DNA of 64,000 nucleotides from Rhizobiales bacterium Y(2018). GTDB lineage: Bacteria; Pseudomonadota; Alphaproteobacteria; Rhizobiales; Aestuariivirgaceae. The notes under the pieces are model-generated. The model worked only from the letters and a program-made list of their open reading frames with translations. It was not told the origin of the DNA and made no database searches. The translations under genes were made by a program, and so were the position numbers. The stretch is from positions 1 through 64,000 of the forward strand of contig SCPD01000011.1 in assembly GCA_005502925.1 (NCBI GenBank). Reading direction: 5' to 3'. Shown piece by piece: positions 1 to 64,000 of this stretch (position 1 is its first letter; every line of letters starts with the position of its first letter).

Positions 1-32
1 TGTGGCCGGAGGGTAGACGGGCGACATCGCCA

Positions 33-66
33 AGCGAGGGATCTGGCGGCCGCCAGATCCCTCGCT
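33..66. repeat. 34-base perfect palindrome
   Basis: Two 17-base arms (AGCGAGGGATCTGGCGG and its exact reverse complement) abut with no spacer. On RNA this would form a very stable hairpin, but no T-run follows on the plus strand, so it is not a textbook intrinsic terminator. It lies 55 bases before the VOC gene and may end transcription of a gene lying left of the window, or be an intergenic repeat element. Confidence 0.75.
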
Positions 67-120
67 ACGTCGATCCTGCAACAGGAGTCGACATCAAACT
101 ACAGATACAAGGGAACACCC

Positions 121-486
121 ATGGCCAAAGTTACGGGGATAGGCGGTCTGTTCTTCCGGGCCAGTAATCCGGCGGCGCTGGCCGCCTGGTATGAAACGCA
201 TCTGGGAATCGGCAATATCCAGACCAATGTCTGGCACCAGGAGGCCGGCACCACGATCTTCGGGCCCTTTGCCGCCGACACGGATTATTTCGGCCGCCCG
301 GAGCAGCAATGGATGGTCAATTTCCGCGTCGATGATCTCGATGCCATGATGGCGAAGCTGAAGACCGCCGGTATCGCCGTCGAAACGCGCGCCGAATGGG
401 ATTCTGAAGTTGGTCGCTTCTGCCGCATCCATGATCCGGAAGGCAATCCTATCGAACTATGGGAGCCGGCCGGCCCGGCCAAATAA
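121..486 (+). CDS. VOC-fold (glyoxalase/bleomycin-resistance) protein
   Basis: The 121-residue protein has the length and pattern of a single vicinal-oxygen-chelate domain. It opens with a beta strand and the segment FFRASNPAALAAWYETHLGI, and ends with FCRIHDPEGNPIELWEP, the usual C-terminal strand whose glutamate can bind a metal. Proteins of this fold act on glyoxal-like, fosfomycin-like or dioxygenase substrates, or simply bind ligands; the sequence does not say which. The ATG at 121 follows an AAGGGAAC ribosome-binding site. The gene stands alone before the autotransporter, and no functional link is visible. Confidence 0.85.
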   Translation: MAKVTGIGGLFFRASNPAALAAWYETHLGIGNIQTNVWHQEAGTTIFGPFAADTDYFGRPEQQWMVNFRVDDLDAMMAKLKTAGIAVETRAEWDSEVGRFCRIHDPEGNPIELWEPAGPAK

Positions 487-661
487 ACACACCGTTCGTT
501 TTCGTTGCAGGATAGAATTCTCAATAACCATTAGTATTCCTCGAAGTATGTAGCGAAAGCGCAACACTTTGGAGGGAATCGCGTGTTGCCAGCGGAAAAC
601 AACTGGCTTGTCAGCCTCGGCATCCGCTAACCTTACCAGAAGTAGATTCTGGGAGGGTCGG

Positions 662-3600
662 ATGGCGCGTCGCAATGGGCTGGCACTGAACCGGCATACC
701 CGGATCACTCTATTGTCCTGCACGGCGCTCGTATCGACGGCGCTTTTCGGCGGCGCGACAAGCGCCCTGACGGTCGACAATACCACCCCCTGCGTGCTGT
801 CTGTCACAGACTGTATCCCCATTAACATTTCAGGGGACTTCATCGACCTGTCGAATACGGCGCCCCTCAGCACGCTGGGTTTCGCCGGCGGCATCGTGAC
901 CAGCACGGATGGCGCCGGCAACTTCATCCTGATCGACAACAGCGGCAGTATCACGTCCAGCGCCAACGGGATTCTGGCCGCGACCTCCGGCACAACTGCG
1001 CTGCCGGCTGGCAATGGCGGTAATGGCGCCGGCAATGTCGGGACACCTGGCACACCCGGGCTAAATGGCGATGATCCCGAAGAAGCAGGCGGCGACGGGA
1101 CGGCGGGCGGCAATGCCACCGGCGGCCTAGGCGGCTCGGGCGACGGGGCATCCGGCGGCGATGCCGGAAACATCACCATCAACAATACAGGGGCGATCAC
1201 GACCGGTCCGGGCGGATTCTTTACCGCTGGCATCGGCGCGACCTCTACTGGCGCCGCGCGCCAAGGCGGGAATGGCGGCCTGGGCGGCACCGGCGGCGGG
1301 GGCAATGGCGGCAATGGTGGCATGGGCGCCTCCAACATCCTCGCCACCGCGGGCGGCGCCGGCGGGACGGGTGGCTTGGGCGGCACGGGCACAGGCGGTG
1401 CCGGGGGTGCCGGCGGCAGCGGAACCGGCGGCGCGAGCGGGAACATTACCATCACCAACAGCCGCGCCATCGATGCGCAGGGTCTTGGCGGCAACGCGAT
1501 CGGCGCAGTGGCCCTTGGCGCAAAGGGCCTCGGCGGCAACGCGAATAATGGCGGCGCGGGTACAGGCGGAGGCGGCGGCGAGGGTGGCGATGGCGGCCAT
1601 GCCGGTATCGGCGAATTCTTGAATGGTGGCGCGGGCGGTGCAGCCGGCGCCGCCGGCGACGGGATCGGTGGCCAGGGCGGTGACGGCGGCATGGCGACCG
1701 GCGGATCCGCCGGCGCGATCCGGGTCGAAAACTCCGGTGCCCTCACAGCGTCGGCGAACAGCGGCAGCGCTATTGCGGTTCGCGCTGCTGGTGGCGATGC
1801 CTCGGATTTCGTCTTTTTCCCCATGCCTTCGCAGATAGGCGGAGGAATCGGCGGCGCCGGTGGAGCAGCCATTGGCGGAACCGGACTGAGCGGTGGCGAC
1901 GGCGGAGACGGCGGGACCGGGCTCAATACCGGGAATGGCGGCCAAGGCGGCGCGGGCGGGACCGGAGGTAATGCTGTTGGCGGCGCGGCCGGCCGCGGCG
2001 GGGCCGCCGTCGGCGGCTCGACCGGGGCGATCACGATCGACAACAGTGGCGCGATCACCACCAATGGCGGAATGTTAGCCCCCGCGAACGGCATCATTGC
2101 CGGCGCGACGGCAGGCGCCGCGACGGGTGGCGCCGGCAGTGGCGGCGGCCAGGCCAATGGCGGCCAGGGCGGCTCCGGCGGTAGCGCCGGAGCGGGCGCC
2201 GATACGCTGAGCGGCACGGGCGGCAACAGCGGCGTTGCCGGCGCGGGCGGCGCCGGCGGGTCGGCAACCGGGGGCGCTGCGGGCCAAGGCGGCGACGCGA
2301 CCGGCGGATCCACCGGTGCGATCACCGTGAACAACAGCGGCGATATCACCACGACTGGACTCTCATTCTTCCCCGGTGGGAATTTCACGACGGCCATTGT
2401 CGTTTCGGCGACGAGCGGTGGCGCCTCAAGCGGCGCCGGCGGATCCGGCAGCTTCGCCTTTGGCGGCGAAGGTGGCCCGGGGGGCGGCAGCATCACAGGC
2501 GTCACAGGCGGTGATGGATCCATCGGCGGTTTGGGCAGTACCGGCGGCGCCGGCGGCGCCGGCGGCTCGGCCCTTGGCGGCACCGGCGGCGATGCCGGCA
2601 CTGCGATTGCCGGAACGGTCGGCCAGATCACCGTCAGCAACAGCGCGGTCATTACTTCAACCAGCAACGGCATCAACCTCGCGGCTTTGGGCGGCACGGC
2701 TCTGGGCGGCGGTGGTGGAATTGGCGGCAACGGCCAAGGCGGCGCCGGCGGAACGGGTGGCTTTGGCGGCACCGGCGGCGTGTCCAGCTTCGGCAATGGC
2801 GGCGCGGGCGGCAACAGCGGCGATGGCGGCCAGGGCGGCGACGGTGCGGGCGGCGCGGGCGGCGGTGGCGGAAATGCAACGGGTGGAAGCGTCGTTGGCG
2901 TCACGCTCGCCAATGACGGCGACATCAATGTGAACGGCCTCGGCGCATCGGCGATCAATCTGAGCGTGTTTGGTGGTAACGGCTCCGCCGGCCAGGGCGC
3001 CAATGGCGGTCTCGGCACCGGCGGCGGCGGCGGCGGCGCGCAGGATGCGGGCTTTGGCGGATCGGGATTGGCGGCTGGCGGAGCTGGCGGCACCGGTGGT
3101 GCCGGCGGCAATGGCGGCAACGGCACCGGCGGCTTGGGCGGCGCCAGCGGCAACGGCATCGGCGGCTCGGTCGGCCCCATTCAGATCACGAACACCGCAG
3201 ACATCACGACATCGCCGACAAGTGTCCACGGCATTGTCTTTGCGGTGGCGGCCGGCGTGGGCAGCAGCGCCTCCGGCGGCACCGGCGCCAATGGGACAGC
3301 CGGCATTGGCAATATGGGTGCCGGCGGCGGCAACGGCGGCGGTAGCGGCTTCAGCAGCAGTGGCAGGGCAGGTGGCGACGGGGGTGTCGGCGGCAATGCC
3401 ACCGGCGGCGCCGGCGGGTTGGGCGGCAACGGCCGTTCCGGCACGGTCGGAAGCATCACCATTGCCAATGAGGGAACTATCGCCGCGGCCGGCCTGGGTG
3501 GCAATGGCATCGCTGTCGGCGCCAGCGCCGCGGCAGCGCGGGGCGGAACGGGCGGTAGCGGCGGCCAGGGCCTCGGTTCGACAGGCGGCGGTCAAGGTGG

Positions 3601-6600
3601 CGCGGGCGGCACCAGTCTGGGTTTCAGCGGCGGCGGCGGTGGCGGACAGGGCGGCGACAGCCTCGGCGCGACCGGTGGCGCTGGCGGCGCCGGCGGGAAT
3701 GGTGTGGGCGGCGGCATCGGCCAGATCATGGTCAACAACAGCGGGACCATCACCGTCACGGATAATGCCGTAGCGGCGATCAACATTCTCACGCAAAGCT
3801 TCTTCCCTCCCTTGGGCGGCGACCCGGATGCGGTTGGCGGCGATGGCGGAGAGGGCGGCGGCGCCTTCAGCGGTAACGGCGGATTGGGTGGCATCGCCGG
3901 CGCGGCCGGTGCCAGGGGCGATGGCGGCAGCGGCGGGACAGGCGGCAGTGCCGGCACAGCCTCGGCCGGCGCCGGCGGCAAGGGCGGCGATGCGATTGCC
4001 GGCTCGGTGGGAACCATTCTTGTCGAGAACAGCGGCGACATCGACGTGCAGACGGCGACGGCCTCGGCGGTGATCGTCAGTACGACAGGCCAGAATGCGC
4101 GCGCCGGCGCGGGCGGCAGTGGCGGCACGGCAGGAAGTGCGTTCGACGGTGCCGGCGGCAATGGCAATGACGGGAATATCGCCGGGACGGGCGGTGATGG
4201 CGGCGCCGCCGGTAGCGGCGGCGCCGGCGCCCGCGGTGAAGGTGGCGCTGGCGGAGATGGCGGCACTGCGGTCGCCTCCGGCAGCATCGTCACGGTGACC
4301 AACGGCAAACGAATGGAATCCTTGGCCACCACCATCGTCATCGGATCGATAGGTGGGGACGCACTCGGCGGGAATGGTGGCAATGGCACTTCAGGGCAAG
4401 GCGGCATCGGCGGTAACGGCGGAAGCGGGGGCGCGAGCGGCGGCATTGCATCCAGCGGCGGCGCCGCCGGAGCAGCGGGTGGCGGTGGTAACGCGACCGG
4501 CGGGGATGCTGGCAATGGCGGCGCCGCAACCGGCGGCTCCGTCGTGGCGAATGTCGGCAACACCGGCGATATTCTCAGTGAAACGAGCGCCATAGCGATC
4601 AAGGTGCGGGGCGGCAACGCCACCGGCGGCAATGGTGGAAATGGCGGCAGTGCGACAGGCGGCAATGGCGGCAATGGTGGAAATGCCGGCGGCGGCGGCC
4701 TGACCATAGACGGCGCCAATGGCGGCGAGGGCGGCGACGCAACGGCACGCGCCGGCGGCAATGGCGGTACCGGCACCGGCGGCAACGCCATCGTCAATAT
4801 CTCCAATAGCGGCAATATCGTCAGCGAAACCGCGAGCGCCATCGTCATCGCCGCGACGGGCGGCGACGGCACCGGCGGCCTCGCCGGCACCGGCGGCAGC
4901 GCGACCGGCGGCAATGGCGGCGCCGGCGGGACGGGCGCCGGCGTGATCGCCGGCGCCACCGGCTCAGGCGGCAATGGCGGCGACGCCTATGGCCGCAATG
5001 GCGGTATCGGCGGCAGCGGCACCGGCGGCAATGCGCTGGTCACCGTCGTCAACACCGGTCAGATTACCGCCGAGATCGACGGCATCGACATAACGACCAG
5101 GACCGGCGCCGGCGCCGGACAGCTGGGCGGCGCCGCCGGAACGGGCACCGGCGGCGGGGCGGGTGGAGTCGGCGGATTCGTCGGTGCTTCCATCGGCGGC
5201 GTGGCCGGCGTGAGCGGTTCAGGAACGGACGGCACAGGCTTGATCCTGGTTCAGAACGGTGGCAGCGTGCTCGCCGGCAACAACGCCGTGACGGCCCTGG
5301 CGCAAGGCGACAACAGCGCGATCCGCCTCGAGAATGCGGGTCTCCTGGATGGTGAGGCGCGCGGCGTCCTGCTCACGACGACAGGTCTCACCGCCGACGG
5401 CGCCGACATCGACATCATCAATAGCGGGCTGATCACCTCGACGAGTTTGAGCATGCTTGCCATCGACGCCAACGGCGCCTCGACCGAAATCAGCAATACC
5501 GGCCGGGTGCTCGGCGCCATCGACCTTACCGACGAGGACGATACGTTCGACAATCTCGCCGGCGGGCTCTTCGATGCGCGCGGTATCTCGGATTTCCGGG
5601 GCGCCAACAACGACATCGTCAACAATGCCGGCACGGTCCGTGCCGCAGACGACGCCACCAGCGACGAGGTCGTCAGCTTCATCAATCTCGAGCACTTCAA
5701 CAATTCGGGATGGATAACGCTGATCGACGGCAAGGAAGGCGACACCTTCACGATGGCGGGTGGTGTCGGTCCGGCGGCCCTCGACTATGTGAGCATGGGC
5801 GGGCGCCTCGCGGTCGACGCGTTCCTGACGGCGCCCGGTCCGGCGGCCAAATCGGACCTCCTCGTTATCACCGGAAATTCGAGCGGAACGACACAAGTCG
5901 CCGTCAATCTCACCAATCCGATCGGCAGCGCGCCGAACAGCGACGGCATCGCCGTCGCGCGGGTGACCGGCAACACCGCTGACGGCGATTTTGACGTCGA
6001 GGGCGGCATCCTCAATGCCGGCTTCTTCGCCTGGGATATGCGTCTCGACGGCGACGGCGAAACCCATGAGCTGTTCACCTCGGGCCTCGGCGCCGGTTCC
6101 TATGAGTTCGCCGCCGGCGTCACCGGCGGTCAGGACATCTGGCATCAGACGGCCGGCACGTTGTTGCAGCGCCAAGCGGATCTGCGCCCGACGCTCGCAG
6201 GGACACAGGTGACGCCGGTCGCCGATTTCAGCGAACCGGTCGAGCCGACGCCGATCGCGAATGTGACGCCCGGCTTCTGGGTCAAGGGTGTCGGCGGCTA
6301 TCTCGAGCGCGATGCGAGCGAGGGCGAAGTCGAGCTCGATCGCAAGCAGACGATCTTCGGCCTCCTTGCCGGCTTTGATTTCGGCACCGAAAATCTCACC
6401 GAGCAGGGCGACGTGCTGATGTTCGGCCTGCTCGGTGGCTATCTCACCTCCGATCTCGATTTCAAGTCGACCAACACCGAATGGAAATATGAAGGCCCGA
6501 CGGTTGGCGCTTATGCGACCTATCTGAACGACGCTTTCTATGCCGATCTGCTGGTGAAAGCCGATTTCCTCAATGTCGACATCGATGCCGACGATCTCGC

Positions 6601-7093
6601 TCCCGATGCGGATGAGGCCGATACGGACATGTTCAATATCGGCGGCCGGATCGATACCGGCTACAAGGTCGCCTTCGACAGCGGCATGTTCGTCGAGCCG
6701 CAGGCGTCACTGGCGATCCTGCATACGGAAACCGATGATGTCGACGATATCTTCGGCGGCTCGGTCGACCTCGACGACGCGCTCAGCGTGCGCGGCAGAT
6801 TGGGCCTGAGGCTCGGTGTCGATCATGTGGCGTCGAACCAGGTGGTTTATTCGTCCGACATCGTCGCGAGCGTCTGGCAGGAGTTCAACGGCGACAACGA
6901 CGTCACCATCTTCGCCCCGCTGACCCCCGCCATCGGCGTTTCGGACGATCCGGGCGCGACCATCGGCGACCTGTCCCTGGGCTTCAGCGTGCAGGCGCCC
7001 GACGGCTGGTCGGGCTTCCTGCGCGGCAACTACCAGTTCGCCGAGGACTATGACGCGCTGAGCGCCAATGCCGGTGTCAGAATGGCCTGGTAG
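662..7093 (+). CDS. Giant glycine-rich autotransporter, outer-membrane beta-barrel protein
   Basis: This type V secreted surface protein has 2143 residues from the ATG at 662, which follows GGGAGGGTCGG. An in-frame TTG at 569 would add 31 residues that do not resemble a signal. Residues 1-38 form a signal peptide (basic start, hydrophobic core ending near ALT). The passenger up to about residue 1500 repeats a module: a Gly/Ala/Asn-rich stretch of GGxGG and GGNGG units, then a strand of the type ITVNNSGDITT. These strands recur near nt 1172, 1444, 1718, 2029, 2321, 2627, 2900, 3180, 3455, 3725, 4016, 4290, 4543, 4792 and 5038, mostly about 275 bases (92 aa) apart. A less repetitive beta-helix-like region follows. 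From about residue 1865 comes an autotransporter barrel (starting FWVKGVGGYL) that ends in a terminal Trp, as usual for barrels. The function is unknown; adhesion or biofilm roles are family-level guesses. Confidence 0.93.
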   Translation: MARRNGLALNRHTRITLLSCTALVSTALFGGATSALTVDNTTPCVLSVTDCIPINISGDFIDLSNTAPLSTLGFAGGIVTSTDGAGNFILIDNSGSITSSANGILAATSGTTALPAGNGGNGAGNVGTPGTPGLNGDDPEEAGGDGTAGGNATGGLGGSGDGASGGDAGNITINNTGAITTGPGGFFTAGIGATSTGAARQGGNGGLGGTGGGGNGGNGGMGASNILATAGGAGGTGGLGGTGTGGAGGAGGSGTGGASGNITITNSRAIDAQGLGGNAIGAVALGAKGLGGNANNGGAGTGGGGGEGGDGGHAGIGEFLNGGAGGAAGAAGDGIGGQGGDGGMATGGSAGAIRVENSGALTASANSGSAIAVRAAGGDASDFVFFPMPSQIGGGIGGAGGAAIGGTGLSGGDGGDGGTGLNTGNGGQGGAGGTGGNAVGGAAGRGGAAVGGSTGAITIDNSGAITTNGGMLAPANGIIAGATAGAATGGAGSGGGQANGGQGGSGGSAGAGADTLSGTGGNSGVAGAGGAGGSATGGAAGQGGDATGGSTGAITVNNSGDITTTGLSFFPGGNFTTAIVVSATSGGASSGAGGSGSFAFGGEGGPGGGSITGVTGGDGSIGGLGSTGGAGGAGGSALGGTGGDAGTAIAGTVGQITVSNSAVITSTSNGINLAALGGTALGGGGGIGGNGQGGAGGTGGFGGTGGVSSFGNGGAGGNSGDGGQGGDGAGGAGGGGGNATGGSVVGVTLANDGDINVNGLGASAINLSVFGGNGSAGQGANGGLGTGGGGGGAQDAGFGGSGLAAGGAGGTGGAGGNGGNGTGGLGGASGNGIGGSVGPIQITNTADITTSPTSVHGIVFAVAAGVGSSASGGTGANGTAGIGNMGAGGGNGGGSGFSSSGRAGGDGGVGGNATGGAGGLGGNGRSGTVGSITIANEGTIAAAGLGGNGIAVGASAAAARGGTGGSGGQGLGSTGGGQGGAGGTSLGFSGGGGGGQGGDSLGATGGAGGAGGNGVGGGIGQIMVNNSGTITVTDNAVAAINILTQSFFPPLGGDPDAVGGDGGEGGGAFSGNGGLGGIAGAAGARGDGGSGGTGGSAGTASAGAGGKGGDAIAGSVGTILVENSGDIDVQTATASAVIVSTTGQNARAGAGGSGGTAGSAFDGAGGNGNDGNIAGTGGDGGAAGSGGAGARGEGGAGGDGGTAVASGSIVTVTNGKRMESLATTIVIGSIGGDALGGNGGNGTSGQGGIGGNGGSGGASGGIASSGGAAGAAGGGGNATGGDAGNGGAATGGSVVANVGNTGDILSETSAIAIKVRGGNATGGNGGNGGSATGGNGGNGGNAGGGGLTIDGANGGEGGDATARAGGNGGTGTGGNAIVNISNSGNIVSETASAIVIAATGGDGTGGLAGTGGSATGGNGGAGGTGAGVIAGATGSGGNGGDAYGRNGGIGGSGTGGNALVTVVNTGQITAEIDGIDITTRTGAGAGQLGGAAGTGTGGGAGGVGGFVGASIGGVAGVSGSGTDGTGLILVQNGGSVLAGNNAVTALAQGDNSAIRLENAGLLDGEARGVLLTTTGLTADGADIDIINSGLITSTSLSMLAIDANGASTEISNTGRVLGAIDLTDEDDTFDNLAGGLFDARGISDFRGANNDIVNNAGTVRAADDATSDEVVSFINLEHFNNSGWITLIDGKEGDTFTMAGGVGPAALDYVSMGGRLAVDAFLTAPGPAAKSDLLVITGNSSGTTQVAVNLTNPIGSAPNSDGIAVARVTGNTADGDFDVEGGILNAGFFAWDMRLDGDGETHELFTSGLGAGSYEFAAGVTGGQDIWHQTAGTLLQRQADLRPTLAGTQVTPVADFSEPVEPTPIANVTPGFWVKGVGGYLERDASEGEVELDRKQTIFGLLAGFDFGTENLTEQGDVLMFGLLGGYLTSDLDFKSTNTEWKYEGPTVGAYATYLNDAFYADLLVKADFLNVDIDADDLAPDADEADTDMFNIGGRIDTGYKVAFDSGMFVEPQASLAILHTETDDVDDIFGGSVDLDDALSVRGRLGLRLGVDHVASNQVVYSSDIVASVWQEFNGDNDVTIFAPLTPAIGVSDDPGATIGDLSLGFSVQAPDGWSGFLRGNYQFAEDYDALSANAGVRMAW

Positions 7094-7124
7094 AGGCGCG
7101 CCGCCGGGGAAGAGCAACGGGAGA

Positions 7125-7151
7125 ACCAGGCGTTGCGTCAAAACGCCAGGT
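7125..7151. terminator. Hairpin between convergent genes
   Basis: ACCAGGCGTT and AACGCCAGGT form a 9-of-10-pair stem with a 7-base loop. It lies 31 bases after the autotransporter stop and overlaps the end of the convergent LysR gene. There is no clear T-run, so a terminator role is tentative. Confidence 0.35.
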
Positions 7152-8046
7152 CTTCCGCTCCTGGCTCTTTGTTGAAGTTGCTCAGTATCCACTCCTTCAC
7201 GGTGCGGGTCGCGATATTCCGGCTCGGCTTGTTGCGCTCGATCAGATAGAAGGAGCGGCCCGACTTCTTGCGCTCCCGGAAGGGTTGGACCAGGATTCCG
7301 CGATCGAGATAATAGCGGCAGGTCATGTCGTCGCCCATCGCCACGCCGAAGCCATGGGCAGCCATTTCGATCGTCGTGAAGTCATTGCCCATGTAATGTT
7401 TGATGCGCGGCATGTCGTTGATCCTGACACCGGAGAACCAGGTCTCCCAGTCGACATCCTCATGCGCGTAGAGAAGCGGTACATTGCGCAGGTCACTCGG
7501 GGAGGAGAGTCCGGCGGCGACCTGCGGACTGCAGACCGGAAAGAGCTCGATCTCCTTGAGGAGGGTGGTGCGGTGGTTCTTCCAAACGCCGTTGCCATAA
7601 CGTATGCAAAGGTCGACATCGGAGCCGATCACCGCTTTCCATTCGATCGATGAGCGCAGACCGATGCGCAATTCGGGATGGGCGGATAGAAACGGCGTTA
7701 TCGCCTTGATCAGCCACAGCGCCGTCATGGCGGGCGGGCAGCTCACCACCACCTCGCCACGGATTTCGGGCGAGTTGAGATTGGTTACCGCATCTGCGAT
7801 CAGGTCGAAGCCTTCCCCCAAAAGATTCATGGTGCGCAAGCCCGAGGGCGTGAGCGAGAAGCGGTTGCCGCGGCGCACCAGCAGCGCCGTGCCGGTGAAG
7901 GTCTCGAGCGCTTTGATCTGATGGCTGACCGCGCTTTGCGTCACGCCGAGCTCCTCGGCGGCACGGGTGATCGAGCCTTGCCGCGCCGTCGCCTCGAAGG
8001 CACGCAGCGAATTCAACGGGGGAAGGCGGCGATGGGCTCTCTGCAT
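7138..8046 (-). CDS. LysR-family regulator (GcvA-like)
   Basis: This 302-residue transcription factor has an N-terminal winged helix-turn-helix: LNSLRAFEATARQGSITRAA, then a recognition helix containing TQSAVSHQIKALE. A periplasmic-binding-like effector domain starts around residue 95. The N-terminal pattern PPLNSLRAFEA is typical of the GcvA/AmpR branch. It is transcribed away from the ureide/hydantoin operon that starts at 8217, with 170 bases between them. The simplest reading is that it controls that operon in response to a pathway compound; this is inferred from position only. Confidence 0.92.
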   Translation of the reverse strand: MQRAHRRLPPLNSLRAFEATARQGSITRAAEELGVTQSAVSHQIKALETFTGTALLVRRGNRFSLTPSGLRTMNLLGEGFDLIADAVTNLNSPEIRGEVVVSCPPAMTALWLIKAITPFLSAHPELRIGLRSSIEWKAVIGSDVDLCIRYGNGVWKNHRTTLLKEIELFPVCSPQVAAGLSSPSDLRNVPLLYAHEDVDWETWFSGVRINDMPRIKHYMGNDFTTIEMAAHGFGVAMGDDMTCRYYLDRGILVQPFRERKKSGRSFYLIERNKPSRNIATRTVKEWILSNFNKEPGAEDLAF

Positions 8047-8137
8047 GAATTTCTCTCAGGCTCGTCCTTGCGAAATTCTCGCTTGTGCCTGGTCTTTTGT
8101 CGAGGCCATAAATGACCGCACCATCCGCTGGGGCAGG

Positions 8138-8154
8138 AAAAATCATAGATTTTT
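8138..8154. promoter_or_regulatory. Candidate LysR operator, AAAAATC-ATA-GATTTTT
   Basis: A perfect inverted repeat (7-base arms, 3-base spacer) lies between the divergent LysR gene and the racemase gene, 63 bases before the racemase start. Its AT-rich arms in a high-GC region and its position fit a regulator-binding site. Confidence 0.45.
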
Positions 8155-8216
8155 CATGTATTTCCAGGAAGCCGCAGGGCCGGATCAATTCCCGGGCATG
8201 AGAGGAAACGCACGAA

Positions 8217-8870
8217 TTGCGAATTCTGCTGATCAATCCCAACAGCAATCGTGACTTCACGCAGGCGATGGCGCGCAGCGTCGCTCCTCTCCAGGCCCAA
8301 GGCGCCTATCGGGTCGATTGTACAACCCTGGAAGGCACACCGCTCGGCATCGAGACACAGAGGGACGTCGACAGTGTCATCGAACCGCTCTGCCGCCTGG
8401 TGGCGGAGGAGGACGCCCGAACCGACGCTTTCGTCATCGGCTGCTTCGCCGATACCGGGCTTTACTCCGCCCGCGAGGTCACTACCAAGCCGGTGATCGG
8501 CATATGCGAGGCGGGACTGGCAACAGCCCTCAATCTCGGCGAGCGCTTCGGCGTGATTTCGACGGCGACGGCAACCCGCAACGCCGATCTGCGGCTGGCG
8601 CGTTCCTACGGCCTGCTCGAGCGCTGCGTCGGCTTTGAGCCGATCGATATGCCGGTCGCCGAAATCGCCACGGCCCCCGTGGCCCGTGATCGTCTCCTGG
8701 GCGCAGGCGCCCGGCTCAAGGAGAGCGGAGCCGAAGCGCTGGTTCTAGGCTGCGCCGGCATGGCGCCTTACCGGTCGCTCTTGCGCGAGGAACTGCGCAT
8801 ACCTGTCGTCGATCCATGCATCAGCGCCGTGGCCATGGCGATCGGCATCGTGTCGCTGAGGCACGGGTAA
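8217..8870 (+). CDS. Hydantoin/allantoin racemase (Asp/Glu/hydantoin racemase family)
   Basis: The 217-residue protein interconverts enantiomers of a cyclic ureide by a two-cysteine acid-base mechanism. Both cysteines are visible: Cys76 in VIGCFADTG and Cys179 in VLGCAGM, close to the positions described for hydantoin racemases. The N-terminus MRILLINPNSN is the family signature. The start is a TTG preceded by AGAGGAAACG. It is the first gene of a plus-strand operon that continues with a carbamoylase and a cyclic amidohydrolase. Both hydantoins and allantoin are substrates of this family; the sequence alone does not choose between them. Confidence 0.88.
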   Translation: MRILLINPNSNRDFTQAMARSVAPLQAQGAYRVDCTTLEGTPLGIETQRDVDSVIEPLCRLVAEEDARTDAFVIGCFADTGLYSAREVTTKPVIGICEAGLATALNLGERFGVISTATATRNADLRLARSYGLLERCVGFEPIDMPVAEIATAPVARDRLLGAGARLKESGAEALVLGCAGMAPYRSLLREELRIPVVDPCISAVAMAIGIVSLRHG

Positions 8871-8875
8871 GTGCG

Positions 8876-10174
8876 ATGACGCGTCTGAGCGAGACATTGC
8901 TGTCCGGCTATGATCGTTCGCTCGATCTGGACGGCTTTTCCGGCAGCCGCCTCGCTGAGCGGCTTTCGGTGATTTCCGAGATCGGTCTGACGGCGGAAGG
9001 CGGCTCCAACCGCCCTGGCTATTCAAAGGCCGAGCAGAAAGCCAAGGACCTGGTCTGCGGCTGGATGCGCGAAGCGGGCCTCGCCGTGCGCCAGGACGGC
9101 GCCGGCAACTGCTTCGGGCGCCTCGCCGGCGGCCAAGATCATCTACCCGTCATCCTGTGCGGCTCGCATATCGACACGGTGCCGAATGGCGGCCATTTCG
9201 ACGGGGTGCTGGGCGTGCTGCTGGCGCTCGAAACCGTCGAAATGTGGAGGGCGACCGGTTTCACTCCGCAGCGGCCCTATGAGATCGGCATCTTCTCCGA
9301 GGAGGAGGGCAGCAGCTTCAATGCCGGCCTGATCGGCAGCAGCGCGGTGATCGGGGCGCCGGTCATCGGAGAACTGGACAAGATCGTCGATCACGAGGGG
9401 CGCTCCTTCGCCGCCGCGGTCGCCGAGGTCGGACTGTCGCTCGCGGGCTTTCCGGCGGCGCGGCGCGATCTCTCAGAAATCGCGGCCTTTGTGGAAGTGC
9501 ATATCGAGCAGGGGCTCGTCCTCGAGGCACACGGGCTCCCGGTCGGCATCGTCAATGGCATCTGCGGCATTGTCGGGCTCGAAATGACGGTGACCGGAAT
9601 TCCCGGCCATGCCGGCACCACGCCCATGGGCTACCGGCGCGACGCGCTGGTCGCCGCGAGCCGCATGGTCGCCGCAATCAGCGAGCTGCCGAAGCAGGTA
9701 AGCGACACCGCCGTCGCGACGGTCGGACAGTTGCGGGTCTTTCCCAATGGCAGCAATGTCATTCCGGGCAAGGTGCGCTTCAGCCTCGACATTCGCGACG
9801 TCGCCGACGAACCGCTGGAACGGCTGGTCTCGCGGATCGTTCAGACCGCCACCGGCATCGCCGAGGCGGCCAATGTGGAACACACCTGGACCAGAACCTT
9901 TACCGAGCCGGCGGTTGCCGTCGATGAGCGGTTGAAGACCCGGCAGGCCGATGCCCTGCGCGAGATCAATCTCGCGGCTTTCGAGCTGCCGAGCGGCGCC
10001 GGACATGATGCCATGATCATCGGCGCACATGTGCCGATGGCGATGTTCTTCGTACGCAGCAAGGACGGCATCAGCCACAACCCGTGCGAATTCTCCACGC
10101 TGGCCGATTGCGCCACCTCAGCGCGCGCTTTGGCGCGCTTCCTTGCCAAACTCGTATCCGATACCGCCGACTGA
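8876..10174 (+). CDS. M20 Zn-dependent N-carbamoyl-L-amino acid hydrolase / allantoate amidohydrolase
   Basis: This binuclear-metal amidohydrolase has 432 residues from the ATG at 8876. It shows the family metal ligands GSHIDTVPNGG, EEEGSSF and EVHIEQG, the dimerisation-domain motif PGHAGTTPM and the late SGAGHDA histidine. Enzymes of this group remove the carbamoyl or ureido group left after a hydantoin or allantoin ring is opened. It starts 6 bases after the racemase stop, so translation is probably coupled. The track of upstream in-frame codons overlapping the racemase is not needed to explain the protein. Confidence 0.9.
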   Translation: MTRLSETLLSGYDRSLDLDGFSGSRLAERLSVISEIGLTAEGGSNRPGYSKAEQKAKDLVCGWMREAGLAVRQDGAGNCFGRLAGGQDHLPVILCGSHIDTVPNGGHFDGVLGVLLALETVEMWRATGFTPQRPYEIGIFSEEEGSSFNAGLIGSSAVIGAPVIGELDKIVDHEGRSFAAAVAEVGLSLAGFPAARRDLSEIAAFVEVHIEQGLVLEAHGLPVGIVNGICGIVGLEMTVTGIPGHAGTTPMGYRRDALVAASRMVAAISELPKQVSDTAVATVGQLRVFPNGSNVIPGKVRFSLDIRDVADEPLERLVSRIVQTATGIAEAANVEHTWTRTFTEPAVAVDERLKTRQADALREINLAAFELPSGAGHDAMIIGAHVPMAMFFVRSKDGISHNPCEFSTLADCATSARALARFLAKLVSDTAD

Positions 10175-10190
10175 ACTTGGAGGTGAATTG

Positions 10191-11561
10191 ATGTTCGATC
10201 TGGTTGTCAAACGTGCCCATATTGTCGGCGAATCCCACGTCGCCTACGCCAATCTCTATGTGAAGGACGGCCGCTTCGCCGCGATCAGCTCGGAAGAGCT
10301 CGCCGCGCGTCAAAGCGTCGACGCCGACGGCCGCATCGTTTTTCCAGGCGCGGTTGATCCGCATGTGCATTTCAACGATCCCGGCCTCACCGATGGCGAG
10401 GACTTCAACACCGGCTCGATGGCCGCCGTGGCCGGCGGCATCACCAGCGTCTTCGAAATGCCGTTGACCGATCCACTGACGCAGGACAAGCCGTCCTTCC
10501 TCCTCAAGAAGTCCGAGGCCGCCAGGAAGTCGGTCGCCGATTTCGGACTCTATCTGGCGTTGACGCCCGACAATTCGTCGCGCGTCGGCGAATTGATGGC
10601 GCTCGAGCCGGTCGGCTTCAAGGCCTTCATGTCCTATTCGCCGGAAATTCCCATGGTCAAGGACGGCGAGCTGCTCGCCGGCATGCGCGCCATCAAGGCG
10701 GCCAATTCGCGCATCGCGGTCCACTGCGAGAACAATGACCTCATCACTTACCTCACCGAGGAAATCAAGCGCAGCGGCCGGAGCGATCCCCGCGCCTATG
10801 TGGACAGCCGTCCCGATTATTCGGAATGGGAAGCGATCCAGCGCGCCGTTACGCTCGCCGTCATCGCCGGCGTGCGCCTGCATGTGGTTCATTCGAGCAC
10901 GCCAGAGGGGGCGCGCATCGTCGCCGAGGCCAGAGCCGCCGGCCATCCGATCAGCGTCGAAACGGCCCAGCATTTCCTGTTCCTCGATGCCGAGGATTTC
11001 CAGAGGATCGGCCCCTTCGCCCAATGCAACCCGCCTTTGCGGGCAAAGGGCAACAATGATCGTCTGTGGGAGGCGATCAGGCGCGGCGAGATCAGTTGCG
11101 TCGGCACCGACCATGCGCCCTATACGATCGAGGAGAAGCAACGCGGCAAGGGTTCGGTCTGGGCGACGCCGGCAGGCGTGAACAATATCCAGACCGCCAA
11201 TCCGCTGCTGATCGGCGAGGGCATCAAGCGCAATATCCCGCTGACCCGGCTGGCGCAGCTCATGGCGACGGAGCCCGCCCGCCTGTTCAACATCTACCCC
11301 CAGAAGGGCGCGATCACCATCGGCGGCGATGCCGACATGTTCCTTTTCGATCCGGATGAGCAATGGACGATCGATCCGCGGCACACCTTCTACAAGCAGA
11401 AATGGACGCCTTTCGAGGGCATGAAGGTGAAGGGGCGCGTGAAGCGCACCTGGCTGCGCGGCACCAAGGTTTACGAGGACGCGGCGCCGCTGGGCACCAT
11501 CACGGTGCAGCCCGGTTTCGGCAAGTTCATACCGGGCAGGCCCGGCAGCACGGCAAACTAG
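10191..11561 (+). CDS. Cyclic amidohydrolase, allantoinase/dihydropyrimidinase (hydantoinase) family
   Basis: The 456-residue protein begins at an ATG after a good TTGGAGGTG site. Metal ligands of the amidohydrolase fold are visible: DPHVHFNDPG, the carboxylated-lysine segment VGFKAFMSY, the histidine pair around RLHVVHSS, and the aspartate in CVGTDHAPY. The segments SRPDYSEWEAIQR and the C-terminal RVKRTWLRGTKVY resemble allantoinases more than classical D-hydantoinases. It opens five-membered ureide rings. With the racemase and carbamoylase beside it, the three enzymes make a complete route from a racemic ring to an amino acid or ureidoglycolate. Confidence 0.88.
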   Translation: MFDLVVKRAHIVGESHVAYANLYVKDGRFAAISSEELAARQSVDADGRIVFPGAVDPHVHFNDPGLTDGEDFNTGSMAAVAGGITSVFEMPLTDPLTQDKPSFLLKKSEAARKSVADFGLYLALTPDNSSRVGELMALEPVGFKAFMSYSPEIPMVKDGELLAGMRAIKAANSRIAVHCENNDLITYLTEEIKRSGRSDPRAYVDSRPDYSEWEAIQRAVTLAVIAGVRLHVVHSSTPEGARIVAEARAAGHPISVETAQHFLFLDAEDFQRIGPFAQCNPPLRAKGNNDRLWEAIRRGEISCVGTDHAPYTIEEKQRGKGSVWATPAGVNNIQTANPLLIGEGIKRNIPLTRLAQLMATEPARLFNIYPQKGAITIGGDADMFLFDPDEQWTIDPRHTFYKQKWTPFEGMKVKGRVKRTWLRGTKVYEDAAPLGTITVQPGFGKFIPGRPGSTAN

Positions 11562-11578
11562 CGCACAGGGAGGAAACA

Positions 11579-13180
11579 ATGAAAATGAGCAGCGCGAAAA
11601 ACACCAACAACTGGTCCAGGCGGTCCATCCTGGCGGCAGGTGCTGGAGGGCTTGCGTCGACCTTCATGGGCGGGCGCGTCCTCGCGGCGGGCAAGGACAC
11701 GCTCGTCATCACCTCCGGCGCCGACGCGGTGACGCTCGATCCGGGCGCTTCCTTCGACGGTCAGTCGCCGCTTGTGTGGCGCGGCGTCTACGAGTCGCTC
11801 CTGGACTACAAGGGCAATACGCTCGACTTCGCCCCTTCGCTGGCCGAAAGCTATGAGGTATCGGCGGACAAGACGACCTATACCTTCAAGATCAGAAGGA
11901 ACGTCAAATTCACCGACGGCGAAGTACTCGACGCCGCCGCGGTCAAGTTCAACATCGAGCGGCAGATCAAGATCAAGCTCGGCATCGCGTTTGCCTTAAG
12001 CCCCATCACGGCGATCGAGACACCCGACGCCGATACCGTCGTCATGAAGCTCAGCGCGCCGTCCGACGGCTTCCTGTCCGCTTTCGCCGCCCTCATCACG
12101 GTCGGCATGATCTCGCCCAAGGCGATCCGCGAGAACGAGAAGGACAATGACGGCGCGCAAGGCTGGCTGCGCGACAATATGGTTGGTACCGGCCCCTACG
12201 TGCTGCGCTCCTATACCCAGTCGCAGCAGGCCGTCCTGATGCGCAATCCCGACTACTGGCGCGGTTGGGATGGCGATCACTTCGAGCGCATCGTGGTAAA
12301 ATATGTGCATGAGGCGAGCAGCGCGCGCCTGGTGCTGGAGCAGGGGGAAACTGATCTTGCACTGTTCCTGCCCGACGACGTGGTGGAGGCCCTCGACGGC
12401 AAGTCTGGCATCAAGGTCACCAACGAGCCGTCCTTCGACCTCTATTATCTGATGATGAACTGCAAGAAGGGACCGACCGCCGATCCGAAGGTGCGCCGCG
12501 CCATCGCGCACGGCTTCAATTACGATGCCTTCATCAAGGACATCTTGCGCGGCAAGGCCAAGCAGGCGCATGGGCCGATCCCCAGCACCTTCGTCGGCCA
12601 CGCTGCCGACACGCCAGCCTATAATTACGATCCCGAAAAGGCGAAGCAGCTGCTCGCCGAGGCGGGCCACCCCGGCGGTGGCTTCAAGCTCAAATACAAT
12701 TATGAATCGGGCTATTTCTGGAAACGGCCGCTGGGCGAGCTGTTCCAGGCAAATATGAGGGATCTCGGCATCGAGGTAGAGATCCAGGAGCTGTCGCCGG
12801 CGACCTGGGCGGGCCTGCTCTCCAATCCCGACACCGCCGATCATTGTTTTGGTGTCGTGTGGTGGCCGACGCTCGCCACGCCTTACGACTATATGTGGTC
12901 GCTGTTCCACAGCGGCGCCCAGGGAAGCGCCGGTTATAACTGGGGTTATTATTCCAACCCCGAAGTCGACAAGCTGCTTGATGCCGGCATGGCCGAGCCC
13001 GACGAGGCCAAGCGCTTCGAGCTCTATGGCACGGCGCAGAAGCTGTTGGTCGAGGATTCACCTGCTCTCTTCATCTATGAGAAGAACTACCGGGTGCCGA
13101 TGAGCGACAAGCTCGCGGGCTTCGTCTTCAACGGAATGCGCACCGCGACGCTCGATTTCTACGCTTTGCGCAGATCCTGA
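11579..13180 (+). CDS. ABC-importer substrate-binding protein, family 5 (DppA/OppA-like), Tat-exported
   Basis: This periplasmic solute-binding protein has 533 residues. The ATG at 11579 follows GGGAGGAAACA. The N-terminus carries a twin-arginine signal (SRRSILAAGAGG) that ends near the alanines before GKDTLVI, so it is probably exported folded. The body shows the SBP family 5 features: YESLLDYKG, then YTFKIRRNVKFTDGEVLDA, and YYLMMNCKKG further on. It is the first transporter gene after the enzymes and probably binds the cyclic ureide or a related compound rather than peptides; that substrate is inferred from the operon. Confidence 0.92.
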   Translation: MKMSSAKNTNNWSRRSILAAGAGGLASTFMGGRVLAAGKDTLVITSGADAVTLDPGASFDGQSPLVWRGVYESLLDYKGNTLDFAPSLAESYEVSADKTTYTFKIRRNVKFTDGEVLDAAAVKFNIERQIKIKLGIAFALSPITAIETPDADTVVMKLSAPSDGFLSAFAALITVGMISPKAIRENEKDNDGAQGWLRDNMVGTGPYVLRSYTQSQQAVLMRNPDYWRGWDGDHFERIVVKYVHEASSARLVLEQGETDLALFLPDDVVEALDGKSGIKVTNEPSFDLYYLMMNCKKGPTADPKVRRAIAHGFNYDAFIKDILRGKAKQAHGPIPSTFVGHAADTPAYNYDPEKAKQLLAEAGHPGGGFKLKYNYESGYFWKRPLGELFQANMRDLGIEVEIQELSPATWAGLLSNPDTADHCFGVVWWPTLATPYDYMWSLFHSGAQGSAGYNWGYYSNPEVDKLLDAGMAEPDEAKRFELYGTAQKLLVEDSPALFIYEKNYRVPMSDKLAGFVFNGMRTATLDFYALRRS

Positions 13181-13186
13181 ACCGGC

Positions 13187-14203
13187 ATGATCCGGTTCAT
13201 CTGCAGGCGGTTGCTGTTCCTGGGCTTCGTACTCTTAGGCATCAGCGTCATCACCTTTGCGCTGACCCATCTGGTGCCCGGTGATCCGGCGCGCCTGATG
13301 GCGGGCCAGCACGCGACCGCCGAGCAGGTGAGGGAACTCGCCGAGCGTTACGGGCTCGACAAGCCGGTGATGACCCAGTTCTGGATCTATATGACCGGGC
13401 TGCTCCAGGGCGATCTCGGCATGTCGCTGACCAACCGCCGCCCGGTGCTCGACGATTTGCGCCAGTTCCTTCCCGCCAGCATCGAGCTGACCCTCGCCGC
13501 GGTCTTGCTCGTCGTCCTGATCGGCCTGCCGCTCGGCCTCATGACTGGCGCCCGGCGCGGCAAGCCGGTCGATCACCTGATGCGGCTCCTGACCGTCGGC
13601 GGCGTCTCCATGCCGCTCTTCTGGCTCGGCATCCTGCTGCAGATCCTGTTCTACAAACATCTCCAGCTGTTGCCGATCGGCGGCCGGCTGGGTGTGCTCG
13701 ACATAGAGCCGCCGCAGGTTACTGGATTCTATCTCATCGACACGCTTCTCGACGGCGACGGCGACGCGTTCAAATCCGCCGTGATCCATCTCATCCTGCC
13801 GTCAGTGACGCTCGCCGCCGGCAGCATCGCGGTGATCTCGCGGATGATGCGCGCCTCGGTGATCGAGGTGCTCGATGCGGATTATGTGCGCACCGCGCGC
13901 GCCAAGGGCCTGCCCGATGGCGCCGTGCTGCGCACCCATGTGTTCCGGAACGCGCTGATTCCGACGACGACGATACTGGGCCTGCAGGTGGGTGCGCTGC
14001 TCGCCGGCAATGTCCTGGCTGAAGTGGTGTTCAACTGGCCCGGCATCGGCCTCTATGCCGTCAACGCGATCAGGAATCTCGATTACCCGGCGATCATGGG
14101 CGTGACGCTCGCAATTTCGGTGATTTATGTCTTCGTCAACCTGCTTGTCGACATCGCCTATGTGATCCTCGACCCACGCATCAGCCTCGAGGGGATGGCA
14201 TGA
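13187..14203 (+). CDS. ABC-importer permease, DppB-like
   Basis: The 338-residue inner-membrane permease starts with a hydrophobic helix (LLFLGFVLLGISVITFAL) and the family pattern LVPGDPARLMAGQ. It carries the EAA loop that contacts the ATPase (DYVRTARAKGLPDGAVLRTHVFRNAL) and about six membrane segments. It starts 6 bases after the binding-protein stop and overlaps the next permease by the four bases ATGA, as in typical dpp/opp operons. Confidence 0.93.
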   Translation: MIRFICRRLLFLGFVLLGISVITFALTHLVPGDPARLMAGQHATAEQVRELAERYGLDKPVMTQFWIYMTGLLQGDLGMSLTNRRPVLDDLRQFLPASIELTLAAVLLVVLIGLPLGLMTGARRGKPVDHLMRLLTVGGVSMPLFWLGILLQILFYKHLQLLPIGGRLGVLDIEPPQVTGFYLIDTLLDGDGDAFKSAVIHLILPSVTLAAGSIAVISRMMRASVIEVLDADYVRTARAKGLPDGAVLRTHVFRNALIPTTTILGLQVGALLAGNVLAEVVFNWPGIGLYAVNAIRNLDYPAIMGVTLAISVIYVFVNLLVDIAYVILDPRISLEGMA

Positions 14204-15057
14204 GCACGCTGGAAGTCCGGCGCGGACGGCAGCGCCTTGCCACCCGCATCCTGGCCAATCCGCTGAGCGCCATCGGGGCGGCGATCGTGTGCCTGGCGGT
14301 GATTGCCGCGCTCTTCGCGCCGCAGATCGCGCCCTTTGATCCGATCCAGATGACGCCGCAGGACCGGCTTCTGCCACCAAGCGCACTACACTGGCTCGGC
14401 ACCGACGATAATGGCCGGGATATCTTGTCCCGCATCATCTTCGGGGCGCGTTATTCGCTCATCGCCGCCTTCGGCATCTTGATCCTGGCGGCGGTCACCG
14501 GAACCATCATCGGCCTTGCGGCTGGGCTCTTCGGCGGCTGGCTCGACGAGTTTCTGATGCGCATCACCGACATGTTCCTGGCGTTCCCGGCGCTCGTACT
14601 GGCCATGGCGCTGACGGCGGCGCTGGGTCCGAGCCTCTTCAATGCGGTGATGGCGACGGCGCTCGTCTGGTGGCCGTGGTATGCCCGCCTCGTCAGGGGG
14701 CAGGCGCTGCAGCTGAAGCAGGAAGCCTATGTCGAGGCGGCCGTCATCGCCGGCGCTTCGCGTTTGCGCATCGCCTTCCATCACATCCTGCGCAACTGCC
14801 TGACGCCGCTCATCGTCCAGCTCAGCCTCGATATGGGTTATGCGATCCTCACCCTTGCGGGCCTGTCTTTCGTGGGCCTCGGCGCCCAGCCGCCGACGCC
14901 AGAATGGGGATCGATGATCTCGGTCGGGCGGGATTATTTCCTGGACAACTGGTGGATGGTGACCTTTCCCGGTCTCGCCATCTTCCTCACCGTGATGGCG
15001 TTCAATCTTCTGGGCGACGGTATGCAGGAAGTCCTGTCGCCGCGCGCGCCGCACTAG
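14200..15057 (+). CDS. ABC-importer permease, DppC-like
   Basis: This second permease has 285 residues. It has an N-terminal cytoplasmic segment, a first membrane helix (AAIVCLAVIAALFAPQIAPF), the DppC signature HWLGTDDNGRDILSRI, and an EAA loop in EAAVIAGASRLRIAFHHIL. It pairs with the upstream DppB-like protein to form the channel. The gene is followed by a quinone-oxidoreductase-like gene rather than directly by the ATPases, which is unusual. Confidence 0.93.
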   Translation: MSTLEVRRGRQRLATRILANPLSAIGAAIVCLAVIAALFAPQIAPFDPIQMTPQDRLLPPSALHWLGTDDNGRDILSRIIFGARYSLIAAFGILILAAVTGTIIGLAAGLFGGWLDEFLMRITDMFLAFPALVLAMALTAALGPSLFNAVMATALVWWPWYARLVRGQALQLKQEAYVEAAVIAGASRLRIAFHHILRNCLTPLIVQLSLDMGYAILTLAGLSFVGLGAQPPTPEWGSMISVGRDYFLDNWWMVTFPGLAIFLTVMAFNLLGDGMQEVLSPRAPH

Positions 15058-15073
15058 ACAGAAGGGGAGGGCG

Positions 15074-16057
15074 ATGCGCCGCATTATCGTTCATAGACCA
15101 GGAGGGCCCGAGGCATTGCAGCTCGAAGAGTGCGCGCCGCCGACGCCTGGGCCCGGAGAAGTCGCCATCGACGTCGCCTATTGCGGCTGCAACTGGGCCG
15201 ACATCATGGTCCGCGAGAACAGCTATCCACATCCGACGCATTATCCGACAGTGCCGGGCTGTGAGGTTTCGGGCCGCATTCGCGCGCTGGGCGCGGGCGT
15301 ATCGCATCTCCAGATCGGCCAGCCCGTCGCGGCCTGTCCGCCCGCCGATGGCGGCTATGCGGAAGTCTGCATCGTGCCCAGCGACCAGATTATCGCGCTG
15401 CCGCCCGATATGCCGCTCCTGCTCGCCGCAGCCTTTCCGGTTCAGGCGCTCACCGCCCAAATCATGCTGCGCGGCATCGCCCGCGCCGAAGCAGGATATA
15501 CCATCCTCGTTCACGCGATTGGCGGAGGGGTGGGCCTGTGCCTGACGCAACTCGCGGTCAAGGCTGGCTGCCGGGTCATCGGCACGGTCGGAACGCCGGG
15601 CAAGGAGCAGAGGCCGCTCGAGCTCGGCGCTGAGCGGGTCATCGGCCGAGGCGACGATTTCGTCGCGGTCGTTCACACGCTCACGGGAGGCAAAGGGGTC
15701 GACATTGTCTTCGACTCGGTCGGCGCCGAGACGCTCGACCGGAGCTTCGATGCCCTGCGAACCCTCGGCCACATTGTGAGTTATGGCGAGGCAAGCGGTC
15801 GGCCCTTCGCCAATATCTGGGAACGCCTGGTGCCGAAATCGGCAACCTTCTCGCGCTTCCATCTCGGGCATATCGTGCCCGGCTCGGCGCTCTGGGACGA
15901 CGCGGTGGCGCATGTCCTCGCGGGGCTTCGCGCCCAATGGCTCAAGATATTCATCGAAGAGGTCTATCCGCTGGACCGGGCAGCCGACATGCAGGCAAGG
16001 CTTGAGTCGAGAACGGTCGCGGGAAAGCTCGTCTTGTCCGTGCGGGGAGAGGGATAG
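15074..16057 (+). CDS. Zinc-less alcohol dehydrogenase / NADPH:quinone oxidoreductase-like enzyme
   Basis: The 327-residue MDR-superfamily oxidoreductase has a GroES-like N-terminal half (YCGCNWADIMVRENSYP, TVPGCEVSGRI) and a Rossmann half. Its nucleotide-binding turn is HAIGGGVGLCLTQLA, followed by VFDSVGAETLDRS. The structural-zinc cysteine cluster is absent, so it belongs with the quinone oxidoreductase-type members. The start follows GGGGAGGGCG. It sits between the permeases and the ATPase of one importer, 7 bases before the ATPase start. It probably acts on a breakdown product of the imported compound; no substrate can be read. Confidence 0.88.
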   Translation: MRRIIVHRPGGPEALQLEECAPPTPGPGEVAIDVAYCGCNWADIMVRENSYPHPTHYPTVPGCEVSGRIRALGAGVSHLQIGQPVAACPPADGGYAEVCIVPSDQIIALPPDMPLLLAAAFPVQALTAQIMLRGIARAEAGYTILVHAIGGGVGLCLTQLAVKAGCRVIGTVGTPGKEQRPLELGAERVIGRGDDFVAVVHTLTGGKGVDIVFDSVGAETLDRSFDALRTLGHIVSYGEASGRPFANIWERLVPKSATFSRFHLGHIVPGSALWDDAVAHVLAGLRAQWLKIFIEEVYPLDRAADMQARLESRTVAGKLVLSVRGEG

Positions 16058-16064
16058 AACCCAG

Positions 16065-17870
16065 ATGCAGCCCATCCTCTCCGTCGCGGATCTGCGCGTC
16101 TCCTTCCGGATGGCGGGTCGATGGACGCCGATCGTCCATGGTCTCTCTTTCGCCGTCGCCGCCGGACGCACGCTGGCAGTGGTCGGCGGCTCCGGCTCCG
16201 GAAAGAGCGTGACCCCGCTTTCGATCATGCGCCTGCTGCCCGAGGGCCGCAGCCAGGTCACCGGCGATATCCGGCTCGGCGGACAGTCATTGCTGGATCT
16301 TCCGGAAAGCCGGATTTGCGCCATCCGCGGCAATGAGATCGCCATGATCTTCCAGGAGCCGATGACCAGTCTCAATCCGACGCTGCCGATCGGCTTCCAG
16401 ATCAGCGAGGTGCTGCGGCGGCATAAGGGAATGTCGACCAAGACGGCGCAGGCGGAGGGCGTCCGGCTGCTCGAGCGGGTGCGCATTCCGGGCGCCAAAG
16501 CCCGGTTCAACGATTATCCGCATCTCATGTCGGGCGGCATGCGCCAGCGTGTGATGATCGCCATGGCGCTCGCCTGCCGGCCGAAGCTTCTGATCGCCGA
16601 CGAGCCGACGACGGCGCTCGACGTCACCGTCCAGGCGCAGATCCTCGACCTATTGCGCGAGTTGCAGCAGGAGGACGGGCTCGGCATTCTCTTCATCACG
16701 CATGATCTGGGCGTCGTCGCCGAGATCGCGGACCAGATGATTGTCATGCAGCAGGGCCGTGCGGTGGAAGAGGGCACCGCAGCGGCGATCTTCGCCGCCC
16801 CCGGGCATCCTTATACGCGCGCACTGCTCTCCGCCGTGCCGAAGATCGGCTCGATGGCGGGGAAGCATTTTCCCGAAGACTTTCCGGTCGCCGATCCGCA
16901 CACCGGACTGGTCGCCGAGGGCCTCGGCGCGCAGAATACCGTTCAGCCGGACAACCCCATCCTCGAGGTGCGCCATCTCAGCAAGCGCTTCGACGTCAAG
17001 AAGGGTCTACTCGGCCGAGTGAATGGACGCGTCCATGCGGTAGAGGATGTCTCCTTTTCGATCCGGGCCGGCGAGACGCTGGCGCTGGTCGGCGAGTCCG
17101 GCTCCGGCAAGTCGACCACAGGGCGCTGTGTGATCGGCCTCGCCCAGCCTTCATCGGGCACGATCGAGATCAAGGGCCGCCGCCTTGTCGATGACGACCC
17201 GGCGGCGCTGCACGAGCGCCGCAACCGAATGCAGATGGTGTTCCAGGATCCCTATGCGAGCCTCAATCCGCGCATGCGCATCGCCGACAGCATCGCCGAG
17301 CCGCTCACCGTTCAGGGAAAACTGGCCCGTCAGGCAATCGATGCGCGCGTCGGCGAGTTGCTTGCCAATGTCGGGCTCATGCCGGACATGCGCGACCGCT
17401 TCCCGCATGAATTTTCCGGCGGTCAGCGCCAGCGCATCTGCATCGCCCGCGCGCTGTCGTTGGAGCCTGAGCTGCTGGTCGCCGACGAGGCCGTCTCGGC
17501 GCTCGACGTGTCGATCAAGGCGCAGATCATCAATCTCATGCTCGACCTTCAGCGGAAAATGAAGCTCGCATTTCTCTTCATCTCGCACGATATGGCGGTG
17601 GTCGAACGCATCAGCCACCGCGTCGCGGTGATGTATCTGGGCGAGATCGTGGAGATCGGCGATCGCGCCAGCATCTTCGGCACGCCACAGCATCCCTACA
17701 CGAAACGGTTGCTGTCGGCGGTCCCGGTTCCTGATCCGGAGCGCCGCAACACCAGACCGAAAATCGCCGACAACGACCTCAAGAGCCCGCTGCGGCCCGT
17801 CGATTACGCGCATCCGGCACGCCGCTACCGGAATATCGGACCGGATCATCTGGTGCAGGACTGGGAGTAG
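16065..17870 (+). CDS. Fused double ABC ATPase (DppD-DppF type)
   Basis: In this 601-residue protein both ATPases of the importer are joined. The first domain has Walker A GGSGSGKS, the signature LMSGGMRQR and Walker [13 protein letters not shown]. The second has [18 protein letters not shown] and [12 protein letters not shown]. Each domain ends with the oligopeptide-transporter tail ([12 protein letters not shown] and [12 protein letters not shown]). The ATG at 16065 was chosen because it starts [14 protein letters not shown], the usual ATPase N-terminus. It completes a full importer with the genes at 11579, 13187 and 14200. Its stop lies 3 bases from the convergent MFS gene. Confidence 0.93.
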
Positions 17871-17873
17871 GCC

Positions 17874-19130
17874 TTACGGCTTCAAGCTCTCTCGGGGAAT
17901 GAAGACTGTCGCCAAAGCCGCGAGCAGCGAGGCGGCGCCGGCCAGTATGAACGCCGCGCTCAGGGACCCGCTGATCACCATGCCGGCGAGCGCCGAGCCG
18001 ATCGGATAGCCGGCGACGTTCAGGCTCATCGAGATCGACAGCACCCGGCCGAACTGGCGTGGATCGGTGCGCCGCTGGCGCAAGGTGAGCAGCGCCACGT
18101 CGATCGGCCCCGCCAGGGCGCCCAGGATCACCAGCCCGATCACGAGGCCGGTCAGGCCGAATTCGGCGGCGATCGGCCAGGCGGCGAGCGCCGACACGAT
18201 CATGCCCGTCATCATGATGGTGCGCTCCCGGCCATTGGCGCGCAGATGGCCGGCGACGAGCGCGCCGAGGCCTCCGGTAATGCCCGCCGCCGCCCACAGG
18301 AATCCGGCGGCAGCCTCCGCATCCTGCGCCATGAAATACTTGGCCGCGACGACCGGAATGACGACCACCAGAACGCCCCAGGTGACCTGGTAGAGCGAAT
18401 AGGAGATCGCCAGCCCGCGCAGCGTCGGCTGGCGCGCGACGATCGCCATGCCCTCGAAAGCCTGGCGCAGCAGCGACGTGCTGATCGTGTTGAGGCTGGG
18501 CAGGCGAGGGACCTGCCACAGGCACAGAGCGGCGCCCGCATAGACGACCGCCACGATGACGATGGTGGTCTCAGGCCCGAGCCATGCGACGCAGAGCCCG
18601 GCAATGGCAGCACCCAGGACGTCGACGGCGGCCCAGATCGCCGTGTCGAGTGCATTGGCCCGGTCGAGCGTCTCGCTGGGCACCATGCGCGGCAGCAGTG
18701 CGCGGATGCCTGAGGCGCCGAGCGGGCTCGTCATCGAATAGAGGATGACCAGGGTGAAGAGCAGGACCGGATCGGCGAGACCCAGCCAGCTGGTCACCGC
18801 CAGCAGTCCGGTGAACAGGCCGCTGGCGAAGAGATCGAGCCGGACCGCGATCGTAGGTCCGACGCGGTCGAGGATCGCGCCGCAGATCGGGCTCAGCAGC
18901 AGCCCAGGCGCTACCGCGGCGAAGACCAGCCATCCGGCGAGGCTCGGCGATGCATAACGCGCCAGGACGAACAGGACGAGTGTCAGCGAGAACATGCGCG
19001 CCGCCATCCGGGTCAGCGCCATGGACGCCAGGAGTGCGGGAAGATGCGGCGTGCGCCACAGCGCGCGATATGAATTGTCCTGTCCCAAGAGGCTTGCTCC
19101 GCAAGGCCGGGGGATCAGGCCTCCCCACAT
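17874..19130 (-). CDS. MFS transporter, DHA/enterobactin-exporter-like
   Basis: The 418-residue protein has about 12 hydrophobic segments and the MFS pattern after helix 2 (GAILDRVGPTIAVRLDL). The N-terminal 30 residues are cytoplasmic. The ATG at 19130 begins MWGGLIPRP; a downstream start is possible because no strong ribosome site is visible. Proteins of this type are mostly drug or metabolite exporters. It converges on the ureide operon and has a 16-base inverted repeat 11 bases upstream that may regulate it. Confidence 0.85.
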   Translation of the reverse strand: MWGGLIPRPCGASLLGQDNSYRALWRTPHLPALLASMALTRMAARMFSLTLVLFVLARYASPSLAGWLVFAAVAPGLLLSPICGAILDRVGPTIAVRLDLFASGLFTGLLAVTSWLGLADPVLLFTLVILYSMTSPLGASGIRALLPRMVPSETLDRANALDTAIWAAVDVLGAAIAGLCVAWLGPETTIVIVAVVYAGAALCLWQVPRLPSLNTISTSLLRQAFEGMAIVARQPTLRGLAISYSLYQVTWGVLVVVIPVVAAKYFMAQDAEAAAGFLWAAAGITGGLGALVAGHLRANGRERTIMMTGMIVSALAAWPIAAEFGLTGLVIGLVILGALAGPIDVALLTLRQRRTDPRQFGRVLSISMSLNVAGYPIGSALAGMVISGSLSAAFILAGAASLLAALATVFIPRESLKP

Positions 19131-19140
19131 AGCCCATTCG

Positions 19141-19156
19141 CATAATGTATATTATG
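19141..19156. promoter_or_regulatory. Candidate operator CATAAT-N4-ATTATG
   Basis: A perfect inverted repeat with 6-base arms lies 11 bases before the MFS start codon, in an AT-rich patch. The position overlaps where the -10 element or ribosome site should be, fitting a repressor site. No regulator gene is adjacent. Confidence 0.45.
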
Positions 19157-19358
19157 GAATATTTCTTGACACCCGGAAAAGAACCGAAGCCCAGAAATTC
19201 CAAGGCCTTGCACGTTGTTACGCCCAGGACTGTCCTGCCGATTGCCATGCCTTGTCCAAGCCGTCCAGAGCCTTGTCCGGCGGTCTCATTAGTCTCTGGC
19301 ACAATGGTTCCAGCCTCGCCCGATTGGCTACGCGGCTCTCGTCAGTTCATCAGCCCCA

Positions 19359-19476
19359 GGACGTCGCTCGCCATGAAAATTGACTCGCAGCATGCGTCTG
19401 ATCGACCGCAGCGTCGCGCCGGCCTAAAGCGCGCCAAGGTCGCCGGACGTAGGACGTCGCTGGGCACGGAAATTGA
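19359..19476. repeat. Two imperfect 25-base direct repeats
   Basis: GGACGTCGCT...AAATTGA occurs at 19359-19383 and again at 19452-19476, 93 bases apart, with 21 of 25 positions identical. The purpose is unknown. Confidence 0.4.
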
Positions 19477-19579
19477 GCGCGTGCGCCATTCCCGTCGATC
19501 ACAGGCCGCAATACGTGCCGGCGCCGAAAGAAAGACACCCTCACACCATGGTTAACGCGGCCGCGTTGCCGGTGATCGA

Positions 19580-20785
19580 CTACCTGCCTCTTGCCACAGC
19601 TTGCTTGAGATAGCGCTCCGCCAGTGTCGTCCAGTAGCGCACGCCGGTTGGAATGATCTCGTCATTGAAATCATAGCGTGGATTGTGCAGCGGCCGTGGC
19701 GCCGCTTCCTCGTCGGGCCGGCCCGAGCTGAGGAAGACGTAGCAGCCGGGGACCTTGCCCAGCATGAAGGCGAAATCCTCCGCGCCCATGATTGGCTGCA
19801 TCGCGGCATCAACGTGCTCGCGGCCCACAATCTCCTGAGCAACACCGGCGGCGAACTTCATCTCCTCCGGAGTATTGCGCAGAACCGGATAGCCGCGCTC
19901 GAACTGGAATTTGTGGCCGGCGCCGGCGGCCTCGGCGGCATGGCGCACGATCTTCTCCAATCCCGTCTCGAAGGCATCGCGCACCGCGTCATTGAGCGTG
20001 TACAGCGTGCCACGGACGATGGCGATGTCGGGCGTGACATGGACGCCTTGCCGATGGCTCGGATCGCCGCTGCGGAACTGGGTGATCGACAGGACGACGG
20101 GCTCGGCTGGATTGAGATAGCGCGCCTTGAAATTATGCATGTCCTGCACGATCCGGGATGCCGTCAGCAGCGGGTCCGGCACTGCATATTGCGCCGCCGG
20201 ATGCGAGAGCCGGCTGAGGATATGGAATTCGAAAGTGTCGATCGAGGCCAGCATCGGCCCGGTCCGCATCAAAAACTGGCCGGCCGGAATGTTGGGGAAA
20301 TTATGCAGCCCGAAAATCGCATCGACCGGAAACTTGTCGAAGAGCCCCTCCTTCACCATGGCATTGCCGCCACAGCGCTCATCGCCCGTCTCCTCGGCGG
20401 GCTGGAAAATGAAGCGCACAGTCCCGTCGAACTCGCCCTTGCGGGCCAGATGGCCGGCCGCAGCGAGCAGCATGGCGGTATGCCCGTCATGCCCGCAGGC
20501 ATGCATTTTGCCATCGACCCTGGAACGGTAATCGACGTCATTCTCTTCGTGGATGAACAAGGCATCCATGTCGGCGCGCAGCCCGACCACCGCCGGGCCT
20601 GTGCCGCGCTTCAGCGTGCCGACCACGCCGGTGTCACCGAGACCGCGATGCACCTCGATGCCGAATCCCGCCAGCTTCGCCGCAACGAAGTCGGAGGTCG
20701 CCTTCTCCTCGAACGCCGTCTCGGGATTGGCGTGCAGATGACGGCGCCAGGCCGTGGCGTCCTCGATAAGACTCTTGTCGATCAT
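19580..20785 (-). CDS. M20 amidohydrolase (hippurate hydrolase / N-acyl-amino acid deacylase-like)
   Basis: The 401-residue metallo-amidohydrolase begins at the ATG at 20785, after GAAGGAGAAAACG. Family motifs in order are LRADMDALFIHE, the metal-binding HACGHDGHTAML, the PAEETGDERCGG glutamates, GLHNFP, and MGAEDFAFML near the end. Such enzymes cut acyl groups from amino acids (hippurate, N-acetyl amino acids, IAA conjugates). It lies 51 bases downstream of a LysR gene on the same strand, so the two are probably co-transcribed and the LysR may respond to its substrate. Confidence 0.9.
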   Translation of the reverse strand: MIDKSLIEDATAWRRHLHANPETAFEEKATSDFVAAKLAGFGIEVHRGLGDTGVVGTLKRGTGPAVVGLRADMDALFIHEENDVDYRSRVDGKMHACGHDGHTAMLLAAAGHLARKGEFDGTVRFIFQPAEETGDERCGGNAMVKEGLFDKFPVDAIFGLHNFPNIPAGQFLMRTGPMLASIDTFEFHILSRLSHPAAQYAVPDPLLTASRIVQDMHNFKARYLNPAEPVVLSITQFRSGDPSHRQGVHVTPDIAIVRGTLYTLNDAVRDAFETGLEKIVRHAAEAAGAGHKFQFERGYPVLRNTPEEMKFAAGVAQEIVGREHVDAAMQPIMGAEDFAFMLGKVPGCYVFLSSGRPDEEAAPRPLHNPRYDFNDEIIPTGVRYWTTLAERYLKQAVARGR

Positions 20786-20835
20786 CGTTTTCTCCTTCGA
20801 ACAAACCAATCAGGTAAAGTTGACGCCGGATTTTC

Positions 20836-21693
20836 TCAACCTCGTTGTCGCAATTTTTGAGTGAGATGATCGGCGACCAGAGCCGCGCCGGGAGAAATAT
20901 TCGTGGCCCGGTGAAGCCGGATTTCCGCGCCGGGCAGGGACGGCAGCCCGCTGCTTCCATCCAGCCTGCGCAGCCCCTGCCCCAGCATGCTGCTCTTCAG
21001 AATGGAGACCGCGAGCCCTTGTTCGACAAGGGCCTCTATCGCCGCGGTGCTCTGGCTCACATAAGCGAGCCGCCAGGGCCGCCCGGAGGCATTCAGCACT
21101 TCAATAGCCCACTGTCGGAACAGGCAATCCGGATAGGACAGCGCCACCGGCAATGGATCCGTATGTTCGATTCCGTGATCGCGCGCCGCCACCCATGCCG
21201 CGCTTTCGCGAGCAACGAGATCACCTTCCCCCGCGCCTTCCGGATGCATCGCAAGAACGACGTCGAATGACGACCCGAGCCGCTTGAGCAGTCGCGCTGT
21301 CAGTCCGATTTCCATCTCAATCTGTACCAACGGAAAAATCTCGGCAATCTCGGGCAGAAGACGCGGAATGACCCTTGTCCCATAGTCTTCCATCACACCG
21401 ATGCGAACCTGCCCGGCAACCCGGAGGTGAGAAAGACGCGCCACGGCCTGTTCACTGAGCATCAGGATACGCCGGGCATCAATCAGGAAGCTTTCCGCAA
21501 CGCCCGTCATCTCGACCCGCGTCGTCGAGCGCCGGAACAACTTGACGCCCAGCCGCTCCTCGAGACGCTGAACCTGCAGGCTTACAGCGGCCTGCGTCCG
21601 GTTCAGCCGACGCGCAGCGTGCGTGAACGACAAATGCTCGCAGACGGCGACGAAAGCGCGCAACAGATCAGGATCGAGATCGGGCCTGCTCAT
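20836..21693 (-). CDS. LysR-family regulator
   Basis: In this 285-residue protein the N-terminal DNA-binding helix-turn-helix (LRAFVAVCEHLSFTHAARRL, then TQAAVSLQVQRLEERLG) is intact. The effector domain covers residues 90-285. It sits head-to-head with an EamA exporter gene (88 bases apart) and directly upstream of an M20 hydrolase on its own strand. It therefore could control both, for example export and breakdown of an acylated amino acid; this is inference from position. Confidence 0.92.
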   Translation of the reverse strand: MSRPDLDPDLLRAFVAVCEHLSFTHAARRLNRTQAAVSLQVQRLEERLGVKLFRRSTTRVEMTGVAESFLIDARRILMLSEQAVARLSHLRVAGQVRIGVMEDYGTRVIPRLLPEIAEIFPLVQIEMEIGLTARLLKRLGSSFDVVLAMHPEGAGEGDLVARESAAWVAARDHGIEHTDPLPVALSYPDCLFRQWAIEVLNASGRPWRLAYVSQSTAAIEALVEQGLAVSILKSSMLGQGLRRLDGSSGLPSLPGAEIRLHRATNISPGAALVADHLTQKLRQRG

Positions 21694-21781
21694 ATCGATC
21701 TGTTATCACCTTGATGAAATTTATTCGATTCCATTTTGACAGACGCTTCCCTAACCAAGGGGTGAAAGGAGTGCGGACGCG

Positions 21782-22669
21782 GTGGAGCGACTGGGAATTA
21801 TGGCAGCGGTTTTGTCGAGCGCGCTTGGCGGCACCGCTGTCGTCGTCACGCGATACCTCACATCCACGCTCGATCCCCTGACGATCGGCGCCATAAGGTT
21901 CGCCGGCGGCTTCCTGGTTCTGGCGGCGATGGCGCGCTGGTCCGGACAGCAATGGCCGCGGCGTGGCGACTGGCCCGGCACCGCCGCGCTCGGCCTCCTC
22001 TTCTTCGGGCTGTTTCCGATCCTCTTCACGGCGGCGCTGATCTACACGACCGCCGCGCGCGGAGCCCTGGCGCTGTCGACACTGCCGCTCCTGACCATGG
22101 CCGCCGCCGCGGCCTTGCGGATCGAGCCGCCCACGTTGCGCAAACTCCTCGGCGTCTTGATTGCAATCGGCGGCGTGACATTCGCCTTGAACGCCAATCT
22201 CCGCAACGCGCCGCCAGACGCCTGGCGAGGCGACCTGTTGATGATCGGCGCCGCCATATGTATGGCGTTCTACAATGTCTGGTCTCGCCCATTCATTGCC
22301 CGATCAGGTCCGATTCCGTTCGCGGCATTCGGCATGGGCATCGGCGCCGTTTGCCTCATCGGCGGATCGCTGCTCTCAGGCGGCGCTTCCCGATTGCCGC
22401 TGCTCAGCGCGCCGCAATGGCTTGCCGGCGCCTATCTCGCCATCGTGTGCGGGGCCCTCATCTTCTTCCTTTGGGCCTATGCCCTCGGCCGCGCCAGCCC
22501 AACGCTCGTCGCCGTTTCAGTGGCCATAAACCCCATCACCGCGTCGATCCTCGCTGTCTCAATGCTCGGCGAAGAGATCAGCCCGGAATTGCTGATCGGA
22601 CTGAGCGGGACGCTGGTGGGAATAGCCGTCGCATCCGGGCTCTTCCCGCGCTTTCGCCCCAAGCAGTAA
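21782..22669 (+). CDS. EamA/DMT-superfamily transporter
   Basis: This 295-residue inner-membrane protein has ten hydrophobic segments arranged as two EamA repeats. Repeat one contains the pattern LDPLTIGAIRFAGGFLVL; repeat two ends with the typical GEEISPELLIGLSGTLVG. The start is a GTG at 21782, preceded by AAAGGAG about 11 bases upstream. Members export amino acids or other small metabolites. It is divergent from the LysR gene at 20836. Confidence 0.88.
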   Translation: MERLGIMAAVLSSALGGTAVVVTRYLTSTLDPLTIGAIRFAGGFLVLAAMARWSGQQWPRRGDWPGTAALGLLFFGLFPILFTAALIYTTAARGALALSTLPLLTMAAAAALRIEPPTLRKLLGVLIAIGGVTFALNANLRNAPPDAWRGDLLMIGAAICMAFYNVWSRPFIARSGPIPFAAFGMGIGAVCLIGGSLLSGGASRLPLLSAPQWLAGAYLAIVCGALIFFLWAYALGRASPTLVAVSVAINPITASILAVSMLGEEISPELLIGLSGTLVGIAVASGLFPRFRPKQ

Positions 22670-22685
22670 CCCAGCCGATAGCCTG

Positions 22686-25163
22686 TCAGCGCGGGATTTC
22701 CTGCTTCGGCCATGACGGGCTTGGGCATGTGCCGCCCGTCGTGTTGGTCTGGTTGTAGAAGTTCACGCAGTCGAACCAGTATGGCGTCTGCGTCGCCCAC
22801 GGCGTGGTGCCGAAGCGCTTATGCAGCACCTCGTAAGCGGCGCTCGAATATTTGCCGTGCCCACCATGCCAGTTGCAGCCATAACGCGTCGACTTGATCG
22901 ACAGCGCCAGCGCCTCGGCGGCACCGCTGCCGGCGTCCTCCTTGGGCGCCTTGCGGCCCCATTTGGTCGCCGCGTTCGCCAGGAGCTTCGGCGCGCTCGG
23001 CATGGCGCTCAGCGCCTTGATCTCTTTCCAGTTGATGCTCCTGAGCACCGGATGGCTTTTAAGGACGCTTTCGCGCTTCTCGGCCAGCGCCGTCATCGCG
23101 TCGGCCTCCATCACGGGCTCGAGCCGCTTGGCCGACCACGATGTGCGCTCGGCGCCGGTCAGGCTGTCGAGCTCGTTGCGCAGGCCGCCGAGCTGGCGGT
23201 CGGGCTCGAACGGACACCACCAGTTCTTGTCATTGTGATCGAAGGAATCGAGCGCCGTGACATCGCCGGCGCCGGTCATGGTGATCGGTTCCCAGATGCC
23301 GGGAGCATTGACCAGAATGCCCATGCGCGGCGTGCGCAGTATGGTTAGCAGCCGGAGGTTCTCGTCCTTGGCCTTGGGATAATCGGTCTTGACCTTGTCG
23401 GCCACCGCCTTCACGTCCGGGTTGAGCGCATAAAGCTCCTCGGTGAATGACTTCTCCGGCACGCGGCCGCGTGCATAAAGCCTTGTCCAGGCGGTGCGGA
23501 TCAGGAGCGCGCGCTCCTCAGGCGTGAACAAAGTCTCGTTCTTCGCCATCGCCCGCAATTCCTTGGCGGGAAGGAAATTCAACAGCGCCTGGCCGGTCTT
23601 CACCGAATTGTTCGCCAGCGCCTTGTCCCACTGGCCACGATCCTCGGCCGACCACATGGCGATCTCCGCCAACACATTGCGGCTGCCGTCATCCTTGTCG
23701 AGCGAGGCCCACACATCATCGGTCAGAAGCTTGTCGCGATATTTGCGCGCTTCGGCGACCATGCCCTGCCCCAGCAGATACTGGCCGAGCGGCTGCAGCG
23801 CCTTCTGCGTATAAGTCACAGAGCTCTTGAGCGGATAGCTGGCGAGGCCGTCATAGGCTTCGTCGAACTTGCCGGCGAGCGCCGAAACGCGCACCGCGTG
23901 GCTCAGAAGCGTGCCGGCGGCGGCCGTCTCCGGCGCCGTGCCGCAGCTGTCATTGGCGGCCTTGGCGGCGGCCTGCGCCTTGTCCCACAGAGCTTTGCGG
24001 CTGGCATCGTCGCTCTTGGCCTTGAGCGCGTCGATCACGTCCTTGGCGAGCGGCGGCGTGCCGGCGACGAGCCCCAGCGAACCGTCGACCAGCGCTTGCG
24101 TGCGTGCTTCCCATTTGGGCCCGATGAACTGCCACGGGGCGCGATCGTAATATTCCTGCGTGCTCTGGCCGCCGACCATCCAGGCGGCCATCGGATGCTG
24201 GCGCACCGCATCGACGATCGATTTGGAGATGGTCGGATTTTCCGGCAGCGTGCCGGTGAGCCACCAATCCTCGGCTTTGCCGCGGATGCCGACGAAATCG
24301 ATGTCATAGAGTGCCCGGCCATAGTCGCCGGCGAGCTTCGGCGAAGCCTTGATGTCCTTGGTCGGCTTGTCGAGCACGGCGACGGTGCTGTTGATGAGCT
24401 GCGTCCAGCCGGGCGCCGTATCTTCGAGATTGGCGATATAGCCCAAGAGCTCCTGGGTGATGCCATGGACGCTGGCGAGCGACGGGTCGGCGAGGATCGC
24501 ATTGGCTTCGGCGCGCGCTTCGGCGAGCTGCTTTCCATTGGCGAGGATATTGGCGACCATGTAACGCGCCGCGCCCTTATGCGGCGACGTGGACGTGCCG
24601 ATCGCCTTATAGAGATCGAGCGCCTTGCCGCGGTCGGTATAGAAGACGAGCGAGGCCTGCTGATAGGCGCGGTCGGCGTCCTGCAGGTCCTTCACCGGCG
24701 GCTGCTGCTCGGCCAAGGGTCCCGGCAGTTCGGCGATTTTCTCGCCGTCGCAGGCGGCCAGCACGGCGAGCTGCACGGTGAGCCACTGTTTCACATAGGG
24801 GCTGGTCTTGCCGAGATCGGCGATACGCTTCTCCAGCACCTCGAGCGGATAGCCGAGGCGGCACTCATAGCCGTAGTAATTGGGCTGCTTGGCGTCGGGC
24901 GATATCTCTGCGATCAGCTTCTTGAGCTTGTCGGCATTCTCCCACGAGGAATAGCCGCCGTAATTGGGATCGATCATCGGATCGCCGAGGCCCTTCAGGA
25001 CCCTGTAGGTGCGCGCCGAAAACGGCTCGCGCGCATAGCGGTCCACCGCTTCCTGGATCTTGGCCGGATCGCGCGCCGAGCCGTCGGGACAGGCCTGCTG
25101 AGCAAGCACGGGTGTGGAGCTGAAGGCCAGCAGGGCGACCAGGGAAACGATCCGGCGAGACAT
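22686..25163 (-). CDS. Large secreted protein of unknown function, helical-repeat-like
   Basis: The 825-residue protein starts at the ATG at 25163, which has GGAG 6 bases before it; an upstream ATG (25175) would place GGAG inside the gene. A Sec signal peptide (MSRRIVSLVALLAF to VLAQQA) is clear. The rest is mostly Ala/Leu/Lys/Asp-rich helices that look like irregular TPR-like repeats. The C-terminus carries RYGCNWHGGHGKYS, then AYEVLHKRFGTTPWATQTPY and WFDC, a cysteine/aromatic cluster. I have the impression of similar endings in other uncharacterised proteobacterial proteins, but cannot name a family. It lies 15 bases from the MBL gene on the same strand, so it may close the metG-tatD operon. 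Confidence 0.85.
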   Translation of the reverse strand: MSRRIVSLVALLAFSSTPVLAQQACPDGSARDPAKIQEAVDRYAREPFSARTYRVLKGLGDPMIDPNYGGYSSWENADKLKKLIAEISPDAKQPNYYGYECRLGYPLEVLEKRIADLGKTSPYVKQWLTVQLAVLAACDGEKIAELPGPLAEQQPPVKDLQDADRAYQQASLVFYTDRGKALDLYKAIGTSTSPHKGAARYMVANILANGKQLAEARAEANAILADPSLASVHGITQELLGYIANLEDTAPGWTQLINSTVAVLDKPTKDIKASPKLAGDYGRALYDIDFVGIRGKAEDWWLTGTLPENPTISKSIVDAVRQHPMAAWMVGGQSTQEYYDRAPWQFIGPKWEARTQALVDGSLGLVAGTPPLAKDVIDALKAKSDDASRKALWDKAQAAAKAANDSCGTAPETAAAGTLLSHAVRVSALAGKFDEAYDGLASYPLKSSVTYTQKALQPLGQYLLGQGMVAEARKYRDKLLTDDVWASLDKDDGSRNVLAEIAMWSAEDRGQWDKALANNSVKTGQALLNFLPAKELRAMAKNETLFTPEERALLIRTAWTRLYARGRVPEKSFTEELYALNPDVKAVADKVKTDYPKAKDENLRLLTILRTPRMGILVNAPGIWEPITMTGAGDVTALDSFDHNDKNWWCPFEPDRQLGGLRNELDSLTGAERTSWSAKRLEPVMEADAMTALAEKRESVLKSHPVLRSINWKEIKALSAMPSAPKLLANAATKWGRKAPKEDAGSGAAEALALSIKSTRYGCNWHGGHGKYSSAAYEVLHKRFGTTPWATQTPYWFDCVNFYNQTNTTGGTCPSPSWPKQEIPR

Positions 25164-25178
25164 GGCGCACTCCATTAT

Positions 25179-25973
25179 TCAATAGGGCAGAATCATACCG
25201 TCATAGGCCGGTTCGACATAGGGGGGAAGCTCCCGTGTCAACGTGGAAAAATCGAGGTCGATATGCATGTTGGTGAGCACCGCCCGCTTCGGCTTCAGCC
25301 GCTCGATCCAACCGAGCGTCTCGGGAAGGCTGAAATGGCTCGGATGCGGCACCGGACGCAGAGCATCGACGATCCACAGATCGAGGTCGCGCAAAGCGGC
25401 AAGGCTCGCCTCGGGAATGCCGTTCACATCGGGCGTATAGGCCACATCGCCAAAGCGGAAGCCGAGCGCGTCGATATTGCCGTGATGGACGGTAAAGGGC
25501 AGAGCGCTGATCGAGCCCCCCTTCCCCGCGATCGTGACTGTCTGGCCAGGCGTGATGCGGTTGAGGCTCAGAATGGGCGGATAGTCGCTGCCGGGCGCGG
25601 TGATGAAGCAATAGCCGAAGCGGCTGACCAGGAGATTGGCGGTCGTTTCATCGGCCCAGATCGGGATCAGGTGGCGCTGGCGCAGATAAAACGCGCGCAA
25701 TTCGTCGATCCCATGGGTGTGGTCGGCATGCTCATGGGTGTAGAGCACCGCGTCGAGCGCCTCGGTGCCGCTCGACAGCATCTGATCGCGCAGATCGGGC
25801 GAGGTGTCGATGAGGACGCGGGTGACGCCCGCCTCAGCCTTGCGGCTCACCAGAACGGAGCAGCGCCGCCGCCGGTTCTTCGGATTGGCGGGATCGCAAG
25901 TGCCCCAGGAATTACCGATGCGCGGCACACCACCCGACGAGCCGCAGCCCAATATGGTGATGGTGCCGCTCAT
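25179..25973 (-). CDS. Metallo-beta-lactamase-fold hydrolase, PhnP-like
   Basis: In this 264-residue protein the binuclear metal site is visible as YTHEHADHTHG, with upstream DTSPDLR and later HHGNIDALG and NMHIDLD. The N-terminus ITILGCGSSGGVPRIGN is typical of the PhnP-like phosphodiesterase group. The cysteine-bearing segment TCDPANPKNRRRRCSVLV fits that group too. It follows tatD by 4 bases, a common alphaproteobacterial order. The likely activity is hydrolysis of a cyclic phosphodiester; the in vivo substrate is unknown. Confidence 0.9.
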   Translation of the reverse strand: MSGTITILGCGSSGGVPRIGNSWGTCDPANPKNRRRRCSVLVSRKAEAGVTRVLIDTSPDLRDQMLSSGTEALDAVLYTHEHADHTHGIDELRAFYLRQRHLIPIWADETTANLLVSRFGYCFITAPGSDYPPILSLNRITPGQTVTIAGKGGSISALPFTVHHGNIDALGFRFGDVAYTPDVNGIPEASLAALRDLDLWIVDALRPVPHPSHFSLPETLGWIERLKPKRAVLTNMHIDLDFSTLTRELPPYVEPAYDGMILPY

Positions 25974-25977
25974 GACG

Positions 25978-26772
25978 TCACGCCGCCCATTCGGGCTTCG
26001 GCACCTTGCCGAACAGCGCGAAGAAGTTGTCCGTGGTGATACGCGCCATCTCAGGCACAGCGACGCCTTTCACGTCGGCGAGCTTCTCCAGCGTCTTCAC
26101 GACATAGGCGGGCTCGTTCGATTTGCCGCGGAACGGCACCGGCGCCAGATAGGGCGCATCGGTCTCGACGAGGAGACGGTCCATCGGCACCTCGCCCGCC
26201 GTGACGCGGATATCCTCGGCATTCTTGTAGGTGAGGATGCCGGAGAAAGAGACATAGGCGCCGAGCGCCAGGCCGCGCCGGGCCAGCTCGATCTTCGAGG
26301 AGAAGCAATGCAGCAGCGGCTTGAAGGCGCCCTTGCCCATTTCCTCTTCGAGGATTTGCGCCGTGTCGGCTTCCGCCGCACGGCTATGGATGACGAGTGG
26401 CAGGCCGGTCTGGCGCGCCGCCTCGATATGGACGCGGAAGCTCTGCGCCTGGATATCGCGCGGGCTCAGATCATAGTGATAATCGAGGCCGGCCTCGCCG
26501 ATGCCGACCACTTTGGGGTGGCGTGCGATATCGATGAGCTCGCGCGCGGTGACGTCCGGCTCCTCGGCGGCGTTATGGGGATGCGTGCCGATGGTGCAGA
26601 AGACATTGCCATGGGCCTCGGCGATCGCCAGGATTTGCTCGAACTTGCGCACTCTTGTGCCGATCGAAAGCATCAGCCTGACGCCCAACTCCTGGGCGCG
26701 GCCGAGCACGCCCGGCAAGTCCTCGGCGAGGCCCGGATAATCGAGATGGCAATGGCTGTCGACGACGATCAT
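25978..26772 (-). CDS. tatD: TatD-family metal-dependent DNase/hydrolase
   Basis: This TIM-barrel hydrolase has 264 residues from the ATG at 26772. The start is set by the family N-terminus [12 protein letters not shown]; the open frame continues upstream, but that part is out of frame with metG and not conserved-looking. Other metal ligands are [28 protein letters not shown] and [12 protein letters not shown]. It overlaps the metG stop by four bases, so translation is coupled. TatD proteins are 3'-5' exonucleases or deoxyribonucleases, not part of Tat secretion. Confidence 0.93.
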
Positions 26773-28322
26773 GCCGAGGCGGCGCCGTCGCTCTCTTCCA
26801 CATAACGCGGGAAGACGCCCTGCGGCGCGGGCAGCGCCACGCCGGAAGCGAGCCTGCCCTTCTCGCCCAGCGCACTGAACGAACGGGCATCCGCCGGCAC
26901 GGCCAGGAGGTCGAGAAGCTTGCCCGCCGAGGCTGGCATATAAGGCTGCACCAGGATGCCGACCTGGCGGATAATCTCCGCCGTCACATAAAGTACGGTG
27001 CCCATGCGCTCGGGGTTGGTCTTCTTGAGCGCCCAGGGCTCTTGGGCTGCGAAATAGCGGTTGGCGTCGGCCACCACTTTCCAGATCGCATCTAGCGCCC
27101 TGTTGATTGCCTGGACGTCGTGCTGGGCACGGCATTCGGCGAGGAGCGCATCGGTCGCGTCCAGAATGGCTTGATCCTCGGCGCTGAGCGGCCCCATCAC
27201 CGGCACCTGGCCGGCGCAGTTCTTTCCGATCATCGACAAAGAGCGCTGCGCCAGATTGCCCAGATCATTGGAGAGATCGGCATTGGTGCGCGCCACGATC
27301 GCCTCATGGCTGTAATTGCCGTCCTGGCCGAAGGGCACTTCGCGCAGGAAGAAATAACGCACCTGATCGACGCCATAACGCAAGACGAGCTCGGCCGGCG
27401 AGATGACATTGCCGACCGACTTCGACATCTTCTCGCCGCGGTTGAACAGGAAGCCATGGCCGAAGACGCGCTTGGGCAAAGGCAGCCCGGCCGACATCAG
27501 GAAGGCTGGCCAATAGACCGCGTGGAAGCGCACGATGTCCTTGCCGACGACATGGAGATCAGCCGGCCAATAATGGTTGCGCGGGCTCTTGTCCGGCCAA
27601 CCGGTGCCGGAGAGATAATTGATGAGCGCGTCGAACCAGACATACATGACATGGCCCTTGGCGCCGGGCACCGGAATGCCCCAGTCGAAGGTGGTGCGCG
27701 AGACCGAGAGATCCTGCAGGCCACCTTTGACGAAGCTCACGACCTCGTTGCGCCGCTCGGCCGGGCCGATGAAATCGGGCTGGTCGGCATAGAGCTTGAG
27801 GAGCTTGTCCTGATAGGCCGAGAGCTTGAAGAAATAGCTCGCCTCTTCCACCCATTCGACCGGCGTGCCGGTCTTGGTCGAGAATTTCTTGCCGTCACGG
27901 TCCTCGAGCTCGTCCTCGCCGTAAAAGGCTTCGTCGCGCACCGAATACCAGCCGGAGTAATTCGACAGATAGATATCGCCGGTCGCGTCGATACGCTTCC
28001 ACAATTCGGTCACGGTATGCTTGTGGAGCGGGTCCGTGGTGCGGATGAAGTCGTCATTCGAGCAGCCGAGCTGGGCCACCATGTCCTTGAAGAGCTGGGC
28101 CATCTCGTCGACGAACTCGGCCGCGGTACGCCCCTGCTTGCGCGCCGTCTGCTCGATCTTCTGGCCGTGCTCGTCGGTGCCGGTCAGGAACATCACGTCA
28201 TAGCCGTCGAGCCGCTTGAAACGGGCGAGCGCATCCGTGGCCAGCACCTCATAGGCATGGCCGATATGGGGAGCGCCATTCGGATAGGAAATGGCGGTGG
28301 TGATGTAGAACTTCTCTTTCAC
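26769..28322 (-). CDS. metG: Methionyl-tRNA synthetase
   Basis: The 517-residue protein charges tRNA-Met. The class I signatures are present: PHIGH at residues 18-22 and KMSKS in the second half. I chose the GTG at 28322 because it gives [16 protein letters not shown], the usual N-terminus; an ATG 57 bases upstream would add residues unlike the family. The protein ends at [10 protein letters not shown], with no C-terminal tRNA-binding dimer domain. The expected zinc cysteines are mostly missing (only one in the [14 protein letters not shown] region), as in the shorter MetG subgroup. It lies 17 bases after holB in the housekeeping operon. Confidence 0.96.
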
Positions 28323-28338
28323 GCGTATTCTCGAATGT

Positions 28339-29367
28339 TTAGGCGGCCTTAGCGGATCCGAGAACCGATAGCGCATCAAGGATCGTCTGGCGGCGGTCGA
28401 GGTTTAGGGCATTTGCCAAACGAAGGGAATGCCCGATCTCCTCATGCGCGCGGGCAAAGGCAGCCCCCTGTCCGGCCAGCGCCGACCGGCGCGCAATGTC
28501 GGCCACATAAGTGAGCAGAAGGTCGCAGAAGATCGCATAATCCTCCGCCATGTCGCGTCCCTGCAGCCCATCCGCGATCGATATTTTCGCTGCCAGATCA
28601 ATAGATTGCGAGCGCGACATTAACTGACGCAAGAGGTCGAAATATTTGGCGCCGTCCGAGTTCAGAAGCTCGAGCGCGCGGCCCGGACTGCCCTTTGAAA
28701 GCTGCACGGCGCGCGCCAGCTCTTCCGGCTTGTGCTCGCCCATCGTCGCCAGCACGGCGTTCGTCTCGGCGTCGTTCAACGGGTTGAGATCGAGCCTGAG
28801 ACAGCGCGAACGGATGGTCGGGAGGAGCCGGCCCGCCTCGTGGCTCACCAATATAAAGAGGCAATGCGCCGGCGGCTCCTCAAGGATCTTGAGCAGCGCA
28901 TTGGCCGATTCGGTATTGAGGTCCTCGGCCGCATCGACGATGCAGATGCGCCAGCCCCCCTCGCCCGCGGTGCGCCCGAAGAAGGCCGAGGCCTTGCGCA
29001 CGTCATCGACCGCTATCTCGCTCTTCAGGCGCTCGGCCTTGGCGTCATAGGCGCGCTCGAGGCTGATGATGTCGGCATGGCCGCGCGCCGCGATCCGGTG
29101 CGCGACGGGAGATTCGGCCGGCACATAGAGGCTGGTCCGGTCACCGGCGGCACGCGGATCAGGATAAGACAGAAGGAAACGCGCCAGGCGATAAGCGAGC
29201 GTCGCCTTGCCGATGCCGCGCGGGCCGGCGAACAGCCAAGCATGATGCATGCGGCCCGAGCGGTACTGCCTGAGCAGCGTCTCTTCCGCCGCCGCATGGC
29301 CTTGGAGATCGGTGCGCCGGCGCGGATGATGCGGGCCTTCGCGCGGGTCTTCGGCACTATCGCTCAT
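28339..29367 (-). CDS. holB: DNA polymerase III delta' subunit
   Basis: This 342-residue clamp-loader component has an AAA+ core with Walker [15 protein letters not shown] and the [21 protein letters not shown] segment followed by the sensor region [10 protein letters not shown]. The zinc-binding cysteine loop of DnaX-type subunits is absent, as expected for delta'. The ATG overlaps the tmk stop by four bases. With tmk upstream and metG downstream, this is the standard tmk-holB-metG order. Confidence 0.94.
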
Positions 29368-30002
29368 GCGCCCCCCGCTATGGTCGCCACGGCGCGCCTT
29401 ATATCTTCCGACACCGCCTCATAAGGCCGGCTCGAATCGATGACCCGGCAGCGTCCGGCCTCTTTTGCGGCGATAGCGAGGAAGGCCTCGCGCAGCTTGC
29501 GATGGAAGGCGAGCCCCTTCTTCTCGAATCGGTCCTCGGCGCCGGCGGCGCCAGCGCGGCCCTTGGCGCGCGCCAGGCCCAGTTCCGGCTCGACATCGAG
29601 GACGAGGGTGAGTTGCGGCCGCGTCACGCCCACGATGCTCTGCTCGAGCATGTCGATCAGCGCCATGTCGCCGCCGCCGGCGAAGCCCTGATAGGCGCGG
29701 CTCGAATCCATGAAACGGTCGCAGAGCACGAGATCGCCGCGCGCCAGCGCCGGGCGGATCGTTTCACGCAGATGCGAATCGCGCGCCGCGTAATTGAGAA
29801 GCGCCTCGGCATCGGCCGACCAGCGCCCGACCGCGCCGGTGACAAGCAGCGCCCGCACCTCTTCGGCGCTGGGCGAGCCGCCGGGCTCGCGGGTCAGGAC
29901 GACAGTCCGTCCGGCCTTGCGCAAGGCTTCCGCGAGATCGCGCGCATGCGAACTCTTGCCGGTGCCTTCGCCGCCTTCGAAGGTAATGAACACACCCGGC
30001 AT
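29364..30002 (-). CDS. tmk: Thymidylate kinase
   Basis: The 212-residue enzyme phosphorylates dTMP to dTDP. It has the P-loop GGEGTGKSSHARDLA at its N-terminus, the DR motif in LCDRFMDSSRAYQG, and a lid region (ARAKGRAGAAGAEDRFEKKG) with the arginines used in catalysis. It begins 1 base after the carboxypeptidase stop and overlaps holB. Confidence 0.96.
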   Translation of the reverse strand: MPGVFITFEGGEGTGKSSHARDLAEALRKAGRTVVLTREPGGSPSAEEVRALLVTGAVGRWSADAEALLNYAARDSHLRETIRPALARGDLVLCDRFMDSSRAYQGFAGGGDMALIDMLEQSIVGVTRPQLTLVLDVEPELGLARAKGRAGAAGAEDRFEKKGLAFHRKLREAFLAIAAKEAGRCRVIDSSRPYEAVSEDIRRAVATIAGGA

Positions 30003-30003
30003 C

Positions 30004-31173
30004 TCAGCCGCCGAAGACCATATAGATCAGGCTATCCCAGGCTTTGAGCCACATGGAATTGACCGCGGCGATCTCGGTCGAGGTCTCTATCGGGAACTCC
30101 GCCAATGTGCGGCCATCGAGATTGAACTCGATCGAGCCGGCCTGGGTGCCGGGCTTCACCGGCGCCAGCAGTGGGCCGGTATAATGGAGATCGACGGTGA
30201 CTTTCTGCTGCTCCGCCGGCGAGAGCATGAGCCGGATATCCTTGGGCGTCGTCAGATCCACCCAGCGGGTCTCGCCGCCCCAGACACGGGCGCGACCGAC
30301 GCGGTCATTGGCGTTGTAGACCTCGATCGGGCGGAACTGCTTGAAACCCCAGTCGAGGATTTTCTGCGCCTCGCGCCGGCGCTCCTCGATCGACGCGGCA
30401 CCGGCCACCACCATGATGAGGCGGCGTCCGTCGCGCATCGCCGAGCCGACGAGATTATAGCCGGCTTCCTTGGTGTAGCCGGTCTTCATGCCATCGGCGC
30501 CCGGATAGTCGATCAGCAGAGGATTGCGATTCTTCTGCGCGATCTTGTTCCAGGTGAAGGCCGGCTGGCTGTAATAGTGGTAGTATTCGGGATAGGTCTT
30601 GACGATGTACTGCGCCAGCATCGAAAGCTCGCGCGCCGTCATGAGATGCTCAGGGTCCGGCAGGCCGGTCGCGTTGCGGAATGTCGATTTGGTGAGGCCA
30701 AGTGCCCGCGCCCGGCGCGTCATCTGATCGGCGAAGGCAGGCTCCGATCCCGACATGCCTTCCGCAACCGCGATGCAGCCATCATTGGCGGACTGCACGA
30801 TGATGCCCTGGATGAGGTCGGAAAGCTTCACCCGCGAGTTCAGCGCCGCATACATGGTCGAGCCGCCGGCCGGCGCCCCGCCGCGTCGCCAGGCATCCTC
30901 GCTGATCAGGAATTCCTGATCCAGGGTCAGCTTGCCGGCCTTCAGGGCGTCGAAGATCATGATCGCCGTCATCAGCTTGCTGGTGCTGGCGGGCGCGATC
31001 AGCTGATCGGCGTTTTTCTCGTAGAAAACATTGCCGGTGCGCGCATCGATGAGGATGGCGTTCGGCACCGTCGTGTCGAGCGGCGGCGGCAGAGACGGCG
31101 TTGTCTGGGCGCCTGCGCCTACCACGAGGAACAGGACGGCGCAGACGGCGGCAAGCAGGCGATGCATGATCAT
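30004..31173 (-). CDS. D-alanyl-D-alanine carboxypeptidase (penicillin-binding protein 5/6 type)
   Basis: This 389-residue periplasmic peptidoglycan enzyme removes the terminal D-Ala of pentapeptides. A signal peptide covers residues 1-22. The three active-site motifs are S63-T-S-K66, the SANDG box and KTG in GMKTGYT. A PBP5-type C-terminal beta domain follows and ends in an amphipathic tail (SMWLKAWDSLIYMVF) that anchors to the membrane. ATG codons at 31173 and 31167 are equally usable. It lies next to rlpA and tmk. Confidence 0.94.
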   Translation of the reverse strand: MIMHRLLAAVCAVLFLVVGAGAQTTPSLPPPLDTTVPNAILIDARTGNVFYEKNADQLIAPASTSKLMTAIMIFDALKAGKLTLDQEFLISEDAWRRGGAPAGGSTMYAALNSRVKLSDLIQGIIVQSANDGCIAVAEGMSGSEPAFADQMTRRARALGLTKSTFRNATGLPDPEHLMTARELSMLAQYIVKTYPEYYHYYSQPAFTWNKIAQKNRNPLLIDYPGADGMKTGYTKEAGYNLVGSAMRDGRRLIMVVAGAASIEERRREAQKILDWGFKQFRPIEVYNANDRVGRARVWGGETRWVDLTTPKDIRLMLSPAEQQKVTVDLHYTGPLLAPVKPGTQAGSIEFNLDGRTLAEFPIETSTEIAAVNSMWLKAWDSLIYMVFGG

Positions 31174-31239
31174 GGGGCGAAGCTAAGAGCCTCCCCTGCC
31201 GAAATCAACTGTTACGGCAAGCTGATAGGCCTGCGGGAA

Positions 31240-32199
31240 CTACAATGCGGCATTCGCCATGATGAGGCGCGCATCGGGATGGCCGAGATCGACCGCCTGG
31301 CGCAGCGCGATCTGCGCCTGGCCTGCATTGATCATCGGTCCGATGCGGACGCGATAGAGCGGTCCGCCCGAGCCCATCAGCTCCTGAACCTGGACCGGGC
31401 CGGAATTTTCGAGCTCCTCGCGGGCGCGCTGCGCATTATAGGGATCGGCGAAGGAACCGACCTGCACGAAATATTCGGGCGATTGGTAGTCATTGGTCGC
31501 CGACGCGATGGTGGGCTGAGCCCCCTGATAGACGGGCGACGGTTCGAAGGTCGGCGCTGCCGCGGCGACCTGCATGCCGCTGCCGCCGAAGCTCTCGCCA
31601 CTGGCCGCTGCCATCATCTGGCGCAGCGGCGTGCCGTTGCGCAATTCGCGGTTCATCGCGGCGAGATGCTGGCCCTGATCGTTAAGCGGCGCCGGGCCGA
31701 TATATTGGACACGCACTTGCGCCTTGCCCTGCGGCTTGAAGCCCAGGACCTCGGCCGACTTGCGCGACATGTCGATGATGCGGGTGCCGACGAAAGGCCC
31801 GCGGTCGTTGATGCGCACGATGACATTGCGGCCGTTTGCGAGATTGGTGACCTTGGCATAGCTGGGCAGTGGCAAGGTCGCATGCGCGGCGGTGAGCTCG
31901 TTCATGTCGAACCATTCGCCGTTCGACGTCATGCGGCGGTGGAATTGCGGTCCATACCAGGAGGCGACGCCGGTCTTGTCGTAATTCGGCTGCTCCTTGG
32001 GCGTGAAGCTGACGCCCGCCACTTCATAGGTCTTGCCGACGTGATAGCGCCCGCCGCCTTTCGGCAAGGGACCGGATTTCGCATAATAGGGACTGCCGAT
32101 GCCGGCGAACGGATCCTTCTTTTTTGCTGACGATGAGCAACCGGCCACGATCAGGCCAATGGCGATGATTGCAGCCGAAGATTGAAGCAGCCGACGCAT
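31240..32199 (-). CDS. rlpA: RlpA-like septal-ring lipoprotein (lytic transglycosylase) with SPOR domain
   Basis: The 319-residue lipoprotein has a signal peptide ending in the lipobox VAGC (Cys21). A double-psi beta-barrel domain starts at GVASWYGPQFHRRMTSNGEW and contains the catalytic-type aspartate in VRINDRGPF and the DMSRKSAEVL segment. A proline/alanine linker leads to a C-terminal SPOR domain (EYFVQVGSFADPYNAQRARE) that binds denuded septal glycan. It probably acts in daughter-cell separation. The next gene in the same direction is the carboxypeptidase. Confidence 0.93.
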   Translation of the reverse strand: MRRLLQSSAAIIAIGLIVAGCSSSAKKKDPFAGIGSPYYAKSGPLPKGGGRYHVGKTYEVAGVSFTPKEQPNYDKTGVASWYGPQFHRRMTSNGEWFDMNELTAAHATLPLPSYAKVTNLANGRNVIVRINDRGPFVGTRIIDMSRKSAEVLGFKPQGKAQVRVQYIGPAPLNDQGQHLAAMNRELRNGTPLRQMMAAASGESFGGSGMQVAAAAPTFEPSPVYQGAQPTIASATNDYQSPEYFVQVGSFADPYNAQRAREELENSGPVQVQELMGSGGPLYRVRIGPMINAGQAQIALRQAVDLGHPDARLIMANAAL

Positions 32200-32351
32200 A
32201 TAGACACTTCCCCACTCGCGGGCCCCCCGGCCCGTTGCGCGACACGCGCGGGGAAAGTTTTGCCGTCACGCCCGTAAAGGCGGCGTTCACAGACATGGTT
32301 AATGAAAGACGAATTGCCGCCTAAATGCGCCTGCGCAATCGAAAAACTGGA

Positions 32352-33305
32352 TCACCCGCCCGACGAGTCGGACTTGATCTTCTTTTCGGGCGCCGGTGCC
32401 GGAGCGGGTGTTGCCTCGGCTGCCGGCTGCTCCTGGGGCTTGGCATCGAGCGGATTGGCGGCGCTGAGCGGCGGCGGGCTGCTGTCGCTGCTGGCGGGCT
32501 TCGCTTCATTTGGCGTCGGCGTGGTCGTGACGCCCGGCTGATCCGGCTTGGCGCTCGTCGGTTCGACGGCGGCGGGCGCGCCGCCGGCCTGGATCACCTG
32601 CGGCTCGAGCCGTTTCTCGCTCTTGGCGGCGGCCTCGTTGCCTTTGGCGGCGGCCTGCTTGTAGAGGAAAAGCGCCTTGGCGAGGTCCTGCTCGATGCCC
32701 CAGCCCTTCTCATAGAGGCCGCCCAGATTGTTCATGCCCCAGTCATAGCCTTGGTTGGCCGAACGCTCGAACAGATCGAAAGCCTTGCGGTAATCCTGAT
32801 CGACGCCCTTGGCGCCCAGATACATGAGGCCGAGATTGTTCTCGGCGATGGCGAGCTTGCCGTCGGCGGCCTTCTGATACCATTCGACCGCCGCCTTGTC
32901 GTCCTGCTTCACGCCGAGCCCGTGCTGATAGCAGTAGCCGAGCCAATTCTGTGCTTCGGTGTGGCCTTGCTTGGCGGCGGATTGATAGAGCTTGAAGGCG
33001 CGGTCGGGATTCTTCTTGAGCCCGGTCGCCCCTTCATGGAACAGCGTGGCGAGGCGATATTGCGCGTCGGCATTGCCTTGATCGGCGGCCTTGCCATACC
33101 ACTTCGACGCCTCGAGCTTGCTTTCCTTGGCCCCCTCGCCTTTTTCATAGGCAATGGCGACGGCGATCTGCGCTTCCTCATCGCCGGCCTTGGCGAGCGC
33201 CAGCTTCTTGCTGAAGGGCAGCGTGTCGAGCGTCTGGGCTACGGCCAGGGACGCGAAGACGGCAAAGCTCATGCCGGCCAAAGCGAGACCCAGTTTGCGT
33301 TTCAT
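32352..33305 (-). CDS. Secreted Sel1-repeat (TPR-like) protein
   Basis: The 317-residue protein begins at the ATG at 33305 after GGGAG; the open frame runs further upstream into an inverted repeat but is not needed. A signal peptide ends at VAQ (about residue 24). Five to six Sel1 repeats follow, each like AQYRLATLFHEGATGLKKNP and WLGYCYQHGLGVKQDDKAAV. After them comes a proline/alanine/serine-rich low-complexity tail of about 75 residues. Sel1 proteins scaffold partners in the envelope; no specific partner can be inferred. Confidence 0.9.
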   Translation of the reverse strand: MKRKLGLALAGMSFAVFASLAVAQTLDTLPFSKKLALAKAGDEEAQIAVAIAYEKGEGAKESKLEASKWYGKAADQGNADAQYRLATLFHEGATGLKKNPDRAFKLYQSAAKQGHTEAQNWLGYCYQHGLGVKQDDKAAVEWYQKAADGKLAIAENNLGLMYLGAKGVDQDYRKAFDLFERSANQGYDWGMNNLGGLYEKGWGIEQDLAKALFLYKQAAAKGNEAAAKSEKRLEPQVIQAGGAPAAVEPTSAKPDQPGVTTTPTPNEAKPASSDSSPPPLSAANPLDAKPQEQPAAEATPAPAPAPEKKIKSDSSGG

Positions 33306-33360
33306 TGGCGGACTCCCAGTCACTTCATCAATTCGAGGTCTGAGTCTGGGTAATAAATGT

Positions 33361-33465
33361 GTCAGCACTCTGGCTGACGCGCCGTCCGCGGCTAGTGTCC
33401 CGAATCCGAAGTTCGCCACTGCCAACTGCACCTTCCGAGCGAACTTCGGATTCGGAAGGACACTA
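33361..33465. repeat. Intergenic inverted repeats, including a 24/27-base imperfect palindrome
   Basis: GTCAGC-N6-GCTGAC lies at 33361-33378. The larger element pairs 33393-33416 (TAGTGTCCCGAATCCGAAGT plus TCGC) with 33439-33465, the same sequence in reverse complement with three extra bases. Arms that end in TAGTGTCC on both sides look like the ends of a small mobile or palindromic intergenic element. The 228-base gap between the Sel1 and DUF2147 genes holds no gene. Confidence 0.6.
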
Positions 33466-33533
33466 GAAAACTTAATGATTCTAGTGTGCTTTCTAGTCGC
33501 GGCGCGCGGTACGAAACCGCGCGCCGGATCCGA

Positions 33534-33953
33534 TCAGTTGACCTTCTTGAAGGTATTCGTCTTGCAGAAGATGCCGGCGACGCAGCCTTTCAGCTTCATG
33601 GTGTTGCCGCTCATCGTCATGGTGGCGTTATAGGTGCGGCCGTCATCAGCGTTATAGATATTGCCGGCCCAGGTGCCATCGCCGGTCGGCTTCATGTTGC
33701 TGAGCACGGCAAGGCCCATCAGCGGCCGCTTCCGCAGCGCCGGATTCTTGTTGTACTTGTCGATCTTGGCGGAGCCATCCTTATAGGTCGGCTCCTTGAG
33801 GCCCACGATATTGGCGCAGACTTCGCCGCCGCATTGACGGACCTTCACGGTGATTTTGCCATTGTCCAGGCGCCACGTGCCCGACGGATCAGCCGCAAAG
33901 GCAAAGCCGGTGGTGGCCAGCAGGCCGAGAACGGCAAGGCTGATGGTCTTCAT
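33534..33953 (-). CDS. DUF2147 family secreted protein
   Basis: The 139-residue protein has a signal peptide (MKTISLAVLGLLATTGFAFA). The DUF2147 pattern follows: PSGTWRLDNGKITVKVRQCG, then PLMGLAVLSNMKPTGDG, WAGNIYNADDGRTYNATM and a cysteine pair near the end. Members are small envelope beta-sandwich proteins of unknown role. Four cysteines in the mature part suggest two disulfides. Confidence 0.9.
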   Translation of the reverse strand: MKTISLAVLGLLATTGFAFAADPSGTWRLDNGKITVKVRQCGGEVCANIVGLKEPTYKDGSAKIDKYNKNPALRKRPLMGLAVLSNMKPTGDGTWAGNIYNADDGRTYNATMTMSGNTMKLKGCVAGIFCKTNTFKKVN

Positions 33954-34253
33954 TGTTGATCTCCAGGTTTTCGTGTCGATTTTGGGAGACTATGCCGATC
34001 CCCCTGGTTTGTAACAAGTGCATGAACGTCAGTTCGGCCGGTTGCGTGGCGATTTCGTGTCGAGTTTGCGGCAAGCGACCGCCAGCCACGGCCGACTCAA
34101 GGCTCGTTTTTCTTTTAACTACAAAAGCTTCCGATTGGTTCCGCAGATCGTCAATTAACCAAGCCGCGGGATCGGGTTGCACCGGCGGCCCCCTGCGCGC
34201 CCGCTACCGCGGCCCTTGCGCCCCGCCTCAGCAATGCTATGTGAGGGCCGGAC

Positions 34254-34343
34254 GGAGGGGTGGCAGAGCGGTCGATTGCGGCGGTCTTGAAAACCGTTGA
34301 GGGTTCACGCCCTCCGGGGGTTCGAATCCCTCCCCCTCCGCCA
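34254..34343 (+). tRNA. tRNA-Ser (anticodon TGA)
   Basis: The 90-base gene has acceptor stem GGAGGGG/CCCCTCC, discriminator G and an encoded CCA. The anticodon stem GCGGT/ACCGT holds the loop CTTGAAA with anticodon TGA at 34288-34290. There is a long variable arm (GAGGG/CCCTC) as in serine tRNAs, and the T-arm loop is TTCGAAT. It reads UCA and related serine codons. Confidence 0.97.
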
Positions 34344-34367
34344 TCTCGGGACTGATTTCATTGGGGG

Positions 34368-35636
34368 TCAGCCTCGCCCGGAGCGTTGTCCAGCCGCGGT
34401 CGCGCTGAATACTCGATTCCGCCCGAGCGCCTTTGCTTCATAGAGTGCCGCATCCGCACGCATCAGCAGTTCGCGAAGATCCTTTGCATCCGCCGGAAAG
34501 GTGGCGAGACCGACGCTTATAGTGACCGAACGGCCAAGAGCGGGATGCCGAGTGGCCGCCACGGCTGCGCGGATACGCTCGGCCAGCGCCATCGCCCCTG
34601 GCGGCGTCTCCGGGCAAAACAGTGCGAACTCCTCGCCGCCATAGCGGAACAGTTCGTCCGCCTCGCGCTTGGTGCCCATGATCGTATCGGCCACCTCCCT
34701 GATGATCTTGTCTCCCTGGGGATGTCCATTTTGGTCGTTGATCGCTTTGAAGTGGTCGATGTCGATCATCATCAGGCTGACCGACAGCTCTGATCGCAAG
34801 GCGGCCTGCAATATGGCCGGGCCCTTCGTATCGAATCGTCCCCGGTCCTGCAGCCCGGTCAGGGCGTCTCTGCCGACCCGTTCGACCAACTTCTCGTATC
34901 GGTGACGATAGGTCAGTCGATCGAACACGTCGACGGCGCCGTGCAGGCGAGCATGAATGGCGGTTGTCTCGATGAAGTGCAAATAGAGCGTCAGCATGAG
35001 GCTGAAGAAGCCGGCGGCCCCAATCTTCGCGATCCAGCCGCCGTAGAAGGCCGAGAGCGGGACGCCGGACAGGAGATGAAGGCCCGCATAAAAGAAGGCC
35101 TGATCGAAGCTCAGCACGATCACCAGGCTCACGAAGATCCGGCCCGGTATCGTGTTGGTCACCAGCGTGCCGAGCCGCTCGTAGATGACCACCAGGGCGA
35201 TCAGGTCGACAAAGAGCAGGACCGTTCCCCAGATCATGAGGAAGCCGATCTGGTCGAGGAAGCGAAGGTCCGGATTGTAGCCCGGCAGGATTGCAGGATC
35301 GCTGTAGACGCGCAGGACCATCGCCAGCGCCACCATGAGAATGTTGCCGATCAGCAACCCGTAAACGGGCTGGCGCATGCTCTCCGCATCTTCCTTGATG
35401 TAGAGTAGCAGAAAGAAGGCGAGCTTGCCCGCGAACATCACCGTCGAGCCCGGCGAGATCAGTCCAAAGGGCAGCTGGATGAAGAAGACTGCCGCGAGAT
35501 AGGTCTCGAGGAAATGCATCGCACCGAGAACGCAGTAGAAGACCCCGATCCCGATCGCTGCCCTGAAACGAAAGATGACCGCCATGGCGGCAAAATAAAT
35601 AACTGCCTGCGCCAGCAGGACTAGAAAACCCGTCAT
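34368..35636 (-). CDS. Membrane-bound diguanylate cyclase (GGDEF)
   Basis: The 422-residue protein has a hydrophobic N-terminal half (residues 1-222) with about seven membrane segments, and no recognised sensor family. The C-terminal GGDEF domain starts near residue 250 (RDALTGLQDRGRFD). The active site reads GGEEF (333-337), a form that is normally active. An inhibitory I-site RxxD (READ, 324-327) lies exactly five residues before it, so product inhibition by c-di-GMP is expected. The gene lies just downstream of the DUF924 gene on the same strand. Confidence 0.93.
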   Translation of the reverse strand: MTGFLVLLAQAVIYFAAMAVIFRFRAAIGIGVFYCVLGAMHFLETYLAAVFFIQLPFGLISPGSTVMFAGKLAFFLLLYIKEDAESMRQPVYGLLIGNILMVALAMVLRVYSDPAILPGYNPDLRFLDQIGFLMIWGTVLLFVDLIALVVIYERLGTLVTNTIPGRIFVSLVIVLSFDQAFFYAGLHLLSGVPLSAFYGGWIAKIGAAGFFSLMLTLYLHFIETTAIHARLHGAVDVFDRLTYRHRYEKLVERVGRDALTGLQDRGRFDTKGPAILQAALRSELSVSLMMIDIDHFKAINDQNGHPQGDKIIREVADTIMGTKREADELFRYGGEEFALFCPETPPGAMALAERIRAAVAATRHPALGRSVTISVGLATFPADAKDLRELLMRADAALYEAKALGRNRVFSATAAGQRSGRG

Positions 35637-35681
35637 ATCGTCAATAATTCCCCGACCTCGATCCCTGCTCCGGTCCCACCT

Positions 35682-36275
35682 CTATCCATGAAAGCCCCCA
35701 TCGCGCAGGAACGCGGCTTCCTCCCGCGTTGTCTCGCGCCCAAGCATCGGGTTGCGGTGCGGAAAGCGTCCGAAACGACGGATGATGTCGCGATGGCCTT
35801 CGGCATGGGCGAGCCACGGTTCGCCAAGCTTCGCATTCAGCATCACCGAGACATCCTGATCGGCAATTTCTTCCGAATGGGCGTAGGGCAGGCAGAAGAA
35901 TAGCCGCAGATCAGGTTCGATATGCTCCATATGCCCAGCCGCTCGAGACAGCCGGGCATAGTGCCGGGCAAGCGAATCTGTCGCGTACATGTGGCCGGTG
36001 CCGCGAAAGGCGTTACGCGGGAACTGATCAGTCAGGATCAAGAGCGCCAGCGCGCCATCGGGCGTTTCTGTCCAGCGGTCGTACCGCCGTGCTGCGACGT
36101 CCATATGCGGGCCAAGAAAACGGTCGCGAAAGCGCCTATCGAACCCCTTATCCTTGGCGAACCATCGGCCTTTCGCTCCCGCGTCCTTCCAGAAGCGGAT
36201 AATGGCATCGATGCGCCCCGCATCAACAGCCGGACTGAATGCAGCACCGAGGCCGCCGCTACGTGCATGGTGCAT
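35682..36275 (-). CDS. DUF924 family protein
   Basis: The 197-residue protein matches the DUF924 pattern: IIRFWKDAGAKGRWFAKDKG, FDRRFRDRF, LILTDQFPRNAFRGTGHMYA, FFCLPYAHSEEIADQ and a late FPHRNPMLGRETT. These are small all-helical TPR-like proteins of unknown function, frequently annotated as possible transmembrane or peptide-binding proteins without proof. It is 45 bases upstream of the diguanylate cyclase. Confidence 0.88.
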   Translation of the reverse strand: MHHARSGGLGAAFSPAVDAGRIDAIIRFWKDAGAKGRWFAKDKGFDRRFRDRFLGPHMDVAARRYDRWTETPDGALALLILTDQFPRNAFRGTGHMYATDSLARHYARLSRAAGHMEHIEPDLRLFFCLPYAHSEEIADQDVSVMLNAKLGEPWLAHAEGHRDIIRRFGRFPHRNPMLGRETTREEAAFLRDGGFHG

Positions 36276-36505
36276 CTTTCCGTTCCCGGTCGCATTCCAT
36301 CGGAGCGGCTGCCTTCTTCAGCACCTTGAGGCGCGCTTCCTTATCGTCAAAGTCGAGCAACTTTGGCGGGAAGCGCTTTAGTCCTTGCACGGCCGCACTA
36401 TGCAGCCACTTTCGAGGGGTGGAGGATATCGTCTATGATTGTCATATAAAGACGAACATTCTGACATAACCTGTCGCCCAGCATGGACAATGGAGGCTTC
36501 CCCGC

Positions 36506-37405
36506 TTGGATCGTATTGACCTCTTCCGCATCTTTGTCCGCGTCGTTAAGTGCTCGAGCTTCACTCGCGCGGCGGATACGCTCGGCATGCCGCGCTCATC
36601 CGTGTCTGCGGCTGTGCAGGAACTGGAAAGTCGTGTCGGAGCAAGGCTCCTGCATCGGACCACCAGGGTGGTCTCGCCGACACATGACGGCTCGGCCTTC
36701 TATGAGCGTTGCCTGCGGCTGATTGCGGATGTCGAGGAAGCCGAAAACATCTTCCGCCAATCCGCGACGCCCTCAGGCAGGCTGCGGATAGACGTTCCGG
36801 GCCGCATCGGACGCCTGATTATTGCACCGGCATTGCCGGCCTTCCTCGACGCCTATCCGGAGATCGACATTGATCTCGGCGTCACCGACCGCGCCGTGAA
36901 TCTCGTTGAGGAAAGCGTCGACTGCGTCCTGCGGGTCGGACCACTGGCCGATTCCGGCATGATCGCGCGTTCGATCGGTGAGCTTCGGCTGATAAATGTG
37001 GCAAGCCCGGCCTATCTAGAGCGTTATGGCCTGCCCCAATCGCCTGACGATCTGCAAAACCACATGGCGGTCAACTACGCCTCACCGGCGAGCGGGCGTG
37101 TCGAGGCATGGGAATGGGCCGAGCACGAGGTGTTGCGATCGATGCCAATGCGCGGCCGCGTCGCGGTCAACAGCGCTGAAGCCTATATCGCCTGTTGTCT
37201 GGCGGGCATCGGCCTGATTCAGATTCCTGCCTATGATGTCAGGCGCCATCTCGAAGCCGGCGAGCTCGTCGAGGTGATGCCGTCGTACCGCGCGGAGCCA
37301 ATGCCGATGACGTTGCTCTACCCGCATCGCCAGCATCTTTCTCGCCGGGTTCATGTCTTCGCCGACTGGCTGGAGAGCCTTCTGAAGCGCGAGGTGTCAT
37401 GTTGA
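36506..37405 (+). CDS. LysR-family regulator
   Basis: This 299-residue protein starts at a TTG preceded by GGAGG 9 bases upstream, giving MDRIDLFRIFVRVVKCSSFT. The helix-turn-helix includes MPRSSVSAAVQELESRVG, and the effector domain begins near residue 90. The type is the common Crp-independent CrgA-like branch (SGRLRIDVPGRIGR). It is divergent from the DUF924 gene with 230 bases between them. No catabolic neighbour indicates its target. Confidence 0.9.
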   Translation: MDRIDLFRIFVRVVKCSSFTRAADTLGMPRSSVSAAVQELESRVGARLLHRTTRVVSPTHDGSAFYERCLRLIADVEEAENIFRQSATPSGRLRIDVPGRIGRLIIAPALPAFLDAYPEIDIDLGVTDRAVNLVEESVDCVLRVGPLADSGMIARSIGELRLINVASPAYLERYGLPQSPDDLQNHMAVNYASPASGRVEAWEWAEHEVLRSMPMRGRVAVNSAEAYIACCLAGIGLIQIPAYDVRRHLEAGELVEVMPSYRAEPMPMTLLYPHRQHLSRRVHVFADWLESLLKREVSC

Positions 37406-37445
37406 TCTCTGCCTAGGCCAGACCGATGAGATCTCCACCCCAATG

Positions 37446-37469
37446 CAAAAGGGGCGCCGAAGCGCCCCT
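37446..37469 (-). terminator. Intrinsic terminator of the Omp25-like gene
   Basis: Read on the minus strand: AGGGGCGC, loop TTCG, GCGCCCCT, then TTTT. The GC-rich 8-base stem with a UUCG tetraloop and T-run sits 20 bases after the barrel-protein stop. Confidence 0.85.
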
Positions 37470-37489
37470 GACTGCGTTCTTTCGAGAAT

Positions 37490-38209
37490 TTATTGGAAAT
37501 GCCAGCTCAGGCCGGCACGAATCGCATGGAACGCCAGCTCAGCTTCATCATCGACACCAGCTTCCTCGCTGCGGACATTGATTTTCCCGAGATCGGCATA
37601 GCGATATTCAATGCGGCCGCTCAGATCGTCGGTGAAGGCGTACTCGACGCCACCGCCGACCGTCCAGCCCCATTTCGTGTCGCTTTCATCGGCGAACTTG
37701 TCACCGAATTCGTCGTTCGCGGTCAGCTTGGCGCCACCGACGGCGAGACCACCGGTGGCGTAGAAAAGCGCGCGGTCAGCGGCAAAGCCGGCGCGCAGCC
37801 GCAGCGAGCCGAGCCAGTTGACTTCCACCTCATCCACACCGAGAAGGTCGCCGCCATCGACACCCAGAATGTCGACCTCGTCATTCAGATCGGCAAATTC
37901 GATGTCGCCTTCGACACCCAGCACCAGACTGTCGCTCTGCCAGTTGTAGCCGGCATGGGCGCCGCCGACGAACCCGTCGAGATCGAATGTACCGTCCTCG
38001 CCATTGATGATCGCGGCATCAATCTGGACGTCGCCGCCGGTGTCGACATTGCCTGCGCTGAGGTCGTTCTCGCCCCAAGCATAGCCGGCTTGAAGACCAA
38101 TATAGGGACCCGTCCAGTCATAGGCGGCCGGCTCGATGATATCGGCTGCCTGCGCCCCGGCGCTGAACAAAACAGAAACCGAGCCGATCAAAAGGCACTT
38201 CCTAAACAT
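37490..38209 (-). CDS. Outer-membrane beta-barrel protein, Omp25/Omp31-like
   Basis: The 239-residue protein begins at the ATG at 38209 after GGGGGAATC. A signal peptide ends at AQA before ADIIEPAA. The mature part starts with the family pattern WTGPYIGLQAGYAWGEN and has alternating strands (YNWQSDSLVLGVEGDIEFAD, LRLRAGFAADRALFYATGGLA). It ends with IRAGLSWHFQ, whose terminal aromatics are the barrel-assembly signal, although the last residue is Gln. Such proteins are abundant porin-like or structural barrels in rhizobia and Brucella. Confidence 0.92.
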   Translation of the reverse strand: MFRKCLLIGSVSVLFSAGAQAADIIEPAAYDWTGPYIGLQAGYAWGENDLSAGNVDTGGDVQIDAAIINGEDGTFDLDGFVGGAHAGYNWQSDSLVLGVEGDIEFADLNDEVDILGVDGGDLLGVDEVEVNWLGSLRLRAGFAADRALFYATGGLAVGGAKLTANDEFGDKFADESDTKWGWTVGGGVEYAFTDDLSGRIEYRYADLGKINVRSEEAGVDDEAELAFHAIRAGLSWHFQ

Positions 38210-38444
38210 GATTCCCCCGCTGGGCTGCATTCAGATGAAGTTCAACTCTGAAACGAGCGCAGCGTCAATTCCAACTGATATTACGCGGATCGATTTTGAT
38301 GAGGCGTGACAGATATGCAACATATGACCATGCGTAAGCGTATCGCCCCTGTGCCGATACAATTAGGATTGACTTCGGCCGGGACCTTGCGACGGAGATG
38401 GCCTGCCAATATCGCACCGGAGATAAAAGGGATATCAATCCAAC

Positions 38445-39083
38445 ATGAGCACGACAAGCGACGCCCGCTTCTGGGACCGGACGGCGCGGAAATACGCCGC
38501 CGGCGCGATCGGGGATCAGGCCGGATATGAGCGCACGCTGGCGCGAACCAGTGCTTTGTTGCGACCCGGCGACAGGGTGCTGGAACTCGGCTGCGGGACG
38601 GGAACGACAGCGCTGCGGCTCGCACGCGATGTGGAGGCCTATCTCGCGACCGACATCTCCGCCAAAATGATCGCGATCGCCGAGGCGAAATACGCGGCCG
38701 CGCCAGTCCCCAATCTTGTCTTCCGGACTGCTACCGCTGAAGAGATCACGGCCGAACGCGCACCGTTCAACGCCGTCCTCGGCTTCAGCTATCTTCATCT
38801 GGTCCGCGACCTGTCCGGCGCCCTCGCCCACATCCACGCACTGCTCGCGCCGGCGGGTCTGTTCATCTCCAAGACACCCTGCGTCGGGGATATGAACCCG
38901 CTCATCCGGCTCGTCTTGCTGCCCGCAATGCGCGCGATCGGTCAGGCGCCTTATGCCGGCGTATTCCGCGCGAGCGAGCTGAAGGAGCTGATCGGTGCCG
39001 CGGGCTTCGAGATCCTTGCCGTTGAAGACCATGCGACGAAAGGCAAGGAAGGCCGCCCTTATATCGTCGCCCGTAAGAAATGA
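38445..39083 (+). CDS. Class I SAM-dependent methyltransferase
   Basis: In this 212-residue protein motif I is VLELGCGTGTTALRLA, followed by LATDISAKMIAIAEAK and a late FISKTPCVGDMNP segment. It resembles ubiquinone/arsenite-type and phospholipid-type small methyltransferases, but none of the diagnostic residues point to one substrate. The last residues AVEDHATKGKEGRPYIVARK resemble methyltransferases next to quinone or lipid genes. The gene is followed by a YqeY-like gene 17 bases later. Confidence 0.88.
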   Translation: MSTTSDARFWDRTARKYAAGAIGDQAGYERTLARTSALLRPGDRVLELGCGTGTTALRLARDVEAYLATDISAKMIAIAEAKYAAAPVPNLVFRTATAEEITAERAPFNAVLGFSYLHLVRDLSGALAHIHALLAPAGLFISKTPCVGDMNPLIRLVLLPAMRAIGQAPYAGVFRASELKELIGAAGFEILAVEDHATKGKEGRPYIVARKK

Positions 39084-39100
39084 CGTGAACAGCCAGGCGC

Positions 39101-39469
39101 ATGGATATGGATAAGCGGGAAGATGCGGCGGCGACGATGAAAGACCGGCTACGTGCCGATCTACGCGCCGCAATGAAGGACAAACGATCGGGCGAAGCAA
39201 AAGTCATCCGGTCGCTCGTCTCGGCGATCGACAATGCCGAAGCGCCGCCCACGCAGAAAGAAGAGACTGGGCCGACCTTGCATCGCTTTCGCAGTGGATC
39301 GGCCGAAGTCGAACGGCTCCGTCTCGACAGCGCGCAGGTACGCCAGGTACTGCTGGTTGAGATCCGTGAGCGCGAGCTTGCCGCTGCCGAACTCGAGCGC
39401 CTGGAGAAGACGGATCGCGCCGCGGTCTTGCGCACGGAAATCCTGATTGCGAAGCGTTATATCGCGTGA
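39101..39469 (+). CDS. GatB/YqeY-like protein
   Basis: The 122-residue protein shows the YqeY N-terminal helices (MKDRLRADLRAAMKDKRSGE, VIRSLVSAIDNAEA). The usual second half is altered: it carries an Arg/Glu-rich segment (VRQVLLVEIRERELAAAELE) and stops earlier than the common 145-150 residues. YqeY relates to the tRNA-binding tail of amidotransferase GatB; its role is not established. A second start at the internal MKDR is possible. Confidence 0.7.
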   Translation: MDMDKREDAAATMKDRLRADLRAAMKDKRSGEAKVIRSLVSAIDNAEAPPTQKEETGPTLHRFRSGSAEVERLRLDSAQVRQVLLVEIRERELAAAELERLEKTDRAAVLRTEILIAKRYIA

Positions 39470-39488
39470 GGATTTCCTCCAGGTTCTA

Positions 39489-39959
39489 TTAGAGAGAGTC
39501 GCAGGTCATCCCGCCCACTTGCCCCTCACTGCTGAAGGCCTTTTCGCATTTGTCCATCAGCCGGGCATCCGCCGGGTCGGCCACGCAGAATGCCGCCGTT
39601 GTTTTTGTCTCGAGCTCGCCCACGCACCAGAAATCGGCGCGACCGGCCTCGAACGGACCACAAGAGGCATAACAACCGCGCACGTCTTCGAGACAGGCAT
39701 TCTGTTTCTCGTTGCGCATCGATGCGCAGGGCGTCAGCTCCGTCTTGAGACACTTGAACTTGTCGGCCGGCAGCGCGCTCATGCATTTCTTGTTTCCGGC
39801 CTTCATGCAGGCCTCATACGCTACATAGAGGGTTTCCACACAGCTGCGGCCCTTGATCTCGCATTGCGTCCTGACGCAGTCGACACCACTTTCCGCCTGC
39901 GCCTGAGCGCCGGGAAGGAATGAGACGACAACAAGAATGACGACACCGAATAGCCGCAT
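39489..39959 (-). CDS. Secreted cysteine-rich protein of unknown function
   Basis: The 156-residue protein starts at one of two adjacent ATG codons (39962 or 39959) after CAGGGGAG. A signal peptide (MRLFGVVILVVVSFLPGAQA) is followed by about 130 residues with fourteen cysteines, an even number that could pair in seven disulfides. Spacing such as VDCVRTQC, GCYASC and SCVETLYVAYEAC repeats a C-x(6-10)-C pattern. No family is recognised. It stands alone, in the opposite direction to its neighbours. Confidence 0.75.
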   Translation of the reverse strand: MRLFGVVILVVVSFLPGAQAQAESGVDCVRTQCEIKGRSCVETLYVAYEACMKAGNKKCMSALPADKFKCLKTELTPCASMRNEKQNACLEDVRGCYASCGPFEAGRADFWCVGELETKTTAAFCVADPADARLMDKCEKAFSSEGQVGGMTCDSL

Positions 39960-40017
39960 CATCTCTCCCCTGACTGTCAGACAGAGGCTAGCGGAGAGAC
40001 GGGAAATGGCAAGAGAA

Positions 40018-40046
40018 TTGGACCAGGGTGATGGCCCTTGGTCCAA
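40018..40046. repeat. Imperfect palindrome TTGGACCA(A)GGG
   Basis: TTGGACCAGGG at 40018-40028 faces CCCTTGGTCCAA at 40035-40046, one base longer, across 6 bases. It overlaps the start of the next gene and looks like an intergenic repeat element. Confidence 0.5.
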
Positions 40047-40606
40047 CTCGAACCGGCGAACGGCGTGGGGCAAAAAGGCTGCGGACAGCAAAAGAGGAGG
40101 CCATTCCGGTCGGTGCGCGATTTGCAAATTGGGGCTTGGGACAGTTCATCTTCCGGGTGTTTCTGACTTTCGGAATCATCACACATTATTGCGTCGGCGC
40201 CCGCTGGCCGACCGGCCAGCTTTTCATGCAGAACATCTCCCTGTGGTGGGCGTGTCCGTGGACGTTTTCTGTCGCCGCCGTCCAGGCGGGCGGCCTCGGC
40301 ATGGTGGCGACTGGCCTTGTATTGCTGGTGGCCCCACACGCCGCGGGAACGGACGGCTCCCAGACGTCCGGGGATTCAGTGGCGCTCCTCCTGTGCAATG
40401 CCGGTCTCTTCGGCGTCTTCGCTGTCGGCTATCCGGGTTACTTCGTGTTCGACGCCGTCTGGCCCAGCTTTTTCTATTCACCGATAGCCGATGGAAAGAA
40501 CCTCTGGCTCCTCGGCCAGGCTCTGTTCATCGCCCTATATTTTGCCGGGCTCCTGATGGCGTTCGTCACGGTCCGCAAGGTGCTCGACCAGAAGCAGCAC
40601 AGCTAG
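40031..40606 (+). CDS. Membrane protein of unknown function
   Basis: This protein of about 191 residues has four clear hydrophobic helices (near FIFRVFLTFGIITHYCV, AVQAGGLGMVATGLVLLV, ALLLCNAGLFGVFAVGYP and LLGQALFIALYFAGLL). The last leads to a basic tail with KVLDQKQHS. The true start is uncertain: GTG at 40028, ATG at 40031 or a later codon. The first 35 residues are basic and may not be translated. No family is recognised. Confidence 0.6.
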   Translation: MALGPTRTGERRGAKRLRTAKEEAIPVGARFANWGLGQFIFRVFLTFGIITHYCVGARWPTGQLFMQNISLWWACPWTFSVAAVQAGGLGMVATGLVLLVAPHAAGTDGSQTSGDSVALLLCNAGLFGVFAVGYPGYFVFDAVWPSFFYSPIADGKNLWLLGQALFIALYFAGLLMAFVTVRKVLDQKQHS

Positions 40607-40655
40607 ACGGCATAATAGAGAGCCAATGTGCTCGTGCGAGCATGACCGCTCGCGC

Positions 40656-41092
40656 TTAATTACGTTTCTCGAACCAGGCAAAAACCACGAGCAGGATGAG
40701 CGTGAGCGCCAGGCCGATCGCAACGATCCGCCAAGCCGCAAAGGCGCAGGCGACCGCCAACGCCGCCGTCACCCAGACACTGGCGGCAGTGGTCACACCT
40801 TCGATCCGCTGGGCCTGTGCATCTCGCAATATGGCGCCGGCACCGATGAAGCCGACACCGGTCATGATCCCTTGCAGCACGCCTGGATAACGCGGCTCAA
40901 GGCATCCGGATGCCCCGCCATGCCGTCATACTGGATAGCAGCCAGGGCAATCACCGCGGCGCCGAGCGCGACCAGCCCGAGAGTACGCATGCCGGCTGGC
41001 TTTTCCTTCAAATCGCGATTGACACCGATGATAACGCCGACGGCGGTGGCGGCGCCGAGACGCAGGCCGATGTCGAGAAGTTGCGGATCCAT
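40656..41092 (-). pseudogene. MgtC/SapB family protein, frameshifted
   Basis: Two adjoining frames each carry half of an MgtC N-terminal membrane domain. The first (41092 to about 40885) reads LRLGAATAVGVIIGVNRDLK, GMRTLGLVALGAAVIALAA and DALSRVIQ, then leaves frame into ACCKGS and stop. The second resumes about 40881 with LQGIMTGVGFIGAGAILR, RIEGVTTAASVWVTAALAVA and a hydrophobic tail. One extra base in the GG run of CAGGCG near 40881-40886 would join them as SRVIQGVLQGIMTGVG. The result is either a recent one-base loss or a sequencing error. Intact members are inner-membrane proteins linked to growth at low magnesium. Confidence 0.8.
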
Positions 41093-41112
41093 GTTTCACC
41101 CATCAAATAAGA

Positions 41113-41141
41113 GGCTCGCGTCAGAACGACCGACGCGAGCC
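41113..41141 (-). terminator. Hairpin terminator after the EamA gene
   Basis: GGCTCGCGTC and GACGCGAGCC pair perfectly over 10 bases with a 9-base loop. On the minus strand the stem is followed by TCTTATTT, a weak T-rich stretch. It lies 65 bases after the EamA stop and just before the MgtC gene. Confidence 0.65.
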
Positions 41142-41205
41142 AACCAGAGGAGAGAGGAAACGAGGATTCAACGGTCGAACTCCCGAAAGGTTCCCGACCG
41201 GTCGA

Positions 41206-42054
41206 CTACCCGCTGGCGCGTTGGCTGAGCCAGATGCTGCCGATGACGAGAACGATGCCGGCAATCTGGCTCCAGCTCAACGCCTGATCCAGAAACACCC
41301 ATCCGAGCAGAACGGCCGTCAGCGGACTTAGAAAGAGCAGCGACGATACGACGGTCGCCTCCAGCCGCCCGATGCCCCGGAACCACAGCGCGTAGGTCAA
41401 AGCACCGCCGATCAGACCGAGCCAGAGGAGCCCCAGCAGGTTGCCGCTCGTCGGCATGGGAATGACGGGCCCGAACAGGAGCACCACCGGGACCAGCAGC
41501 AGGCCGCCGGCGGTCAGCTGCCAGGCCGTGAAAGTGAGGAGCGGCACGGGCGACCGCCACTTGCGCGTCAATATGCTTCCCAAAGCCATAGCCGCCGCTG
41601 CGGCGAGCCCTGCCGCCACACCGGCCGGATCGAGCGCCGCATGAGGCGCCAGCACCAGCAACGCAACCCCGCCGATGCCGATGAGCGCGGCAAGGAGCGC
41701 CAACAGGCGGACCGGACTGCCGAGCAGAAGTGCCGCAAGAAAGACGGCGAATAACGGTTGCACGGACGCCACTGTCGCGGCAACCCCGCCCGGAAGCCGA
41801 TAGGCGGCGACGAACAGCAGACTCAGGAAGATCGCGATATTGAGCGCGCCGAGGATGAACGCGCGCGGCCACCAGATGCCGCTCGGAAGCTGTCGACCGA
41901 TGAGCAGCAACAGCAAACCGGCCGGCAGAGCGCGCAGCAGGGCGACCGTCATCGGCGAGAAACCCGCCAGAAATTCGGTGGTGACGATATAGGTGCTGCC
42001 CCAGATCGCCGGCGCGATGGCCGTGAGCAGCAGATCGGCAGGGCTCGTCTTCAT
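41206..42054 (-). CDS. EamA/DMT-superfamily transporter
   Basis: This 282-residue, ten-helix protein has the EamA features WGSTYIVTTEFL near the start, LRALPAGLLLLLIG, and the second-repeat end VFLDQALSWSQIAGIVLVIG. The ATG overlaps the nitroreductase stop by four bases, so the two are translated together. Relatives of this type are often called YdcZ/RhaT-like exporters; the substrate is unknown. Its partner suggests that it exports a reduced or detoxified compound, which is a guess. Confidence 0.88.
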   Translation of the reverse strand: MKTSPADLLLTAIAPAIWGSTYIVTTEFLAGFSPMTVALLRALPAGLLLLLIGRQLPSGIWWPRAFILGALNIAIFLSLLFVAAYRLPGGVAATVASVQPLFAVFLAALLLGSPVRLLALLAALIGIGGVALLVLAPHAALDPAGVAAGLAAAAAMALGSILTRKWRSPVPLLTFTAWQLTAGGLLLVPVVLLFGPVIPMPTSGNLLGLLWLGLIGGALTYALWFRGIGRLEATVVSSLLFLSPLTAVLLGWVFLDQALSWSQIAGIVLVIGSIWLSQRASG

Positions 42055-42665
42055 GATATTTGTAAAACCTCATGCAGCGGGCGCCGCGGCTTCTGTGGCC
42101 AGTTTCCCGGCGCGGCGCGGCCGACCGCCACGAGCATCACCGGGATCTCATGTGATTCGAGGCCGAACGCGTGGGCGACACCTTCGGCATCGAATCCGCC
42201 TATCGGACCAGAAGCGAGGCCCATGGCTTCGGCGGCATAGATCAGAGTCGCGGCGCCGAAGGTGGCCGAACGAACCGCTTCATCGCGGGCCGCCCGCTTG
42301 TCGGCATATTGCGCGCGCGCCCCCTCCTCCCAGCCCGAAGCCATGGAAGCCGGCATGAAGCCCTCTTCCGTGAAAGGCCGCAGCCGTGTGGGGATGTCGG
42401 CATGGTCCGGCAGGAGGCCGCAGATGACGAAGGTGACGGCGGCCTCCGCCACCTTGGGCTGGTCATGCGCCAGGCGCCGCAGCTGTGCCTTCGCCTCGGG
42501 CGTCCGCACCGCGATGAAACGCCAGTTCTGCAGGTTGTAGGCGGAGGGCGCCCGCGCCGCGAGGCGCGCCAGCTCGGCGATCTCGGTTTCGCTCAGGACA
42601 TGGCCGGCATCGAACCGATTGGCCGACACACGCTTCTCGATCAGGGCAATGGTGGGGTTGGTCAC
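42051..42665 (-). CDS. Nitroreductase-family flavoprotein
   Basis: The 204-residue FMN-dependent oxidoreductase shows the family features EKRVSANRFDAGHVLSE (the arginines bind FMN phosphate), ARAPSAYNLQNWRF, and GLASGPIGGFD with a late PVMLVAVGRAAPGNWP. It probably reduces nitro- or quinone-type compounds with NAD(P)H. It faces a LysR gene across 108 bases and leads into the EamA gene. Confidence 0.9.
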   Translation of the reverse strand: MTNPTIALIEKRVSANRFDAGHVLSETEIAELARLAARAPSAYNLQNWRFIAVRTPEAKAQLRRLAHDQPKVAEAAVTFVICGLLPDHADIPTRLRPFTEEGFMPASMASGWEEGARAQYADKRAARDEAVRSATFGAATLIYAAEAMGLASGPIGGFDAEGVAHAFGLESHEIPVMLVAVGRAAPGNWPQKPRRPLHEVLQIS

Positions 42666-42674
42666 TGTTCAAAG

Positions 42675-42697
42675 TCCGAACTGATGTGGCGTTCGGA
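42675..42697. promoter_or_regulatory. Candidate LysR operator TCCGAAC-N9-GTTCGGA
   Basis: A perfect 7-base inverted repeat, 23 bases in total, lies between the divergent nitroreductase and LysR genes, 10 bases before the nitroreductase start. It fits a LysR or TetR-like operator. Confidence 0.5.
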
Positions 42698-42773
42698 GTT
42701 GAGATAGAGAATTCACCACCAGACGATAATGAGCTAAATCGAGAAAACACTCTTTACTGACAGAGAATGATCG

Positions 42774-43685
42774 ATGGATCGATTTACGGCATTACAGGTC
42801 TTTCGCCAGGTGGCGGAGCTGAAAAGCTTCGCCGAAGCCGGCCGGCGCCTGAACCTGTCGGCGGCGGCGATCAGCAAGAATATCGCCGAGCTCGAGGCGC
42901 ATGTCGGCGCGCGGCTCATCAACCGCACGACGCGGCGCATGGCGCTGACCGAAGAAGGCCGGCTCTATCTGGAGCATGTGACGCGCGGCCTCGATGCTTT
43001 CGCCGAGGCCGACCAAGCCTTGCGGCCCATCCGGCAGGAACCGGGCGGCGTCTTGCGGGTGAGCGCGCCGATGACCGCCACGCTCATTTGCCTTTCCGCC
43101 GCCATCCCGCGTTTCCTGTCGCGCTATCCGGCGTTGACCCTCGACCTTCAGCTCGACGACCGGCGTGTCGATCTGATCCGGGAGGGTTACGATCTCGCCA
43201 TCCGCGGCAGCGACCGGCTGGAGGATTCGAGCCTGATCGCCAAACGGCTCGCGGTGATGCCGCATGTGCTCTGCGCGGCGCCCGCTTATTTCGCGGCGCA
43301 TGGCAAGCCGAAGACGCCGTCCGACCTGAAGTCGCACAGCTTCATTCGCTTCAGCCTGTCGGGCCATGCGGATCTCTGGGAGTTCAGCAAGGACGGCCGC
43401 AGCGAACGGATCAACGTCGATGCCCGCTACTCCGTCACGTCGAGCCTCGCCGTCCGCGATGCGCTGCGCGAAGGCTTCGGCCTCAGCCTGATCCCCGCTC
43501 CTTATGTCGCGGACGATTTGCGCGACGGCCGGCTCGAGGCCGCACTGGAGGATTGGCGCACGGTGGAGACCACGCTCTACGCCATCTATCCATCCCGGCA
43601 GCATCTAGCCCCGAAGATCCGCGTCTTTCTCGACTTTCTCGTGGAGGAATTTGGTCGCCGACCGGCCGCCGCCAACGCTAGCTGA
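42774..43685 (+). CDS. LysR-family regulator
   Basis: In this 303-residue protein the helix-turn-helix is [20 protein letters not shown] with [17 protein letters not shown]. The effector domain follows, with [18 protein letters not shown]. It is of the CrgA-like type common near oxidoreductases. It is divergent from the nitroreductase-EamA pair and is the likely regulator of both, through the inverted repeat at 42675. Confidence 0.92.
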
Positions 43686-43851
43686 CGACAGCAATCCCCG
43701 CGAAGATCATGATGAGGACGATGACGGCGAGGATGAGGAACAGCACGAAGAGGATCTTGGCGATGCCGGCGGCACCGCGCGCAACCCCGGAAAAGCCCAA
43801 GGCGCCGGCGACGATCGAAACCAGGAAGAAAATCAGTGCCCATTTCAGCAT
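43678..43851 (-). CDS. DUF1328 small membrane protein (YtjA-like)
   Basis: The 57-residue protein starts at the ATG at 43851 after GAGGGTCGTC; the longer frame with MRVV is not preferred. Two hydrophobic helices ([19 protein letters not shown] and [20 protein letters not shown]) flank the conserved [14 protein letters not shown]1328 proteins are frequent members of alphaproteobacterial general-stress regulons. A perfect EcfG-type promoter lies 30 bases upstream. Its 3' end overlaps the LysR end by 8 bases. Confidence 0.9.
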
Positions 43852-43880
43852 GACGACCCTCAATCGTGATTGTCACCCTT

Positions 43881-43905
43881 AACGACGATTGGTCGGGAAG
43901 GTTCC
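43881..43905 (-). promoter_or_regulatory. EcfG-type promoter GGAAC-N16-CGTT
   Basis: On the minus strand GGAAC (43905-43901) is separated by exactly 16 bases from CGTT (43884-43881). This matches the general-stress sigma factor consensus fully and ends 30 bases before the DUF1328 start. Confidence 0.85.
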
Positions 43906-43948
43906 GGGAGGGGAACACCGGCAGATCCACGACAAATCCCGAGCTTGC

Positions 43949-44935
43949 TCAATATCCTCCGATGATCGGCAGCACTTCCCCGGTGATGTAGCTCGAACAG
44001 GACGGCGCCGCGAGGAAGACGAAGGCCGGCGCGATCTCCTCGGGCTGCGCGGCGCGCTTCATGGGCGTATCAGAGCCGAACTCCTTAACGTCCTTAGCCG
44101 GCTTGTCGGCCGGATTGAGCGGTGTCCAGACGGGCCCGGGCGCCACGGCGTTGACCCTGATCCCGCGGTCGATCAGCTGGCCGGCGAGCGAGCGGGTGAA
44201 AGCGTGAATACCGCCCTTCGTCATCGAGTAGTCGAGCAGATTTCGACTGCCATTAATGCCCGTCACCGAGCCTGTCATGACGATGGATCCGCCCGGCTTC
44301 AGGTGCGGCACCGCGGCGCGCGCCATAAAGAAATAGCCATAAAGGTTGGTCTTGAGCGTATGGTCGAAATGCTCATCGCTCAGATTTTCGATATCGTATT
44401 CATGCTGCTGGAAAGCAGCGTTGTTCACGAGGACATCGAGCTTACCGAAGGCGCCGACCGTCTTGTCGACTGCCTTGGCGCAGAAGGCGGATTGGCGGAC
44501 ATCGCCCGGCAATAGCAGGCAACGCCGTCCCTCGTCTTCGACGGCAGTCTTCGTGGCTTCCGCATCCGCATGCTCGTTCAGATAAGCGATGGCGATATCG
44601 GCCCCTTCGCGCGCGAAAAGAACGGCGATCGCCCGCCCGATCCCCGAGTCACCGCCGGTAACGAGCGCCACCATGTCCTTGAGTTTTTCCGACCCTTGAT
44701 AGGCCGGCGCCTCGAAGAGCGGAGGATAGGAAAGGTCTTTCTCGAGCCCCGGTTTTTTCAGATGCTGCGCTGGAAATTCCTTCGGATAGCCGCGCTCGCC
44801 CGCCTGCATCGGCTTATTGGCGGATTTCTGCGGACGTCGCTTGCGGTCGCGCTTATCGACCTCGGACTGGATACGGCGCCCAACAGCCACGGCCTGTTTG
44901 GAGTTGGCGCCGCGAGCGGAACGACGTGCAGCCAT
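43949..44935 (-). CDS. Stress-type short-chain dehydrogenase with basic N-terminal extension
   Basis: The 328-residue protein has a Lys/Arg-rich extension (residues 1-85, including KRDRKRRPQKSANKPMQ) before a classical SDR core. That core has TGGDSGIG (93-100), the NNAA motif, a catalytic YSMTK, and a C-terminal SSYITGEVLPIIGG. This layout matches the YdaD/YghA-type stress SDRs. It is the second gene after a Gln-rich protein on the minus strand and probably belongs to the same stress transcript. The substrate is unknown; NAD(P) binding is certain from the motif. Confidence 0.9.
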   Translation of the reverse strand: MAARRSARGANSKQAVAVGRRIQSEVDKRDRKRRPQKSANKPMQAGERGYPKEFPAQHLKKPGLEKDLSYPPLFEAPAYQGSEKLKDMVALVTGGDSGIGRAIAVLFAREGADIAIAYLNEHADAEATKTAVEDEGRRCLLLPGDVRQSAFCAKAVDKTVGAFGKLDVLVNNAAFQQHEYDIENLSDEHFDHTLKTNLYGYFFMARAAVPHLKPGGSIVMTGSVTGINGSRNLLDYSMTKGGIHAFTRSLAGQLIDRGIRVNAVAPGPVWTPLNPADKPAKDVKEFGSDTPMKRAAQPEEIAPAFVFLAAPSCSSYITGEVLPIIGGY

Positions 44936-45015
44936 TTACTCACCTCGTCGGATTGATCGCGAGCAGGCATCGGGGAGGTCCGCTCGTTTGACCGAGCAGA
45001 CCTCCCCTTCGCGGC

Positions 45016-45222
45016 CTACTTATTCTGGCCGCCCGGGGTACGGTCGTCTTCTTCCTCACGCCGGGGAGTCTGCTGCTGCCCCGGATTCTGCTGCTGCTGC
45101 TGGCCGGGGTTCTTCGCCCCGCCGCCCTGCTGTTCTTGGCCCGGACGCTGACCCGGGTTGCCCTGCTGCTGCTGCTTATCGCCTTGATTCTGGCCACGCT
45201 GGTTATCTTGATCGCGATTCAT
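45016..45222 (-). CDS. Small Gln/Gly/Pro-rich disordered protein
   Basis: The 68-residue protein has almost no hydrophobic residues. It consists of blocks such as NQGDKQQQQGNPGQ and NPGQQQTPRREEEDD, so it should be unfolded and highly soluble. The start follows CAGGAGTGAGAC, a good site. An EcfG-like promoter lies 36 bases upstream. Such proteins occur with desiccation or osmotic stress genes; here it leads the SDR operon. It is called a gene because of the ribosome site, the promoter and its place in a stress cluster. Confidence 0.75.
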   Translation of the reverse strand: MNRDQDNQRGQNQGDKQQQQGNPGQRPGQEQQGGGAKNPGQQQQQNPGQQQTPRREEEDDRTPGGQNK

Positions 45223-45257
45223 GTCTCACTCCTGTTTGAGGGATAGTGACCAGCGCC

Positions 45258-45282
45258 AACACATTGCAGACGCATTTGTTCC
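45258..45282 (-). promoter_or_regulatory. EcfG-like promoter GGAAC-N16-TGTT
   Basis: On the minus strand GGAAC (45282-45278) is followed after 16 bases by TGTT (45261-45258), one base off CGTT. It lies 36 bases before the Gln-rich protein start. Confidence 0.65.
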
Positions 45283-45449
45283 TGATGCGTCACGAATGGC
45301 GCTGGAACTCCCTGTCGAGCTTGTCGATCAGCGCCTTGCCCTTCTCGCCATCAACTGCCTGCAGATTGGCGTGCCTCGATGTTCGGCCCATCCGTCAGTC
45401 ATTCGCCCGGTTCCATGATGCGAACCAAAACGCTCTGGCAACCAGAAAT

Positions 45450-45474
45450 GGAACATATCCGCGCATCACGGGTT
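45450..45474 (+). promoter_or_regulatory. EcfG-like promoter GGAAC-N16-GGTT
   Basis: GGAAC at 45450-45454 and GGTT at 45471-45474 lie 16 bases apart, one base off the CGTT consensus. They are 35 bases before the DUF892 start and mirror the minus-strand site at 45258. Confidence 0.65.
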
Positions 45475-45508
45475 GCCGTCGTCACAACCCCCAACCAGGA
45501 GAGACGCC

Positions 45509-46009
45509 ATGGCTTTGCACACACTCGACGCATTGTTCGAGGACACGCTGCGCGACATGTATTATGCCGAAAAGAAGCTGACCCGAATTCTTCCCAAGAT
45601 GGCGAAGAAGGCGAGCAGCGCGGAACTCGCCGACGCATTCACGTCGCATGCCGAGGAAACTCAGGGGCATGTCGATCGCATCGAAAAGATCTTCGGAATG
45701 CTGGACAAGACGCCTCGCGCCAAGAAATGCGAGGCGCTCGAGGGGCTCTCCAAGGAGGGCGATCATGTGATGGAGGAAGCCGACGCCGAGTCGGTCATGG
45801 ATGCCGGGCTGATTGCGGCGGCCCAGTCGGTCGAACACTATGAAATGGCGCGCTACGGCACTCTCATCGCCTGGGCCAGGGAAATCGGCCTCACCGACGC
45901 AGCGGATCTGCTCCAGGCGAGCTTGGCGGAAGAAAAGGCGGCTGACGAAAAACTGAACGAAATTGCCCTAACCGTTAATCCGGCGGCGGAACGGAAGGAA
46001 GCCGCCTGA
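45509..46009 (+). CDS. DUF892 ferritin-like protein (YciE/YciF type)
   Basis: The 166-residue four-helix protein begins at the ATG at 45509 after CAGGAGAGACGCC. Family features are LHTLDALFEDTLRDMYYAEK, HAEETQGHVDRIEKIF and the second helix pair with SVEHYEMARYGTL. The glutamates and histidines in these segments are the ferritin-like metal ligands. DUF892 proteins are induced by general stress and carry a di-iron-type site of uncertain role. It is transcribed divergently from the Gln-rich protein and SDR. Confidence 0.92.
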   Translation: MALHTLDALFEDTLRDMYYAEKKLTRILPKMAKKASSAELADAFTSHAEETQGHVDRIEKIFGMLDKTPRAKKCEALEGLSKEGDHVMEEADAESVMDAGLIAAAQSVEHYEMARYGTLIAWAREIGLTDAADLLQASLAEEKAADEKLNEIALTVNPAAERKEAA

Positions 46010-46046
46010 CGTTGACCGAATCCGATCACATCCACCCGAACCTTTG

Positions 46047-46078
46047 GTCCGCCGGTTCACTCTCCAGCGGACTTTTTT
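46047..46078 (+). terminator. Intrinsic terminator after DUF892
   Basis: GTCCGC (46047-46052) pairs with GCGGAC (46067-46072), followed by TTTTTT. The stem is short (6 bases) with a 14-base loop, but the T-run is clear. It lies 38 bases after the stop. Confidence 0.65.
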
Positions 46079-46254
46079 CTTTCCCACGGACTTTCCGCAT
46101 ACCGTGATGTCGGAATTTTCAAACGGCAATTTAGCAGCCACCATTACCCGGTGCTGCCGATCGAACTGACCTCCATGTCAGTCGATTTTACTTGAAATCT
46201 CTTTCTCCAAGCGAGAGTATTCCGGCGCGATCGACGTTCAGTGGAACGACAAAA

Positions 46255-46506
46255 ATGCCAAAGGCCTATTTCGAGCCCAAGACTTTGGCCGAGCTCGGGG
46301 CAGTGCTTGAGCAAGCCAAGGCGATCCTTTCACGCAGAGGCGAAGACACGCCCAACAACATGGACTGGGTTGCCCGGCGCATCCTCGAACTCGCATCCCA
46401 GGGCATACCGCCGGAGCAAATCCTGGCCCAGGTCATGAAGCCGCTCTCGCCCTTTGATGCGGGGTTGAAGATAACCGAAATCAAGATTTCTTTTTCTCCG
46501 AACTAG
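46255..46506 (+). CDS. Small protein of unknown function
   Basis: The 83-residue protein has a likely start at the ATG at 46255; a TTG at 46192 has no ribosome site. It looks folded and helical, with LAELGAVLEQAKAILSRRGE and MDWVARRILELASQGIPPEQ. The ending ITEIKISFSP suggests a final strand. No family is recognised. It stands alone between the DUF892 gene and the XRE/DUF2975 pair, 45 bases from the end of the XRE gene. Confidence 0.55.
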   Translation: MPKAYFEPKTLAELGAVLEQAKAILSRRGEDTPNNMDWVARRILELASQGIPPEQILAQVMKPLSPFDAGLKITEIKISFSPN

Positions 46507-46551
46507 CCGTGCCCGTAGCCGATGGTGCGTCGCGGAACTTTGGCGGCGCCA

Positions 46552-46773
46552 TCACTCCTGATCTGCTGCATCCTCTTCGTAGCGCAGTAGATCGCCTGGC
46601 TGGCAATTCAGGAACCGGCAGATCCGTTCGAGCGTATCGAACCGCACACCCTTCACTTTGCCTTGCTTGAGAAGTGACAGGTTGGCTTCCGTAATGCCGA
46701 CATACTCCGCCAGGTCCTTCGACTTCACATTGCGCTCGGCCAGCATGACATTGAGCCTGACCCGGATGGCCAT
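46552..46773 (-). CDS. XRE-family small helix-turn-helix regulator (YozG-like)
   Basis: The 73-residue Cro/CI-type DNA-binding protein reads RLNVMLAERNVKSKDLAEYV, then the recognition helix TEANLSLLKQGKVKGVRFDT and ICRFLNCQPGDLLRY. The short form paired with a DUF2975 membrane protein is a known gene pair. The DUF2975 gene ends 11 bases upstream of this start. The pair probably controls itself, perhaps through the AT-rich palindrome at 47392. Confidence 0.92.
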   Translation of the reverse strand: MAIRVRLNVMLAERNVKSKDLAEYVGITEANLSLLKQGKVKGVRFDTLERICRFLNCQPGDLLRYEEDAADQE

Positions 46774-46784
46774 GTGCGCGGTCC

Positions 46785-47357
46785 TCAGACGAACTGCGCG
46801 TTTTCGTCGGCGATCGCCACCGCATCCGTCATCACCCACGCGATGACCGCGACCATGCCTGCGAAAAGCAGAGTGAGCAGCGTGTCGGATCCCACGGTGA
46901 GCGCAAGTGTTCTCCTCCCCGATACCGCAGCCGAGCTCAGCAACAGGCTTAAAGCGGCGCCCGCCAGCGGTTTCAGCACGGCCGACACTGCAATGGCGAT
47001 CGAAAACGCCTTGAGTGCGCTGACCGTCTGCATCGAGAAGATCCTGCCGCCCGCGAATTCGGTGAAACAACGCCGGGCCTGCATCAGCCCAAAGATCAAG
47101 GCAGAGAGCGGGATCATCGAGATGACGAGGCCGCCGAGGCGGAAATCCCATCCGATATCGGGAAGCGCCGCGCCGGTCACGCCGGCCATGGCGAGAAGAG
47201 CCCCGGCCGGTGTCGCCAACCAATAATAGATCATGGCCGCGACGAGCAGGAGCGCTGTCACCAGACACAGGATGGCCATGACTCGACTGAGGCTCCCGAT
47301 ACGGCGGAGCCGCCTCGTCCGGACGGGATCATTGTTGTCGGCGGCCAGAATGATCAT
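46785..47357 (-). CDS. DUF2975 membrane protein
   Basis: The 190-residue protein has four hydrophobic segments and the DUF2975 pattern LRRIGSLSRVMAILCLVTAL, FGLMQARRCFTEFAGGRIFS and VSALKAFSIAIAVSAVLKPLAG. The last segment, IAWVMTDAVAIADENAQFV, matches the usual C-terminus of the family. Together with the XRE gene it forms the typical membrane protein/regulator pair. The physiological role is not established. Confidence 0.9.
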   Translation of the reverse strand: MIILAADNNDPVRTRRLRRIGSLSRVMAILCLVTALLLVAAMIYYWLATPAGALLAMAGVTGAALPDIGWDFRLGGLVISMIPLSALIFGLMQARRCFTEFAGGRIFSMQTVSALKAFSIAIAVSAVLKPLAGAALSLLLSSAAVSGRRTLALTVGSDTLLTLLFAGMVAVIAWVMTDAVAIADENAQFV

Positions 47358-47391
47358 GCGGCTCTCCCTATGCTTCAGTTACTGTTACGAC

Positions 47392-47418
47392 AAAAATTAT
47401 CGTTTGACAATAATTTTT
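47392..47418. promoter_or_regulatory. Candidate XRE operator, 9-base inverted repeat with 9-base spacer
   Basis: AAAAATTAT and ATAATTTTT are perfect reverse complements across CGTTTGACA. The element sits 35 bases before the DUF2975 start and, on the other side, 41 bases before the gene at 47459. The spacer carries TTGACA, a possible -35 box for the plus-strand gene, so binding would also affect that gene. Confidence 0.65.
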
Positions 47419-47458
47419 ATCTGCCTATCAATCTCACGACTTGATGAGGAACCGTTCA

Positions 47459-47857
47459 ATGGCACTCCGTTCGACAGACTGGGCTACCTTTCCCTTCATC
47501 CTTTTTGCGGCTTTCTCCGGCCTGGCATCGCCGTCGACCGCGGCGCCCTCGACAGCGCAAGGACAGGTTTCGGTGGCGCAAGTTATCGAGATGCTCGACA
47601 AGGCACCGACCGAAAGGGTCGCACGCCAGGTGTTGACGGCATATCTCTCCGGGCTGGGCGAGGCTGCCGGCGTTCTCCTCACTGCGGGAAGCGATGCCAG
47701 GCTCGCACGCTGCAGCAAGGCCCTGAGCCTGAGCGATGCTCAGGCGCGCCAAGCTCTCGCCGCCGCGGGTCGGCGCAAGGACCGCAACGAGATCGCCGCG
47801 ACGCCTTTGCTCCTCAACGACATGATAAAACGTGCCGCCTGCCGGCTCGAACCTTGA
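47459..47857 (+). CDS. Secreted protein of unknown function (possible Rap1a/Tai-like)
   Basis: The 132-residue protein begins at the ATG at 47459 after TGAGGAACCG. The signal peptide (LFAAFSGLASPSTAAPS) is clear. The mature part has VLTAYLSGLGEAA, ARLARCSKALSLSDAQAR and two cysteines (the second near MIKRAACRL). This arrangement, a central alpha segment with YLSGLGEA and two distant cysteines, is reminiscent of small Rap1a/Tai-type periplasmic proteins, but I cannot assign it. It is divergent from the DUF2975/XRE pair and sits over their operator. Confidence 0.6.
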   Translation: MALRSTDWATFPFILFAAFSGLASPSTAAPSTAQGQVSVAQVIEMLDKAPTERVARQVLTAYLSGLGEAAGVLLTAGSDARLARCSKALSLSDAQARQALAAAGRRKDRNEIAATPLLLNDMIKRAACRLEP

Positions 47858-47875
47858 GCGGAACTGGCTCGCATC

Positions 47876-48022
47876 ATGCGCAGATTGCTCACGATCCTCT
47901 TCATCCTCACCGCCCTCACCGGCTGTGCGAACTGGAATTGGAAGGCGACGGGAGAGGCCTGGCGCGACTCCCTCTGCCGCGACCAGCACAAACAATCCTG
48001 CAAAGGCAGTGACGAGGACTGA
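47876..48022 (+). CDS. Small lipoprotein, 48 residues
   Basis: This short gene codes for a signal peptide (RRLLTILFILTALTGC) whose lipobox LTGC gives a lipidated Cys17. A tail of 31 residues follows, with Trp-Asn-Trp and two further cysteines (DSLCRDQHKQSC). It starts 18 bases after the previous stop and is probably co-transcribed with it. A short lipidated envelope protein is the only sensible reading; the function is unknown. Confidence 0.65.
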   Translation: MRRLLTILFILTALTGCANWNWKATGEAWRDSLCRDQHKQSCKGSDED

Positions 48023-48040
48023 ACGGGTGATGCCGCCGCT

Positions 48041-48565
48041 CTAAAGCCGGCTGTAGACACCGCTCGCTTCACCATTTGGATCGGTGATCCGCAGTTTGCT
48101 ATCCTCGAATTGCCAGTGCAGCACAACCGGTTCCAGATCCTGAGCATCAAAACTCCAGCTTCCAGTAAGATCGGGTCGGCAGTCATTGACGGATTTGTAT
48201 ACCCCCACCGCCGGCAGGAAGGTGATGGTGCTGCCTTTGATCTCGATCTGGCCGGTCTTGCGCGCCAGCGAGCGCACCTGCCCGCAGCCCTCGACACGCG
48301 TGGACTGGAAGAGGAAATAATCGGTTCGGCCGCTCCGATGAAAGGAGAAGGAGACGCTGGCGCCATCGCCATCCGCGCAGAGGTCGATATCGGTGCAATA
48401 GCTGCCGCCGGATGCTGCATTACCCCATTTGCCAACGAGCTCGCGCGGTATCCCGCCCTCCCCGTCGGTCGATGGAGCCCTGCCCAAGGCTTCACTCAGA
48501 AGTCCCAGAATCACCAGCCAGATGGCGGCGGCGGATATAAGAACACTGCGAATGCGTAACGACAT
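48041..48565 (-). CDS. Secreted protein of unknown function
   Basis: The 174-residue protein runs from the ATG at 48565. An N-terminal hydrophobic helix (SVLISAAAIWLVILGLL) acts as signal or anchor. The rest is beta-rich and resembles a small lipocalin-like envelope protein: IPRELVGKWGNAASGG, FHRSGRTDYFLFQST and TGSWSFDAQDLEPVVLHWQF. The repeated Gly-x-Trp-like turns (GKWGN, TGSWSFD) and cysteines are conserved-looking. No family is named. Confidence 0.7.
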   Translation of the reverse strand: MSLRIRSVLISAAAIWLVILGLLSEALGRAPSTDGEGGIPRELVGKWGNAASGGSYCTDIDLCADGDGASVSFSFHRSGRTDYFLFQSTRVEGCGQVRSLARKTGQIEIKGSTITFLPAVGVYKSVNDCRPDLTGSWSFDAQDLEPVVLHWQFEDSKLRITDPNGEASGVYSRL

Positions 48566-48573
48566 GGGCCTAC

Positions 48574-48735
48574 TCACCGCAACGGCCTTTCGACGGCAGC
48601 GGACGTTTCCCGCGGTTCGCCATGCTCCTGTGCCGCTTTGCGCCTCTCCAACAGAAATGTGACGGAATAGACGCGGGCATTGCATTGCGCCGATGCAACG
48701 TCCGACAGCACTTTCCAGAGGTTGAGATGAAACAT
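48574..48735 (-). CDS. Possible small protein, 53 residues
   Basis: This short open frame has a strong ribosome site (AAGGAG, 5 bases before the ATG at 48735). It ends 8 bases before the secreted protein at 48565, so it could be its operon partner. It reads MFHLNLWKVLSDVASAQC, then VYSVTFLLERRKAA and a charged tail. Codon third positions are about two-thirds G or C, lower than most genes here. It may be noise. Confidence 0.4.
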   Translation of the reverse strand: MFHLNLWKVLSDVASAQCNARVYSVTFLLERRKAAQEHGEPRETSAAVERPLR

Positions 48736-48926
48736 CCAGGCTCCTTGCCATGATGGATATGTGCCGCCCTCGCCAAGCGGGCCACAAGCTAAGGAGGCTC
48801 TGAATATGTCGCTTGGACTAGACGGCCCTCAAATTGGCCCAAAAGGCCCTGCAAATCGGCCAAATCGTCCCGTAGCCTGTGTACTTCAGCTTGACGCATC
48901 ACGGCGCCTGCTGGCAGGGAGTGCCG
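48736..48926. promoter_or_regulatory. AraC upstream region with 21-base-spaced direct repeats
   Basis: GGCCCT-(G)CAAAT-(C/T)GGCC occurs at 48824 and again at 48845, exactly 21 bases apart (two helix turns). This spacing is typical of AraC-family half-sites. An ATG at 48806 has a perfect AAGGAGG 8 bases before it and opens a 45-codon frame that runs past the AraC start (stop at 48943). That may be a leader peptide or chance. No other gene is seen here. Confidence 0.45.
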
Positions 48927-49904
48927 ATGACCATGACGAGTGAGTCCGCCTCGTTTCGACTGCGGACCGATGCCCTTCCGGCACGCGACCGCATCGAGAT
49001 CATGCGCGAAGTCTATGGCCGCACGGTCCTCAAGGTCGATGTCGATCCGGTGATGCCGCTTGCCGTCGACATGACATTGCGCGGCGTGCCCGGCGTTGGC
49101 ATCGCCACCGGCTCCAGTTCGCAATTGCGCGCGCATCGCTCGACCGCCTTGATCGACAATGACGACATCATACTGCTCGTGGCGCAGTCGGGCGCCAGCC
49201 TCATGAAACATCGTGGCCGCGAGGAACCCGTCCATGAAGGCCAGGCGTTGATGATGAGCGGTGCCGAAGTCGGCATCAGTCAGATCCAGCCGGGCGGCTT
49301 GCGCTTCATCAATATGAGCTTCTCGATGCGCAAGCTGGCGCCCCTGGTCGGCGATCCGGGTGCCGTCTTCATGCGGCCGCTCCCGACCGATAGCGCGCCG
49401 ATGCGGCTGCTGATCGATTATGTACAGGCGGTGCAGACGGTCGAACGCGAAGCGCCCGCCGAAATGTGGCACCTCGCGGCGACACATATGATCGACCTGA
49501 TGGCCGTCGCGATGGGCGCGACGCGCGACGCCGCAGAGATCGCTCGCGGCCGTGGCGTGCGGGCGGCGCGGCTACGCGCCATTAAGGCCGACATTGCTGC
49601 GCATGGCGCTAGCCTGTCCACCGACCAGATCGCCGCGCGCCATCGTTTGTCACCCCGTTATGTGCGCAAGCTGTTCGAAGGCGAAGGCACGTCGCTGTCC
49701 GACTTCATGCTGGCGCAACGGCTCGAGCGGGCGCATCGCATGCTGAGCGATCCGCGCCAGGCGGGCTCGACCATCACGGCGATCGCTTTCGAGGCCGGCT
49801 TCAACGACCTGTCCTATTTCAATCGCACCTTCCGGCGCCGCTACGGCGCGACACCGTCGGAAGTGCGCGCCGCGGCACTATGGACGCGCGACGACGACGC
49901 GTGA
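48927..49904 (+). CDS. AraC-family regulator
   Basis: The 325-residue protein starts at the ATG at 48927 after CAGGGAGTG. Residues 1-210 form the ligand/cupin-like part (DALPARDRIEIMREVYGRTV, GIATGSSSQLRAHRSTAL). The C-terminal two-helix-turn-helix domain is clear: RHRLSPRYVRKLFEGEGTSL and the signature ITAIAFEAGFNDLSYFNRTF, RRRYGATPSEVR. It probably controls the methyltransferase that follows in the same direction, or itself through the repeats upstream. Confidence 0.92.
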   Translation: MTMTSESASFRLRTDALPARDRIEIMREVYGRTVLKVDVDPVMPLAVDMTLRGVPGVGIATGSSSQLRAHRSTALIDNDDIILLVAQSGASLMKHRGREEPVHEGQALMMSGAEVGISQIQPGGLRFINMSFSMRKLAPLVGDPGAVFMRPLPTDSAPMRLLIDYVQAVQTVEREAPAEMWHLAATHMIDLMAVAMGATRDAAEIARGRGVRAARLRAIKADIAAHGASLSTDQIAARHRLSPRYVRKLFEGEGTSLSDFMLAQRLERAHRMLSDPRQAGSTITAIAFEAGFNDLSYFNRTFRRRYGATPSEVRAAALWTRDDDA

Positions 49905-49993
49905 TGCACGCCGAGATCAAGCAACCCTGGTCCTCACCTGACGCAGAGCCTTCGCCCTATCCTTGCCGCACCACATTGGCGAAGATTATCACC

Positions 49994-50683
49994 ATGAGCA
50001 CTCCCGTTCCTTCCGCCTCGGCCTTCACCCGTTACGCGCAAGCCTATGACGCGATGCGCCGCCGCCTCATCCCCTGCTTCGACGACTTCTACGGTGCGGC
50101 CTTGCGCCTGATCGAAGACTGGAAGATCCGCGATGACTTTCGCGTTCTCGATCTCGGCGCCGGGACCGGCTTGTTCTCGGCCATGATCCTGGAGCGCTTT
50201 CCGAAAGCCCGGCTGCATCTGATCGACGCGTCGTCCGGCATGCTGGACCAGGCCAAAGAGCGTTTCCGCGGCAACCCGTCCGTCACCTTCGGCATTGGCG
50301 ACATGGCGGCGTCCGATTTCGGCGGCCCATGGGATGTCATCGTGTCGGCGCTCGCGATCCATCATCTTGATGATCCAGCCAAGCAGTCACTGTTCGGCCG
50401 CATCGTCAGGACGTTGCGGCCCGGCGGACTGTTCGTGAATGCCGAACAGGTCTTGGGTCCGACGCCGGAAGCGGAAGACCGTTATGTGCGCTTCTGGCAT
50501 GCCGAAATCCGTGCCGCCGGCGTTTCGGAAGAAGAGATCGCCGCGGCTGCCGAGCGTATGGCCTTCGACCGCTGCGCATCCGTCGAGGCGCAGCTTGCCT
50601 GGATGCGCGAAGCGGGCTTTCGCGATGTCGATTGCAGCTTCAAGTCCTGGCGTTTCGCGGTATTGAGCGGGCGCCGGGCATAG
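49994..50683 (+). CDS. Class I SAM-dependent methyltransferase
   Basis: The 229-residue protein begins at the ATG at 49994; longer frames overlap the AraC end. Motif I is RVLDLGAGTGLFSAMIL, then LIDASSGMLDQAKERF and the post-I segment GDMAASDF with ALAIHHLDDPAKQ. It is a UbiE/arsenite-type small-molecule methyltransferase without the cysteine set of ArsM, so arsenic methylation is not indicated. It follows the AraC gene by 89 bases and runs towards the convergent arsenic operon. Confidence 0.85.
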   Translation: MSTPVPSASAFTRYAQAYDAMRRRLIPCFDDFYGAALRLIEDWKIRDDFRVLDLGAGTGLFSAMILERFPKARLHLIDASSGMLDQAKERFRGNPSVTFGIGDMAASDFGGPWDVIVSALAIHHLDDPAKQSLFGRIVRTLRPGGLFVNAEQVLGPTPEAEDRYVRFWHAEIRAAGVSEEEIAAAAERMAFDRCASVEAQLAWMREAGFRDVDCSFKSWRFAVLSGRRA

Positions 50684-50685
50684 CT

Positions 50686-51873
50686 CTATCCCTTCGCCCG
50701 CATCAGGCGCCCTATTCCCAGAAACGTCACCACCGAGCCGGCGCCCAACGCCATGGTGATCCCGAGGGACCAGGTGGCGCCGATCTGCACCATGCCGGCG
50801 GCGAAAGCAAAGGGCGCGGTCGCCGAGACGATCAAACGCGCCGAGGCGACCCGTCCCTGCAGCCTTCCGTAGCCTTCGCTTCCAAACAGCAGAAGCGGCA
50901 AGGTGCCCAGCACGATGCTGAACAGGCCGTTGCCCAAGCCGAAGAGAATGGCAAAGGCCATGGCTCCCGTGACCATCGGCGCAGTCAGAATAAGCACCAG
51001 GAGTGCGCCGGACATCAGAGCCGCCGCGATGGTGGCGAGGATCACCGGTGACAGGTTGCGCCCGAATGCCATGTTGATGAGGCGGCTCGCCACCTGGGAC
51101 GGGCCGAAGACCGTCGCGATGATGGCCGCCGTGGCGGTGAGCCCCAGCGCCGCCAGCATCGGCACCATGTGAATGAGAACCGCCGAGGCGACGAAGGACT
51201 GCAAGGAGAAGGCCAATATCATCAGCGCGAAGCCGATCGGCCGCGAGGCGACCGAGAGCCGGCCGATGACCGGCTCCGTTCCAGCCGCAATCGCATTCCG
51301 GCTGCGCGCCAGTCCCCGCGCCAGCCACGCATGCAACGGCAGGCAGACCAGAAGATTGAGCGCGGCGAAGATCAGATAGACGGAGCGCCATGACATCTGC
51401 GTCTCAAGAAAGGCCGTGATGGGCCAGAAGACGGTCGAGGCAAAGCCGCCGATCAGGGTCAGATAGGTGATGCTCCGTTGCGCCTGGGCGGGATTGAGCT
51501 GCACGAGAAGGGCGAAGGCGGCGCCGTACTGGACGAGGCTCGCCGCCACTTCGACGATAACGAGAGTGCCGACAAATATGAGCTTGTTGGGCGCCAGGCT
51601 GCAACCAACAAGGGCCGCCGCCGCGCAGGCCGAGCCAATGGTCATCAGCCGCCCGGCGCCGTAGCGATCGATCAGGATACCGAACCAGGGCGCCGTCAGC
51701 CCGCCGACCAGCAGCGAAAGCGACAGGGCCGCGAAGATCCACTCAACCGACCATGTCAGATCGCGCGCCATATCCGGCGCCAGGATGCTGAAGGCGTAAT
51801 AGAGCGTCCCGTAGCCAATGATCTGGGTCACGCCAAGGGCGACGATTGGCGCAATCGATAGGCGTGCATTCAT
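50686..51873 (-). CDS. arsK: MFS transporter, ArsK-like
   Basis: The 395-residue, twelve-helix protein reads VALGVTQIIGYGTLYYAFSI at the start, with the MFS turn GILIDRYGAGRLMTIGSACA. I relate the N-terminal pattern to the ArsK group of arsenite/antimonite exporters described in Agrobacterium; this is recall, not a search. The start overlaps the ACR3 stop by one base, so it is in the arsenic operon. A general monocarboxylate-type MFS is the alternative. Confidence 0.75.
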   Translation of the reverse strand: MNARLSIAPIVALGVTQIIGYGTLYYAFSILAPDMARDLTWSVEWIFAALSLSLLVGGLTAPWFGILIDRYGAGRLMTIGSACAAAALVGCSLAPNKLIFVGTLVIVEVAASLVQYGAAFALLVQLNPAQAQRSITYLTLIGGFASTVFWPITAFLETQMSWRSVYLIFAALNLLVCLPLHAWLARGLARSRNAIAAGTEPVIGRLSVASRPIGFALMILAFSLQSFVASAVLIHMVPMLAALGLTATAAIIATVFGPSQVASRLINMAFGRNLSPVILATIAAALMSGALLVLILTAPMVTGAMAFAILFGLGNGLFSIVLGTLPLLLFGSEGYGRLQGRVASARLIVSATAPFAFAAGMVQIGATWSLGITMALGAGSVVTFLGIGRLMRAKG

Positions 51874-52931
51874 CAGGCGTTTTCGGATTCGAGGGACTGC
51901 TTCGCGGTGGAACCCCGCTCATACCATGCCTTGGACCGATTCACGATCGCCACGACCGACAGCATGACCGGCACCTCGACCAGGACGCCGACCACCGTCG
52001 CCAGCGCCGCACCGGAGCTGAAGCCGAACAGGCTGATCGCCGCCGCGACAGCGAGCTCGAAGAAGTTCGAGGCCCCGATCAGGGCGGAGGGACCGGCCAC
52101 GCAATGCCGCTCGCCCAGGATGCGATTGAGCAGATAAGCGAGGCCTGAATTGAAATAGACTTGGATCAGGATCGGCACGGCGAGAATACCGATGACCAGC
52201 GGCTGCGCGATAATCTGTTCGCCCTGGAAGCCGAACAGCAGAACCAGAGTTGCGAGAAGTGCCAGCAGCGACAAGGGCTGCAGCTTCTTCAGGAGACGAT
52301 CGAGCGCCCCCGGCCCGCCGGATGCCAGAAGGAAGCGGCGCAGGAGCTGGGCGGCGATTACGGGAATGACGATATAGAGCCCGACCGAAAGGATCAGCGT
52401 GTCCCACGGCACGATGATTGCGGAGAGGCCGAGCAGCAGGCCGACAATCGGGGCGAAGGCCACCACCATGATCGCATCGTTCAGCGCGACCTGCGACAAG
52501 GTGAAATGCGGTTCGCCCTTGGTGAGGTTGGACCATACGAACACCATGGCCGTGCAGGGCGCGGCGGCGAGAATGATGAGACCGGCAATATAGGAGTCGA
52601 TCTGGTCCGCCGGCAGATAGGAGCGGAACAGCCAGCCGATGAAGAGCCAGCCGAGCAAGGCCATCGAAAATGGCTTCACCGCCCAGTTGATGAAGAGCGT
52701 CACGCCAATGCCGCGCCAATGCCGGCCGACCTCGCCGAGCGCCGCGAAGTCGATTTTCAGCAGCATCGGCACGATCATGAGCCAGATCAGCAGAGCGACG
52801 GGAATATTGACCTTGGCCAACTCGGCAGCGCCGATCGCATGGAATATCCCGGGAAACAAATGGCCGAGCGCAACACCGGCGATGATGCACAGAGCCACCC
52901 AGACGGTCAGATAACGTTCGAATATCGACAT
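51873..52931 (-). CDS. acr3: ACR3-family arsenite efflux transporter
   Basis: The 352-residue inner-membrane protein starts at the ATG at 52931. The family features are in order: ERYLTVWVALCIIAGVALGH, NIPVALLIWLMIVPMLLKID, the substrate cysteine in AAPCTAMVFVWSNLTKG, and LIGASNFFELAVAAAISLFG with the conserved glutamate. It exports As(OH)3, probably with a proton. It lies 4 bases after the ArsC-ArsN2 fusion, so reduced arsenic is passed straight to an exporter. Confidence 0.95.
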   Translation of the reverse strand: MSIFERYLTVWVALCIIAGVALGHLFPGIFHAIGAAELAKVNIPVALLIWLMIVPMLLKIDFAALGEVGRHWRGIGVTLFINWAVKPFSMALLGWLFIGWLFRSYLPADQIDSYIAGLIILAAAPCTAMVFVWSNLTKGEPHFTLSQVALNDAIMVVAFAPIVGLLLGLSAIIVPWDTLILSVGLYIVIPVIAAQLLRRFLLASGGPGALDRLLKKLQPLSLLALLATLVLLFGFQGEQIIAQPLVIGILAVPILIQVYFNSGLAYLLNRILGERHCVAGPSALIGASNFFELAVAAAISLFGFSSGAALATVVGVLVEVPVMLSVVAIVNRSKAWYERGSTAKQSLESENA

Positions 52932-52935
52932 GATG

Positions 52936-53856
52936 TCAGAACTGCTTGGTGAGGATTGTCGCGGAAGCCGGGCAGAGACTGGCGGCTTGCCTCGTTGCCA
53001 GGATCGCTTCCGGCACGGCATCGCGGTCCACTGCTGTGAAGCCTTGTTTCTCGAAAAAGGGAGTGGCCGATGTGGTGATGAGGTAACCTCGCCGCGCTCC
53101 CACCCGCGCCGCCTCCCCGATCAGCAGCCGGAGCGTCGTCTCGCCGATCCCCTGGCCCTTTTGGTCAGGTAAAACCACGATCGAGCGCAGCAGCGCGTCA
53201 CTACCATGCAATTCGTAGCCTGCATAACCAACCGTCGCGCCACCACGGATCACCCGGAAGAATCTGCGGCCCGCTTCCGCCAGATCGTCGACCGGCAGTT
53301 TTTCGGCGGTCAGCGCTGCGTGCAATTCCGGCGCGACACCGTCGATGGGAAGCAAAGCCAGCTGCGTCGCTCCCTCGGCTGAACCGATCCGCTGCAAGTG
53401 ACGGCGCAACACCATGCCGTCGATCGAGTCCATGGGCAGGTTCAAGAAGGCCCCAATGCGGTTTTTGAGGTATCTGGCCGCCATCGAGAAGGCGCGCTCC
53501 TTCTCGATATCGCTCCCCTCCACCGCGGCGGGATCCTCGATGCCCCAATGGGCGGTCATCGGCTGGCCTGGCCAGATCGGGCACATCTCGCCGGCCGCGC
53601 TGTCGCAAACGGTGAAAACGAAATCCATGACGGGGGCGCCGGGCGACGCGAACTCGTCCCATGGCTTCGAGCGCAGCCCGTCGGTCGGATAGTCCAGCGC
53701 GGCCAGGACTTTCAGAGCGAATGGATTGACCTGCCCCTTTGGCTGGCTTCCCGCCGAAAAGGCATTGAACCGTCCGGCGCCTTCCTTGCGCAGGATACTC
53801 TCGGCCAGGATCGAGCGGGCGGTATTGCCGGTGCACAGGAACAGTACATTGTACAT
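52936..53856 (-). CDS. arsC: Arsenate reductase (thioredoxin-type ArsC) fused to ArsN2-like acetyltransferase
   Basis: In this 306-residue protein residues 1-140 are a low-molecular-weight phosphatase-like arsenate reductase. The P-loop is CTGNTAR with nucleophile Cys8, and the relay cysteines are Cys84 (FTVCDSA) and Cys92 (EMCPIWP). Residues 160-306 are a GNAT domain with the acetyl-CoA motif RSIVVLPDQKGQGIG (224-238) and an ending ASLCPASATILTK typical of ArsN2-type proteins. The ATG at 53856 shares one base with the ArsR stop. Reduction of arsenate followed by acetylation in one polypeptide is the inference; both domains look complete. Confidence 0.92.
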   Translation of the reverse strand: MYNVLFLCTGNTARSILAESILRKEGAGRFNAFSAGSQPKGQVNPFALKVLAALDYPTDGLRSKPWDEFASPGAPVMDFVFTVCDSAAGEMCPIWPGQPMTAHWGIEDPAAVEGSDIEKERAFSMAARYLKNRIGAFLNLPMDSIDGMVLRRHLQRIGSAEGATQLALLPIDGVAPELHAALTAEKLPVDDLAEAGRRFFRVIRGGATVGYAGYELHGSDALLRSIVVLPDQKGQGIGETTLRLLIGEAARVGARRGYLITTSATPFFEKQGFTAVDRDAVPEAILATRQAASLCPASATILTKQF

Positions 53857-54209
53857 CACAGCGCGGCACCTTTCATGGGCGCACAGCAGGTGGCGGCGGA
53901 AATGACCGGCGCGCAGATTTCGGGACGGCCCGAGCAGCAATCCTCCATCAGGAACCGGATGAGGCCGCTCAACACGTCATATTCGGCACTGTAGATGATC
54001 GAACGCGCGTCGCGTCGCGCCGTAACGAGGCCGGCGCGTTCCAGCTCTTTCAGATGGAAGGACACATTCGAGGCGCTGACCTCCGCTTTCTCGGCGATGG
54101 CGCCGGCGGCGAGTCCCTCCGGGCCTGCAACGACCAGCATGCGCAGTATCCGGAGCCTTGTTTCCTGCGACAGCGCCGCAAACACGGTTAGGGCTTGACG
54201 TTCGTCCAT
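53856..54209 (-). CDS. arsR: ArsR-family arsenic-responsive repressor
   Basis: The 117-residue winged-helix repressor has the recognition segment EVSASNVSFHLKELERAGLV and the wing RRDARSIIYSAEY. The usual ELCVC metal site of plasmid ArsR is absent. Cysteines cluster at the C-terminus instead (Cys91, 92, 99, 108, 109), like the rhizobial/Corynebacterium-type ArsR in which the sensor lies elsewhere. It is the first gene of the operon and has a perfect-spaced palindrome just upstream. Confidence 0.94.
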   Translation of the reverse strand: MDERQALTVFAALSQETRLRILRMLVVAGPEGLAAGAIAEKAEVSASNVSFHLKELERAGLVTARRDARSIIYSAEYDVLSGLIRFLMEDCCSGRPEICAPVISAATCCAPMKGAAL

Positions 54210-54237
54210 ATTTCAATAATCCTATGAGTATCGAAAT
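54210..54237. promoter_or_regulatory. ArsR operator, ATTTC(A/G)ATA inverted repeat
   Basis: ATTTCAATA (54210-54218) faces TATCGAAAT (54229-54237) across ten bases, with eight of nine positions symmetric. It touches the ArsR start codon on one side and lies 14 bases before the DUF6428 start at 54252 on the other. It can serve as one operator for both transcripts. Confidence 0.75.
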
Positions 54238-54251
54238 AATGGATAAATGAG

Positions 54252-54785
54252 ATGGCAAGCTTTGGCAATGGTAATATCGCGTCCCTGGCGCCTCTTCCTC
54301 TGAATGATCTGACAATCGGTGTCTTGCTCGACGGCCTGGCGGCGCGCCCGGCCAGCCGGCTGACTTTCCGATATGACGGCAAGACCATTCGGCGCGGCTA
54401 TCACGTGACCGAGGTGAAGGCGGGGCAGTTCGCCGCCCTCGACTGCGGCGCCAATCCCGAAGCCTGGACCGAAATATTCATCCAGCTCTGGGATGTCGAT
54501 GATGCGCCGGATCAGATGACGGCCGGAAAATTCACCGGTATCATCCGCAAGGTGACCAACCATGTGGCCCTCGACATGAATGCACGGCTGACCTTCGAGG
54601 TGAGCGACGGCATCGGCCCGATGCAGCTTCATCAGGCCAATGGCCCTGTGGCGTCGAACGACGAGATTCTCGTCGAGCTTTCACCGCGCCCGGCGAGTTG
54701 CAAGCCGCGCGATCGCTGGCTGACCGGTCAGAACGAGGCCGCATCGGCCTGCTGCGGACCGAGCAAGTCGCCATGCTGCGCTTGA
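54252..54785 (+). CDS. DUF6428-type protein with C-terminal paired cysteines (arsenic locus)
   Basis: In this 177-residue protein the body has GYHVTEVKAGQFAALDCGAN, then TEIFIQLWDVDDAPDQMTAG and RLTFEVSDGIGPMQLHQANG. I associate this pattern with the DUF6428 family that is found beside arsR in alphaproteobacteria. The tail ends ACCGPSKSPCCA, giving two Cys-Cys pairs (167-168 and 175-176) that could bind trivalent arsenic. It is divergent from arsR across the shared operator, so it is probably induced with it. The biochemical role is unknown; a sequestering or chaperone protein is a hypothesis. It has no signal peptide. Confidence 0.85.
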   Translation: MASFGNGNIASLAPLPLNDLTIGVLLDGLAARPASRLTFRYDGKTIRRGYHVTEVKAGQFAALDCGANPEAWTEIFIQLWDVDDAPDQMTAGKFTGIIRKVTNHVALDMNARLTFEVSDGIGPMQLHQANGPVASNDEILVELSPRPASCKPRDRWLTGQNEAASACCGPSKSPCCA

Positions 54786-54913
54786 GACGGTGATGAACAG
54801 ACCTCCGAGAAAACCCGGCTACGATTCCTGCGACGCTGACGCCTGCGCCGAGCATTGAGCTCGTCACATTCGCCTTTGCAGATATCGCGACCGACTTTCT
54901 TGGAGATCATCTC

Positions 54914-55837
54914 ATGGTTCGTTCTTCGCCGCGCCTGCCTCCTGCCCTGCTCTTGATCACGGCCTGTGCCTTCTGGGGCGCCGCCACCGTCCTCAACAAG
55001 GCCTTGCTGGCGTCCATTCCACCGATCACCTTGCTCGTCCTTCAACTCGCGCCAAGCGCGCTCACTCTATGGATCATCGTCACGGCCACCAAGCGGCCAC
55101 TGCCGCCCAGATCGCTGATGCTTCCGCTCATCCTGCTCGGCGTCCTCAATCCCGGCATATCCTATACGCTCAGCCTGATGGGTCTCATGAACATAAGCGC
55201 GAGCGTCGCCACGATGTTATGGGCGGCGGAACCGCTGATGATCCTTGGTCTGGCGGCGCTGCTTCTCGGCGAAGCGATCACATGGCGGCTGTTGCTCACC
55301 ATGCTGATCGGCGCGTTTGGTGTCGCCCTCGTCGCCAATATCCGCGGCGCGCTCGATGGCATGGGCGGCGGTCCGATTGCGACACTTCTGCTTCTGGGCG
55401 CGGTGCTGTGCTGCGCCTTCTACACCGTGTTTTCACGGAAGCTGAGCGAGATGGTCGATCCGATCACGACGGTGGCCGTCCAGCAAAGCGCCGGTCTGGC
55501 ATGGGCGCTCGCTTTACTGTCCACCGGCACAAGGTTCGGGGCGCCGACGGATTTCCTGGTCATTTCACCGGACCTCTTCGCCGCCGCAGCACTTTCCGGG
55601 CTGCTTTATTACGCGGCCGCCTATTGCCTCTATATCGCGGCGCTGCGCGATGTCCCCGCCGCCATTGCCGGCGGCTACTTCAACGTCATACCGATCTTCG
55701 GCATCGGCCTGGCCTATCTGCTCCTCGGCGAGAGGCTCACACTCATACAGTGGCTGGGAGCGGCAGCCATCCTCGTCTCGGGCTATATGCTGGTCCGTCT
55801 CACCAGCAGGGCCGAGCCGGTGCATTCGGCTACGTGA
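54914..55837 (+). CDS. EamA/DMT-superfamily transporter
   Basis: This 307-residue, ten-helix protein has ALLLITACAFWGAATVLNKA at the start and the second-repeat end LLGERLTLIQWLGAAAILVS. It follows the DUF6428 gene by 128 bases on the same strand and may share its transcript or start anew. Substrate unknown; its position near the arsenic genes does not prove a role in resistance. Confidence 0.88.
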   Translation: MVRSSPRLPPALLLITACAFWGAATVLNKALLASIPPITLLVLQLAPSALTLWIIVTATKRPLPPRSLMLPLILLGVLNPGISYTLSLMGLMNISASVATMLWAAEPLMILGLAALLLGEAITWRLLLTMLIGAFGVALVANIRGALDGMGGGPIATLLLLGAVLCCAFYTVFSRKLSEMVDPITTVAVQQSAGLAWALALLSTGTRFGAPTDFLVISPDLFAAAALSGLLYYAAAYCLYIAALRDVPAAIAGGYFNVIPIFGIGLAYLLLGERLTLIQWLGAAAILVSGYMLVRLTSRAEPVHSAT

Positions 55838-55858
55838 CCGCAACGGCTCTGCGGGCGT

Positions 55859-56839
55859 TCAACCGGCGCCGAACGCCTGCAGATCCGGCCCCGACATCGC
55901 CTGGCGCAGAAGGCTCGCCGCGCCATTGGCGCCGGTGAGCAGGATCACGGCACGTTTGCCCTTGATCTCATCGCGGCGCTGCCAGGCGCCGACGAGCCCG
56001 GCCGCCGCCCCCGGCTCGACCAAAATGCGTCCGGCCATAGCCGCCGTATGCAGCGCCGGCAGCAGCGACGCCTCCGGCACCAGGAAGGCGTCATCGACCG
56101 ATTGCAGCAAAGTCGCGAGCGCCAGCAAGGCGGGGACCCGGCAGACGATGCAATCGCCGACGGTGTGGATGTCGCGCTCGACCGGGCGGCGCGCATGATA
56201 GCTCTCGACCATCGCCGGCGCACCGTCCGACTGCACCGCCCAGACCTTGGCTTTCGGCTGATGAATCTTCACGCCGAGGCCGGTGCCGCCGGCGAGCGAG
56301 CCGCTGCCCATCGGCACCAGCACGATATCGACGCTGTCGAGTCCTTTCCCGATCTCGAGCCCGGCGGTCGCGGCGCCGGCGATAAGCGCCGCGCTTTCGC
56401 CATCATCCACGAATTCACCGCCCGTCCGGGCGGCATGGCTGCGGGCCTTGTCCTTGGCGGCATCGATATCCGCTCCGCCAATATGGAGCTTGCCGCCGAA
56501 CCGGCGGATCGCGGCCAGTTTTTCGGCGACGCAGCCTTCCGGCACGAATATATCCGCCGGCGTGCCCAGGAGCCGCGCCGCATAGGCGACGCCTTGGCCG
56601 TGATTGCCGGTCGATGCGGTGACGGCGCCGATGGGTTTGTTGGACGCGGTCAGCAGCGCATTGAGGGCGCCGCGCAATTTGAAGGAAGCGATCGGCCCCG
56701 TCGTCTCGACCTTGAGCCAGATATCGGCCGCCAGCAGCTCGGACAAAGCGGCGGAATGGAATAACGGCGTCGGCTGCCCGAGATGGGGTGCCAGCCGCTC
56801 GGCTGCGGCGAGGATGTCGGCTTGCGTGGGTATGTTCAT
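55859..56839 (-). CDS. PLP-dependent threonine/serine dehydratase-like enzyme
   Basis: The 326-residue fold-type II PLP enzyme begins at the ATG at 56839 after AAGGGAGCG. The PLP lysine lies in PIASFKLRGAL, the substrate loop is STGNHGQGVAYA, and the phosphate-binding glycine loop is GSGSLAGGTGLG. The C-terminal ACT regulatory domain of biosynthetic IlvA is absent, so it fits catabolic serine/threonine dehydratases or hydroxyaspartate/ectoine-type enzymes. It is divergent from an Lrp regulator, which probably senses its amino acid. Confidence 0.9.
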   Translation of the reverse strand: MNIPTQADILAAAERLAPHLGQPTPLFHSAALSELLAADIWLKVETTGPIASFKLRGALNALLTASNKPIGAVTASTGNHGQGVAYAARLLGTPADIFVPEGCVAEKLAAIRRFGGKLHIGGADIDAAKDKARSHAARTGGEFVDDGESAALIAGAATAGLEIGKGLDSVDIVLVPMGSGSLAGGTGLGVKIHQPKAKVWAVQSDGAPAMVESYHARRPVERDIHTVGDCIVCRVPALLALATLLQSVDDAFLVPEASLLPALHTAAMAGRILVEPGAAAGLVGAWQRRDEIKGKRAVILLTGANGAASLLRQAMSGPDLQAFGAG

Positions 56840-56914
56840 GAGGACGCTCCCTTGATCCCCTCTTTCTACCCTGCCGGCAATTGAATGGATTGCAAACTCG
56901 CACATCGTATGTTT

Positions 56915-56952
56915 CATGGATTCCGATTTTCGATGCCATAGCGGAATCCATG
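56915..56952. promoter_or_regulatory. Lrp operator, 11-base perfect inverted repeat
   Basis: CATGGATTCCG (56915-56925) and CGGAATCCATG (56942-56952) are exact reverse complements across 16 bases. The right arm covers the Lrp start codon. The site lies in the divergent gap to the dehydratase gene, fitting self-repression plus control of that gene. Confidence 0.75.
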
Positions 56953-57411
56953 ACAAAACTGGACGACATTGACCTCCGCCTGCTGCGGCGGCTGCAGGCC
57001 GACAACCGGGAGACCAATCTCGATCTGGCGGCGGCGGTCGGCATCTCACCGCCGGCCTGCCTGAGAAGAGTGCGACGGCTGCGCGAGGCGGGTGTCGTCC
57101 GCGCCGATGTGGCCCTCCTCGACCCCTCGGTCGCCGGCGCCCATCTCACCATCCTGGTCGAAGTCATGCTGGAGCGTGAGCGCCTCGATGTAGTCGAGGG
57201 GTTCAAGCGCGCCGTCGCCGCCGAGGAGGCCGTGACCCAATGCTGGCTGGTGACCGGTGACCCCGACTTCGTCCTGGTGGTGCGCGTCCCCGACATGGAC
57301 GCCTATGAGAGGCTGACCCAACGCCTCTTCTATGCCAATCCCAATATCGCCAAATACCGGACCCTGGTTTCGATCTCGGAAGTCAAATTCGAGACCAAGC
57401 TGCCACTTTAA
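56950..57411 (+). CDS. Lrp/AsnC-family regulator
   Basis: The 153-residue protein has a helix-turn-helix (LDDIDLRLLRRLQADNRETN, SPPACLRRVRRLREAGVV) and a RAM effector domain from about residue 65 (LTILVEVMLERE, VTQCWLVTGDPDFVLVVRV). The start ATG at 56950 avoids a 23-residue upstream extension without a ribosome site. It probably senses an amino acid and controls the adjacent dehydratase through the palindrome that overlaps its own start codon. Confidence 0.93.
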   Translation: MTKLDDIDLRLLRRLQADNRETNLDLAAAVGISPPACLRRVRRLREAGVVRADVALLDPSVAGAHLTILVEVMLERERLDVVEGFKRAVAAEEAVTQCWLVTGDPDFVLVVRVPDMDAYERLTQRLFYANPNIAKYRTLVSISEVKFETKLPL

Positions 57412-57480
57412 GGCGCTGGAATTCTGCCACACAACTCGTTAGCTTCGTTCCGAAACAGCAACAGGAACCGAGCTTGCGCC

Positions 57481-59019
57481 ATGACCGCCAAGGCCCCTCC
57501 CATCGATCTCGTTCAGGCGGCGGAGGCTGGCGACGCAAAAGCGCAGAACGATCTCGGCCTCTGGTACTTTGAACACCTTCCCCAGACGCCCTACCCCAGG
57601 ACGTGGTTCGAAGGTGCGGCGGCACAAGGCCATGACGTCGCCATGCACAATCTCGGCATTCTGGCCGCCAGGGCCAATGATCATGAGCTCGCTATCGCCT
57701 GGTACAACAGGGCCGTAGCGGCGGGCTACATCACATCCTGCTATTTCATGGGCCGGGCCTATAGGAGGACAGGTGACGACGCGCGCGCCTTCCAGGCATT
57801 TGACAAAGGAGCGCGCGGCGGCTGTCTCGAGGCGCAGGACGCCCTGTGCGAGTTCATCCTCGAAAAGAAGCTCGAGGAGCATTACGACCTGGGCTTCTTC
57901 CTGATCAACCGAAACGCCGAGCGAGGCCGGGCAAACGCGCAAAGAATTCTGGGCCACCTCTACGCGCAGGGCATTGGCGTGGAACCGAATCCGCAGAAGG
58001 CGATTTCCTGGTGGCACGAGTCGGCAAAGAACGGTGACATGGTTGCACAATACAATCTCGGCACCTCCTATCATCAGGGTCATATGGTCGGGAAAGACCG
58101 CGTCGCGGCGATGCGCTTCCTCATGGCCGCTGCGGCCCAGGGTAACGATGAGGCTCAAGCCTATCTTCCCCGCGTCGAGGCAGAGCTCACCCGCCAAGAA
58201 CGACAGGTGCTCCGCGGCGAACCGGATGCGGAGGACCAAGCCATCATAACGGCCATAGCGTCACGGAAAACGCCACCGGCCGATCTGGTGAAGGCAGCGG
58301 AAGCCGGGGACGCCAATGCCCAGAGTGATCTCGGCCGCTGGTACCACGAGAATCTCCCTGGATCTCCCGATGGGTTGAGCTGGTTCAAACGGGCCGCCGA
58401 GCAAGGCCTGCCCAAGGCAATGCACAATCTCGGCGTCGCGGCCTTCCAGGCCGACGACCGTGACCTTGCCATGGCTTGGTTCAGAAAGGCCGTGGCCGGA
58501 GGTTGGCGCAACTCGATCGTTCCTCTGGGCATGTTGCTCAAGGAGAGCGGAAACATCGATGAGGCTTTCACTACTTTTCAGCACGGCATCCAGCTCGGTT
58601 GCCCGGACTCCGAGGACGCTCTGAGCCAGCTCATCGTCGATAAGGAGATCGAAGCTCATTATGAGCTGGCTCGCTCCCAGACCATACGGGCTGCCGAGCA
58701 AGGCAGCGCCATTGCGCAGGTAAGGCTCGCCCTGATCTATAATGAAGCCCTTGGCGTCGAGCGGGATCCCGGCAAGGCGATGTCCCTGTATTTGCAGGCG
58801 GCCAAGCAAGGTCACGCCGGCGCACAGCTGGCGGCCGGTGTCGCTCTGCATATGGGATTCTGCGTCAAGCAGGACCGGGTGGCGGCCATGCGCTTTCTGC
58901 TGGCCAGCGCCGCTCAAGGCAATGACGGCGCTGAGATCTACTTGCGGGACGTAGAGAAGGATCTGGCACCGGAGGAAAGACAAACGCTGGCGCGGGATCG
59001 TGCCGCGACCAGGCATTGA
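57481..59019 (+). CDS. Sel1-repeat protein built from two duplicated halves
   Basis: In this 512-residue protein residues 6-256 and 261-512 are two versions of the same unit. Each begins like DLVQAAEAGDAKAQNDLG or DLVKAAEAGDANAQSDLG, passes through WFEGAAAQGHDVAMHNLG or WFKRAAEQGLPKAMHNLG, and ends RVAAMRFLMAAAAQGND or RVAAMRFLLASAAQGND. Each half holds about six Sel1/TPR repeats. There is no signal peptide, so it is cytoplasmic and probably a scaffold. No partner is evident. The next gene begins 28 bases after its stop. Confidence 0.88.
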   Translation: MTAKAPPIDLVQAAEAGDAKAQNDLGLWYFEHLPQTPYPRTWFEGAAAQGHDVAMHNLGILAARANDHELAIAWYNRAVAAGYITSCYFMGRAYRRTGDDARAFQAFDKGARGGCLEAQDALCEFILEKKLEEHYDLGFFLINRNAERGRANAQRILGHLYAQGIGVEPNPQKAISWWHESAKNGDMVAQYNLGTSYHQGHMVGKDRVAAMRFLMAAAAQGNDEAQAYLPRVEAELTRQERQVLRGEPDAEDQAIITAIASRKTPPADLVKAAEAGDANAQSDLGRWYHENLPGSPDGLSWFKRAAEQGLPKAMHNLGVAAFQADDRDLAMAWFRKAVAGGWRNSIVPLGMLLKESGNIDEAFTTFQHGIQLGCPDSEDALSQLIVDKEIEAHYELARSQTIRAAEQGSAIAQVRLALIYNEALGVERDPGKAMSLYLQAAKQGHAGAQLAAGVALHMGFCVKQDRVAAMRFLLASAAQGNDGAEIYLRDVEKDLAPEERQTLARDRAATRH

Positions 59020-59047
59020 CTGTGACACCAGGAAAATTCAAACGATC

Positions 59048-59572
59048 ATGATCTATCTCGTCGGCGGCCCACCACGTGTCGGCAAAAGCACGCTGGCTCT
59101 CATCGCCCTCGAAGAGGCCGGCATCCCCTATTGTTCGACCGACATGATTGTCGGTATGCTCGCGGTCGCCGCTCCCGAACTCGGCGTGCGTCACGGCTTC
59201 CATGCCGACAAGGCGAGCTCGATGACCGGTCTCCTCACGCATTTCGTGTGCTGCGCCGATATCGGTAATGACGCCTATCTCATCGAAGGCGACGTCATTA
59301 CGCCGGCCTTCGCCCAGCTGATCGCGCCGCAGGTGAGCGAGATACGGGCTGTCTTCCTGGGCAACTGCGCACTCACTCTGGACGACCTGCGCCATGCGCC
59401 GGACTGGCTCGAGAATTCGGAAACGGCCGAATATGAAACGGTACTGCGCGAGGTTGTCGCGCGCAGCGAACGGCTTCGGGCGGAATGCGAGCAGCTGGGT
59501 TATGCCTATGTCGAGATGAGCCAGGACCGCAATGCAAGTTTCGCGGCGGCCCTCAAGGCCCTCGATCTGTAG
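59048..59572 (+). CDS. P-loop nucleotide-binding protein (kinase-like), unknown substrate
   Basis: The 174-residue protein begins at the ATG at 59048, giving a short N-terminus MIYLVGGPPRVGKSTLAL with Walker A GGPPRVGKST. A second part has YLIEGDVITPAFAQL and an acidic-aromatic LENSETAEYETVLREVV. It looks like a small kinase or uridine/shikimate-kinase-fold ATPase, but the substrate residues are not recognised. The gene overlaps the convergent neighbour by 20 bases at the 3' end and follows the Sel1 gene. Confidence 0.75.
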   Translation: MIYLVGGPPRVGKSTLALIALEEAGIPYCSTDMIVGMLAVAAPELGVRHGFHADKASSMTGLLTHFVCCADIGNDAYLIEGDVITPAFAQLIAPQVSEIRAVFLGNCALTLDDLRHAPDWLENSETAEYETVLREVVARSERLRAECEQLGYAYVEMSQDRNASFAAALKALDL

Positions 59573-61259
59573 CCGCCACGGGCACCAGCCAGCCGCGATA
59601 ACGCACGATAAGCCCCGTCAGCGGATGGCCGATCTCCACATGGAAGCGGAACCATCCCTCCTCCACGCTTTCATGCGCCGTCGAGCGCGGGCATAGGACC
59701 ATCGGCAGGGGAATACCGAAGGCCCGCCAGTGGCGCAGCACGAGCGACAGGCGTCCGTCCTTCAGCACCAGGGCCATGGCGAAGGTCAAGGGGCCGAAGC
59801 ACTCGCAAAGCAAACACTCATCCCTGCCCGTACCGGTATACTGCTCGCTATGAAAAGTCTCGGCGCCGAAGCTGCGCCTCCAGGTCTCGATGCCCTTGGC
59901 GACGTCGAAACGTACGCGCACCGGCGTGTCAGCGGTCGCGGCGGGAAAGCCGATCACGGCGCCGGCGAGGCGCGCCAGGAAGCCCCGCCCGCGCTCGACG
60001 CTGGCGCGCCCTTCCGCCAGAGCCGTCGTCTGAACCTGATGCATCGCGCGGATTTCCGCCGGCAGCTCTTTCCAGGCTGAACCCAGGATCCGCTCATAGA
60101 GCGGCGGCGCATCGGGCAATGGCTCATGCCTGACGCCCCATGTGATCGACCGGCCAGCGAAGAGGCGTTGATAATCGGCAAGCGCGAGGTCGCGTGTCGC
60201 CGCCCGCGCACCCGGCAGGGGTGCATGTCCCGCCAGCATTTTTTGGATATAGGCCGCGACCGCCATTGCGGGGATATAAGGTCCGTCATCACCTTCGGCG
60301 GTGAGATGCCAGGAACGGGTGACGGACCGGCCCCTATCATCCTTGCCCGCCACTTCCATGAACATGCCGCTGCGGTGGTCGCCCCAGCGCAATGTACGCA
60401 TCGTGCCATGGATCAGCGGCGCCAAGGCGGCGAGACTGCGCAACACGCGCAAGCGGACCAGCCAGGCCGCGCCGATGAACAGCCGGTGGAACACCTCCGG
60501 CACGGGAGCGGCGCCGATCCAGATCGTGCGAGCCTCGGGCCAAAGCTCAGCCAGCGCTCTCAGATCCGGCACTTCGACGAGCGAGAACAACCGGCGGCGC
60601 AGCGGCACGCCACCCGGCGGCACGATGGTGAAGCGCATTTGCTCCGTGGCCGGATAACCGGTCACAAGAGCGCCGTGTCGCCGAAGGACAATCGGCTGTC
60701 CGGCATAAGAGGCGATGGCCCGCATCACATTCAGGCCCAGATCAGCAAAGGGTGATGGCGCGAGACCGCCGCGGATAGAGTCGATATGCGTCATCCCACC
60801 GATGAGATGGCGCGCCGCCGCTGCGGAAAGCGCTGGAAAGCTCGACGCGCCGGAGAGGACGCAGAGTCCCGCCGCCCTGGCCCGCTGATCGAAGGCCGAT
60901 ATGCCCATCACGAAATCGGCGCTGTCGGCCAGATCGAGATAATGCGCGCCTTGCGCGATCGTCGCATCGACGAGACGGTATTGTTCCTCGCCATAGGCCT
61001 GGAACGGACCGCTGGCATCGACGACGACGTCCGGCCTAAGGCGCGTCAGCTCTTGTGCCAATTCGCCATCACGATCGAAAGCCGCCGGGACGAGCTCGGC
61101 TTGCGGTGACTTTCGCCCCGCGCAATACTCCTGGGCGTGTTTCATCGAACGCCCCGCGACGATGATTGTGAGGCGCGGCTCGTCCTCCAGAAGCTCGACA
61201 ATCCGCCCGCCGAAGCTGCCATATCCGCCGACGATCAGCAGTCTGAGACGATTGCCCAT
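59553..61259 (-). CDS. Saccharopine-dehydrogenase-like NAD(P)-binding protein with DUF4166 domain
   Basis: In this 568-residue protein the N-terminal Rossmann domain (LRLLIVGGYGSFGGRIVELL) and YLDLADSADFVMG match saccharopine dehydrogenase-type proteins. From about residue 390 comes a DUF4166-like domain (PLYERILGSAWKELPAEIRA, EQYTGTGRDECLLCECFGPL). This two-part layout is common in uncharacterised bacterial proteins, and the reaction is unknown. It lies convergent with the P-loop gene and 56 bases from the esterase gene on its own strand. Confidence 0.88.
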   Translation of the reverse strand: MGNRLRLLIVGGYGSFGGRIVELLEDEPRLTIIVAGRSMKHAQEYCAGRKSPQAELVPAAFDRDGELAQELTRLRPDVVVDASGPFQAYGEEQYRLVDATIAQGAHYLDLADSADFVMGISAFDQRARAAGLCVLSGASSFPALSAAAARHLIGGMTHIDSIRGGLAPSPFADLGLNVMRAIASYAGQPIVLRRHGALVTGYPATEQMRFTIVPPGGVPLRRRLFSLVEVPDLRALAELWPEARTIWIGAAPVPEVFHRLFIGAAWLVRLRVLRSLAALAPLIHGTMRTLRWGDHRSGMFMEVAGKDDRGRSVTRSWHLTAEGDDGPYIPAMAVAAYIQKMLAGHAPLPGARAATRDLALADYQRLFAGRSITWGVRHEPLPDAPPLYERILGSAWKELPAEIRAMHQVQTTALAEGRASVERGRGFLARLAGAVIGFPAATADTPVRVRFDVAKGIETWRRSFGAETFHSEQYTGTGRDECLLCECFGPLTFAMALVLKDGRLSLVLRHWRAFGIPLPMVLCPRSTAHESVEEGWFRFHVEIGHPLTGLIVRYRGWLVPVAATDRGP

Positions 61260-61314
61260 GGGGGAGATGATCCTGTGCCCGGATCAACTCCCTAGCAAAC
61301 AGGCCGACACGTCA

Positions 61315-62232
61315 TCAAGGCTGCGCGCGCAGCGTATGGATCAAGCCGCGCGTGAATCCGGAAGGAAACACGGTCAGATGATTTTCTCCGGCCAGCACGT
61401 CGGACTTCACGCGCAGACCGGGATAGCCGCGTTTCATCAGGCGCCGCTCGAACAGCTGGAGATCCTTCACCATGTCACGTTTGCGGTTGAATCGCCGGTC
61501 ATTCGGATGAACACCCTCGAAGGCGCCGACATAGAGGAAGACATTGGCGGCCAGGTCGCGATGCGCCTTGGCATAGTCCGCTTCGATCTTCCACATCACG
61601 TGATTGTCGTACCAGAAGGATGGGCTGCCGAGAATGTAATCGCGGAAGAGCTGCGGCTCGGAGAGCAGGATCTGCGCGCCGAGCAGGCCGCCATAGGAAT
61701 GGCCCATGAAGACACGGCGGCCGGGATCGGCGCGGAACTTGCGCTCGACGAAAGGCAGCACCTGATCGCGCAGATAGCGCTGATACTGGGCACCCTGCCC
61801 GTGCACGGCCTTCTTGGGCGCCCCCTCGCCACCACGGATAGTCGGCGTGTAATCGCGCCGCCGGCTGGTCATGCCGTCCTCGCCTTTGGCATAGGACAGG
61901 CCGACCAGGATGAACTCCTCGGTCACCGGCCCGTCGAGATTGATGCGCCGGGTGATGCTGCGGATGAGTGGGAAACCGTAATCGGCGTCGGCAACATAGA
62001 GAACGGGATAACGGCGCTCCGGCTCGTGCGCATAACTCGCCGGGAGGCTCACAAAGACCTCATAGAGGCGACCCGATTGCGGATCGGGCACCGACCAGAC
62101 CTGCGTGCCCTCGAGCGCATAAGCCCGCCCCTCTTCCGTCGCGGGCGCCGATCGCGCGATTGACGGGACGGCGATCAGCGTGAGGCCGATGACCATCGCA
62201 GAAAGAAGCTTCGTGTCGCAAATGATACGCAT
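61315..62232 (-). CDS. Secreted alpha/beta-hydrolase esterase (IroE/Fes-like)
   Basis: The 305-residue protein starts at the ATG at 62232; the longer frame adds residues before MRIICDTKLLSAMVIG. A signal peptide ends near ARSAPAT. The catalytic serine is in FMGHSYGGLLGA, with a later acid in VGAFEGVHPNDRR and a histidine in GENHLTVFPSGF. The layout matches the esterase D/IroE/Fes family of periplasmic ester hydrolases that act on siderophores or similar esters. It may instead cut other esters; no siderophore gene is nearby. Confidence 0.88.
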   Translation of the reverse strand: MRIICDTKLLSAMVIGLTLIAVPSIARSAPATEEGRAYALEGTQVWSVPDPQSGRLYEVFVSLPASYAHEPERRYPVLYVADADYGFPLIRSITRRINLDGPVTEEFILVGLSYAKGEDGMTSRRRDYTPTIRGGEGAPKKAVHGQGAQYQRYLRDQVLPFVERKFRADPGRRVFMGHSYGGLLGAQILLSEPQLFRDYILGSPSFWYDNHVMWKIEADYAKAHRDLAANVFLYVGAFEGVHPNDRRFNRKRDMVKDLQLFERRLMKRGYPGLRVKSDVLAGENHLTVFPSGFTRGLIHTLRAQP

Positions 62233-62297
62233 AGGTCCCCGGAAATGAGTGAGCTGAACCGTCCCTGCGAACTCTCTCACGGCTGTCTGCGGTCGAT

Positions 62298-63176
62298 TTA
62301 AGGCACCTTTACGCCACGCGACTCCACCGCCGGCACCGCGATTCGGCGCCAGGACGCCGCCACCTCCTCCGGGCTTGCCGCGCGGACCGCTTTCAGATCT
62401 CGCGGATAGGCGACGCCTTCGGCTTCACTGAGGCGCGTGGCATGAAACTGCCCGTTGCTGGCGCGCAGAATCCACCCACCCTCCGAACACTCCCGGGAGA
62501 CGAGATAGATTGCACCGGGCGCGATCTCGGCGGGTTTGAGCTCGTCGGGTTCCTCGGTGATACCCCACATCCGCGTCTTGGCCACCGGCGAGATCGCATT
62601 GACGATGATGCCGTGCGGCGCGCCCTCATCGGCCAGCACATTGACGATGCCGACGGCGCCGATCTTCGCCGCCGCATAGGCGGCAAGGCCCGGCTGCACA
62701 TATTGCGGATAGAGCGCACGATCTGATGTCGTCAGGAGGATACGGCCATAGTTCCGCGCCTTCATCGCCGGCCAGGCCGCCTGCGCCAGCCATAGCGGTG
62801 ACTTGATGCCAAGCGCCAGCATCCGGTCGAGGAACATCTCGTCGAGCTCCTCGATGCGCTGATAGCCGACCCAGCCCGCATTATGGATCAGAATGTCCAG
62901 GCGACCGTGCTTCCCCAGCACGCGGGCGACGAGCGCATGGCACTCGTCCCGCGTCCCGATACTGCCGCTTTCGCCGAAGGCCTTGCCGCCGGCCGCCTGC
63001 AGACCCGCCGCCGCGGCGCCCGCGACGGCTGGATCACTGCCTTGGCCGTCGGATCCAGCACCGACATCGTGGACGATGACCACGGCGCCACATTCGGCCA
63101 GATGCTGCGCGTAAGCGAAGCCGATGCCACGGCCGGCACCAGTGATGAGGGCCACCTGCCCGTCGAATCTGATCAT
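62298..63176 (-). CDS. Short-chain dehydrogenase/reductase
   Basis: The 292-residue protein has TGAGRGIGFAYAQHLA at the N-terminus, the NAG motif in IHNAGWVGY, and the catalytic triad around LLTTSDRA and YAAAKIG. The acidic VHDVG at the end of strand 2 suggests NAD rather than NADP. A C-terminal extension (RDLKAVRAASPEEVAASWRR) is typical of multifunctional-enzyme-type SDRs that act on 3-hydroxyacyl substrates. It follows rnk on the same strand. Confidence 0.9.
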   Translation of the reverse strand: MIRFDGQVALITGAGRGIGFAYAQHLAECGAVVIVHDVGAGSDGQGSDPAVAGAAAAGLQAAGGKAFGESGSIGTRDECHALVARVLGKHGRLDILIHNAGWVGYQRIEELDEMFLDRMLALGIKSPLWLAQAAWPAMKARNYGRILLTTSDRALYPQYVQPGLAAYAAAKIGAVGIVNVLADEGAPHGIIVNAISPVAKTRMWGITEEPDELKPAEIAPGAIYLVSRECSEGGWILRASNGQFHATRLSEAEGVAYPRDLKAVRAASPEEVAASWRRIAVPAVESRGVKVP

Positions 63177-63197
63177 TTGCTCTTCCTCGTCTTGGGG

Positions 63198-63608
63198 TCA
63201 GACGCTTTCGGGAGCCTCGACCTCGAGAACGGTCAATTCATGTCGCTGGCCGTTCCGCGCCGTCCACAGGATCGACTGTCCGGGCGACAGCCCGATGAGC
63301 GCCGTTCCGACCGGCGTCAGGATCGACATCCTGCCTTGCGCGATATCGGCCTCGGGCGGGAAGACCAGGGAAACGGTACGTTCGAGCCCCTTCTCGTCCT
63401 TGAAGCGCAGGCGCGATCCCATGCGGATGACGCCTTGGGCGATCTTGTCGTCGGCGACGACACGCGCCCGCTCGAGCTCGCCGGCGAGGTCATCGGCCAG
63501 CGTCGCATCACGTTCGGCGATGGCATCGGCAAGCATGCTCAACCGGGCATGGTCGCTCGTCGAGATGCTGATTTCGGGCTTCTGGCGGGTGGTGGTGATG
63601 TCGGTCAT
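63198..63608 (-). CDS. rnk: Regulator of nucleoside diphosphate kinase (Rnk), GreA/GreB-type
   Basis: The 136-residue protein has a short N-terminal coiled-coil (DHARLSMLADAIAERDAT) and a GreA/GreB C-terminal domain (MGSRLRFKDEKGLERTVSLV, MSILTPVGTALIGLSPGQSI). The length matches Rnk and not full GreA. Rnk-type proteins bind RNA polymerase near the secondary channel. A 12-base palindrome (AATAGGCCTATT, 63613-63624) lies just upstream of the start. Confidence 0.9.
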   Translation of the reverse strand: MTDITTTRQKPEISISTSDHARLSMLADAIAERDATLADDLAGELERARVVADDKIAQGVIRMGSRLRFKDEKGLERTVSLVFPPEADIAQGRMSILTPVGTALIGLSPGQSILWTARNGQRHELTVLEVEAPESV

Positions 63609-63978
63609 GTCAAATAGGCCTATTACGCTTCCGCCCTGTTACGGCGCGGGAGTCCTGCAATTTGTTAGGGAAATGAGAGGTTGGCGGCGCCTTAGCGACG
63701 AGCGAGCGGATAAGACTCAAGCCCTGCCCCGCGACTCGGAGGTGCCAGGGGGCCGAGCCGGGGGTTAGATTCCCGCGATGGGGCAAGCCCCATAATGAAG
63801 ATGAGTCGTATTTCGCTGCAGTTTTTGCATGGCTCATAGTTGGGGGCGCCGCTCGCGATGTCAAGCGTAACCCGTCCGGGCCCGGTTAACAGTGTCGGGG
63901 CTTGCCCGATTGACAGCGGGCCAGGGATGGAAAATATTCCAAAAAGGAGGGGCAAATCAGCCCTTGGAGGAGAGACGG
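63609..63978. other. 370-base region between rnk and the window-end gene
   Basis: No gene is seen. An open frame of 84 codons on the minus strand has poor codon use. The region holds the palindrome AATAGGCCTATT near rnk, a GGGGC-AA-GCCCC hairpin (63778-63793) and a promoter-like pair at 63910. Confidence 0.5.
63910..63938 (+). promoter_or_regulatory. Candidate sigma-70 promoter TTGACA-N17-AATATT
   Basis: A perfect -35 box at 63910-63915 is followed after 17 bases by AATATT (four of six bases of the -10 consensus). It lies about 40 bases before the start codon at 63979. Confidence 0.5.
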
Positions 63979-64000
63979 ATGATCAAGATGATGGTGGCGG
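63979..64000 (+). CDS. Start of a gene cut by the window edge
   Basis: An ATG at 63979 follows a strong GGAGGAGAGACG ribosome site and gives MIKMMVA before the window ends. With the promoter at 63910 this is probably a real gene; the product cannot be read. Confidence 0.5.

What the first reader, a model, noticed from the sequence alone, without database searches (positions are those of the whole stretch)
52936..53856. Arsenate reductase fused to an ArsN2-type acetyltransferase
Both domains look intact: the ArsC P-loop CTGNTAR with Cys8, Cys84 and Cys92, and a GNAT motif RSIVVLPDQKGQGIG with an ArsN2-like ending. Reduction of arsenate and acetylation of an arsenical in one chain would channel the product to the ACR3 gene 4 bases downstream.
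Basis: partly seen in the sequence, partly recalled or inferred. Interest (0 to 1): 0.75.

Follow-up and report, generated by a model that had tools for sequence, protein, structure and literature searches.

The report
Arsenate reductase fused to ArsN2 acetyltransferase
A bacterium's arsenic-resistance operon makes one protein from two arsenic-resistance enzymes; such joins are already in print, but they come in several independent forms with unrelated partners, which hints at what the still unexplained acetyltransferase half does.

Summary
On the minus strand, 53856..52936, one intact gene joins a phosphatase-type arsenate reductase (Cys8, Cys84, Cys92) to an ArsN2 domain that passes NCBI's cut-off (145.7 vs 125 bits), in arsR–[arsC-arsN2]–acr3–arsK. 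Two of four other genomes of the genus carry the same fusion; both halves are under purifying selection.

It is not new in kind: a 2018 review citing Chauhan 2009 says arsN is sometimes fused to arsC or arsD. My survey adds scale: of 84 ArsN2 places 39 are fused, 28 to the unrelated glutaredoxin-type ArsC, 5 like the window, 3 in reversed order, 3 to ArsR. That ties ArsN2 to arsenate resistance, but its substrate is unknown. Sequence profile and predicted fold put ArsN2 near N-acetylglutamate synthases, so an amino-acid-like substrate is likely.

'Channels the product to ACR3' is unsupported: arsenite has no amine, and the full-length model is poor.

In passing: DUF6428, head to head with an ArsR-type gene in 17 of 17 hits and with cysteine-pair tails, looks like an undescribed ars protein.

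The parts
52936..53856 (-). arsC-arsN2 fusion gene, 306 aa plus stop (start may be GTG at 53859)
   Evidence: open frame; same fusion in L001 and L086
53422..53856 (-). ArsC domain, residues 1-145: low-molecular-weight-phosphatase-type arsenate reductase, Cys8/Cys84/Cys92
   Evidence: PF01451 55.1 bits; Cys8 87 of 87, Cys84 86 of 87, Cys92 85 of 87 aligned rows, window included
53347..53421 (-). linker, residues 146-170
   Evidence: 33 residues between the two HMM edges in the window, L001, L086, L100, L104, L150; 30 in L151, L152; low confidence in the full-length model
52939..53346 (-). ArsN2 GNAT domain, residues 171-306, with C-terminal Cys295-Pro motif
   Evidence: NF040501 145.7 bits over cut-off 125; model pLDDT 96.2; Cys295 in 60 of 63 rows
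53856..54209 (-). arsR, metalloregulator, 117 aa; its stop shares base 53856 with the fusion's ATG
   Evidence: NF033788 73.8 bits over cut-off 55
51873..52931 (-). acr3 arsenite efflux transporter, 352 aa
   Evidence: TIGR00832 378 bits over cut-off 282.8; only match in the genome at E up to 0.001
50686..51873 (-). arsK arsenite efflux MFS transporter, 395 aa
   Evidence: NF033733 578.2 bits over cut-off 400
54252..54785 (+). DUF6428 gene, divergent from arsR (neighbour; not shown to share the fusion's function)
   Evidence: PF20001 89.9 bits; 17 of 17 DUF6428 hits lie head to head with an ArsR-type gene

Best explanation
The gene makes a two-domain enzyme. The N-half reduces arsenate to arsenite by the Cys8/Cys84/Cys92 relay of phosphatase-type arsenate reductases; ACR3 and ArsK export the arsenite. 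The C-half is an ArsN2 acetyltransferase with its own active site that most likely acetylates the alpha-amino group of a glutamate-like or amino-acid-like arsenic compound. The join keeps the two activities together in amount and place during arsenate stress; it is one of several separate fusions of ArsN2 to arsenate reductases or ArsR. Shown: the gene, both domain identities, intact motifs, selection on both halves, several fusion architectures. Inferred: reductase activity, acetyltransferase activity, substrate, benefit of the fusion.
For: Domain identities and curated cut-offs. Conserved cysteines. Operon arsR, acr3, arsK. Same fusion within the genus and purifying selection on both halves. 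Fusion in 39 of 84 ArsN2 places: 28 Grx-ArsC, 5 phosphatase-type ArsC, 3 reversed, 3 ArsR. Tree of 90 ArsN2 domains: well-supported branches force at least 3 changes of the label for each of the two ArsC types and 2 for ArsR (gains and losses not told apart). ArsN2 profile against PDB: M. tuberculosis ArgA 1.1e-11, an unnamed GCN5-related acetyltransferase close behind at 1.1e-10. The 2019 phylogeny put ArsN2 near glutamate N-acetyltransferases (PMC6465285, passages). A 2025 review says, citing Chauhan 2009, that arsN gives arsenate resistance by a mechanism that needs arsC or arsD (PMC12607644, passage).
Against: The ArsC half is well below the curated cut-off of the thioredoxin-ArsC model TIGR02691 (62.5 vs 174.3). 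45 of 84 ArsN2 places are not fused, and close relatives carry the two as overlapping separate genes, so the join is not needed. N-acetylglutamate synthase cut-offs are not met (27 vs 202.85), and other GNATs score nearly as well by fold, so an amino-acid substrate rests on distant kinship. One recent paper suggests that ArsN2 of a Lysobacter may act outside arsenic detoxification (PMC13163355, passage). No activity was measured.
Confidence: 0.6

Rival explanations
1. The two halves form a channel: the reductase makes an arsenic product that the ArsN2 half acetylates and hands to ACR3.
For: One chain, with acr3 4 bases downstream. All 39 fusions are to ArsC or ArsR, though by construction, since only those partners (and acr3 and arsK, acr3) were looked for.
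Against: Arsenite carries no amine. ArsR fusions and reversed domain order do not fit one fixed channel geometry. Separate overlapping genes exist in near relatives. Full-length model uninformative.
Confidence: 0.08
2. The fusion has no catalytic meaning: overlapping genes in one operon lost a stop or shifted frame, and ArsN2 simply works as a separate enzyme on another arsenical, such as arsinothricin.
For: Relatives keep arsC and arsN2 as genes overlapping by 4 bases in the same order, a small step from fusion; ArsN1 acetylates arsinothricin (PMC6465285, passages).
Against: Fusion is frequent (39 of 84) and exists with two reductase families, PF03960 and PF01451, and with ArsR. No ArsN1 model appears among the families with E up to 0.01 (presence of such models in the library not checked).
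Confidence: 0.27
3. The ArsN2 half is a regulatory or dead domain that only stabilises the reductase.
For: The ArsN2 half evolves faster than the ArsC half (dN/dS 0.27 vs 0.08); the window has Lys233 where 58 of 63 rows have Arg in the acetyl-CoA loop.
Against: dN/dS is still well under 1; Arg224, Ser225, Thr261 and Arg278 are kept in 63 of 63 rows and Cys295 in 60 of 63; GNAT fold predicted at pLDDT 96.2.
Confidence: 0.05

Closest known systems
arsN-arsC fusions noted by Chauhan et al. 2009 (seen only as cited in PMC6205960, passage)
   Same: An arsN sequence joined to an arsenate reductase sequence
   Different: Which reductase family was meant could not be read (paper not held); here the partner is the phosphatase type, while most fusions in my survey use the glutaredoxin type (28 of 39)
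ArsN2 (NF040501; the arsN2 clade of PMC6465285, passages)
   Same: Passes the curated cut-off; sits in an ars operon; close to N-acetylglutamate synthases
   Different: Fused to ArsC; function of ArsN2 unproven
ArsN1 arsinothricin N-acetyltransferase (PMC6465285, passages)
   Same: Acetyltransferase found in ars operons
   Different: ArsN1 is on the phosphinothricin-acetyltransferase side; no ArsN1 model among the matches; the phosphinothricin-type acetyltransferase PA4866 reaches only E 4.5e-3 with the ArsN2 profile
Other ArsC fusions: ArsR-ArsC, Acr3-ArsC of M. tuberculosis, AqpS-ArsC of a marine actinomycete (PMC6205960, passages)
   Same: ArsC joined to another ars function
   Different: Partner is a transporter or regulator, not an acetyltransferase
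N-acetylglutamate synthase / ArgA (PDB 2r8v, 5yge)
   Same: Same GNAT fold over the whole domain, Z 18.0 and 16.1
   Different: NCBIfam cut-offs not met; the profile match to ArgA ends before the C-terminus, where ArsN2 has its conserved Cys-Pro motif

Membership tests
ArsN2 (NF040501) | Curated whole-protein score cut-off 125 bits | tested here: met
   145.7 bits, residues 176-305
ArsN2 (NF040501) | Encoded in an ars operon | tested here: met
   ArsR-type regulator, acr3 and arsK neighbours over their cut-offs
ArsN2 (NF040501) | GNAT fold and acetyl-CoA loop | tested here: met
   PF13508 and PF00583 over cut-off; model pLDDT 96.2 with GNAT matches; loop KGQGIG, Lys in place of the usual Arg
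ArsN2 (NF040501) | Acetyltransferase activity on an arsenical | not testable with these tools
   no assay; no ArsN2 substrate is given in the passages read
Thioredoxin-type ArsC (TIGR02691, pI258) | Curated cut-off 174.3 bits | tested here: not met
   62.5 bits
Low-molecular-weight phosphatase superfamily arsenate reductase (PF01451) | CX5R P-loop plus two further cysteines | tested here: met
   C8-R14, C84, C92; PF01451 55.1 bits over 23.2
Low-molecular-weight phosphatase superfamily arsenate reductase (PF01451) | Arsenate reduction | not testable with these tools
   best solved relative by sequence is 8p5n, named low molecular weight phosphatase family protein, E 5.9e-23; then 1jl3, arsenate reductase, 4.7e-14
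ArsN1 | Match to an ArsN1 model | tested here: inconclusive
   none among the 10 families with E up to 0.01; presence of ArsN1 models in the library was not checked
N-acetylglutamate synthase | Curated cut-off of TIGR01890 or NF003641 | tested here: not met
   27 vs 202.85 and 25.4 vs 344 bits
Published arsC-arsN fusion kind | arsN sequence fused with arsC | tested here: met
   one frame holds both domains; the original paper itself could not be read

The most novel reading that the evidence does not exclude
ArsN2 is a late step of inorganic arsenate detoxification, not an antibiotic-resistance enzyme: it N-acetylates the glutamate-like end of arsenite-thiol conjugates (for instance the gamma-glutamyl amine of arsenite-glutathione, or arsenite-cysteine), its conserved Cys295 helping to hold the arsenic, much as mercapturate formation acetylates thiol conjugates. 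That would explain its kinship to N-acetylglutamate synthase and why it is found joined to two unrelated arsenate reductases and to ArsR.
Probability: 0.1. Interest if true: 0.75.

Novelty: new member of a known kind. Interest (0 to 1): 0.36.

Why it matters
ArsN2 occurs in many ars operons but no substrate is given for it in the papers whose passages I read. Its fusion to two unrelated arsenate reductase families and to ArsR is a functional pointer, and the fused protein is one clean reagent for testing whether ArsN2 acts in arsenate detoxification or on organoarsenical antibiotics. On the seven fused plasmid copies that I read, the gene table at hand lists only the ArsN2 end of the frame; that table is stated to be incomplete, so the original records may say more.

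Tried and rejected
Channelling read from structure: the full-length AlphaFold job had only 5 rows and gave pLDDT 64.8, pTM 0.45, so nothing is said on domain packing. A mixed alignment of fused, ArsC-only and ArsN2-only rows (A2) misplaced the ArsN2 rows (identities 10-26%) and was not used further. The idea that the window is a unique fusion was rejected. Loci that the protein search lists as covering nearly the whole query (L016, L019, L050-L053) turned out to be separate genes in the order arsN2-arsC, not fusions. ArsN1 as the identity of the C-half found no support. The methyltransferase at 49880-50683 was considered as an ArsM and dropped: 24.2 bits to the arsenite methyltransferase model PRK11873 against a cut-off of 263. 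PMC12864828, found by fusion wording, has nothing on such a protein (passages).

Partners other than ArsC and ArsR (and acr3, arsK, acr3) were not sought; the upstream parts of long unfused frames were only read by eye. The samples overlap; the first three give 66 different places and the fourth 18 more. Of the 66, 9 are under the NF040501 cut-off (8 unfused, 1 fused), which leaves 36 fused of 57 over it. The tree has few columns (128) and some long branches, one long-branch pair (L019, L137) may be false; L085 was left out as a copy of L001, and rows under 95 bits were left out. The 63-row alignment A3 is a choice: near copies, the archaeal rows, the other fused phosphatase-type rows, L125, L149 and all plasmid rows were left out. 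Three VIA-align leaders lie within 1 Z of each other and count as tied.

Full report
What is there. On the minus strand, 53856 to 52936 is one open reading frame of 306 codons. Its ATG shares base 53856 with the arsR stop codon; a GTG stands directly before it, and in the close relative L001 the ATG is ACG, so GTG 53859 may be the true start. acr3 begins 4 bases after the stop; arsK shares base 51873 with acr3. NCBIfam names the neighbours over their cut-offs: ACR3 378 bits, ArsK 578 bits, ArsR-type regulator 73.8 bits. The C-half passes the ArsN2 model at 145.7 bits against 125, E 5.6e-43; the next GNAT family has E 7.8e-10. The N-half matches PF01451, has a CX5R loop at Cys8 and further cysteines at 84 and 92, present in 87, 86 and 85 of 87 aligned rows. 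It does not reach the curated cut-off of the pI258 thioredoxin-type model (62.5 against 174.3), so it is filed as a phosphatase-family arsenate reductase and not as a member of that model. These are the only ACR3 and the only over-cut-off ArsN2 of the genome.

Is it real. The same fused frame is in two other genomes of the genus, L001 (apparently the same contig as L085) and L086; two further genomes of the genus have no ArsN2 match. Both halves are under purifying selection, the ArsN2 half less strongly.

How common. I searched the ArsN2 model in the family (5 of 69 genomes with a match), an even sample of the order (53 of 397, 54 places), of the class (9 of 385) and of the phylum (25 of 398, 27 places), each count including the window's genome. 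Searches give 66 different places: 28 are glutaredoxin-type ArsC then ArsN2, 5 are phosphatase-type ArsC then ArsN2 like the window, 3 are ArsR then ArsN2, 1 is ArsN2 then ArsC, 29 are unfused. The phylum sample adds 18 places, 2 fused, both ArsN2 then ArsC. Together 39 of 84 are fused. Ten representatives were scanned against NCBIfam and Pfam: L103, L095 and L114 pass both the Grx-ArsC model TIGR00014 and ArsN2; L099 and L105 pass the ArsR-type model and ArsN2; L131 misses TIGR00014 by 0.35 bits, and the ArsR half of L087 is below its cut-off (47 vs 55). Of plasmid records, 73 hold at least 80% of the window protein in one place; of the 40 listed, 9 are in one piece, and the seven of those that I read carry the fused frame, although the gene table, which is stated to be incomplete, lists only the ArsN2 end. 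Of the others that I read, two keep arsC and arsN2 as separate genes overlapping by 4 bases and three have the order arsN2-arsC.

How often it arose. Four architectures (two unrelated ArsC families before ArsN2, ArsR before ArsN2, ArsC after ArsN2) need separate joining events. On a tree of 90 ArsN2 domains (128 columns, few for so many rows) the architectures need 11 changes; well-supported branches alone force at least 3 for each of the two ArsC-first types and 2 for ArsR. The smallest well-supported mixed set holding the window has 9 rows: 6 phosphatase-type fusions, 2 ArsR fusions, 1 unfused. Gains and losses cannot be told apart. That ArsN2 is joined to two unrelated reductase families and a regulator is the surprising part, and it ties ArsN2 to arsenate resistance; but partners other than ArsC, ArsR, ACR3 and ArsK were not sought.

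What the ArsN2 half resembles. A model of the window's ArsN2 domain from 63 rows has pLDDT 96.2. By profile the best is M. tuberculosis ArgA, 1.1e-11, with a GCN5-related enzyme at 1.1e-10, while a phosphinothricin-type acetyltransferase reaches only 4.5e-3. This agrees with the 2019 paper that put ArsN2 near glutamate N-acetyltransferases (PMC6465285, passages). Arg224, Ser225, Thr261 and Arg278 are invariant in 63 rows and Cys295 is kept in 60. A glutamate-like or amino-acid-like substrate is the inference; a role of Cys295 in holding arsenic is a guess.

What is in print. PMC6205960 (2018 review, passages) says arsN sequences are in some cases fused with arsC or arsD, citing Chauhan 2009, and that the function of ArsN was not known. 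PMC12607644 (2025 review, passages) says arsN gives arsenate resistance by a mechanism that needs arsC or arsD, citing the same paper, which is not held. PMC13163355 (passages) suggests a role outside arsenic detoxification for a Lysobacter ArsN2. Searches with fused, fusion, bifunctional and fusion-protein wording list no title that studies an ArsC-ArsN2 protein; of the papers listed there I read passages of PMC12607644, PMC10190100, PMC6205960 and PMC12864828 and only the listing of the rest. The library lacks most subscription journals.

Mechanism. Most likely the N-half reduces arsenate, ACR3 and ArsK remove arsenite, and the ArsN2 half acetylates an amino-acid-like arsenical or thiol conjugate beside it. 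Channelling to ACR3 has no support: arsenite has no amine, domain order varies, and the full-length model is poor.

Verdict. Observation confirmed; interpretation partly supported; a new member of a known kind with an interesting recurrence.

Noticed in passing
window 54252-54785 (+); loci L187-L203: DUF6428 (PF20001) lies head to head with an ArsR-type gene in 17 of 17 hits (17 of 199 genomes of the order); two of the 17 matches hold an in-frame TGA. All 17 tails hold at least one cysteine pair, 15 of 17 two or more (window: SACCGPSKSPCCA; count). The window's 7.1 Mb genome has 16 over-cut-off ArsR-type genes and 0 of 9 control loci had one, so chance is unlikely. The name occurs in no paper of the library. 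It may be an undescribed arsenite-binding ars protein.
   Followed up: partly
L170, L171, L137/L173: ArsN2 fused in the opposite order, ArsN2 then phosphatase-type ArsC, in two genomes outside the class and one of the window's order.
   Followed up: partly
L099, L105, L087: ArsR-ArsN2 fusions: a regulator joined to the acetyltransferase, which might let the repressor respond to what ArsN2 binds.
   Followed up: partly
L150-L152, L158-L161: The plasmid gene table lists only a shorter arsN2 gene inside an open frame that also encodes ArsC; the table is stated to be incomplete, so the original records may annotate more.
   Followed up: partly
L014 4004-4965, L018 4004-4965: Two phosphatase-type ArsC stretches in tandem in Magnetospirillum fulvum.
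   Followed up: no
window 49880-50683 (+): Class I methyltransferase next to the ars operon on the other strand; best NCBIfam match BioC 65.4 bits, under its cut-off of 184.95; not an ArsM by model.
   Followed up: no
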